A stretch of DNA of 35,868 bases from Rariglobus sp. (lineage in GTDB: Bacteria; Verrucomicrobiota; Verrucomicrobiia; Opitutales; Opitutaceae), in the NCBI GenBank assembly GCA_029266495.1, contig JAQSWS010000053.1, positions 1-35,868 of the forward strand. The letters run 5' to 3'. Made by a program: the position numbers and the translations under genes. Positions 1 through 35,868 of the stretch are shown in pieces. A model generated the notes under the pieces. That model saw only the letters and a program-made list of their open reading frames with translations, was not told the DNA's origin and did not search any database. Each line of letters starts with the position of its first letter. Position 1 is the stretch's first letter.

Positions 1-208
1 CGGCGAAAAACTCGCCCAAGAGCGTGCCATCTTCGTCGTAAACATGAAGCGGGTGTTGTTGCTGGACCGTCAGACCTTGTTTACGGAGACGGTGCGCGAG
101 CCCGTTCTCATAGATTTTTTCGGCGTGGCCGTGACGGTGGTATTTGTGAAGGGAGAAGCTGGTTTCACGGACGACATCACAGAGTTGGTTGATGGTATCG
201 AATTTCAT
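1..208 (-). CDS. GxxExxY family protein (PDDEXK_3-like), partial
   Basis: Only the N-terminal 69 codons are in the window; the gene runs off the left edge. The visible protein begins MKFDTINQLCDVVRETSF and contains HKYHRHGHAEKIYENGLAH followed by RLRKQGLTVQQQHPLHVYD. This matches the N-terminal half of GxxExxY proteins, in which a conserved G-x-x-E-x-x-Y (here GHAEKIY) precedes 'ALAHELRxxGLxVxxQ'. The family is annotated as related to PD-(D/E)XK nucleases, but its role is not established. The ATG at 208-206 has AAAGG about 7 nt upstream, one of the better ribosome sites in the window. Its 5' flank (209-245) is an AC-rich repeat also seen upstream of the helicase gene. The catalytic part, if any, lies outside the window. 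Confidence 0.75.
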   Translation of the reverse strand, partial: MKFDTINQLCDVVRETSFSLHKYHRHGHAEKIYENGLAHRLRKQGLTVQQQHPLHVYDEDGTLLGEFFA

Positions 209-250
209 GGTGAAACCTTTTGTGCCTTTTTGTGTTTTTCGTGGCCAATG
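209..250. repeat. AC-rich short-period repeat, copy 1
   Basis: On the minus strand this gap reads GGCCACGAAAAACACAAAAA followed by GGCACAAAAGG. The 17-mer CACAAAAAGGCACAAAA occurs again at 7462-7478. It fills the whole gap between pyrB and the GxxExxY gene and includes the latter's ribosome site. Confidence 0.6.
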
Positions 251-255
251 GTCCG

Positions 256-1200
256 TCAGTCCGCCGAGACGACGTTTTCGGGCTGGCCGCCGGAGCAGAG
301 GTAGAGGACGGCCATGCGGACGGCGATGCCGTTGGTCACCTGCTCCAGGATCACGCTGTTGCCCCCGTCGGCAAGTTCACTGTCGATTTCAACGCCGCGG
401 TTGATCGGGCCCGGGTGCATGATGATCGCCTTGGGGTTGAGCCATCCGGCGCGGGTTTTGTTCAGGCCGAAGAGACTCGTATACTCGCCGAGCGAGGGAA
501 ACATGCCGGTGGTCTGGCGTTCGTGTTGTATCCGGAGGAGCATGACGACGTCGGCATCGGACAGCGCGCTCCTGAGGTCGTGCGACACGGTCACGCCGAG
601 GGGCTTGAGGGTGTGGGGGACCAGGGTGGACGGGCCGACCACGGTGACGTTGGCGCCGAACTTGACGAGGGCGTGGATGTTGGAGCGGGCGACTCGGCTG
701 AAGAGGATGTCGCCAAGGATGACGACCTTGCGGCCTTTGAGGTCGCCGAGGTGCTCGCGCATCGTGAACGTGTCGAGCAGGCCCTGGGTGGGGTGCTCGT
801 GGGCGCCATCGCCCGCGTTGATGACGGGGATGCCGAGAATTTTTGAGAGGTAGAGCGGCGAGCCGGCGGCGGCGTGGCGGATGACGATCATGTCCGCCTG
901 GAGAGCCTCGATGTTTTGCGCGGTGTCGCGGAGGGTTTCGCCCTTGGTGGTCGAGGAGCTGGAGCCGTCGAGGGAGATGACGTCGGCGCTGAGGCGCTTG
1001 GCGGCCATGTCGAAGGCCATGCGGGTGCGCGTGCTGGGCTCGAGGAAGAGGTTGACGATGGTCTTGCCGCGGAGCGCGGGGACCTTTTTCACGCTGCGGC
1101 CGAGAATCTTTTTAAACGCGGCGGCGGTGGCGTGGATCTGGTTGATCTCGTTGAGCGAGAGTTCCTCGAGGGTGAGGAGATGGCGGCGGGTCCAGGGCAT
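256..1200 (-). CDS. pyrB: Aspartate carbamoyltransferase, catalytic chain
   Basis: Cytosolic enzyme of de novo pyrimidine synthesis that joins carbamoyl phosphate and L-aspartate to give N-carbamoyl-L-aspartate. The carbamoyl-phosphate signature STRTR lies at residues 56-60, followed by the active-site lysine segment STTKGE (about 83-88), HPTQ at 136-139 and a C-terminal HPGPINRG. At 314 residues it has the usual catalytic-chain length. I chose the ATG at 1200 because the reading frame further upstream comes from a 7-bp repeat array and would add a non-homologous MDIGHWSFFH from a TTG. It lies 59 bp downstream of pyrR, the usual pyrR-pyrB pairing. No regulatory chain (pyrI) is seen. No good Shine-Dalgarno is visible. 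Confidence 0.95.
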   Translation of the reverse strand: MPWTRRHLLTLEELSLNEINQIHATAAAFKKILGRSVKKVPALRGKTIVNLFLEPSTRTRMAFDMAAKRLSADVISLDGSSSSTTKGETLRDTAQNIEALQADMIVIRHAAAGSPLYLSKILGIPVINAGDGAHEHPTQGLLDTFTMREHLGDLKGRKVVILGDILFSRVARSNIHALVKFGANVTVVGPSTLVPHTLKPLGVTVSHDLRSALSDADVVMLLRIQHERQTTGMFPSLGEYTSLFGLNKTRAGWLNPKAIIMHPGPINRGVEIDSELADGGNSVILEQVTNGIAVRMAVLYLCSGGQPENVVSAD

Positions 1201-1207
1201 GTGGAAA

Positions 1208-1240
1208 AATGACCAATGACCAATGTCCAATGACCAATGG
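1208..1240. repeat. Heptad (AATGACC) array, pyrR-pyrB gap
   Basis: Four and a half tandem units of a 7-bp motif, AATGACC AATGACC AATGTCC AATGACC AATGG, fill the gap between pyrR and pyrB. The plus strand carries TGA in all three frames across the array. The minus strand (coding for the neighbours) is open in every frame. Related arrays lie at 5281, 5467, 6391, 8148 and 12080. Confidence 0.85.
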
Positions 1241-1259
1241 TCGGCGGTGGCGGTTTAGG

Positions 1260-1790
1260 TTAGGCGGCGGGTTTGGAAGGGAGGATGGTCACGGAGTCGC
1301 GGGCGGGCTGGTCGGCGTCGAGTTTGACGACAACCTTGCAGCGGGCGGTGACATCGAGGGCGAGGCCGGTGTAGTCGGCGGCGACGGGGAGTTTGCGGCC
1401 GGCACGGTCGATGAGGATGGCGAGTTCCACCTTGGCGGGGCGTCCGTGATCGAAAAGTTCGTCGAGGGCGGCTTTGACGGTGCGGCCGGAGAAGAGGACG
1501 TCATCGATGAGGATGACGGTTGCGCCGGTTACATCGACGGGGATGCGGGTGGGGACGAATTCCTTGGGGATGGGGTTCCGCTCGATGTCATCGCGGTGAA
1601 ACGAGATATCCAGAATGCCGGTTTTGGCGCCGAGTTTGGTGGCGAGGCGGCGGGATAGTTCGATGCCGCCATTGGCGATTCCCAAGAGAATGAGGGACTT
1701 GGTCTGACTGTGGCGTTCGCCAATGGAAGCGGCGAGCCGGTCAATGGCGGCGTGGATCTCGGCGGCGGGGAGGCTTTTCGGTGCGGGCAC
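1260..1790 (-). CDS. pyrR: PyrR-like bifunctional pyr regulator / uracil phosphoribosyltransferase
   Basis: PyrR proteins bind pyr mRNA in response to UMP in some bacteria and also convert uracil plus PRPP to UMP. The PRPP-binding loop VILIDDVLFSGRT lies at residues about 92-104, and the segment FHRDDIERNPIP resembles the conserved 'YRDDLT' region of the family. The open frame continues to an ATG at 2054, but the upstream part overlaps the NYN gene and is a GC-rich antisense-type sequence, so it is not real. A GTG at 1790 gives 176 residues and a TTG at 1814 gives 184; the family norm is about 180, so either is possible. The gene is followed by pyrB. I see no convincing PyrR-binding attenuator. 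Confidence 0.88.
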   Translation of the reverse strand: MPAPKSLPAAEIHAAIDRLAASIGERHSQTKSLILLGIANGGIELSRRLATKLGAKTGILDISFHRDDIERNPIPKEFVPTRIPVDVTGATVILIDDVLFSGRTVKAALDELFDHGRPAKVELAILIDRAGRKLPVAADYTGLALDVTARCKVVVKLDADQPARDSVTILPSKPAA

Positions 1791-1922
1791 AGCGGTTGGT
1801 TGTGCCGGTCGCAACAGGGGCGGACAAGCGGGAAATCCCCGGGGGATCAATCCGGACGCAATGAGGGGCGTGCGCAGCCTCCAGGTGGTTGCGGGGAGCC
1901 CGGCGCTGCCGCCCCACCTTTT

Positions 1923-1944
1923 GGAGCGGCGGGCCCGCCCTGCC
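1923..1944. repeat. GC-rich hairpin, degenerate copy
   Basis: GGAGCGGCGGGCCCGCCCTG and the next bases resemble the right-hand part of the hairpin repeats at 2210 and 5523. It sits between pyrR and the NYN gene and contains the inverted repeat GGCGGGCCCGCC. Confidence 0.4.
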
Positions 1945-1950
1945 GTGGAA

Positions 1951-2769
1951 TCATTCGGCGAGGCGGACCTGCCAGTTGCCGGCTTTTTCCTCGAGTTTGA
2001 GGAGGCCGCGTTTCTGGCCCTCGCGGAGGAGGTCGGTGAAGGCGCTGAACCCATAGGCGCGTTCGTTGAAGCCGGGGTTCTGGCGCTTGATGGCCTGTTT
2101 TACCATGGAGGCCCAGATGCTTTCGTCGGCGCCGCGTTCATCGATGAGGGCGTTGACCGTCGCCATGACGAGGTCGAGGGCCTTGGCGGGATCGGGGCGC
2201 TTGGGTTCGGGGGCGGCGGGGGGCGGAGTCCCCGCCCTGCCGGCTGCGGAGGCGGGTGTTTTGGACGAGCGCGGGGCGGCCTTCGGTGGGGCGACGCGGA
2301 CGAGGTCGTCGTAGTAGATGAACTCGTCGCAGTTGTTGATGAACAGGTCGGAGGTGGAATTTTTCACGCCGACGCCGATGACGGTTTTGCCGTTTTCGCG
2401 GAGTTTGCTGACGAGCGGGGAAAAATCGGAGTCGCCGCTGATGATCGCAAAGGCGTCGACACGGTCGTTGGTGTAGCAGAGGTCGAGGGCGTCGACGACC
2501 ATGCGGATGTCGGCGGAGTTTTTGCCGGACTGGCGGACGTGGGGAATCTCGATGAGTTCAAACGCGGCTTCGTGGAGCGGACGCTTGAAGTCCTTGTAGC
2601 GGTCGAAATCGCAGTAGGCTTTTTTGACGACGATGTTGCCCTTGATGAGAAGGCGCTCGAAGACCTTGCCGATGTCGAACTGGGGGAAGCGGGCGTCTTG
2701 CGCACCGAGCGCGATGTTTTCCAAGTCGAGAAAAACCGCCAGGGTGTAGGTGGTATCGGGAGTTGTCAT
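1951..2769 (-). CDS. NYN domain protein with C-terminal LOTUS/OST-HTH domain
   Basis: Predicted RNA-processing protein. Residues about 8-155 form a LabA/DUF88-type NYN (PIN-like) nuclease domain. The acidic pocket is visible as FLDLEN (D15), NSADIRM (D87), VVDAL (D93) and SGDSDF (D113, D115). Residues about 195-272 look like a LOTUS/OST-HTH RNA-binding domain (YGFSAFTDLLREGQKRGLLK). The linker (about 160-195) is low-complexity and partly encoded by a GC-rich hairpin repeat (2210-2241), giving AGRAGTPPPAAP. NYN-LOTUS pairing is known across bacteria, but the target RNA is unknown. It is upstream of pyrR on the same strand with 160 bp between. The start ATG at 2769 has no Shine-Dalgarno. Confidence 0.88.
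   Translation of the reverse strand: MTTPDTTYTLAVFLDLENIALGAQDARFPQFDIGKVFERLLIKGNIVVKKAYCDFDRYKDFKRPLHEAAFELIEIPHVRQSGKNSADIRMVVDALDLCYTNDRVDAFAIISGDSDFSPLVSKLRENGKTVIGVGVKNSTSDLFINNCDEFIYYDDLVRVAPPKAAPRSSKTPASAAGRAGTPPPAAPEPKRPDPAKALDLVMATVNALIDERGADESIWASMVKQAIKRQNPGFNERAYGFSAFTDLLREGQKRGLLKLEEKAGNWQVRLAE
2210..2241. repeat. GC-rich hairpin repeat inside NYN linker
   Basis: The core GGCGGGG-GGCGGAGT-CCCCGCC forms a 7-bp stem. A second copy at 5523-5554 matches at 28 of 32 positions. Both are read in the same frame by their host genes (G-R-A-G-T-P versus G-K-E-G-T-P) and both lie in linkers. Confidence 0.65.
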
Positions 2770-2797
2770 AAAGGGAGGAGGCGCGGGTTGATGATGT

Positions 2798-3199
2798 TCA
2801 GGGTTTGCGACCGAAGCCCCAGGAGAAGTCGGCTTTCAGGTGCTCGTGTCCGCCGACGCGCACGCCGTGAAACATCGTTTCGGCCATGGCGGTGGCCTTG
2901 AGCAGGCGGGCGACGTCAATCATCAGTTCGGCGTCGGCGATGAGGCGCTCGACCTCCTCGTCGGGATAGCCGGCCCAATACTTCAGATCGTGGAGGAAGC
3001 CGGCCGAGTAGATGCTGATGCCTTTCCATTCGTTGACCCAGCCGGTGCAGCCATCGCTTTTAAAAGGACGGCGGGGGGGATCGGCCTCGATTTTTTTCCA
3101 GAGGGCGTGGAGGCCGTAGAATTCACAGATTTCCTTGATGCGCGGCAGTGGCACGACTTCGCCCATTTCGGGCAGGAGGAGGGCTGGAGGCGTCGACAT
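2798..3199 (-). CDS. Small uncharacterised protein with HDLxYW motif
   Basis: Function not known to me. The 133-residue protein contains SDGCTGW, then FLHDLKYWAGYPDEEVERLIADAELM. The order 'DGC...HDxxYWxG...xADxxL' recalls small bacterial proteins with a phospholipase A2-like HD motif. However, the cysteine that normally precedes the HD motif is absent here (AGFLHD), so I do not assign a reaction. I chose the ATG at 3199 because the open frame upstream overlaps the TPR gene and is P/S/R-rich shadow sequence. It starts 22 bp after the TPR gene ends and ends 28 bp before the NYN gene, so the three may be co-transcribed. Confidence 0.7.
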   Translation of the reverse strand: MSTPPALLLPEMGEVVPLPRIKEICEFYGLHALWKKIEADPPRRPFKSDGCTGWVNEWKGISIYSAGFLHDLKYWAGYPDEEVERLIADAELMIDVARLLKATAMAETMFHGVRVGGHEHLKADFSWGFGRKP

Positions 3200-3221
3200 G
3201 GGCGATGGGCGGGGGGGCCGG

Positions 3222-4742
3222 TTACATCCGCGGACCGGGAGGCGCGGTGAGCGGGAGGAGCTGGTCGGGGGCGCAGAATTCGCGGCCGACCATCCAGGCG
3301 TTTTTGGCGTCCTTGGTGAGTTCGGCGAAGCCGGCATCGGCGTGAAGGCTGGCGAACATCTGGTCTTCGCGGGCCTCCTTCATTTCCATGGCGCGAACGG
3401 CGTCGTATTGTTCGTAGGTGTAGAACTGGCGGCGGAGAAGTTCCATCGCCTTGGCGCGGTCGCCGGCCTGGGCCCAGATGGCGGCGAGGTTGTAGCTCGC
3501 TTCGAGCACGTGTTCGTTGGCGCGGGCAATGCGCAAGGCCTGGCTGGTGTGACCGGAGGCGGCGAGGTAGACGGCGGCGAAGATCTGGTTGTAGGTGTCC
3601 CCGGAGTCGAGGTTCAGTGCCTGATGCATGTAGCCGGTGGCTTTCTCCGCTTGTTTCTCGGAGAACCAATACACGGCGAGATTCCGGTAGGTGATGGGCA
3701 ATGGATAGGCTTCGAGGGATTTTTCGAACAGGGCGAGGCCTTCGGAAAAACGACCGGCATGGATCGTCATCTTGCCCAGACCGTGCAAGGCCACGGCGCG
3801 CGCGATCGGGTCGGAGGGCGTGTCGAGGATGCGGTTGAAGAGTTGTCCGGCGCGGTCCCACCGGCCGGTCTGGTGGCGATGGAATTCACCGAGAAACCGG
3901 AGGGCGGTGGGGTCGTTCGGCGCGAGGCTGACGGCGTGCGTGTAGTGTTCCTCGGCCTCGCGATAGCGGGCTTCGAGCTCGGCCTTGAGGCCGGCTTCAA
4001 GCGCGAGACGCAAGGCTTGGAGCCCGGCGCTGGAGAGCGGGACGGAGGCTTGGTCGAGAAGGAGTTGATCGGAGGCGGAGAACGCGAGGGGCGCGCCGAG
4101 GGCCTTGAGTTTTTCGGCGGCGCGTTTGCCGAGCGGGGCGAAGAGACAGCGTTCGGACCAGACCGACTTGAGGTCTTCGATGGCGGCTTTGGTATCGCCG
4201 GCGGAGTGTTTTTGAGAGGCGCGGCTGAAGAGGGCTTCGAGGTCGGCTTCGCGCTTCCCGAGGAGGGTGCGCGCGAGGGTCTCGACCTGTTCCGCGGAGA
4301 GGGCCTGGGTGCGTTCAGCGGAGACGCGGCCGAGCTCGGTTCCATCGCGGGCGGCAATCACCAGGACGTCTTGAGCGGATGGAATGGCGTAGGTTTTGCG
4401 GATGGCTTGGTTTCCCGGGGTGACGAGGCCGGTGAAGACACAGCGCGCACCCAAGGCCGTCAGTTCGGCGGAGCGATGGAGGGGAGAGGCGGCGGCGCCA
4501 TCGAGGGACACGGGGAACCAGAGAATGAGCAACGATATGCCGGGATCGGTGGGGAGGGACTTGCCGGGCGAGAGCGTTTGCCAGGAGACGCGGAAGGTAT
4601 CGGTCGGCTTTGCATTGGGGATCACGCCCCCCTTTCCGCCACCGCCGCCGCCGCCGCAGGTGGCGAACACGGTGAGGGGCGTCACAGACAGGATCAACAG
4701 AGCCGTGATGAAGGTGACGTGAAGACGGGAGGCGACGTTCAT
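3222..4742 (-). CDS. Secreted TPR-repeat protein
   Basis: A 506-residue protein with an N-terminal signal peptide (hydrophobic FITALLILSVTPLTVFA, residues about 10-27). A cysteine and a run of glycines (TCGGGGGGGKGG) follow directly. The run is encoded by GCC/CCG-type triplets near 4640-4665 and may be slippage-prone. Residues about 45-145 may form a thioredoxin-like or similar domain (ISLLILWFPVSL, VLVIAARDGTELGRV), but no CxxC motif is present. Residues about 230-460 are helical TPR units, for example EARYREAEEHYTHAVSLAPNDPTALRFLGEF and the units after it. It is probably periplasmic. The cysteine is not in a clear lipobox. Its partners are unknown. Confidence 0.8.
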   Translation of the reverse strand: MNVASRLHVTFITALLILSVTPLTVFATCGGGGGGGKGGVIPNAKPTDTFRVSWQTLSPGKSLPTDPGISLLILWFPVSLDGAAASPLHRSAELTALGARCVFTGLVTPGNQAIRKTYAIPSAQDVLVIAARDGTELGRVSAERTQALSAEQVETLARTLLGKREADLEALFSRASQKHSAGDTKAAIEDLKSVWSERCLFAPLGKRAAEKLKALGAPLAFSASDQLLLDQASVPLSSAGLQALRLALEAGLKAELEARYREAEEHYTHAVSLAPNDPTALRFLGEFHRHQTGRWDRAGQLFNRILDTPSDPIARAVALHGLGKMTIHAGRFSEGLALFEKSLEAYPLPITYRNLAVYWFSEKQAEKATGYMHQALNLDSGDTYNQIFAAVYLAASGHTSQALRIARANEHVLEASYNLAAIWAQAGDRAKAMELLRRQFYTYEQYDAVRAMEMKEAREDQMFASLHADAGFAELTKDAKNAWMVGREFCAPDQLLPLTAPPGPRM

Positions 4743-5259
4743 GATAAGGGAATGACGATGGGGTGAACGTTAGGTATCTCCCCCGGGCAGGCGAATTATT
4801 TACAGGAGCCTGCGATAATTGGCGATTTCAGGGGGCCGGATCGCGGGAGAGCCAGGCGGCGAGGTCGGCGGGGGTGGCGATCGTTTCGCCAAATTGGTAG
4901 TCGCGGTCGAGCAGCGAGGCGTAGGCGGGCTCCAGGAACCGGCGGCATTGGAGGATGACCTTGGCATGCTGGCCGGGGGAGCGCACGAGGCGGCCGAGAG
5001 CTTGATTCACTTTTTGGATACCGGGGACCGACGACCAGGGCGTGGCTGATGCGTCCGCCGAGCGTATCGATGCCCTCCGCGAAACTGCTGCCGAGGACGA
5101 GGAAGAGTGCGTCGGAAAACGCGAGGGATTCGTCGACCCAGGCGGTTTGCGCGGCGAGGTCGGAGAGGCGGGGCTGGAGGGCGGCGCGCAGGTGCGGGTG
5201 GCGTTGGCGAAGGGTGTTTTCGATTGATTCCGCGTAGGCGTAGCTTGGGAAAAAAACCG

Positions 5260-5310
5260 CCACCGCGCGGGGCGCGGTGGAATGACCAATGTTCAATGAC
5301 CAATGACCAA
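5260..5310. repeat. Composite hairpin plus heptad element B (in helicase gene)
   Basis: A perfect 9-bp stem (CCACCGCGC, loop GGG, GCGCGGTGG; 5260-5280) is followed with no gap by AATGACC AATGTTC AATGACC AATGACC (5281-5310). On the coding (minus) strand it is read in frame as SLGHWSLNIGHSTAPRAVA. Confidence 0.8.
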
Positions 5311-5448
5311 GGGATGAAGTGGCGGCGGAGTGGAGGGTGGCGATGGTATCGGCGGTGGTGCCGGCGTGGCGGGCGCGTTGCTGGTAGGTGGTGTCGACGC
5401 GGATGTCGTAAGCGACGTCGTAGGCGTGATCCCGCCAAGGCGTATGCG

Positions 5449-5478
5449 CCGTCACGGACGTGACGGAATGACCAATGG
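5449..5478. repeat. Composite hairpin plus heptad element C (in helicase gene)
   Basis: A perfect 8-bp stem CCGTCACG-GA-CGTGACGG (5449-5466) is directly followed by AATGACCAATGG. It is the shortest copy, with fewer than two heptads. The coding strand reads AIGHSVTSVT. Confidence 0.75.
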
Positions 5479-5522
5479 CGGTGCCGGTGACGCCAGGCTC
5501 GTGACCTCGGCTGCTGTGGGAA

Positions 5523-5554
5523 GGGGCGGCGGGGAGCGGAGTCCCCTCCTTACC
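5523..5554. repeat. GC-rich hairpin repeat inside helicase gene
   Basis: GGGGCGGCGGGGAGCGGAGT followed by CCCCTCC is the second copy of the element at 2210. The stem has compensating changes (GGGGA/TCCCC). The coding strand reads GKEGTPLPAAP, in the same frame as the NYN copy. Confidence 0.65.
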
Positions 5555-6370
5555 TTCGGACAGGCCGCAGGCTTCGGCGAAGGTTGTGGCGGGGCCGGGG
5601 GTGGCAGTGGCGAAGATCACGCCGGCGTAGTCGCGAAGAATTTCGCCAGTGGGAAGGGCGGCGTCGAGACAGGTGAGGCGGAGTTCGCCGGCGCGGGGGC
5701 TCCACACGAGACGCGGAAAGGGCTGGGTGAACCATTCGGCGAGGGCGGGGATTTGCCAGAGGAGTTCGCGGACGGGTTGCTCGATCTGTTCGTAGTCGAG
5801 GGGCGTGAGCGCGAGGGTTTCGGCGAGGTGACGGAGGGCGTCGGCGAGGTCGTCTTCCTGGGCGAGGTCGACCGCTTCGCAGGGCGCCAGCGAGGCAAGG
5901 AGAAGCGTCCAGGTTTCCCACGCCCGCTGGAACGCGGCGGGTGCACGGACGTGGTCGAGTTCGGAGAGGACGCGACGCGCGTCGTCGGCGAAGACGGTGT
6001 GCGAGCGGGCATCGGCGGCGCGGGAGGGAAGGTTGTGCGCCTCGTCAATCACAAGGAGCGTTTCGGCGGGGTTGAAGCCGGGCTGGTTGTAGAAGAGTCC
6101 GCGATTGGCCGGGGCGAAAACGTAGTTGTAGTCGCCGATCCACACATCCTGAAAGGCGAGGGCGGTGCGGGTGATTTCGTAGGGACAGATTTGCGCGGCC
6201 TGTCCGGCGGCGCGGAGGGTTTCAACGTCGCGGGCTTCGTCTTCGAAAAGATAAAAACGGGAGAGACCGGCGCGCGTCCAGCGTTGGGCGACGGACTCGG
6301 GATGGTTGAATTCGCGGCGCTGGCAGAAGCAGACGGGATTGAGGCAATGCTCGTGTTTTGGACGGACGTG

Positions 6371-6422
6371 CCACGCCGCGACCGGCGTGGAATGATCAAT
6401 GACCAATGACGAATGTCCAATG
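6371..6422. repeat. Composite hairpin plus heptad element D (in helicase gene)
   Basis: A perfect 8-bp stem CCACGCCG-CGAC-CGGCGTGG (6371-6390) is directly followed by AATGATC AATGACC AATGACG AATGTCC AATG. The coding strand reads DIGHSSLVIDHSTPVAAW, between Walker A and the Fe-S cysteines. Confidence 0.8.
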
Positions 6423-6482
6423 TCGGCGGCAGGAGCGGGGGCGGACGTTTTCGATTCTTGGGAGGAAGCCGGACCAGCGGTC

Positions 6483-6503
6483 TTGTCACTTATTAAGTGA
6501 CAA
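6483..6503. repeat. GTCACTTA palindrome, copy 1 (in helicase gene)
   Basis: TTGTCACTTA and its exact reverse complement are separated by a single T. The coding strand reads PVCHLISDK in frame. Copy 2 is at 35259-35299. Both copies share the right flank AAACYGGG. Confidence 0.8.
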
Positions 6504-7363
6504 ACCGGGCTTGGGGAGGCGGTCATGGAGCGGAGGGTGCGCAGGACCTGGAGCTGTCCGGTGGCCTTGCTGGTGAGGTAGAGAAGGCGGGCGTAGCGGC
6601 CGGCTTTCATCGCGCCGAGGGCGCATTCGAGGAGCGCGCCGGTTTTGCCGAAGCCGGTGGGGGCGGTGAAGAGGACCCGGGGGTGGCTCGCGAGGGCGCC
6701 GGCGAGGTCAGCTTGCGTGGTCTGCTGGCCTTCGCGCAACTCAGAGAAGGCGGGGCGATAGCGGAGGTTGCGGAGACGTTCGCGGGCGCGGAGACGGAGG
6801 TTGAGGAACTCGGCGACGCGTTCGAGCTGGACGCGGAAGGGGGCTTCGTCGGACGCGGTGAAGACGATGGTCTGGACGAGTCCGCTGCCGGCTTCGACGA
6901 AGACGAGTTCGCCGCGGATTTTTTCCGCCGGGTCGGCGATGCGGCGGAGGGCGAGGTAGGTGGCGAGTTGAGCGAAATAATCGGGATGCGCGGCGCGGAG
7001 GTCCTCCTCGGGCGCGGGGAGCGGGTCGAGGGTGGTTTTTATTTCACGGAGGGTCGCGGGCGCGTGGGGGGAGGCCGGCGGGAGGAACTGGTCGATGCGT
7101 CCGGTGAGGGTGAAGGTCCAGCCGGCGTGGAAAACGCGACCGCTGACGGGCACTTCGAACGTGGCGGCGGGCGTGGTGACGGCGGCGGTGGCGCGGAGTT
7201 CCTGGTGCCAGCGGGTGCCGAGGCGGGCGCGCCAGAGACCTTGGGCGCCGGTGTTGTCGGAGGGTTCACGCGGGCCGATCGTGAACGCGGAGAATTCGCC
7301 AATGCTCAGGGAGGCGGTGCGTTGATCGAGGTCGAATTCCATGCGTGCGCGGGGTCGGAAGGT

Positions 7364-7482
7364 TCACCACGAAACACACGAAATACACGAAAGAAAGAGC
7401 GGACGGAGAGATTGACCGCAAAGAGGCGCGGAAGACGCAAAAAGGAGGCGGAGCGAGTTGCCACAAAAAGGCACAAAAACGG
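7364..7482. repeat. Cluster of AC-rich short-period repeats
   Basis: This gap between the helicase start and recO end holds three units. CACGAAACACACGAAATACA and following bases (7366-7392) repeat about every 9 bp. CCGCAAAGAGGCGCGGAAGA with a following CGCAAAAAGG spans about 7426-7450. GCCACAAAAAGGCACAAAAA (7460-7479) shares a 17-mer with the 5' flank of the GxxExxY gene at 209-250. I see no gene here. Confidence 0.65.
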
Positions 7483-7489
7483 AACGGAA

Positions 7490-8113
7490 TCAGTCGAGGC
7501 GGATCTCGGTGTGTTGACGAAGATAGTCCTCCAGGCGGCGGAGAAGGCGGGTGACGTCGGCGGGGGGCGTGGTCTGGGTTGCGAGCGGCTGGTTGATCAA
7601 GGCGACGGCGAGCGGGCGGTCGGCCGCGGGAAGCGCGGGAAACCATTGTTGCTTCAAGGGATGACCTTCGTCGCGGGCGAAGCGGTAGAGGCTTTTCAGA
7701 TGCACGATATCGGGGCGGCCGGACGAGGCGAAGGCGGCGAAGGCGGTGCGGAGGAGCGCGTGGATGGCCGGATGGCTTTCGTCGGCTCCGGGATTGCGGG
7801 CGACCAGCGAGGCGAAGGCGGAGGCATGCAGGAGCGATTCGTAGCGCCGGCCGATGCCCGCATGCCGGGTGAGGAGCCGGGCTTCCTTGACGAACCAGGC
7901 GTCGCCGGAGGCGGTGCCTTCGAGGAGGAGCGCGACCTCGTCGAACAGGTCGAGCGCGAGGTGGGCGGCGGAGGGTTTTTTGCCGGGGAGTCGCTGGAGG
8001 ATGCGCAGGGTGCCGTGTCCGGGGGTGAAGACGGTGAAGGCTTGAAAGGAGTCGGCCGGCGGCCAGGTGCGCAGCACGATGGCATCGGTGGTGAGTGAGG
8101 GGCCGCCGCTCAT
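7490..8113 (-). CDS. recO: RecO-like DNA repair protein
   Basis: RecO works with RecF and RecR to load RecA on gapped DNA. The 207-residue protein begins MSGGPSLTTDAIVLRTW, and TDAIVLRT...FTVFTPGHGTLRILQR (residues about 8-40) matches the N-terminal OB fold of RecO. The helical C-terminal part follows (WFVKEARLLTRHAGIGRRYESLLHASAFASLVARN). It is shorter than typical RecO (about 230-250), and I see no CxxC zinc motif, so the zinc-less form is likely. Location after phoH, 7TM-HD and ybeY supports the call, as in Firmicutes. The ATG at 8113 is preferred over a longer frame that runs into a heptad array (MAIGHWSFHT). Confidence 0.75.
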   Translation of the reverse strand: MSGGPSLTTDAIVLRTWPPADSFQAFTVFTPGHGTLRILQRLPGKKPSAAHLALDLFDEVALLLEGTASGDAWFVKEARLLTRHAGIGRRYESLLHASAFASLVARNPGADESHPAIHALLRTAFAAFASSGRPDIVHLKSLYRFARDEGHPLKQQWFPALPAADRPLAVALINQPLATQTTPPADVTRLLRRLEDYLRQHTEIRLD

Positions 8114-8147
8114 GACGGACCTCCCGGAGCCGGTCCGCCGTGTGTGG

Positions 8148-8181
8148 AATGACCAATGGCCAATGGCCAATGACCAATGAA
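8148..8181. repeat. Heptad array E, ybeY-recO gap
   Basis: AATGACC AATGGCC AATGGCC AATGACC AATGA lies in the 92-bp gap between ybeY and recO. It has the same orientation as the arrays at 1208, 5281 and 6391. It is preceded by GTGTGG rather than a clean adjoining hairpin. Confidence 0.85.
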
Positions 8182-8205
8182 TCGGCGGATGCGCATGGGG
8201 CGCGA

Positions 8206-8679
8206 TTAACGGCGGAGGTTGAACGCGGGGATGGCGTTCGCGGCGTGCAAGAGCTTCATCGCGCGGGCCTCGGCGGCGCGCATTTTGCGTTTTTTGGCGG
8301 GCTGGAGGTCGTCGTAGCCGGCGAGGTGGAGCCAGCCGTGGACCACGTAGAGGGTCAGCTCCTCGCTGAAATCACGGTCGTTGTTTTTTGAATACGTGGC
8401 CGCGGTGTCGGCGGAGACGCAGATTTCGCCGGCGACGCCGAGTTCGGGCTGGCCGTCGAAGGTGATGACGTCGGTGGTGGTCGGGTCGTCGAGGAAATCG
8501 CCATGCAGTTTCGCCAGCTTGGAGTCGGTCAGGAACGCGAGCGACAGTTCGCCATCGGGGCAGCCGCCGAGGAATTTTTCACGGTGGTCGTCGAGCGTGG
8601 CGATGACCCGGGCGACTGCTTTTTTGTCGAGGCGCAGGCGCGGGTGGGCGTTGAGGATGTCGAGGTCGCGTGCGGGCAT
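8206..8679 (-). CDS. ybeY: Endoribonuclease YbeY
   Basis: A zinc-dependent single-strand endoribonuclease involved in 16S rRNA 3' maturation and ribosome quality control. The family metal site H-x3-H-x5 appears as HGWLHLAGYDD (about residues 113-123). In the usual motif a third histidine follows; here the position is D, as in the HGxLHLxGYDD variant. The central segment TTDVITFDG and the substrate-binding arginine region are also family-like. Length 157 is normal. It lies 7 bp after the 7TM-HD gene, in the order phoH, 7TM-HD, ybeY, recO. Confidence 0.92.
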   Translation of the reverse strand: MPARDLDILNAHPRLRLDKKAVARVIATLDDHREKFLGGCPDGELSLAFLTDSKLAKLHGDFLDDPTTTDVITFDGQPELGVAGEICVSADTAATYSKNNDRDFSEELTLYVVHGWLHLAGYDDLQPAKKRKMRAAEARAMKLLHAANAIPAFNLRR

Positions 8680-8686
8680 GGACGGA

Positions 8687-11077
8687 TCAGGCGGGGAGGA
8701 ACTTGGGCGCCTCGTCCTCGGATTCGCGCGGGTAGGCGACGCGGCCGTGGAGCATGTTGAGGAGGGTGAAGGTGAAGCTGGTCTTGATGCGGGCGAGTTC
8801 CTCGAAGGTGATCGGGGCTTCGTCGAGCTGTCCGTCCTCCATGCGGTCGCGGAAGATCTGGTCGATGATTTCGCCGAGGTGCTGCGGGGTGACCTTGCGG
8901 AGGGAGCGCGAGGCGGCCTCGACGCCGTCGGCGAGATGGATGATGGCGCTTTCCTTGAAGCGGGGGCGGGGGCCGTCGTAGCGATACGTGCTTTCGCTGA
9001 CGGGAACCGGGTCGAGGCCGGGAAGGGCGGAAATGAACGGATCCTTGGACGGGGTGTCCTGGGTGGCGCCCTGGGTGGGGAACGGCGGGCGGGTGTGCTG
9101 GACCGCGCGGTGATAGAAGTAGCGGATCAGGGTGGTGCCGTGGTGCTGCTGGATCACGTCGATGATGGCGCGGGGCAGCTTGTGTTTGAGCGCGAGGTCC
9201 ACGCCGTCCTTGACGTGGCTCTTGATGATGAGCGCGGAGAGCGACGGGTTGCTCAGGTCGTGAGGATTGACGCCGTTGCGCTGGTTTTCGGCAAAATACT
9301 CGGGCTTGGCGGTTTTGCCGATGTCGTGGAAGAGGGCGCAGACACGGGCGAGGAGGGGGTTGGCGCCGACCTCGGCGGCGGCGTTTTCGGAGAGCTGGGC
9401 GACGACGAGGGAGTGGTGGTAGGTGCCGGGCGCCTCCAGTTGCATGAGGCGGAGGAGGGGGTGGTTGTAGTCGGTGAGTTCGAGCAGCGTGATGTCGGTG
9501 GTGCGCTTGAAAAGCCCCTCGAGGACGGGGAGCAGTCCGACCACGATCACACCGGTGAGGATGCCGGTGGAAAGTCCGGCGGCCATGTGTTTGAGGATGG
9601 TGAGGAATTCGAGGCGGTCGATAAAACCGATGATGAGCGCGAAGGCGGCGACGGTGATGCCGGCGAACACGGAGGCGCGGACGACGTTGCCGCGCTTGCG
9701 GGTGTGGCTGCTCCAGAAAATCGCAACGACGGAGGCGAGGAACGTGAGGACGAGGAGATCCAGCCGGTTGCCATAAATGACGCTCGTGAAGATCGAGATG
9801 AACAGCGCCATGAAGATGGCGGAGCCGGCATTGATGAGGATGGCAACGATCAGCGGCGCGATGGCGACGGGCGCAAGATATGGCAGGAGGGACGCGGCGG
9901 AGGAGTTCGCGATGAAGAAGGGCAGTCCTCCAAGGGCGTAGGTGGCGCGAACGAGGGCGAGGTTGAGGATCACCACGAGGGCGAGGAGGGCGAGGCGGCC
10001 GTTGCTCAGGAGGGTTTCGCGATCCTCGATGCGGATGTAGAGGACGCTGGCGAGGAGCATCGCGAGCACGAGGAGCACGCGGCCGAAGAGCTGAAGGTTT
10101 TCGTCGAAGGCGATGTCGCTGTGCTCGAGGAGGAACTTCCGGTGGGCGGTGAGCATTTCGTATTGCTCGGGGGTGACGCGCAGGCCGGGTTCGATGATCG
10201 TCTGGCCGCGGGCCACATCGACCATGACGGGCTTGAGTTCACGAATGGCCCGGTCCTTGAGGTGGCGGGTGGCCTCGATATCGAAGGTGAGGTTCGGAGA
10301 GACGCCGTTGCGGAAGATGCGGAAGAGGGGAAGGCCGAGTTCGCGTCCGCCGGATTCGGCGGCGAGGTTGATACGGAGGGCGGTGAGGGCCTGTTCAAAC
10401 GATTGGGGAGGGCGGCGGGCGGGGGTGCCGTCGGCATTGAGGATCTGCGAAATGTTAATCTGACCGGGGTCGGTGCCGAAGTTGCGCGGGTCGTAGACGC
10501 CCTCGTTGTAGATGTCGCGAAGGACGCGCAGGCCGCTTTCGATCAGGGCGGTGCGAACGGGAGGAGCGCCGGCTTTGAGCAGGATGGAGACATCGGAGAG
10601 GGCGACCTGGTAGGGTCCCTTGGCATTGAAGGCTTCGACCAGGGCGGTGAAATCGTCTTTGCGCTTCGCGGAGAGAACATTGACCTCGGGGTGATCGCGC
10701 TCGAAGGACTCGAGGGATGCGAGCAGTTCGCGGAGATGGGCTTCGAAGAGGTTGAACGCGTCCAGGTCGAGGCGGAAGACGGGAGGGAGGCGGTCGCGAA
10801 TCTGTTCGCCGGCGAGGCGGGTTTTTTCGGCGCTGGCGTAACGGAAGGGCGCGCTGGCGACAATGCGCAGGCTGGCGATCTGATTGGGAAGAACGGGGAG
10901 GTTGGCGGTCGAGATGCCGACGAAGCTGATGAGCACGATGGCGGCGGTGGTGGCTGCGAAAATCAGCAGCGTGACGAGCCGGCTCGTCTCAAGGAACTCC
11001 ACCGTGCCGGAGACCGTGGCGGTCTTGCGGGTGCGCGGGTGGTTATGATGGAGCAGTTTGGTGAGGAAGGGAGGCAT
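8687..11077 (-). CDS. 7TM-HD family phosphodiesterase (YqfF/PgpH-like)
   Basis: A membrane protein that in other bacteria (PgpH) hydrolyses cyclic di-AMP. The 796-residue protein has one N-terminal membrane segment (about 35-55, LVTLLIFAATTAAIVLISFV). A large extracytoplasmic 7TMR-HDED-like domain spans about 60-330. Multiple membrane segments (about 330-545) follow. The cytosolic HD domain (about 560-770) contains LFHDIGKTAKPEYF and, later, QQHHGTTLI. It starts 6 bp after phoH ends and ends 7 bp before ybeY, which indicates one operon. The c-di-AMP substrate is inferred from the family; no synthase is in the window. Confidence 0.9.
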   Translation of the reverse strand: MPPFLTKLLHHNHPRTRKTATVSGTVEFLETSRLVTLLIFAATTAAIVLISFVGISTANLPVLPNQIASLRIVASAPFRYASAEKTRLAGEQIRDRLPPVFRLDLDAFNLFEAHLRELLASLESFERDHPEVNVLSAKRKDDFTALVEAFNAKGPYQVALSDVSILLKAGAPPVRTALIESGLRVLRDIYNEGVYDPRNFGTDPGQINISQILNADGTPARRPPQSFEQALTALRINLAAESGGRELGLPLFRIFRNGVSPNLTFDIEATRHLKDRAIRELKPVMVDVARGQTIIEPGLRVTPEQYEMLTAHRKFLLEHSDIAFDENLQLFGRVLLVLAMLLASVLYIRIEDRETLLSNGRLALLALVVILNLALVRATYALGGLPFFIANSSAASLLPYLAPVAIAPLIVAILINAGSAIFMALFISIFTSVIYGNRLDLLVLTFLASVVAIFWSSHTRKRGNVVRASVFAGITVAAFALIIGFIDRLEFLTILKHMAAGLSTGILTGVIVVGLLPVLEGLFKRTTDITLLELTDYNHPLLRLMQLEAPGTYHHSLVVAQLSENAAAEVGANPLLARVCALFHDIGKTAKPEYFAENQRNGVNPHDLSNPSLSALIIKSHVKDGVDLALKHKLPRAIIDVIQQHHGTTLIRYFYHRAVQHTRPPFPTQGATQDTPSKDPFISALPGLDPVPVSESTYRYDGPRPRFKESAIIHLADGVEAASRSLRKVTPQHLGEIIDQIFRDRMEDGQLDEAPITFEELARIKTSFTFTLLNMLHGRVAYPRESEDEAPKFLPA

Positions 11078-11083
11078 CTCGGT

Positions 11084-12067
11084 TTAGCGGGCTTCGTCGC
11101 CATCGGCGGTCGCGATGGGGTTTTTGTAACGTTCGTAAGCCTCGATGATTTTAAGGACGAGCGGGTGGCGCACGACGTCAGCGCCGCTGAATTGGTGAAA
11201 CTCGATGCCGGGGACGTCGCGGAGAATGCGTTGAACCTCGAGGAGGCCGGATTGCTTGGCGCGGGGCAGATCGATCTGGGTGATGTCTCCGGTGACGACC
11301 ATGCGCGACTCTTCGCCGAGGCGGGTGAGGAACATCATCATCTGCTCGGGCGTGGTGTTCTGCGCCTCGTCCAGGATGATGAAGGAATTGGAGAGGGTGC
11401 GTCCGCGCATGTAGGCGAGCGGGGCGATCTCGATCACGTTTTTTTCGGTGAGGCGCGCGACGTCCTCGGCATCGAGCATGTCGGCCATCGCATCGTAGAG
11501 CGGGCGGAGATACGGGAGGATTTTTTCGTTGAGGTCACCCGGGAGGAAACCGAGGGCCTCGCCCGCCTCGACGGCGGGACGGGTGAGGATGATGCGCTGG
11601 ACCTGGTTCTTAAGGAGCGCGGAGACGGCGGCGGCCATCGCGAGGTAGGTCTTGCCGGTGCCGGCGGGACCAATGCCGAAGACGAGCGGGTGCGTCTGGA
11701 TGGACTGGAGGTAGAGCTTTTGGCCGAGCGTCTTGGGGACGATGGTTTTCCGGTTGGTGGCGACGACGAGGGGCTTGCCGAAAAGTTCGCGGAGATGATC
11801 GGATTCCCCCCGGGCGATCATTTCGACAAAGCGCGTGAGGTCGGTCGTGCGGATTTGCACGCCGTGGGTCCGGGCTTCGTTGAGGAAACCGAGGAGTGAT
11901 TCGGTTTGCGCGATGGCGGCCTCGGGGCCGTCGATTTGCAGCCAGTCGTCGCGACTGACCAGGGTGACGCCGAGGTGCTTTTCGATGAACGCCAGGTTGT
12001 CTTCGCGTCCGGCGTAGAGCTGGTGGAGGTGGCGCGCGGACGGGAAATGGAGGGTTTTCGTCGCCAT
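11084..12067 (-). CDS. phoH: PhoH family ATPase
   Basis: A cytosolic P-loop NTPase related to the helicase core. Its function is tied to RNA metabolism, and it is often found next to ybeY. The Walker A motif GPAGTGKTYLAMAAAV is about residues 131-146, followed by RPAVEAGEALGFLPGD. Walker B is IILDEAQNTTPEQM, and then VVTGDITQIDLP. The N-terminal 110 residues form the usual KH-like PhoH extension. Length 327 is typical. ATG at 12067. It is the first gene of a phoH, 7TM-HD, ybeY, recO operon. Upstream lies a pair of inverted heptad arrays (12080-12173). Confidence 0.95.
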   Translation of the reverse strand: MATKTLHFPSARHLHQLYAGREDNLAFIEKHLGVTLVSRDDWLQIDGPEAAIAQTESLLGFLNEARTHGVQIRTTDLTRFVEMIARGESDHLRELFGKPLVVATNRKTIVPKTLGQKLYLQSIQTHPLVFGIGPAGTGKTYLAMAAAVSALLKNQVQRIILTRPAVEAGEALGFLPGDLNEKILPYLRPLYDAMADMLDAEDVARLTEKNVIEIAPLAYMRGRTLSNSFIILDEAQNTTPEQMMMFLTRLGEESRMVVTGDITQIDLPRAKQSGLLEVQRILRDVPGIEFHQFSGADVVRHPLVLKIIEAYERYKNPIATADGDEAR

Positions 12068-12079
12068 GAGGGCTTCTTA

Positions 12080-12173
12080 GAAATGACGAATGACCAATGA
12101 CGAATGTCGAATGTCAGATGACACTGGCATGGAAGGGACTGGTTGCGAATGGGTCATTCGTCATTGGGCATTC
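12080..12173. repeat. Inverted heptad arrays F, HIT-phoH gap
   Basis: A left array (12080-12122; AATGACG, AATGACC, AATGACG, AATGTCG, AATGTC) and an inverted right array (12147-12173) can pair. GAATGACCAATGACGAATG (12088-12106) matches the reverse complement of 12155-12173 at 18 of 19 positions. The right array supplies the last codons (MPNDE) and the stop codon of the HIT gene. Confidence 0.75.
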
Positions 12174-12651
12174 TCGCCGCTTCGGCGGCGAGCCGTTCCC
12201 AAGTGGCTTCGAGGGCTTGGGGGAGGATGCGGGTCTGTCCGAGGACGGGCATGAAGTTGTTGTCGCCGTTCCAGCGCGGAACGATGTGGCCGTGCAGGTG
12301 CGGAATGCTGCCGCCGGACGCGGAGCCCAAGTTGAACCCGAGGTTGAACCCATCGGGTTTCAGGGCGGTTTTCAGGATTTTTTTGCCGAAGGTGATGATG
12401 GCAAAGAGATCGGCGCTCTCGTCCGGCGTGAGTTCCTCGATGTCGGTCGTCTCGCGGAACGGGATGGCCAGCAAGTGCCCCGGATTATAGGGAAACCGGT
12501 TGAGCATCAGGAAGGAAAGGGGACTCCGGTGAACGATAAGGGCGGCGCGATCATCCCCCAAGGCAGGCAACTCGGTGAACGGCCGTTTGAAATCAGGCAT
12601 GCGCGGCGCCTCAATATATTCCATGCGCCAGTAAGGATGGAGCTGCGACAT
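12154..12651 (-). CDS. HIT family nucleotide hydrolase/transferase
   Basis: A histidine-triad protein, probably acting on dinucleoside polyphosphates or other nucleotide conjugates. The catalytic triad region reads HLHGHIVPRW (H-x-H-x-H, about residues 119-128). The N-terminal LHPYWRMEYI matches the 'lwaPWRmeYi' start of the Ap4A phosphorylase-like branch (FHIT/APA2 type). LNRFPYNPGHLLAIPFR is the conserved substrate-pocket segment. I use the ATG at 12651 (MSQLHPYW, 165 residues), because homologues start just before this point; an upstream TTG at 12696 is open but unlikely. The last residues MPNDE are encoded by a heptad repeat, so the original C-terminus may have been replaced. Confidence 0.9.
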   Translation of the reverse strand: MSQLHPYWRMEYIEAPRMPDFKRPFTELPALGDDRAALIVHRSPLSFLMLNRFPYNPGHLLAIPFRETTDIEELTPDESADLFAIITFGKKILKTALKPDGFNLGFNLGSASGGSIPHLHGHIVPRWNGDNNFMPVLGQTRILPQALEATWERLAAEAARMPNDE

Positions 12652-12793
12652 CAGTGAAAAGGCGGACAGGTAAAAGTCCGCTTGCGGCAATGTCAAAGCC
12701 CGCTGCGGGCCGTGTCGCCGCCCATTTGCGTGAAGAATTTGAAATTGTAGGGGCGGGTTTGTGCGGCGATGAATCGGGGTTCTATTTAAAACA

Positions 12794-14119
12794 ATGGATG
12801 CCTTTAAACCTGTTCAGCGTCGTCGTGTGGTGGTCACCGGTCTCGGTGCGGTCAGTCCGTTGGGGCTGAACGCGAGCGACACATGGACCGGTCTGGCGGC
12901 CGGCCGTTCCGGTATCGGCCCGATCACGCGGTTTGATCCGACGGGCTGCACCGCCCAGATCGCGGGCGAGGTGAAGGGGTTCGAACCCACCCGTCCGCTG
13001 GCGACGCCGCTTTATCCGCGAGGCAAGGAGGGCGAGGTGCTGGCTTCGGTGTTTACGCCGAAGGATGCCAAAAAATTCGGACGCTTTACCCATCTCGGCG
13101 CGACGGCGGCGGTCGAGGCTTATGCGGATTCGGGGCTGGATGCGCACCGCGTCGGACTCAATCCGGAGCGGATGGGGGTAAATCTCGGGGTGGGCTTGGG
13201 TGGCCTGCCGGAGATCGAGGCGATGCAAGAGACCTATAAGACCGGGGGCTTTCGCAAGATTTCGCCGTTTTTTATTATTCAAATCGCCCCCAACCTGCTC
13301 GCCGGCCAGGTGAGCCTGCTGCTCGATTTTCGCGGGCCGAACATGGCGGTCGCCTCCGCTTGCGCGACGAGCGGACATTCATTGGGCGAGGCGGCGGCGG
13401 CGATCGCGCGCGGCGACGCCGAAGTGATGATCGCGGGTGGCGCGGAGTCCACGGTGACGCCGCTGGCGATCGGGGCCTTTGCACAGATGCGCGCGCTTTC
13501 GACGCGCAATGACGCGCCGGAGAAGGCCTCGCGTCCTTATGACAAGGATCGCGACGGCTTCGTGCTCGCGGAGGGGGCGGTGGTGTTTGTGCTCGAGGAC
13601 TACGAACATGCGGTGAAACGCGGCGCGCGGATTTATGCCGAGCTGCGCGGTTACGGTGCCTCGGCCGATGCCTATCACCTGTCGTCGCTCGCACCGGGGG
13701 CGGAAGGGTCGCAGCGTTCGATGCGGGCGGCGCTTGCCTCCGCGGGACTTCCCGCGACGGCGATTGATTATGTGTCGGCCCATGCGACGTCCACGCCCGG
13801 CGGCGATGGCGAGGAGTCCACGGCGATCGCGACAGTCTTTGCCGAAAACAAGGCCACGCTCCACGTGAGCGGCGTGAAATCGATGACCGGCCACCTCCTC
13901 GGTGGCGCGGGCGCGATGGGGGCGTTCGCCGCGGTGAAGGCGATTCACGAAGGCGTGATTCCCCCGACGATCAACCTGGAGAACATCGACCCGGCCATTG
14001 CGGCGCTGGGGCTCAACGTGACGCCGAACGTTGCCGTGAAAAAGACGGTGCGCGCGGCGCTCGCCAACAGCTTTGGCTTCGGTGGCACGAATTGCTCGGT
14101 GGTGTTCACGTCGATGTGA
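12794..14119 (+). CDS. fabF: Beta-ketoacyl-ACP synthase II
   Basis: A condensing enzyme of type II fatty acid synthesis that extends acyl-ACP with malonyl-ACP. The catalytic triad is complete: C190 in ASACATS, H330 in SAHATSTP, H367 in SMTGHLLGGAG. C-terminal NSFGFGGTN is also present. At 441 residues it is about 25 longer than typical. The extra length is at residues about 68-85 (PLATPLYPRGKEGEVLAS), between FEPT and the DAKKFGRF segment, in a surface loop. No acpP is beside it. It begins a plus-strand run and diverges from the HIT gene with a 142-bp gap. Two small hairpins (12662-12681, 12698-12711) lie in the gap. Confidence 0.96.
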   Translation: MDAFKPVQRRRVVVTGLGAVSPLGLNASDTWTGLAAGRSGIGPITRFDPTGCTAQIAGEVKGFEPTRPLATPLYPRGKEGEVLASVFTPKDAKKFGRFTHLGATAAVEAYADSGLDAHRVGLNPERMGVNLGVGLGGLPEIEAMQETYKTGGFRKISPFFIIQIAPNLLAGQVSLLLDFRGPNMAVASACATSGHSLGEAAAAIARGDAEVMIAGGAESTVTPLAIGAFAQMRALSTRNDAPEKASRPYDKDRDGFVLAEGAVVFVLEDYEHAVKRGARIYAELRGYGASADAYHLSSLAPGAEGSQRSMRAALASAGLPATAIDYVSAHATSTPGGDGEESTAIATVFAENKATLHVSGVKSMTGHLLGGAGAMGAFAAVKAIHEGVIPPTINLENIDPAIAALGLNVTPNVAVKKTVRAALANSFGFGGTNCSVVFTSM

Positions 14120-14135
14120 GGCGGCCGCCTTCGCC

Positions 14136-14795
14136 ATGGACCGCAGACTCCGTTGGTTTTTCGCGCTGCTCGCGCCGGTGATCGTGTGGTCGTGGATCGC
14201 ACCGCACGACCGGCTGACGTGGTGGCTTGAGGCGGGACCGGTGGGGGTTGCGGCCGTGGTGATGATTGCGCTGCGGAAGCGGTTTCCCCTGTCCACACTG
14301 TTGCTCGTGCTCGCCTGGTTGCACTGCGTGGTGTTGCTCGTGGGCGCGCATTATACCTATGCGCGGGTGCCGGCGTTTGACTGGCTCCGTGAACTGACGG
14401 ACGGGACGCGCAACAACTACGACAAGCTCGGCCATTTCATCCAGGGGTTCGTGCCGGCAATTCTCACGCGGGAGATTTTGTTGCGGACCTCTCCGCTGGG
14501 CGGCCCAGGCGATGGACGGCCAAGTCGCTGGCTGGGATTTCTCGTTGTGAGCGTGTGCCTGGCGTTCAGTGCGTTTTATGAACTGGTCGAGTGGGCCGTC
14601 GCGGAAACGAGCGGTGAAGCGGCGGAGAGTTTTCTCGGCACGCAAGGCTATGTGTGGGACACGCAATCGGACATGGCCCTTGCCCTGATCGGCGCCGTGA
14701 GTGCGCTCGTCATCCTATTCCGGATCCATGACCGCTCGCTTGCGAAAGTGCTGGCCGCGCGCGGCGGGATCGGGCAATCCGGGCATTCCCCATGA
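14136..14795 (+). CDS. YjdF/DUF2238 family membrane protein
   Basis: An integral membrane protein of unknown function, 219 residues, with about five or six membrane segments. Family hallmarks are NYDKLGHFIQGFVPAILTREILLR (about 110-133) and, after a further segment, ELVEWAVAETSGEAAESFLGTQGYVWDTQSDMALALIGA (about 165-203). It overlaps the exosortase start by 4 bp (ATGA), so it is translationally coupled to it. The ATG at 14136 is chosen because earlier codons overlap fabF. No enzymatic activity is established for this family. Confidence 0.88.
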   Translation: MDRRLRWFFALLAPVIVWSWIAPHDRLTWWLEAGPVGVAAVVMIALRKRFPLSTLLLVLAWLHCVVLLVGAHYTYARVPAFDWLRELTDGTRNNYDKLGHFIQGFVPAILTREILLRTSPLGGPGDGRPSRWLGFLVVSVCLAFSAFYELVEWAVAETSGEAAESFLGTQGYVWDTQSDMALALIGAVSALVILFRIHDRSLAKVLAARGGIGQSGHSP

Positions 14796-15850
14796 CAAGC
14801 TTTTGGAAACAATGGACCGCGACGGTGCCCGCACCGTTTTTGACCGCGCTGCTGCTCGGCGCGGGTTTCATGGGCTTTGTCGCGTGGGACCAGTCGCATT
14901 GGTGGAGCACCAAGGAGGACTACGGATTCGGCTGGCTGGTGCCCGCGTTCGTGGCGTTCGTGGTCCATGACCGCTGGCCGCGCATCCTCGTCGCATTGCA
15001 AGCCTGCGCGGCGCCGGGCAGTCCGCGCGCAACCGGTGCGGCGCAGTGGACGCTTGGGTTTTTATGTTATGCGGCACTGGCCGGCGGGGCGCTGCTGTTC
15101 CTGATCGGCGCGCTTTATCGCGCCGGTGCGGGATCGTCGTATCCAGGCACGCTGGCGCTGTCGCTCGGCACGGGGGTGCTGGTGTTGCCGCTGTTGTTCC
15201 TTAATACGCCCGAACCCACGACGGGGGCGGGAGGCGCGGCACCGGAGAAAGCGGGAGTGTTCTCCGATGCGCGGGTGAGGCTGGTGTCGCTTTTTCTTTT
15301 CCCCGCACTCGTGTGGCTGGTGTCGGCCCCGATGGTGTCGGTCATTGAGAACAACCTCAGTCTCTTCATGCTCAACCGCGTGGCGGCCGTGGTGTTTTTT
15401 GTGTTCGATATCCTCGGGCTGGCCATCGAACAACAGGGCAACGTGCTCAAGCTGCCGACGGGGGATGTAGGCGTGGCCGAGGCGTGCTCGGGCATTCGTT
15501 CCTTTACGGCGTGTTTGTTCGCAGGGTCGTTTCTGGCGGCGGTGTTTCTCGACAAGCTCTGGAAAAAAATCGGGCTGGTCGCCTCGGCGGTCGCTTTTGC
15601 GTTTATCACCAACCTGCTGCGCAGCCTTTTCCTGACCGCGTGGGCCTATAATTACGGTCCCGAGGCAATCGAGGGCAAGGTGCACGATATCGCGGGTTAC
15701 GCGGTGCTGGGCCTCACGGTGGTCGGGTTGTTATGCCTGCTGCCGATTTTCAACCTGAAGTTTGTTTCGTCCGATGACGGCGACCATCACGACGATTCCC
15801 CTGATGGCGCTATTGCGGGAAGTGCGCCGGCCGGAGGCAAGGCGGGCTGA
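14792..15850 (+). CDS. Exosortase/archaeosortase family protein
   Basis: A membrane transpeptidase-like enzyme thought to process proteins with PEP-CTERM-like tails. The 352-residue protein has about eight membrane helices. It carries the three exosortase active-site residues: C232 in EACSGIRSF, R277 in ITNLLRSLF and H298 in KVHDIAGY. The tail after residue 325 is acidic and His-rich (SSDDGDHHDDSPDG). No obvious PEP-CTERM substrate, EPS or PEP-regulator gene is in the window, so targets lie elsewhere. It is tightly coupled to the YjdF-like gene and followed by waaA after 9 bp, fitting envelope assembly. The subtype is not assigned. Confidence 0.92.
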   Translation: MTSFWKQWTATVPAPFLTALLLGAGFMGFVAWDQSHWWSTKEDYGFGWLVPAFVAFVVHDRWPRILVALQACAAPGSPRATGAAQWTLGFLCYAALAGGALLFLIGALYRAGAGSSYPGTLALSLGTGVLVLPLLFLNTPEPTTGAGGAAPEKAGVFSDARVRLVSLFLFPALVWLVSAPMVSVIENNLSLFMLNRVAAVVFFVFDILGLAIEQQGNVLKLPTGDVGVAEACSGIRSFTACLFAGSFLAAVFLDKLWKKIGLVASAVAFAFITNLLRSLFLTAWAYNYGPEAIEGKVHDIAGYAVLGLTVVGLLCLLPIFNLKFVSSDDGDHHDDSPDGAIAGSAPAGGKAG

Positions 15851-15859
15851 GCGGACGCG

Positions 15860-17155
15860 ATGATCTGGCTCTACCGGTTTTTATTTCCGCCGGCGATGCT
15901 GCTGGCTTTGCCGTATTATCTGCTGCGGATGCGGCGGCGCGGCGGTTATCGGGAGCACTTCGGACAACGCTTCGGTGCGGTTCCGCCGTTGCCGGCAAAG
16001 CGTCCGGGCGTGCGGCGGGTGTGGCTGCAAGCGGTGAGCGTGGGCGAGATGCTGGCGATCGCGCCGCTGCTGGAGGCCTTGCGCGCCGACCCGGCGGTGG
16101 AGGTCTACCTGACGACCACGACGAGCACCGGTTATGCGCTGGCCCGCGAACGTTACACGGGACTCGCGATCGGGATCGGTTATTTTCCGGTGGATTGGTG
16201 GCTGTTTTCACGGCGGGCATGGACGCGGATCGCGCCCGACCTGGTGATCCTGCTCGAAGGTGAGCGCTGGCCCGAACACATCCGCCAGGCGAACGTGCGC
16301 GGGGTGCCGGTGCTGGCGGTCAACGCGCGGCTTTCCGACCGCAGCTTCCGCCGCATGATGAAGCTGCGCGCGCTGTCCGCACCGTTGTTTCGCGGCATTT
16401 CACGCGTGCTCGCCTGCTCGGAACATGATGCGGAGCGTTTCCGCGAAATCGGATTTTCCGCCGGTCATGTCATCACAACGGGCAACATCAAACTCGATGT
16501 GACGATCCCGTTGCTCTCGACCGAGGAGAAGCTCGCGTTGCGTCGCGAGCTTGGTTTTGGCGGTGAATCCGTGCTGCTCGGTTCGTCCACGTGGCCGGGC
16601 GAGGAGGCGGCGTTGATCGAGGTGTTCAAGGCCTTGCGGGCCGAGGGCAGGGTGGTGCGGTTGTTGATCGTGCCGCGTCATGCGGAACGTCGCGCCGAGA
16701 TCGAGGAGCTTTTTCAAGGCGGCGGGCTTGCGTATCATTTTCGTTCGCGCGGTCCGGTCCCGGCCGGCGTGCCGGTGGATGTCGTCGTGGCTGACACCAC
16801 GGGCGAATTGCGCCGGCTCACGCAGCTTGCGGAACTGGTGTTTGTTGGAAAAAGCCTGCCGCCCCATCACGAGGGCCAGACGCCGGTCGAGGCGGCGGCG
16901 TTGGGCAAGCCGGTGATTTTTGGACCCGTGATGTCGAATTTTCGCGCGATCTCACGGGATATGTGCGCGGCGGGCGCGGCGCTGGCCGTGCCGGATGTCG
17001 CCGGCTTGCACGCGGCGGTGCTGTCGTTGTGGGCCGACGCCCCGGCGCGCGCCCGCATGGCGGCGGCGGCGCAAGCCTGGCGGCAGGCCAATCAAGGAGC
17101 GGTGGGCCGCACGCTTGAGGTTATCCGCAAGGAACTTGCCGGCCTCGTGAATTAA
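15860..17155 (+). CDS. waaA: 3-deoxy-D-manno-octulosonic acid (Kdo) transferase
   Basis: A GT30 glycosyltransferase that adds Kdo from CMP-Kdo to lipid A precursors at the inner membrane. The N-terminal membrane anchor (residues 1-22) is followed by WLQAVSVGEMLAIAPLLEAL with the family catalytic glutamate (GEM). TTTTSTGYALA is next, and then ILLEGERWPEHI (usual 'ETExWPN'). The C-terminal half carries the donor site: GSSTWPGEE, VPRH, and LAELVFVGKSLPPHHEGQTPVEAAALGKPVIFGP. Length 431 is normal. It shows the cell makes LPS with Kdo. Confidence 0.94.
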   Translation: MIWLYRFLFPPAMLLALPYYLLRMRRRGGYREHFGQRFGAVPPLPAKRPGVRRVWLQAVSVGEMLAIAPLLEALRADPAVEVYLTTTTSTGYALARERYTGLAIGIGYFPVDWWLFSRRAWTRIAPDLVILLEGERWPEHIRQANVRGVPVLAVNARLSDRSFRRMMKLRALSAPLFRGISRVLACSEHDAERFREIGFSAGHVITTGNIKLDVTIPLLSTEEKLALRRELGFGGESVLLGSSTWPGEEAALIEVFKALRAEGRVVRLLIVPRHAERRAEIEELFQGGGLAYHFRSRGPVPAGVPVDVVVADTTGELRRLTQLAELVFVGKSLPPHHEGQTPVEAAALGKPVIFGPVMSNFRAISRDMCAAGAALAVPDVAGLHAAVLSLWADAPARARMAAAAQAWRQANQGAVGRTLEVIRKELAGLVN

Positions 17156-17203
17156 GGGTTGCCCGCACTCCCCGGTGGCCTACGGTCCGACCTTTTACGT
17201 TGG

Positions 17204-19837
17204 ATGCAAACGCACGGTCCGAAACGAGTCTATACTCCTCAGTCGCTTGAATTCTGGTTCGGCAAACTCGAACACGACTGGGAGCGCCATTTCAGCGAGG
17301 CCCAATTGGAGGAAGGCCATCGTATTTATCGCGACGGCGAAGTGCGTGAACTCGAGTTGACCGCGTCCGACGCGATCATCCACCGGCGCATCGAAAAAAA
17401 GGACGAATACGCCGTCATCGAGTGGACGGATGCGGGCGTTTCCGTGCGCTCGTCCTCGACGGACATCAATGTGGCGCATTCGCTGGCGGTGGCCGGCCTG
17501 CATGAGATCGAGGAATTGGTGGCCGACGAAATCTCCCCGCTGCCCGATGACCAGCCCCCGGCGGCACCGGCCGCGGCGCCCACGACGAGCGGCCACGGTT
17601 TCACCCACGGCCCCGCCTCCCATGCCAACGGGCATGCCCCCGCACCGGCGGCTTCCTCCGCGCCGGTGCGCGCCCCCTCGGCTTCGCGCCGCACGCCCGC
17701 CGGTGCCGCCGCCCGCGCCGCGTCCCGCACGTTGATCCTGGTTTTCACGACCACGACCGAGGGGCTGACGTTTCAGGCCAACTGGGTGAATCCGGATAAG
17801 AAACGCGTGCCCGCTCTCGGCCAGGTGGCGCAAAATGCCGGTCAAGGTCACGCCACCGTCAGCTCCAGCGAGCGCGCCAAGTTGATCGGTCTCGCCGCCT
17901 ACGCCAGGAAGGCGCATTTCGCCTACAATCAGGTCACCGGGCTTTACGTGCTCGGTTCGGTGGTGGAGATCCCCAATTTCCTCAAGGTCACGCTGCCGGC
18001 GTGGAAAAAACTCTTCGCCGTCGAACTCGATGCGCAGTCCTCGACGCTCCTTCAAGGCACCAAGGAAATCTCCGTCGAGGCCGTCGCGACCACGCGCAAG
18101 GGCAAGTCGGAGGGGCAGGGGCTCGACCTGCGCTGGATTTTCAAGGCCGGCGAACGTCTGCTGACCGACGAGGAAGTCTCGATCCTCACGAAGAAGGGCA
18201 CGTCGCCCGTGATCATCCCCAGCATCGGCATTGTCTCGCTGCCGATCGAACGGCTTGCGTCGATCAGCGCCTGGCATCGCACCGCGGCCGAGGCGCGCGG
18301 CAGCGGCGAGCTTTCGCCTTACCTGATTTTTTCCCTCTACAGCGACAGCCGCGTCAAACTCACCCTCTCTCCGGAGCTGGAAGCGTGGCGCCAGAATGTG
18401 CTCACCGCCACCGCGGTCACGCCCGTGCTGCCAGAGTTGCTCCGTCCCTATCAGCGTCGCGGCGTCGAGTGGCTGCATCACCTGTGCGACGTGGGTTGCC
18501 ATGGTTTGCTCGCCGACGAGATGGGCTTGGGCAAGACGCTTCAGGTGCTTACGTTGCTGGCGTCGCGTCCGCAGACCGACCGCCCGAGCGTCATCGTGTG
18601 CCCCGCCAGCGTGGTGCCTGTCTGGCGCGAGGAGATCCTGCGCTTCTACCCGCACCTCGCCGTCGACGTGCTCAAGACGGGCAACGATTTCACGTCGCAC
18701 AAGAACGCCGTCATCTGGCTCGCGAGCTACACGCAGTTGCGCAAGCACCGCACCTTGCTCAGCCAGCACGAATTCTCCTACGCGGTGCTCGATGAAGGGC
18801 AGTTCATCAAAAACCCCGATGCCAAGGTCACGCAGACGTGTTTCGCGATCCGTGCCCGCCACCGCATCGTGCTAACCGGCACGCCGCTGGAAAACCGTCA
18901 GCTCGATCTCTGGTCGATCTTCCGGTTCCTCCTGCCGGGCCTGCTCGGATCACGGGTGATTTTCGAAACGGCCCTGACCACCGACCGCTCCGGCACGCTT
19001 GAACGCCTTCGCGCGCAACTTGCCCCCTTCATCCTGCGTCGCACGAAAAACGAAGTCGCCACCGAGCTTCCGCAAAAGGTCGAGATCGATCTCATCTGTC
19101 CGCTCACCGAGGTGCAACGCGCCGAATACGCGAAGATTTGCTCCGAGGGCCTCAACCGCCTCGGCGATGACGTGGGCGCGGCCATGCGCGAAAAGTCCTT
19201 CGGCTTCCTCGCGTTGCTCACGCGCCTGCGCCAGGTCTGCTGCGACCCGGACATGCTGCCGTGGATGCATGCGCCGCTGACCGATTCCGGCAAGATCACC
19301 CTGCTGATCGAGAAACTCGCCGAGGTCATCGGCAGCGGCCACAAGGTCGTCATCTTTTCGCAATTCGTGATGCTGCTCGACCGTGTGCGCGCGGCGTTGA
19401 TCGAAAGTTTCCCCGACCTGCCGCGTTACGAACTCACCGGCATGACGCTTGATCGCCTCAAGCCCGTGCAGTCGTTCCAGAACGCCGAAGGGGCGGCCGC
19501 GATGCTCGTGTCGCTCAAGGCCGCCGGCACCGGCATCACGTTGCACGCGGCGGATTACGTTTTCCTGCTGGATCCCTGGTGGAACCCCGCGGTCGAGGCG
19601 CAGGCGGTGGATCGCGTGCACCGGATCGGCCAGAAGAGCACGGTGTTTGTGTATCGCATGGTGACGGCCGGCACGATCGAGGAGCGCATCCAGGCGCTGC
19701 AGGCTTCTAAAAAAGATTTGTTCAACCGGGTCGTGGGCGGGCTGGGCGGCGATTTCGATCTAAGCCGGCATTTCTCGTCGTTGCATGAGCTGGTGCAGCT
19801 TACGGAAACGCCGGAAGAGACCGAGCCGGGTTTGTAA
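17204..19837 (+). CDS. SNF2 family DEAD/DEAH-type ATPase with degenerate SWIM-like N-terminus
   Basis: A Swi2/Snf2 ATPase, 877 residues from the ATG at 17204 (a TTG at 17159 adds 15). The helicase core is complete: GLLADEMGLGKTLQ (motif I, about 433-446), LDEGQFIKN (motif II DEGQ), LTGTPLEN (motif III) and AVDRVHRIGQ (motif VI). It resembles the bacterial HepA-like group. Residues about 35-105 follow the SWIM zinc-finger layout (GHRIYRDGEVRELELT, YAVIEW), but the expected CxC and CxH ligands are replaced by VRSSSTDINVAHSLAVAGLHEI. An alanine/proline-rich linker (about 115-175) follows, then an 'SNF2_assoc'-like region before the core. DNA- or protein-remodelling role; targets unknown. Confidence 0.9.
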   Translation: MQTHGPKRVYTPQSLEFWFGKLEHDWERHFSEAQLEEGHRIYRDGEVRELELTASDAIIHRRIEKKDEYAVIEWTDAGVSVRSSSTDINVAHSLAVAGLHEIEELVADEISPLPDDQPPAAPAAAPTTSGHGFTHGPASHANGHAPAPAASSAPVRAPSASRRTPAGAAARAASRTLILVFTTTTEGLTFQANWVNPDKKRVPALGQVAQNAGQGHATVSSSERAKLIGLAAYARKAHFAYNQVTGLYVLGSVVEIPNFLKVTLPAWKKLFAVELDAQSSTLLQGTKEISVEAVATTRKGKSEGQGLDLRWIFKAGERLLTDEEVSILTKKGTSPVIIPSIGIVSLPIERLASISAWHRTAAEARGSGELSPYLIFSLYSDSRVKLTLSPELEAWRQNVLTATAVTPVLPELLRPYQRRGVEWLHHLCDVGCHGLLADEMGLGKTLQVLTLLASRPQTDRPSVIVCPASVVPVWREEILRFYPHLAVDVLKTGNDFTSHKNAVIWLASYTQLRKHRTLLSQHEFSYAVLDEGQFIKNPDAKVTQTCFAIRARHRIVLTGTPLENRQLDLWSIFRFLLPGLLGSRVIFETALTTDRSGTLERLRAQLAPFILRRTKNEVATELPQKVEIDLICPLTEVQRAEYAKICSEGLNRLGDDVGAAMREKSFGFLALLTRLRQVCCDPDMLPWMHAPLTDSGKITLLIEKLAEVIGSGHKVVIFSQFVMLLDRVRAALIESFPDLPRYELTGMTLDRLKPVQSFQNAEGAAAMLVSLKAAGTGITLHAADYVFLLDPWWNPAVEAQAVDRVHRIGQKSTVFVYRMVTAGTIEERIQALQASKKDLFNRVVGGLGGDFDLSRHFSSLHELVQLTETPEETEPGL

Positions 19838-19849
19838 GGAGAGGGATCT

Positions 19850-19874
19850 GGACGCGGCTTTCCGCCGCAGGTCC
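19850..19874 (+). terminator. Hairpin after SNF2 gene
   Basis: GGAC-GCGGC-TTTCC-GCCGC-AG-GTCC forms a 9-bp stem just after the SNF2 stop. There is no T-run, so it may be a factor-dependent terminator or mRNA end. It resembles the GACGCGGC hairpins at 26726-26789. Confidence 0.4.
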
Positions 19875-19929
19875 GAACGGCCCGGCAAAATGCCGCATCT
19901 GCCTGCTTTGGGTATGCTTATTACGGCGT

Positions 19930-19969
19930 CGTAACACAACTGCCGCCGAATCGTAACAATCGCCTGCCA
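19930..19969 (+). promoter_or_regulatory. Candidate Pho box upstream of porin
   Basis: CGTAACA occurs at 19930 and 19952, 22 bp apart (two 11-bp turns), and CTGCCAT follows at about 19964. PhoB-type sites are direct repeats with 11-bp spacing. The porin start is about 60 bp downstream. The intervening unit (19941) is a poor match. The case rests mainly on the phosphate genes that follow. Confidence 0.45.
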
Positions 19970-20027
19970 TCTTGGGGCCTGATTCGCACAGCCAGTGCGC
20001 ATCACCAACACACCAACACCCAAGAAC

Positions 20028-21335
20028 ATGGCTAAAAACTCACTTAAATGGCTCGCGCTGCTCGGCGGCGTGGCACTCGGCGCCGCCTCCCTTGCGGTCG
20101 CCCAAGACAGCGGCCCGCTCATCGACACCCTCGTTAAAAAGGGTATCCTCACCGACCAGGAAGGTGAAGAGCTGCGCGTGGAGCTGCTCAAGGATTTCGG
20201 CGGCAGCCCCGCCGGCAAATTGGGACTTTCCTCCGCCTTGAAAGAATTCCGCATCTCCGGTGACGGCCGCGTCCGCTACGAAAACCGCAGCGGTCAGAAT
20301 GATCTGGAGGACAACCAGGAGCGTGCCCGCTGGCGCTACCGCCTGCGTTTTGGCCTGACCGGCAAATTTGGCGACGGCTGGTTCTTCGGCACGCGCATGG
20401 AGACCGGCACGGGCAACCGTTCGAGCAACGCCACCTTCGGCGATTACGCCAACACTCCTTTTGGCAAGGGTGGCAACAATGCCATCAATGTCGGCCAGAT
20501 CTACATCGGCCGCGTCATGGGTGACTTCACCATTACCGCCGGACGCTTCGCGAATCCGTTGACCACCACCTCGATGGTTTGGGACGGTGACATCAACTTC
20601 GAAGGCCTTGCCGAGCAATGGAAGCACGAGAGCGGCAACGTCACCTGGATGGCCAACCTGAGCCAGGTCATCTATGACGATGGCAATCCGGAGAACTCGT
20701 TCGGTGGCGCGGCGCAGAACGAGGAAATCTACCTCCTCGCCAATCAGATCGGTGCAAAGATCAAGTTTAGCAACGGCATGGCCCTGACGGTCCTTCCCAC
20801 CTATTATGCCTATGCCAACGAAAACGGTGAACTCACCGGCGGTTTGACCACCGGCGTCGCTTACCCGACCGGCCTCTCCATCGTGGAAATCCCTGTTGAG
20901 CTGGCCTTCACGATCGGCTCACTCCCGGCCCGCGTCTGGATTGATTACGCGATGAACCTGGATGCCGACGAGCGTGCCGACTTTGCCGGTGCCTCCGCCT
21001 TCGACGGTGAGGACACCGCCTACCAAATCGGTTTCGGCATCGGCCAGACCAAGGTCAAGGGCGACTGGGAGGCCAAGGTCTTCTGGCAGTCGGTCGAGGC
21101 GTTCGCGCTCGACGGCAATCTGGTTGATTCCGACCTCTTTGACAGCCGCACCAACATGGAAGGCGTCGTTCTTCAGTTCGGCTACGTCCTCAGCGACGGC
21201 GTCACCGCCAACCTCACTTATGCTCATGCCGAGCGTATCGAGGACGCCCTTCCTGCCTACGGCGCGGGTGACATCGGCACGACCGCCCTCGAGAAATACA
21301 ACCTCATCCAGGCGGATCTGAATATTAAGTTCTAA
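20028..21335 (+). CDS. Putative outer-membrane porin, phosphate-island associated
   Basis: A 435-residue protein with a signal peptide (LKWLALLGGVALGAASLAVAQ, cut near AVAQD). A short helical coil (LIDTLVKKGILTDQEGEELRVELLKD) is next, and then a beta-rich barrel of alternating strands such as RYRLRFGLTGKFGDGWFFGTRME. It ends in LNIKF, the terminal phenylalanine typical of outer-membrane barrels. It matches the 'putative porin' family. The ATG at 20028 follows a cluster of CACCAACAC bases with no Shine-Dalgarno. It lies 81 bp before pstS and behind a candidate Pho box, so by inference it admits phosphate during starvation. The solute is unproven. Confidence 0.88.
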   Translation: MAKNSLKWLALLGGVALGAASLAVAQDSGPLIDTLVKKGILTDQEGEELRVELLKDFGGSPAGKLGLSSALKEFRISGDGRVRYENRSGQNDLEDNQERARWRYRLRFGLTGKFGDGWFFGTRMETGTGNRSSNATFGDYANTPFGKGGNNAINVGQIYIGRVMGDFTITAGRFANPLTTTSMVWDGDINFEGLAEQWKHESGNVTWMANLSQVIYDDGNPENSFGGAAQNEEIYLLANQIGAKIKFSNGMALTVLPTYYAYANENGELTGGLTTGVAYPTGLSIVEIPVELAFTIGSLPARVWIDYAMNLDADERADFAGASAFDGEDTAYQIGFGIGQTKVKGDWEAKVFWQSVEAFALDGNLVDSDLFDSRTNMEGVVLQFGYVLSDGVTANLTYAHAERIEDALPAYGAGDIGTTALEKYNLIQADLNIKF

Positions 21336-21348
21336 GGTTTTCGTTCCA

Positions 21349-21380
21349 GACACACGGGACGGAAACCCGTCCCGTGTGTC
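21349..21380 (+). terminator. Perfect 14-bp hairpin between porin and pstS
   Basis: GACACACGGGACGG, loop AAAC, CCGTCCCGTGTGTC, followed by CCATTGTTTT. The T-run is weak. It could partly terminate after the porin or protect the porin mRNA end, uncoupling porin and PstS levels. Confidence 0.65.
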
Positions 21381-21416
21381 CCATTGTTTTCCAGAAACTC
21401 CGTCCGTTTAATTCAC

Positions 21417-22223
21417 ATGAAAAAATCCATTCTCATTCTTACCGCTCTTGTCGCCGCGGCTTCCGCCCAAGCCCAGAAGCTCGTCATCAAGGGCTCCGAC
21501 ACGCTCGGCGCCAAGCTGGTGCCCATGCTCTCCGAAGAGTATAAGGCTTCCCATCCCGGCGTTTCCTTTGAAATCGCCGCCGAAGGTTCCACCACCGGCA
21601 TCGCCGCGATCACCGACGGCACCGCCGCCATCGGCATGTCCTCCCGCCGCGCCAAGCCCACCGAGGTGTCCGCCGCCGCCGCCAAGGGCGTTTCGATGAA
21701 GCCCATTATCGTGTGCTACGACGGCATGGCCGTCATCGTGAACGAGAAAAACCCGATCACCGCGCTCACCAAGCGCCAGGTCGAGCAGATCTTCACCGGA
21801 GATGTCACCGATTGGTCCGCCGTCGGCGGCACCCCCGGCACGTTCTCGATCTACACCCGCAACACGTCCTCCGGCACCTACTCGGACTGGAAGGATCTCG
21901 CCATGAAGAAGCGTGACTACGCTCCGTCTTCCCAGAAGATGGCCGGCAACGAGCAGATCGCCGCCGAAGTGGGCAAGAACCCCAACGGCATCGGTTACGT
22001 CGGCGTCGCCTACATTCACGCTCCCGGCGTGAAGGTCATCCCGATCGAAGGCCACCTTCCCACCAAGGACGAGGTCCTCTCCAAGAAGTATCCCTACGCC
22101 CGTCCTAACTTCTACTACACCAACGGCGAACCCACCGGCGAGGCCGCGAAGTTCATCGAGTTCACCCTCGGCACCGAGGGCCAGAAGGTCGTTGAAAAGG
22201 TCGGATTCATCCCGGTCAAGTAA
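21417..22223 (+). CDS. pstS: Phosphate ABC transporter substrate-binding protein
   Basis: Periplasmic phosphate-binding protein. A signal peptide (ILILTALVAAASAQA) is followed by KLVIKGSDTLGAKLVPML. This carries the N-terminal phosphate-site GSDT pattern. ISR-type loops follow: EGSTTGIAAITDGTAAIGMSSRRA and YTRNTSSGTYSDW. At 268 residues it is of the compact PstS type. The ATG at 21417 (MKKSIL) starts the signal peptide. An earlier in-frame ATG at 21384 adds MFSRNSVRLIH, which disrupts it. It is the second gene after a candidate Pho box, and a terminator follows 43 bp after its stop. Confidence 0.95.
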   Translation: MKKSILILTALVAAASAQAQKLVIKGSDTLGAKLVPMLSEEYKASHPGVSFEIAAEGSTTGIAAITDGTAAIGMSSRRAKPTEVSAAAAKGVSMKPIIVCYDGMAVIVNEKNPITALTKRQVEQIFTGDVTDWSAVGGTPGTFSIYTRNTSSGTYSDWKDLAMKKRDYAPSSQKMAGNEQIAAEVGKNPNGIGYVGVAYIHAPGVKVIPIEGHLPTKDEVLSKKYPYARPNFYYTNGEPTGEAAKFIEFTLGTEGQKVVEKVGFIPVK

Positions 22224-22248
22224 CCGGCGGTCCGGTAGCTTGCGTGGA

Positions 22249-22266
22249 TTGTAACCTTATTGTCAC
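22249..22266 (+). promoter_or_regulatory. Candidate Pho box upstream of pstC
   Basis: TTGTAAC (22249-22255) and TTGTCAC (22260-22266) are direct repeats with an exact 11-bp spacing, as in PhoB boxes. It lies 93 bp before the pstC start and immediately before the terminator hairpin that begins at 22267. Confidence 0.6.
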
Positions 22267-22309
22267 AGAGGCCCGCTTGACGGTGTTTCAGGCGGGCCTC
22301 TGCTTTTTT
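22267..22309 (+). terminator. Intrinsic terminator after pstS
   Basis: The 14-bp arms AGAGGCCCGCTTGA and TCAGGCGGGCCTCT (one mismatch) flank a 7-nt loop and are followed by GC and six T. It should end the porin-pstS transcript before pstC. Confidence 0.85.
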
Positions 22310-22358
22310 ACGACGCGACTGCGTCTTCCATTCTTGTCCTAACGTCGCTCCGTTTCGC

Positions 22359-23984
22359 ATGTCGTCCGCGTCCATTACGCCTCCTCCGCCAAAGCCGCCC
22401 GTGCAGCCGAAGCCGTTTGTAATCCACAAGGAACGCACGCGGTTCTTCGGCCTTACGCTGGACGAGACCATCCGCGCCTTCTTCGGTGGCAACGCCTTCA
22501 TGGCGGTCGTGGTCCTTGCGCTCATCACCATCTTTTTGTTTCGCGAAGGCTCCGCTTTCTTCGGTCAGAACCGTGCGAGCATCACGCTCTATCGCACGGC
22601 AGGCCTGGAGTATGTCGACTACATGCGTGCCCAGCAGGAGGGACATACCGCGCTCACCCGCTATCTATTCGACATCCGTCTGCGCGCCGTCCGCCACCTC
22701 ACCGAAAACGAGGCCCTGTCCGTCGCCGAGGCCAACGCGAAACTCGCCGCCTTTGACGAGTTTGCCGGTCGTTACAGCGACACCATCGAGCCGGTGCGCG
22801 GTTTTGTCTCCGACCTCACCGACGTCGCGGTCGCGATCAAGGAAAAGTATACCATCAACGAGGACGCAAAGACGGAGCGCGCCCAGTTCCTCGCCACCGG
22901 GATGACGGCCGAGGCCGATGCGGTGAAGATTGCCGAGATCGATTTCAAGGCCGAGCTCGCGCCCCTCGTGGGAGTCACCCCGATGTATGTCGAGGCCGCG
23001 AACGGAGTCGCCACCGCGATCAATGACGTCCTCGCCACCGCGCCCGCGTTGCCGGTTCCCTCGCTTGAATCGCGGATGACCCGCTTCAAGGAACTCAACC
23101 GCGAATACCTCGCCACCTTTCCCGAGACGCAGCGCAAGCTGGAGACTTGGGATTATCTCAAGCCCGTGCCGGCCCTCGACACGGTCACCGGGTTTCTCTT
23201 CGGCAAACAATGGCTCACCGCCAGCTTCTGGCAGGATTGGTATGGCCTTGTTCCGCTCTTCGTAGGCTCGCTGATGGTTTCGATCATCGCGCTCTTCCTG
23301 GCCGTGCCGCTGGGCGTGGGTGCGGCGATTTACATCAATCAATTTGCCGGACTTCGTGAGCAGCGCATCATAAAGCCAGCCATTGAGTTCATCTCGGCGA
23401 TTCCCTCGGTGGTGCTCGGTTTCTTCGGTATCGCGGTCCTTGGCCAGGCGCTTCGCGCGCTCTCGCAATGGGAAGCGCTGTCCTGGGTTCCCGGCTTTCC
23501 GTTCTCGGAGCGACTCAACGCCCTCACGGCGGGCTGCCTGCTCGCGTTGATCGCCGTTCCCACGATTTTCACACTCGCCGAGGACGCCCTGAACAACGTC
23601 CCGCGCTCCTTCAAAGAAGCATCGTTTGCGCTCGGTGCATCGCGGATGCAGACCATCCTGCGCATCATCGTCCCCGCTTCGCTTTCCGGCATCGTCTCGG
23701 CCGTGCTCCTTGGCCTCGGACGGGTGATTGGTGAAACGATGGTCGTGCTGCTGTGCGCCGGCAACCGCATCGCCATTCCCGATTTCACACAGGGCTTCAC
23801 TGCCTTCGTGCAGCCCGTGCACACCATGACCGGCATCATCGCCCAGGAGATGGGCGAGGTTGTGCGCGGCGAGATTCACTATCGCGCCCTCTTCATGGTC
23901 GGACTGGTGCTTTTCTTCATCGCCCTGCTCATCAACTTCCTCGCGCAAAAGATCGTGCGCAAATACCGTATTTCCATCGGTTGA
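22359..23984 (+). CDS. pstC: Phosphate ABC transporter permease PstC with large periplasmic insertion
   Basis: Inner-membrane permease of the high-affinity phosphate transporter. At 541 residues it is about 200 longer than usual PstC. A first membrane segment (about 46-64) is followed by a mostly helical, charged segment (about 68-270) before the standard core. The core begins near residue 297 ([23 protein letters not shown]). The core has the EAA-type loop [21 protein letters not shown], which docks to PstB. The insertion lies between membrane segments 1 and 2 and so faces the periplasm. It begins with a proline-rich cytosolic stretch. It ends 4 bp before pstA. Confidence 0.94.
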
Positions 23985-23988
23985 TCCC

Positions 23989-25068
23989 ATGAGCGAACCA
24001 CTCAATCCCTTCGCCAGCAAACCGAGCCGCAGCCGCGCCTTCGAGAAGGTCATCCTCGGCCTGTTTCGTGTCGCCACCTATTTCGTGCTCCTGTGCGGCG
24101 TGATCGTGTTTGCCGACATCGTTTTTAAAGGCGCGCCCACGGTGGCCCGTGCTTTCAAAACCACGTCAACGTTCCCTTACGTCACCAACACCTTTCTCTT
24201 CACCGCGCCCGAGTCGCTCTACGTTTTCGAGCACGACGGAGAAAAAAAAGAAATGGGCGACAAGGAATACCGCGCCTTCCGCGAAGCCGAGGAGGCGAAG
24301 GCGCTCGCCGCCGGTCAACCCGCGCCCAAGTTCAAGGCGGAGAGCTACGTTTACTCCGCGGGCGGCATCTGGCCGGCCATCGTGGGCACCGTGCTGCTTG
24401 TCGTGGGCTCGATGACCATCGCGCTCTTTCTCGGCGTGTGCAGCGCGATTTTCCTCAATGAATACGCGAAGGACGGCCCGGTCGTCCGGTTCATCCGCCT
24501 CGCCATCCTCAATCTCGCCGGCGTGCCTTCGATCGTCTTCGGTTTGTTCGGCTTCGGCATGTTCGTGATTTTCTTCGGCTGGAACGTCTCGCTCATGGCC
24601 GGATGGTTCACGCTCGCCTTCATGGTGCTGCCCGTGGTCATCACCGCCTCGGAGGAGTCTCTGAAGGCCGTGCCCAAGGGATTTCGTGAAGGCTCGCTCG
24701 CCCTCGGGGCCACCAAGTGGCAGACGATCCGCAAGAACGTGCTGCCCTACGCGCTTCCGGGCATCCTCACCTCGTCCATTCTCGGCATCGCCCGCGTTGC
24801 CGGCGAGACCGCGCCGATCATGTTCACCGCCGCCTATGTCGTTCGCGACAAGCTCCCTTGGGAGATCGAGAAGGCCAGTGATTTCTTTTTCCAGGGTGTG
24901 ATGGCGCTGCCTTACCACATTTACGTGGTTTCCTCGAAAATTCCGCAAAACGAGTATACTGCCCGCGTCCAATACGGCACCGCCTTTGTCTTTCTTGGGA
25001 TCGTCGCACTCATCGCCGCCGCCTCGATCATTCTTCGCAACAAGCTTCGCAGCCGCTACCAATGGTAA
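23989..25068 (+). CDS. pstA: Phosphate ABC transporter permease PstA
   Basis: The second inner-membrane permease of the Pst system, 359 residues. Membrane segment 1 (about 28-46) is followed by an extra periplasmic stretch of about 75 residues (50-125), with a charged centre ([23 protein letters not shown]). The core begins at about 127 ([24 protein letters not shown]). The EAA loop is [27 protein letters not shown] (about 221-247). The usual length is near 280-300. The start is the ATG at 23989. It overlaps pstB by 7 bp if the first pstB ATG is used. Confidence 0.94.
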
Positions 25069-25928
25069 ACGTTTCCTCACTTTCCAACGCCGCGCCCATG
25101 GACACTTCTTCCGCCACTCCTGTTTCACGTGCTTTCAAGGTGCCTGCCCGCGCCACCGACGGTGAAAAGGCCGACACGCTCATCGAAATTGAAAACTTCG
25201 ATTTTTACTATGGAGCCAAACAGGCGCTCTTCGACATCAACCTGAAGCTCGACGACAAGCGTGTGACCGCCTTCATCGGCCCGTCCGGCTGCGGCAAATC
25301 CACGCTCCTGCGCTGCCTCAACCGCATGAACGACCTGATCGACGGCACCAGCGTCAAGCGCGGCTCCGTGAAAATCCGCAACATCGATATCAATACCCGC
25401 GACGTTGATCCGATCGAGCTGCGCAAACGCGTCGGCATGGTCTTTCAGAAGTCGAATCCCTTCCCGAAATCGATCTACGAAAACGTCATTTACGGCCTTC
25501 GCATCCAAGGCGAAACCAACAAGGCGAAACTCGACGAAGTCGTGGAAAAATCCCTCCGGGGCGCCGCGCTCTGGGACGAGGTGAAGGACCGCCTGCACGA
25601 GAGCGGCCTCGGCCTCTCGGGCGGACAACAGCAACGCCTCTGCATCGCCCGCACCATCGCGGTGTCGCCAGAGATCATCCTGATGGACGAACCTTGTTCC
25701 GCGCTCGACCCGATCGCCACGGCCAAGGTCGAGGAACTCATTCACGAGCTAAAAAAGGAGTTTACGATCATCATCGTGACCCACTCGATGCAGCAGGCGG
25801 CCCGCTGCTCCGACAAGACGGCATTCTTCTATATGGGAAAACTGATCGAATACGCCGACACCCGCATGATCTTCATGAATCCCTCCAACCCCCAGACCGA
25901 GGCCTACGTGTCCGGACGCTTCGGCTGA
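25062..25928 (+). CDS. pstB: Phosphate ABC transporter ATP-binding protein
   Basis: The cytosolic ATPase that powers PstCA, 288 residues. It has Walker [10 protein letters not shown] (about 73-81), Q-loop [16 protein letters not shown], signature LSGGQQQRL (185-193), Walker B IILMDEP (205-211) and H-loop IIIVTHSM. The pattern [11 protein letters not shown] is specific to PstB. The first ATG (25062) overlaps pstA. An ATG at 25098 removes 12 residues and is equally plausible, since residues 1-36 are not part of the domain. Confidence 0.96.
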
Positions 25929-25934
25929 TTTTTG

Positions 25935-26046
25935 AAGTAGCGAGTAGTGGGTGGCGAGTAGCCGGGCATGCCCCGGGCTCAGAACCACCTGCTCGTTGCA
26001 ATCTCAGGCTATTCACTACTCGCTACCCGCTACTCGCTACTTTTTT
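25935..26046 (+). terminator. Long imperfect hairpin with T-run, pstB-phoU gap
   Basis: The arms at 25937-25961 and 26016-26040 pair at 23 of 25 positions (GTAGCGAGTAG..., CTACTCGCTAC). The pairing extends by AA/TT, and TTTTTT follows at 26041-26046. Each arm is itself a 14-bp-period repeat of GTAGCGAGTAG. The phoU ATG is only 4 nt after the T-run. It is probably a terminator or a strong 5' UTR structure. Confidence 0.7.
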
Positions 26047-26050
26047 CCTA

Positions 26051-26719
26051 ATGAAACGCTTCTTTGACTCCGAACTCGAAATCTTCCGCTCGCATCTGAT
26101 GCTCATGGGCGAGACCGCGATCCGCCAGGTGCGTGATGCGCTCAAGGCGTTGGTCGATGGCGATGTCGCGCTGGCCGACCGCGTGATCGCCGCCGATGAC
26201 GAGCTCGACAACCTCGAGATGAGCATCGACGACGAGGCCATCCGCTACATGAACCTGCGCGCGCCGGTGGCCACGGAACTGCGCCTGGTGATCGTGGGGA
26301 TGAAGGCCTCGCACGACCTCGAACGCGTGGGCGACGAGTGCACCACGATCGCCAAGCGCGCCGTGCGACTCGCCGCCGAGCCGCCGCTCAAGCCCTACGT
26401 GGACATCCCTCGCATGGCCAATATCGCGATCGAAATGCTGCGTGACGCCCTGGATTGTTTTCTCCATGGCGACACCGACAAAGCCCTCGCCGTGGTGCGC
26501 CGGGACGCGGAAGTCGATCTGATCAACAAACAGCTCTACCGCGAGCTGAGCAGCTTTATGATCGAGAATCCCGCGACGACGACACGTGCGCTTGAACTCA
26601 TGTTCATTTCGAAGTCGCTGGAGCGCATCGCCGACCACGCCTGCAATATCGCCGAGGAGATGGTTTTCCTCGCCCAGGCAACCGACATCCGCCACCGCGA
26701 AGAGCTGAAGAAAGGCTGA
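26051..26719 (+). CDS. phoU: Phosphate signalling protein PhoU
   Basis: A cytosolic regulator linking PstSCAB to the PhoR sensor. The 222-residue protein has two three-helix PhoU repeats. The metal-binding E-x3-D motifs are ERVGDECTTIAKR (about 93-105) and ERIADHACNIAEE (about 196-208). The start MKRFFDSELEIF is the usual PhoU N-terminus. An open frame upstream comes from the hairpin. No promoter is apparent in the 122-bp gap, so expression depends on read-through of the preceding hairpin. It is convergent with pit. Confidence 0.95.
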   Translation: MKRFFDSELEIFRSHLMLMGETAIRQVRDALKALVDGDVALADRVIAADDELDNLEMSIDDEAIRYMNLRAPVATELRLVIVGMKASHDLERVGDECTTIAKRAVRLAAEPPLKPYVDIPRMANIAIEMLRDALDCFLHGDTDKALAVVRRDAEVDLINKQLYRELSSFMIENPATTTRALELMFISKSLERIADHACNIAEEMVFLAQATDIRHREELKKG

Positions 26720-26725
26720 TGAAAT

Positions 26726-26789
26726 GTAGACGCGGCATCTTGCCGCGTTGCTAGCGCGAGACCGGAACGCGGCACGATGCCGCGTCCAC
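26726..26789. repeat. Paired GACGCGGCA hairpins, convergent phoU-pit gap
   Basis: Two inverted copies (26726-26749 and 26766-26789) of GTRGACGCGGCATC-K-TGCCGCGTT match at 22 of 24 positions, and each copy is itself a hairpin (CGCGGCA/TGCCGCG). They lie between convergent stops and may act as a two-way terminator. A related hairpin is at 19850. Confidence 0.7.
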
Positions 26790-26792
26790 CTC

Positions 26793-27854
26793 TCAATACC
26801 CCAGCGCGTGCAATGCGCGGCAGGACAGGTAGCCGATCAAGCCTGTGATCGGCAGTGTGAGCACCCAGGCCCAGACGATGCGGGATACCACGCCCCATTT
26901 GACGGCGCTCAACCGCTTGGTCGCGCCCACGCCCATGATCGAGGTCGAGATGACATGCGTGGTCGAAAGCGGGATGCCGATATGCGACGCCACCCCGATG
27001 ATGGCCGCCGCGGTGGTTTCGGCCGCGAACCCATGCACGGGCTGAAGCTTCACCATCTTGTGGCCCATCGTCTTGATGATCCGCCAGCCGCCGCCGGCCG
27101 TGCCCGCCGCCATCACGCCGGCACAGGTGATCATCACCCACCGGTGCACCTCGAACTCGGGTGTGCGCAGGAAGTGGAGCCATTCCGGCAGATTATCAAA
27201 CGCTCCCTTCTGCGTGCCGGTCCAGAGCGCCAGCGCGATGATCCCCATCGTTTTTTGCGCGTCGTTGGAGCCGTGGGAGAACCCCATCCAGCTGGCGCTT
27301 ACGATCTGAAGTTTGCCGAAATACTTGTTAACGAAGTGCGGCGTGGCGCGCTTGAGCAGGAAGTAGAGCAGCAGCATGAAGAGCGCCGCGACCACGAAGC
27401 CGATGAGCGGCGAGGCAAACATGGGCATGACGATCTTTGGCCAGAGACCCGAGGGCTTGCCCTTCACAGTCTCGGCCCAGTGCATGACGCTCCAGCGTCC
27501 GTTGGCGGTGGCGAGCGCGGCACCGCACAAGCCGCCCACGAGCGCATGGCTCGAAGAGGAGGGCAGGCCGAGCCACCAGGTGAAGAGATTCCACACGATC
27601 GCGCCGATGAGGGCGGCAAGCACGGTGGCCATGGTGATGGCCTCGGCGTCCACCAGGCCGCTGCCGATGGTCTTGGCAACCGCGGTGCCCATCATGGCGC
27701 CGATCAGGTTGAAGAACGCCGCCATCATGATGGCTTGGCGAGGGGTGAGCACCTTGGTCGAGACGACCGTGGCGATGGCGTTGGCGGCGTCGTGGAAACC
27801 GTTGATGTATTCAAACACCAAGGCCGCGAACAGAACGATCAGGAAAAGCGTCAT
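26793..27854 (-). CDS. pit: Low-affinity inorganic phosphate transporter (PiT family)
   Basis: Membrane phosphate:cation symporter, 353 residues, about ten membrane helices. It carries the two PiT signature repeats: GFHDAANAIATVVST (about 19-33) and GFSHGSNDAQKTMG (about 189-202). Paired segments LPSSSSHALVGGL and IPLSTTHVISTSIMGVG are also present. It lies 18 bp downstream of the DUF47 gene, a usual pairing in bacteria. It is convergent with pst-phoU, so high- and low-affinity uptake sit together. Confidence 0.95.
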   Translation of the reverse strand: MTLFLIVLFAALVFEYINGFHDAANAIATVVSTKVLTPRQAIMMAAFFNLIGAMMGTAVAKTIGSGLVDAEAITMATVLAALIGAIVWNLFTWWLGLPSSSSHALVGGLCGAALATANGRWSVMHWAETVKGKPSGLWPKIVMPMFASPLIGFVVAALFMLLLYFLLKRATPHFVNKYFGKLQIVSASWMGFSHGSNDAQKTMGIIALALWTGTQKGAFDNLPEWLHFLRTPEFEVHRWVMITCAGVMAAGTAGGGWRIIKTMGHKMVKLQPVHGFAAETTAAAIIGVASHIGIPLSTTHVISTSIMGVGATKRLSAVKWGVVSRIVWAWVLTLPITGLIGYLSCRALHALGY

Positions 27855-27872
27855 GGGACGGACGACTGACGC

Positions 27873-28523
27873 TTACGAGTATTTCAGCACGATTTGGAAA
27901 ACGACGGCACCGGCGTCGCGGCAGCGGTCCACGGCCTTTTCCATCATCTCGAACAGCTCCTGGAGAATCATGGTCTCTTTGGCGTCATACGGACCGTGAT
28001 AGAGGTCTTTGATGAGGCCGAGCATGACTTTGTCGGCTTCGCCCTCGGCGTGTTGCAGGCGTTCGTTGGCTTCCTGCACGCTGTTGAGCTTCGCGCCGTG
28101 GCGGAGTTGCTTCACCATGAAGACGACCGCTTCGGCGGCCATGCCGAGGAGCGCGGCCTGGCGTTGGAATCCTTCGGTGGGCAGGCGGCCCGGGTAGATC
28201 GAGAGACGCTCGACGATTTTCTCGACGATCTTCGGAATGCGATAAAGGGACATGGAAAGCGCCTCGATGTCCTCGCGCTCAAGCGGGGTCACGAAGGTCT
28301 TGCAGAGCTCTTCGGTGATCTGCTGGGTGATGCGCTTGTCCTTGCGCCGGCTCTGGATGAACTCGTCCAGATCGCTTACGGATGTAAACGACTGGCTTCT
28401 TTGGAGATAGCTGGACAGCAGCCGGGTGCTGGTGAGCGCTTCTTCCGAGCTGGCTTCAAGAAGATCATAGAACTTCTCATCCTTACCAAAGAGTTTTTTG
28501 AGCGAGAGCATGGGAGAGTCCAT
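27873..28523 (-). CDS. DUF47/PhoU-like Pit accessory protein
   Basis: A 216-residue all-helical protein of the DUF47 family, distantly PhoU-like, normally encoded beside pit and thought to regulate it. It contains the acidic E-x3-D type motifs of the family, for example EREDIEALSMSLYRIPKIVEKI and NERLQHAEGEADKVM. Starts at 28523 (MDSPMLSLKK) or 28511 (MLSLKK) are both possible; family members usually begin just before 'LFGKDEKFYDLLE'. It is the first gene of a DUF47-pit pair. Confidence 0.9.
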   Translation of the reverse strand: MDSPMLSLKKLFGKDEKFYDLLEASSEEALTSTRLLSSYLQRSQSFTSVSDLDEFIQSRRKDKRITQQITEELCKTFVTPLEREDIEALSMSLYRIPKIVEKIVERLSIYPGRLPTEGFQRQAALLGMAAEAVVFMVKQLRHGAKLNSVQEANERLQHAEGEADKVMLGLIKDLYHGPYDAKETMILQELFEMMEKAVDRCRDAGAVVFQIVLKYS

Positions 28524-28559
28524 GCCGTAGCAGGCTTGTAACGTTTGTAAACAGGCTTT

Positions 28560-29354
28560 TCAGGTCTTGCCTCTCAAGCGCGCCCAAGTCGCCCCGATGT
28601 GCTCGTAAACCGCCTTCGTGCTGCGTTCGAGTCCGCCCAGGTTCCACTTGAAAAAATCGGACGGAATCGCCCGGTCGGTGGGGGCGGCGTAGTCGGCCGG
28701 GCAGGCGACGGCATCTATCTTTTGACCGCGACAAAGCGCCATCGCCCGGGGCAAATGCCAGGCGGAGGTCACCACGGCCACGGAATGGTCGCCCGCAATG
28801 AGCCGGATGGCGCCCGCCTCCTCCTCGGTGTCATGAGCGGTGTCGATTTCGACGATGCGGTCGGGGGGGACGCCCAGTGAGACGGCGACCTCGGCCAGCA
28901 TGCGGGCGTGAGTCGGGCCGCCCACGCGTTCGTTGACCGGACCGCTTACGATCAGCCGGGCCTGCGGCATTTGGCGGACAAGCCGCACGCCCTCGACAAT
29001 GCGCGCCAGTGCGGACGGGCTGAGCTGGTTGTTGGCCGGCCAGCCCGGAACGTAGGTGTGGCCTCCGCCTAGCACGGCGACAAATCCGCACCGGGCGAGC
29101 GACGGGGGCAGGGGAGTGTCAGCGGATAATGCAGGCTGGGCCGGAAAGGTGCCTTCGAGCCCCCGCACCATCCAGGTGCCGATCCCGGCATTGGTGCATG
29201 CGAGCAGCCACAGGCCGCCGGCAAAAATGAGCCCGCGACCCAGACGCCGTCGTTGGGTAAACCGCATCAACACCGCGCCCGTGACGATCAATACGACCGA
29301 GAAGGGCAGGGGCATGAGCCAATAACCCACGACTTTTTTCAACCAGAACAGCAT
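28560..29354 (-). CDS. YdcF/ElyC-like DUF218 membrane protein
   Basis: A 264-residue protein with two N-terminal membrane helices (about 12-32 and 40-60). A DUF218 domain follows: FVAVLGGGHTYVP, a RIVEGVRL segment, RLIVSGP, and VVTSAWHLPRAMALCR (about 205-220). ElyC and related proteins take part in envelope and polyprenyl-carrier homeostasis, but the exact role here is unknown. It is 36 bp upstream of the DUF47 gene on the same strand. Confidence 0.85.
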   Translation of the reverse strand: MLFWLKKVVGYWLMPLPFSVVLIVTGAVLMRFTQRRRLGRGLIFAGGLWLLACTNAGIGTWMVRGLEGTFPAQPALSADTPLPPSLARCGFVAVLGGGHTYVPGWPANNQLSPSALARIVEGVRLVRQMPQARLIVSGPVNERVGGPTHARMLAEVAVSLGVPPDRIVEIDTAHDTEEEAGAIRLIAGDHSVAVVTSAWHLPRAMALCRGQKIDAVACPADYAAPTDRAIPSDFFKWNLGGLERSTKAVYEHIGATWARLRGKT

Positions 29355-29406
29355 GGCGGAAATCGTGGGGTGGATTCGTCAACTCGCCCAACAAAAACCG
29401 CCCGTT

Positions 29407-30366
29407 TTATGGAGCGCCCTCAACGAGCGGGGACGCCAGCAGCCCGGCCGTGTCTCCTTGGCGGGCGAATTTTGCGCGGGTCGGATCGGGGTGAACCCGG
29501 CGTATCCAGACCGCCTCGATTTGAGCGGGGAAACTGTCTTGCAGTGCGGCGTAGATTTCGGGGTCCTGTTCGCCATCGTCGCCAAAAAGCACGAAACGCG
29601 TTTGAGGATAGGCGAGCAGCACCTCGGTCAACGCGCGCAGCTTGTAGTCCTTCTGGCTGAACAAAGAGTTCTCGCTGGATTCCGAGATTTCCTTGAGTCG
29701 GAGGACCCCGCGCGGGAATCCGCCATTTTTCAAAAAGCTGCGGACATTGTCCGTAAGCTGGCGCGGCGAGGCGGACACGTAAAACACCGCGGACGCTCTC
29801 GGGGCGACGTTGGGTGAGAGCATCCGGTGGTAAAGCTCCGCCATGCCGGGCACCGCTTCCCGTCGTCCGGGAGGCACGGTCAGGCTGTTTTTAAGCAGTT
29901 TCCAAGTCGCGGTGACGTCACTCCGGAGAATCGTGTCATCGATATCGGAGATGATGCCGAGACGGTTGCGCGGATCCACCACCAGCAGGCCGGCCTGACT
30001 GCTCGCGGCCGGGACAGTTTCGATTTCGACCCATCCGGGAGCCAGCGAAAGGGGCTGGTTCATAGCCAGCATCCAATAACCGTCGTCGTCGGTGCGGACC
30101 GTCCATTGCCAGTCGGCCACCCGCCAGGTCACCGCGCCCTCTTCGCCGCTGGTCACCAGCAAACGCGTCGTCTGGTAGAGGGTGCGCAGCTTGTTGTGCC
30201 TGTTTTCGGGGGAGATCCGCACTTCGGTCAGACGTCCCGAGAAATGAGCACCGGTTGTCCCGGACCAGGCGTCATCGACCACCACCTGCCGTATCTCGTT
30301 TGCGCCGACCCACAACGGCATTCCCAAAAGACCGGCGACCAAGGGGACCAACGTTTTGATAAACAC
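29407..30366 (-). CDS. App1-domain (DUF2183) protein, possible phosphatidate phosphatase
   Basis: A 319-residue secreted or membrane-associated protein with an N-terminal signal (TLVPLVAGLLGMPLWVGA). A beta-rich domain spans about 30-130. The App1 HAD-like domain begins with the catalytic motif ISDIDDTILRSD (D-x-D-x-T, about 139-150). It is followed by FYVSASPRQL and FVLFGDDGEQDPEIY, both typical of App1. Yeast App1 hydrolyses phosphatidic acid, but bacterial substrates are not established. It is divergent from nothing; tRNA-His lies 45 bp upstream on the same strand. Confidence 0.88.
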   Translation of the reverse strand: MFIKTLVPLVAGLLGMPLWVGANEIRQVVVDDAWSGTTGAHFSGRLTEVRISPENRHNKLRTLYQTTRLLVTSGEEGAVTWRVADWQWTVRTDDDGYWMLAMNQPLSLAPGWVEIETVPAASSQAGLLVVDPRNRLGIISDIDDTILRSDVTATWKLLKNSLTVPPGRREAVPGMAELYHRMLSPNVAPRASAVFYVSASPRQLTDNVRSFLKNGGFPRGVLRLKEISESSENSLFSQKDYKLRALTEVLLAYPQTRFVLFGDDGEQDPEIYAALQDSFPAQIEAVWIRRVHPDPTRAKFARQGDTAGLLASPLVEGAP

Positions 30367-30411
30367 GGTGAGAAAATCGAGGCAGGCGATTTTACACCTG
30401 CCGGAAAAAAA

Positions 30412-30489
30412 TGGGGCGGCCTACGGGATTCGAACCCGCGACCCTTAGAATCACAATCTAATGCTCTAACCAACTGAGCTAAGGCCGCC
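30412..30489 (-). tRNA. tRNA-His (anticodon GTG)
   Basis: The complete cloverleaf reads on the minus strand: acceptor GCGGCCT/AGGCCGC, D arm GCTCAGTTGGTTAGAGC, anticodon stem TTAGA-TTGTGAT-TCTAA with GTG, and T arm GCGGG-TTCGAAT-CCCGT. It has the tRNA-His-specific G-1 (30489) facing C73 (30415), and CCA is encoded (30414-30412). All expected invariant bases are present. Confidence 0.97.
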
Positions 30490-30491
30490 GT

Positions 30492-31262
30492 AAGAGTCGG
30501 GCAAACGTCACTTACAATATCGCGCATGGCCGCGGTCTCGCGCCGATCCAGGGAATCACCACTCGACGGCGCATCCGGTCCACCCTGCTCAAGATCTCCC
30601 GGCTCCTCGCCGAACTGAATCCCGACATCGTCGCCTTGCAGGAGATTGACGAGAACTCCCGCTGGGCGGGCAATTTCAACCACCTCGAGTTTCTTCGCGA
30701 ATTCGGCGGCTTCGAGCACTCCGTCTTCGGCATCAACAACCGTCGCTCGGGCTTGCTGAACCTGAGTTACGGCAACGCCATTCTTTCCCGGCATCCCATC
30801 ACCGAGTGGGAAAACATCGCGTTCGGGCAAAGCAAGGTCGGCGAAAAAGGATTCCTGTTTGCCGAGGTCAACCTCCACGGGCGGCGGATCCCCGTGGCAA
30901 ACATGCACCTGCACTACCGCTCCCGCGTCCACCGGTTCGCCCAGGTCGACCGGTTTCTCGCCTACCTGCGCGACAAACAACGGGACCGTCAGCACCATTG
31001 GGCGGTTTCCCCGATCGTCTGCGGAGATTTGAACAATACCCACCATTCGTCCGACGCGACGGCGACCTTGCTGAGTCATCTGCACGATTACGCCGATTAC
31101 ACGCTCCACCCGCGCGAAGGATGCACGTTTCCCTCGCCGCTGCCGGGACGCACGCTCGACTTCATTTACCTTCCGCCGGGCGCGAAACACCCCGAGAGCC
31201 ACGTCGTTCGCAGTTTTCTCTCCGACCACCGGCCGGTCGTGGTGGATTTCGAGGTGGAGTGA
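30492..31262 (+). pseudogene. Endonuclease/exonuclease/phosphatase family gene lacking a start codon
   Basis: The reading frame encodes the EEP fold from its first strand: VTYNIAHGRGL (metal-ligand Asn), then ALQEIDE (catalytic Glu), GDLNNTH and SDHRPVVVDF (Asp-His). The core is complete and ends at a normal stop at 31262. However, no ATG, GTG or TTG precedes TYNIAHG; the frame begins within tRNA-His, where TAA (30480-30482) closes it. The first usable start is a TTG at 30636, which would drop the Asn and alpha-1. So either the 5' end was lost against the tRNA, or there is a base error, or a very unusual start is used. The substrate (nuclease or phosphatase) is unknown. Confidence 0.75.
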
Positions 31263-31342
31263 ACGTGCGTTGAAGCGTGCGGAGGCGCCTCCACAAAATT
31301 CCCTTTGCGCCACGCCGTGTTTTTTGCGGCGATGATCGCTCC

Positions 31343-32146
31343 ATGGATCGCATCGCCCAAGCCTTTGACCGCGCCCGTTCCGAGAATCGCGCCGCCTTCG
31401 TCGCCTACCTGTGCGCCGGCGATCCCGACTTCGACACCTCGCTCGCCGCGTGTCGCGCGCTGATCGACAACGGCACCGACGTCCTCGAGCTCGGCGTGCC
31501 TTTTAGCGATCCGCTCGCCGACGGGCTCACCAACCAACTCGCCGCACAACGTGCGCTCGAAGGCGGAATGACCGCCGCCCGGGTATTCGAACTCGTGCGC
31601 CGCATCCGCGCATTTGCCCCGGCCATCCCGATCGTTTTCTACACCTACTACAACCTGGTGTTCTCCAATGGCGTCGAGGCTTACGTTCGCGCGGCGAAGG
31701 AGGCCGGTGTCGATGGCATGCTGACGCTTGACCTGCCGCCCGAGGAAGCCGCCGACGTGCAGTCCGCGTGCGCGACCCATGGCATCAAGACGGTGTTCAT
31801 CGTGGCTCCGACAACGCCCGAGTCACGCCTCGCGAAAATCGGCGCGGCCGCCACTGGGTTTATCTACTATGTGTCGCGCGAAGGCGTGACCGGCGTGCGT
31901 GATTCCGTTGCCACCAACGTCCCCCAGGCGGTCGCCGCCATCAAACGCCACACCACGCTCCCCGTGGTGGTCGGCTTCGGAATCGGTAAACGGGAACACG
32001 TCGCGGAAGTTGCCGCGTATGCCGACGGCGTCGTGGTGGGCAGTGCGCTGGTGAATTGCATTCGCGACCACCTGGCGGATCGTGCGCGCATCGCTCCGAC
32101 GCTCGCTGCGCGCGCCGCCGACCTGGTGGCCGGGGTGAAGCGCTGA
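31343..32146 (+). CDS. trpA: Tryptophan synthase alpha chain
   Basis: Cleaves indole-3-glycerol phosphate to indole and glyceraldehyde 3-phosphate. It normally pairs with TrpB. The 267-residue protein has the catalytic residues at the standard numbers, E49 in LELGVPFSDPLADG and D60. The usual phosphate-binding loops follow (YYVSREGVTGVR, VGFGIGKREHV). The ATG at 31343 is chosen for length and alignment. No trpB, trpF or other trp gene is adjacent, so the pathway is scattered. The 80 bp upstream contains the small palindrome GGAGGCGCCTCC (31279-31290). Confidence 0.96.
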   Translation: MDRIAQAFDRARSENRAAFVAYLCAGDPDFDTSLAACRALIDNGTDVLELGVPFSDPLADGLTNQLAAQRALEGGMTAARVFELVRRIRAFAPAIPIVFYTYYNLVFSNGVEAYVRAAKEAGVDGMLTLDLPPEEAADVQSACATHGIKTVFIVAPTTPESRLAKIGAAATGFIYYVSREGVTGVRDSVATNVPQAVAAIKRHTTLPVVVGFGIGKREHVAEVAAYADGVVVGSALVNCIRDHLADRARIAPTLAARAADLVAGVKR

Positions 32147-32193
32147 AGGCGAAGGACGAACCACCGCGTCTTCAGCGGGTCTTAGCGTCTCGC

Positions 32194-33492
32194 ATGAACG
32201 CTACCACCGCCCGGAATTCCCGCATCCATGTCGTGGTGTTGGGCGGCGGCTTCGCCGGACTGGCTGCGTGCCGGCGGCTCGATGATCCACGTGTGCAGGT
32301 GACCTTGATCGACCGGCAAAACCACCATCTTTTCCAACCGTTGCTCTATCAGGTGGCGACCGCCGGGCTGGCTGCACCGGACATTGCGCAACCGCTGCGG
32401 CATATTTTTTCCGACCAGGAAAACGTCACCACGTTGATGGATGACGTGAAGCGGGTGGACCTTGATGCCCGTCGTGTTGAACTCGGGCACGGCTCGCCGC
32501 TCACCTATGATTATCTGGTGATCGGACTGGGCGCGCGCACCGGCTATTTCGGGCACGACGAGTGGATCCGCCACGCGCCGGGACTGAAGACGCTGGCCGA
32601 GGCGACCCACTTGCGTCGCGAATTGCTGCTCGCCTTTGAGCGGGCCGAGACGGCGTCCGATCCGGCGGAACGCGACCGGCTGCTCAACTTTGTCGTGGTG
32701 GGCGGCGGCCCGACCGGCGTGGAAACCGCCGGGGCGCTCGCGGAGCTGGCGCGACGGGTTTTGGTGGACGATTTTCGCCGCATCGATCCGGGCCGGGCGC
32801 ATGTGCACCTGATCGAAGCGGCGCCGAAGCTGCTGACCATGTTCACGCCGGAACAGTCCGACTACACGCGCAGGCGCCTCGAAAAAATGGGGGTGACCGT
32901 TCATCTCAATGCGCCGGTGAGCGAAGTCGGCAAGGGTTACGTCGTGGCGGGCGGAAAACGTTTTGAGTCGTCCGTCACGATCTGGGCGGCGGGCGTGGAA
33001 GGCAGCCCGGTTACACGCACCCTTGCCGGGGCGCCCCTGGATCGCGGAGGACGCGTGCAGGTGTCCCCCGATCTGAGTTTGCCGGGGAGGCGGGAGGTGT
33101 TTGCGGCAGGCGACGTGGTCCTGCTCACCGACGTGAACGGCGTGCGCGTGCCCGGAGTGGCACCCGCGGCGACCCAGATGGGCCGGCATGTGGCGGAGCA
33201 GATTCTTGCGGATATCAACCAGGCGGAGCGCGCCGCGTTCGCCTACCGGGACAAAGGCAGCATGGCGACGATTGGCCGGAGCACGGCGGTGGCGAAGGTG
33301 TTTGGGATGCATTGGACGGGGCTGCCGGCCTGGCTGCTGTGGATGTCGGTGCACCTGGTGTTCCTCATGGGCATGCGCAACCGCATCGGTGTCTTTCTCA
33401 GCTGGATCTGGTCCTATTGCCGGTGGCAGCGCGGGGCCCGCATCATCGTGGACACGCGCGAGCCCGTGCCGGACGAGTTGGTGAAACGGTGA
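32194..33492 (+). CDS. Type II NADH:quinone oxidoreductase-like protein
   Basis: A 432-residue FAD-dependent NADH dehydrogenase (NDH-2) that feeds quinones without pumping protons. The FAD-binding GxGxxG region is VVVLGGGFAGLAACRRL (about 13-29). The second, NADH-binding, is VVVGGGPTGVETAG (about 168-181). The quinone-site-like FQPLLYQVATAGLAAPDI matches NDH-2, as do FAAGDV and VAPAATQMGRHVA. The C-terminus (about 370-405) is an amphipathic or membrane stretch (WLLWMSVHLVFLMGMRNRIGVFLSWIWSY). The ATG at 32194 lies 47 bp after trpA. Alternative: another member of the same family. Confidence 0.93.
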   Translation: MNATTARNSRIHVVVLGGGFAGLAACRRLDDPRVQVTLIDRQNHHLFQPLLYQVATAGLAAPDIAQPLRHIFSDQENVTTLMDDVKRVDLDARRVELGHGSPLTYDYLVIGLGARTGYFGHDEWIRHAPGLKTLAEATHLRRELLLAFERAETASDPAERDRLLNFVVVGGGPTGVETAGALAELARRVLVDDFRRIDPGRAHVHLIEAAPKLLTMFTPEQSDYTRRRLEKMGVTVHLNAPVSEVGKGYVVAGGKRFESSVTIWAAGVEGSPVTRTLAGAPLDRGGRVQVSPDLSLPGRREVFAAGDVVLLTDVNGVRVPGVAPAATQMGRHVAEQILADINQAERAAFAYRDKGSMATIGRSTAVAKVFGMHWTGLPAWLLWMSVHLVFLMGMRNRIGVFLSWIWSYCRWQRGARIIVDTREPVPDELVKR

Positions 33493-33536
33493 GAATTAGG
33501 CTTGAGGCGGGGGCGGGGGACTCGCGTTGATACGCC

Positions 33537-34439
33537 ATGCCGTCGACCCAGAAAATCCTCATCATCGAGGATGACCGTCTCCAATTTCGCGTGACGGAGC
33601 GTTTGCTGGCCAACGCCCGCATGGCGCGTTTCGAGGTGGACTGGGCGCAGACCTTCGAGGAGGGCCTGCGATTGTTGCTCACCGGGCGCTATGCGGCGTG
33701 CCTGCTGGATTTCCAGCTGGGGGCGCGCGACGGGCTGGAGTTGCTGCGGGAGGCGCGCGAGGCGAACTGCCATACGCCGGTGATTTTTCTCACGGCCGAT
33801 TCATCCGAACAGGTGGACGAGGCGGCGATGGAGTCGGGGGCGTCCGATTATCTGGTCAAAGGCGAGATCACCCCCCGTGTATTGGAACGCTCGATACGTT
33901 ATAGCTTGAAGCTGGGCGAGGCCATGCGGGAACTGCGCCTGCTGGCGACCCGCGATGCGCTCACCGGCCTGCTGAACCGCCGCGCTTTTGATGCGTTGCT
34001 GGCGGAGGAGGCGGACCGCGCCCGCCGCCTGGGCCGGTCGCTCGCGGTCCTTTTGCTGGATCTGGACCATTTCAAGTCGGTCAACGATACGCGCGGTCAT
34101 CCCGGGGGGGACGCCGTGCTGGCGGCGGTCGCGCGAATATTGGGGAACGAAGTGCGCACGATCGACAAGGTGGCGCGCATCGGCGGGGAGGAGTTTGCCG
34201 TGCTTTTGATGGAGACGGACGCCGCGGAGGGATTTGCCGTGGCGGGACGACTGGTGGAGGCGGTGCGCGCACAGCCCATTGTCCTCGGCGAAGGCGGGGC
34301 GCTCACCATCACCGTGAGTGCCGGCGTGGCCGCGCTGCCGGTGCATGGGGAGGCGGATGCGACCCTGCTTGCGGCGGCCGACAAGGCGCTTTACGCGGCC
34401 AAGCACGGCGGCCGCAACCGCGCGGTGCTTGCCTCTTGA
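33537..34439 (+). CDS. Response regulator diguanylate cyclase (REC-GGDEF)
   Basis: Makes cyclic di-GMP when its receiver domain is phosphorylated. The REC domain (about 5-120) has acidic residues E11, D12, D13, phospho-acceptor D58 in LLDFQ and K108 in YLVKGE. The GGDEF domain (about 135-298) has the metal Asp in LLLDLDHFKSVND and the signature GGEEF (216-220). RTID (207-210) precedes GGEEF by five residues, the arrangement of the RxxD inhibitory I-site, as in PleD. No sensor kinase is adjacent, so it is an orphan. Confidence 0.95.
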   Translation: MPSTQKILIIEDDRLQFRVTERLLANARMARFEVDWAQTFEEGLRLLLTGRYAACLLDFQLGARDGLELLREAREANCHTPVIFLTADSSEQVDEAAMESGASDYLVKGEITPRVLERSIRYSLKLGEAMRELRLLATRDALTGLLNRRAFDALLAEEADRARRLGRSLAVLLLDLDHFKSVNDTRGHPGGDAVLAAVARILGNEVRTIDKVARIGGEEFAVLLMETDAAEGFAVAGRLVEAVRAQPIVLGEGGALTITVSAGVAALPVHGEADATLLAAADKALYAAKHGGRNRAVLAS

Positions 34440-34463
34440 GGACGACGGGGCGAGCCTGCCGGC

Positions 34464-34835
34464 ATGGCGTTCACCGATTCATCGACGACCTTGGCTGAGA
34501 TCAAGACCCGCGTGCTGGCTTTCGCCCGCGAGCGAGACTGGGAACAGTTTCACGCGCCCAAGAACCTGAGCATGGCGCTCGCGGCCGAGGCGGGGGAATT
34601 GATGGAGCACTTTTTGTGGGCGACGCCCGAGGCATCCCGCACGATCGCGCAAGATGCGGCCAAACGCCGGAAAATCGAAGAGGAACTTGCCGATGTGATC
34701 ATCTACGCGCTGGAGTTCGCCAACATGACCGGCATCGACGTGGCTGCGGCGATCGAGACCAAAATGGCCGCCAATGCCGCCAAATATCCCGTCGATAAAG
34801 CCCGGGGCCGGTCGGAAAAATACACGGAGTTGTGA
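34464..34835 (+). CDS. MazG-like nucleotide pyrophosphohydrolase
   Basis: A small (123-residue) all-alpha NTP pyrophosphohydrolase of the MazG/RS21-C6 group, which cleaves nucleoside triphosphates (often dCTP-like) to monophosphates for pool cleaning. The metal-binding pattern is present: EAGELMEHFLW (E-x2-E, about 36-46) and EEELADVIIYALEFAN (E-x2-D, about 72-87). KYPVDKARGRSEKYTEL is the usual C-terminus. It starts 24 bp after the GGDEF gene. Confidence 0.92.
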   Translation: MAFTDSSTTLAEIKTRVLAFARERDWEQFHAPKNLSMALAAEAGELMEHFLWATPEASRTIAQDAAKRRKIEEELADVIIYALEFANMTGIDVAAAIETKMAANAAKYPVDKARGRSEKYTEL

Positions 34836-34859
34836 GCGTCACGCTCATAGGAACGAACC

Positions 34860-35225
34860 ATGATCAAGACGACTGCGGTCCTGAGAAACTATTACGTGCT
34901 CCCGTGCTGCCTGCTGTTGCTGAATCTGGCGAACAGCCTGGTGGGCTACAAGGCGGAGCTAATCGAGGAGCCGTTTCTACGCACCCTGGTGGTGATTTTT
35001 TTGGTGCTCTGCGGCGCCTCACTGGTGGCGTTTGTGCTCGCGCCGGCGATCGGGATGGCGGTCAACGCCCTGCAACGTGGCAGCCGTCGCGGTGGCGGGC
35101 GCGTGGGCGAGACGATTTTCCTGCTCGTCCTGGGAGCCGGTGTGTTTTGGTGCTATTACCAGCTTTGCAACCATGGTCCGGCGGCATTGTTGCCCGCCGC
35201 CTGGCGCAACTCACCGCTCCCGTAG
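34860..35225 (+). CDS. Small membrane protein of unknown function
   Basis: A 121-residue protein with three likely membrane helices: YYVLPCCLLLLNLANSLV (about 11-28), LRTLVVIFLVLCGASLVAFVLAPAIGMA (about 40-67) and ETIFLLVLGAGVFWCYYQL (about 83-101). I do not recognise a family. The ATG at 34860 is 24 bp after the MazG-like gene and is the last gene of that plus-strand run. Coding likelihood is moderate; the hydrophobic pattern and third-position GC support it. Confidence 0.6.
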   Translation: MIKTTAVLRNYYVLPCCLLLLNLANSLVGYKAELIEEPFLRTLVVIFLVLCGASLVAFVLAPAIGMAVNALQRGSRRGGGRVGETIFLLVLGAGVFWCYYQLCNHGPAALLPAAWRNSPLP

Positions 35226-35258
35226 GGCGCTGGCGAAAAAAAAGAGCAGCCGGGCCCT

Positions 35259-35299
35259 CCAACCCAGTTTGTCACTTAATAAGTGACAAACTGGGTTGG
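35259..35299. repeat. GTCACTTA palindrome, copy 2 (intergenic)
   Basis: Arms of 20 bp (CCAACCCAGTTTGTCACTTA and exact complement) flank a single A. Copy 1 is inside the helicase gene at 6483-6503. It lies between the convergent small membrane gene and gluQ and may serve as a terminator-like structure. It would read PVCHLISDK if translated. Confidence 0.8.
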
Positions 35300-35344
35300 G
35301 GCCTCTCGACAAAGAGATCCGCCGGAGGTGGGGTGACGGCGGGT

Positions 35345-35868
35345 TTATTCAAACGAAGCGATCAATGAGGCGGGGGCGACGCCCTGGGCGCGGAGGGCGC
35401 GAAGGGAAAGGGCGTCATGGCGTTTGGCCAGGCGAACGCCTTGGTTATCGCACATCAACGGGCAGTGATAATAGGCCGGCACCGGATGTTCGAGTGCACG
35501 GATGAGCAGCAACTGGCGGAAGGTTGACCTGATGAGATCGGAGCCTCGGACCACTTCAGTGATGCCGAACTCGGCATCGTCCACCGCGCAGGAGAGTTGA
35601 TAGCTGGGCACGCCGTCTTTGCGCCACACGAGGAAATCGCCAAAATCACGACCGGCGACGGCCACTTGCGGACCAAAATGACCGTCGTAGAACGACAACG
35701 TTTCACCATCCGGCACACGGAAGCGCCAGTTCATTGCGAGGCCGGTTGCATCGAGCGGCGGCAAGGGGGCGTCAGCGGGCGGACGGAAGGCGGGGGGATA
35801 AACCGGTTCGTCGTTTTCTCCGCCCTCGTGCGGCGCCGAGACGGCGGCTTCGGCAAGTTCGCGGCGCG
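35345..35868 (-). CDS. gluQ: Glutamyl-Q tRNA(Asp) synthetase, partial
   Basis: GluQ charges glutamate onto queuosine of tRNA-Asp. The visible 174 C-terminal codons read SAPHEGGENDEPVYPPAFRP, FRVPDGE, VSFYD-type HFGPQVAVAGRDFGDFLVWR, then SYQLSCAVDDAEFGITEVVRGSDLIRSTFRQLLL and YYHCPLMCDNQGVRLAKRHDALSLRALR. This is the class I synthetase core of GluRS/GluQ with a KMSKS-like RLAKR. The end shortly after (GVAPASLIASFE) fits GluQ, not full-length GltX. The zinc-site fourth ligand of the family (YxxxC) reads YPPAF here. The start lies beyond the right edge. Confidence 0.87.
   Translation of the reverse strand, partial: RRELAEAAVSAPHEGGENDEPVYPPAFRPPADAPLPPLDATGLAMNWRFRVPDGETLSFYDGHFGPQVAVAGRDFGDFLVWRKDGVPSYQLSCAVDDAEFGITEVVRGSDLIRSTFRQLLLIRALEHPVPAYYHCPLMCDNQGVRLAKRHDALSLRALRAQGVAPASLIASFE

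Follow-up and report, generated by a model that had tools for sequence, protein, structure and literature searches.

Three hairpin–heptamer elements in a helicase gene

How did perfect hairpins, each running directly into tandem heptamers of the AATGACC type, come to lie inside a helicase gene of Rariglobus sp. (Opitutaceae), and do they mark a mobile element, a selected structure or a trace of DNA copying? The window that raises this question, by which we mean the whole analysed stretch of 35,868 nucleotides (contig JAQSWS010000053.1), holds an ORF of 848 residues on the minus strand (4796–7342), in which DEAD_2 (residues 363–450) and Helicase_C_2 (residues 690–779) both score above the Pfam cut-offs. 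Direct reading bore out the three elements that an earlier sequence-only reading had reported within it. The first comprises a hairpin with a perfect 9-bp stem and a 3-nt loop (5260–5280; CCACCGCGC-GGG-GCGCGGTGG), followed by four units (5281–5308; AATGACC AATGTTC AATGACC AATGACC). In the second, a perfect 8-bp stem with a 2-nt loop (5449–5466; CCGTCACG-GA-CGTGACGG) precedes two units of the AATGACC type, the latter degenerate (5467–5480; second unit AATGGCG); in the third, a perfect 8-bp stem with a 4-nt loop (6371–6390; CCACGCCG-CGAC-CGGCGTGG) precedes five AATGACC units (6391–6425). The starts and stems agree with those given earlier, whereas the tails of the second and third elements had been drawn 2–3 bases short. 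All three lie on the plus strand and are read through in frame by the minus-strand ORF, as had also been proposed.

At the second site, the outer (5′) arm of the hairpin is similar to the coding sequence of array-free genus mates, and the 8-bp stem compares with a 9-bp stem of different sequence in the relative G009. Inspection by eye revealed AGCTCC-type repeats at this site in G002, G012 and G007, and CTCAGG-type repeats adjoining a hairpin in G010 and G001. The third hairpin overlaps the conserved TPVAAW codons of the helicase, and an imperfect version of its stem is already present in genus mates without the array. ACCGTCC-type repeats precede the conserved blocks of the first and third sites in a family member (L054, G022). 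Separately, the ORF appears frame-shifted near residue 780 (window ~5000–5030), and in several genus mates the match to its last residues sits in a different frame from the remainder; the shift may be an assembly error or real.

The helicase elements are accompanied by further arrays in the window. Two arrays of five AATGACC units lie on the plus strand, one without a hairpin and with a minus-strand ATG 6 nt past its end (1208–1242), the other without a perfect stem (8148–8182); a plus-strand array of six AATGACC/AATGACG units (12082–12123) has no hairpin either. On the minus strand, three AATGACC-type units (12152–12172) are directly preceded by a hairpin with an 8-bp stem (12173–12192; CTCGCCGC-CGAA-GCGGCGAG). 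Of the seven AATGACC arrays in the window, four thus carry a perfect stem of 8 bp or longer. The pattern AATGAYCAATGAYC with at most one mismatch has 14 matches in the window against 0.04 expected, a number reached in none of 100 shuffles. Another heptad array, of the ACTCGCT/GCTACTC type, is located at 26008–26041.

Hairpins adjoin heptamer arrays across the genome

The genome to which the window belongs (4.89 Mb) contains 135 matches of GGAATGACCAATGACC with at most two mismatches, against none for a reversed-pattern control; it holds many dispersed arrays of one tandem 7-nt motif. Our sample from this genome consists of 68 distinct AATGACC arrays of at least two units each, drawn from the first 100 of these matches plus added loci, which were selected by a GG prefix, so that hairpin and GG frequencies are both inflated. 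A junction stem was scored if it was perfect, at least 7 bp long, had a loop of 2–8 nt and ended exactly at the first base of the array. Such stems are present at 22 of the 68 arrays, where about 0.1 array is expected (the per-position background in the window is 112/71,596, or 0.0016), and none of 2000 mononucleotide shuffles of the 40 upstream nucleotides exceeded 2/68; the coupling first proposed from the helicase gene withstands this control. At the opposite array end, a perfect stem of 7 bp or more is found in 1/68.

The position of the stem is also constrained. Moving the stem end from offset −6 to +2 yields 1, 2, 4, 5, 7, 15, 22, 2 and 1 stems of at least 7 bp, and none of the 68 arrays scores at −7 and beyond or at +3 and beyond; the counts taper around offset 0, since a single palindrome may score at several adjacent ends. 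The first 25 sites, selected by the GG prefix, include 15 with a junction stem of at least 7 bp, and a stem accompanies 15/32 GG-prefixed arrays and 7/36 of the remainder. If one bulge or mismatch is permitted, 30 of the 68 arrays score, at a background of ~1% per position. The perfect stem of at least 7 bp is absent from 46/68 arrays and is found in only three of the nine arrays with six or more units. The hairpin–array coupling is a genome-wide, non-random pattern of fixed order and phase.

Anatomy, strand and reading frame

In the orientation that reads AATGACC, each element runs from the outer arm through the loop and the inner arm into the AATGACC units. Across 49 hairpins from the genus, the loop measures 3 nt in 29, compared with 61 of 319 background hairpins of the source genome. 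These 49 stems have no consensus common to all; 41 begin with CC and 18 with CCGCGC, the largest class of 6-nt starts, a sharing that arises partly because many loci were selected by the GG prefix. A stretch of 437 kb of the source genome, picked around arrays, contains 555 maximal perfect hairpins; the four bases that most commonly follow them are AATG (19), then TTTT (11). Seven of the 49 stems come directly after TGA, TAA or TAG, and crude gene calls place the arrays of C146 and C100 in the space between convergent genes.

Of 52 arrays in 23 regions of the source genome, 48 have AATGACC on the G-rich strand, a bias confounded with gene orientation and read against crude gene calls; since most genes in several such regions lie on the opposite strand, the effects of gene direction and replication are entangled. 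In G016, a family member assembled as one contig, the minus strand carries all 20 listed places at 0.11–1.98 Mb and the plus strand all five listed at 2.20–2.64 Mb, and later places include four plus and two minus; the GC skew of this genome reverses near 2.07 Mb and a second time between 4.2 and 4.5 Mb.

Where arrays are read, they translate as GHWSLVI. GGTCATT repeats are free of stop codons and AATGACC repeats contain TGA, so the in-frame orientation is the one that stop codons allow. On the GGTCATT strand, an ATG follows 4–21 nt past the array in 14 of 43 arrays with a stem below 5 bp (background 0.205) and in none of the 22 whose stem has 7 bp or more.

Distribution among relatives

In G009, junction stems of at least 7 bp occur at 15 of 47 arrays and of at least 6 bp at 19, with none of at least 6 bp at the opposite end (0/47); all six of its arrays with six or more units carry a stem. 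Stems of at least 6 bp were likewise found in G002 (4/13 arrays), G005 (2/6) and G012 (2/4), and none in G008 (0/16), G006 (0/3) or G004 (0/1); at the opposite array end, no genus mate examined has a stem of this length. The genus genomes compared are ~75–90% identical.

Of 120 family genomes, 29 contain arrays. In G016, 5/35 arrays have a junction stem of at least 6 bp and none has one at the opposite end; among 142 arrays with three or more units from family and viral loci combined, six have a junction stem, and two of these are genus loci met before. Among the 80 loci listed by a scan of named genomes, exact junction stems of 6 bp or more number three: L113 has two and L143 has one, both loci being from Verrucomicrobiota. 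Cyanobacterial arrays, of which there are many among these 80, include none. One scan of viral contigs (61 stretches) gave a single junction stem of this length, in L335. Hairpins that resemble those of the source genome and carry AATGACC or AATGACG are found in L143, L301 and the viral contig L335. For other heptad families, a stem of at least 6 bp lies within 4 nt of the array end in 9/90 arrays (by family 6/69, 2/9, 1/8 and 0/4), too few for extending the hairpin coupling to them.

Several further features of these genomes were noted in passing. A REP-like palindrome around CCCTGAGC-GTGA-GCTCAGGG (L240:61–100) has many exact 26–28-bp matches in G001, G002 and G007. In G016, the arrays of five loci (L420, L438, L440, L444 and L445) lead into a common stretch, TGGCGCG..TAGCA, which in four of them is followed by a GTAG-type palindrome (taacccgccctacc), and both arms of a long palindrome in L443 (~15640–15702; GGTCATTTGCGGCGCG-CGCCAG-CGCGCCGCAAATGACC) contain the heptad. 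At L018, L019, L028 and L212, the array stands just before similar prepilin-like N-terminal peptides (GGFALLIT). The contigs of L258 and L274 (G009) end in or right after arrays of 17 and 18 units; long arrays therefore probably disrupt assembly, and their number is underestimated.

Hairpins accompany arrays at eight coding-linked sites

Orthologous places in genus mates were located for eight sites of the source genome, all in or beside coding sequence. At places scored as empty, a stem of at least 6 bp is found in 5/52, compared with 8.9% of random windows, and three of these five stems fall at a single site; "empty" is here a script label, one row being a run of N and some holding repeats of a different heptad family or what is left of a degenerate array (for example G010 and G011 at C96_5038). 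Where an array is present, the proportion is 9/16, or 8/16 on a stricter count that drops G009 at hel5280, whose pairing extends into the array; G004 and G006 are near-identical at hel6390. At these eight sites, the hairpin accompanies the array.

Traces of the host sequence remain in some stems. One arm resembles it, clearly or partly, at four of seven sites: the outer arm at hel5466 (similarity 0.76, compared with 0.53 after shuffling) and C37_7447 (0.88, compared with 0.51), the inner, array-side arm at C96_4118 (0.80), and both arms in part at hel6390. At hel5280, C96_5038 and C37_1031, a host arm is not recognisable.

An explanation to which we give about an even chance is that the heptads are heptamer simple-sequence arrays and that the hairpins were written alongside them by template switching during replication. 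The heptads belong to a genome-wide family of such arrays, and the hairpins would not be part of any conserved element. In a short-range switch at the replication fork, the growing strand would fold back through a tight turn of mostly 3 nt, copy neighbouring DNA as its reverse complement and rejoin at the array edge; fold-back copying with rejoining there would produce a perfect, site-specific stem that touches the array. Stems would afterwards decay through point mutation or be rewritten by a further switch, and selection would retain arrays in the stop-free orientation and, where a hairpin is present, away from start codons. The data directly show the junction and its one-sidedness, the bias in loop length, the lack of hairpins at empty sites, the replacement of stems from one species to another and the strand bias; we infer the switch itself, its direction and the reason for rejoining at AATG.

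The order of events might instead be reversed, with arrays added beside pre-existing hairpins, for example terminators after a stop codon. The seven stems that directly follow stop codons, the arrays between convergent genes at C146 and C100, and the array-free G010, which already has a 6–7 bp version of the stem at 6371–6390, are all in line with such a choice of target. Stems at the empty-scored places are nevertheless at background level (5/52), at eight coding-linked sites that are not terminators, and we regard this order as unlikely.

Arrays stay in place and stems change

Thirty-one of the 68 arrays have an orthologous array in another genome of the genus (47 pairs); being common to orthologous places, the arrays look old and appear to stay put. 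This bears on the proposal of the sequence-only reading that hairpin and heptad tail constitute a mobile palindromic element family. Such a composite would move jointly, possibly by means of an IS200/IS605-like or REP-type transposase. The 18 of 49 stems that start with CCGCGC, the similar hairpins in L143, L301 and L335, and the G016 arrays that abut a GTAG-type palindrome would fit a composite of this kind. Most stems, however, differ from site to site, and the occurrence of arrays does not follow that of the transposase: Y1_Tnp is found in 11 of 13 genus genomes, including all five without a GGAATGAYSAATG match, but was not found in G005 and G012, which have six and three GGAATGAYSAATG matches. 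The proposal is not supported by this comparison, and we consider joint movement quite unlikely.

That reading had also held that pairing rather than sequence is conserved. When stems of at least 7 bp from the source genome are projected onto 21 orthologous arrays, 117 pairs are unchanged, 6 show compensatory and 35 one-sided changes, 1 pair is lost on both sides and 16 are gapped; a stem of at least 6 bp exists in only 10 of the 21, some of different sequence. This comparison does not look like steady selection for pairing, and it does not support the earlier claim. A hairpin kept for a role in RNA or DNA, such as translation, termination or mRNA stability, could still account for the ten stemmed orthologues and for the avoidance of start codons (ATG after the array in 0/22 compared with 14/43). 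The excess of one-sided over compensatory changes (35 to 6) speaks against it, as does the scatter of the hairpins, which occur within signal-peptide codons, within codons in the middle of the helicase and in 3′ gaps, may precede or follow the array in the transcript and have no position in common; we rate such a role as distinctly improbable. Stems can also change on both arms: in the signal-peptide gene of C37 and the same array in G009, TCATCGGCGGCGA-GGA-TCGCCGCCGATGA and TCGTCGGGGGCGG-CGG-CCGCCCCCGACGA are both 13 bp long; three of their base pairs are changed in both partners, and none in one partner alone.

Candidate machinery

None of Y1_Tnp, RVT_1 and Ku tracks array counts across the 13 genus genomes. 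RVT_1 is found in four of them and has no match in the source genome, which weakens reverse transcription as a source. Ku is found in five and was not found in the array-bearing G002, G004, G005, G006 and G012, which weakens Ku-dependent end joining. Apart from this, G002 has 31 RVT_1 matches, many of them near-identical.

These searches also concern the idea that an enzyme extends the 3′ ends of fork hairpins with AATGACC, hairpin and array being made in one reaction. It would account for the fixed phase and contact, the one-sidedness, the tight loops and the strand bias, and for the stems at all six G009 arrays of at least six units; but the searches yielded no candidate enzyme (RVT_1 has 0 matches in the source genome), only three of nine arrays of this length in that genome have a perfect stem, and arrays elsewhere lack hairpins; we regard the idea as very unlikely. 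A dedicated, loosely telomerase-like activity on single-stranded DNA, building heptads with lineage-specific motifs on the 3′ ends of fork hairpins, is the most improbable reading of all; if it were true, a repeat-adding system would have left scars in genes, signal peptides and gene ends, with a lineage-dependent motif (AATGACC here; AGCTCC-, CTCAGG- and ACCGTCC-type in the helicase of relatives, some beside a hairpin).

Template switching has difficulties of its own. Taken alone, it leaves the end of the stem at AATG and the preceding GG unexplained, and the CCGCGC start of 18/49 stems exceeds the sharing expected from local copying. Nor does it alone account for the absence of hairpins from cyanobacterial arrays with this motif. 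None of the 16 arrays of G008 has a stem of 6 bp or more (0/16); in the source genome, 46/68 arrays are without a perfect stem of 7 bp or more, and the host arm is unrecognisable at three of seven sites.

Relation to known repeats and hairpins

Several bacterial groups show an excess of heptamer repeats; those of cyanobacteria are called STRRs. The arrays described here resemble these repeats in their 7-nt units, few copies per array and many dispersed arrays, in that many arrays stand just before start codons, in a motif common to unrelated phyla and in having no known spreading mechanism. The same holds for the TAACTGA repeats of Beggiatoaceae (PMC4679880) and the GGGAATC repeats of Xanthomonas (PMC4692102); the TAACTGA study of 2015 sees no evident mechanism (PMC4679880). 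Unlike those repeats, as the excerpted accounts portray them (PMC4679880; PMC4692102), the arrays studied here have an attached hairpin that is frequent, one-sided and tri-looped. Our searches of the open-licence literature on repeats, REP elements and template switching yielded no description of hairpins attached to heptad arrays. The statement that no description had been published is therefore upheld for the coupling within those searches and fails for the heptamer repeats themselves: the arrays are of an already known kind, and their coupling to hairpins is apparently undescribed.

Template switching is described as creating and repairing perfect stems (PMC8794818) and as homogenising the arms of short inverted repeats within genes (PMC8604942). 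On the template-switch explanation, the hairpins studied here would share with such quasipalindrome mutations, as these reports outline them, one-step perfect stems derived from neighbouring DNA and arm homogenisation in genes, and they are like template-switch hairpins in that stems are not above background at orthologous empty-scored places (5/52 compared with 8.9%); unlike the hairpins here, the template-switch mutations outlined there are not known to be tied to one flanking repeat motif. REP elements with GTAG or CGTC tags are reported to have a tag on one side, stems of 5–13 bp and loops of often 2–3 nt (PMC3733652). A short hairpin with a tag on one side is common to both, judging from that summary of REP elements (PMC3733652), but here AATG rather than GTAG or CGTC stands directly at the stem, the stems have no overall consensus and, unlike REP and IS200/IS605 systems, occurrence does not track Y1 transposase genes. 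The Rickettsia palindromic elements, to which the helicase elements had been likened, are introduced in the same source as a family with a conserved palindromic sequence (PMC3733652). The likeness extends to being read in frame inside genes and ends there, the stems of Rariglobus being site-specific and lacking such a sequence. Palindromes in coding sequence have also been described in the mitochondria of Nematomorpha (PMC6649704).

Taken together, the pattern looks more like a recurring accident of DNA copying than like a jumping element. The fixed, tri-looped junction, the strand bias and the hairpin-free empty sites offer a physical handle on the origin of heptamer repeats. In the helicase and signal-peptide genes, repeats and palindromes have been absorbed into working proteins, and two-arm changes in such genes would be misread as selected RNA structure.
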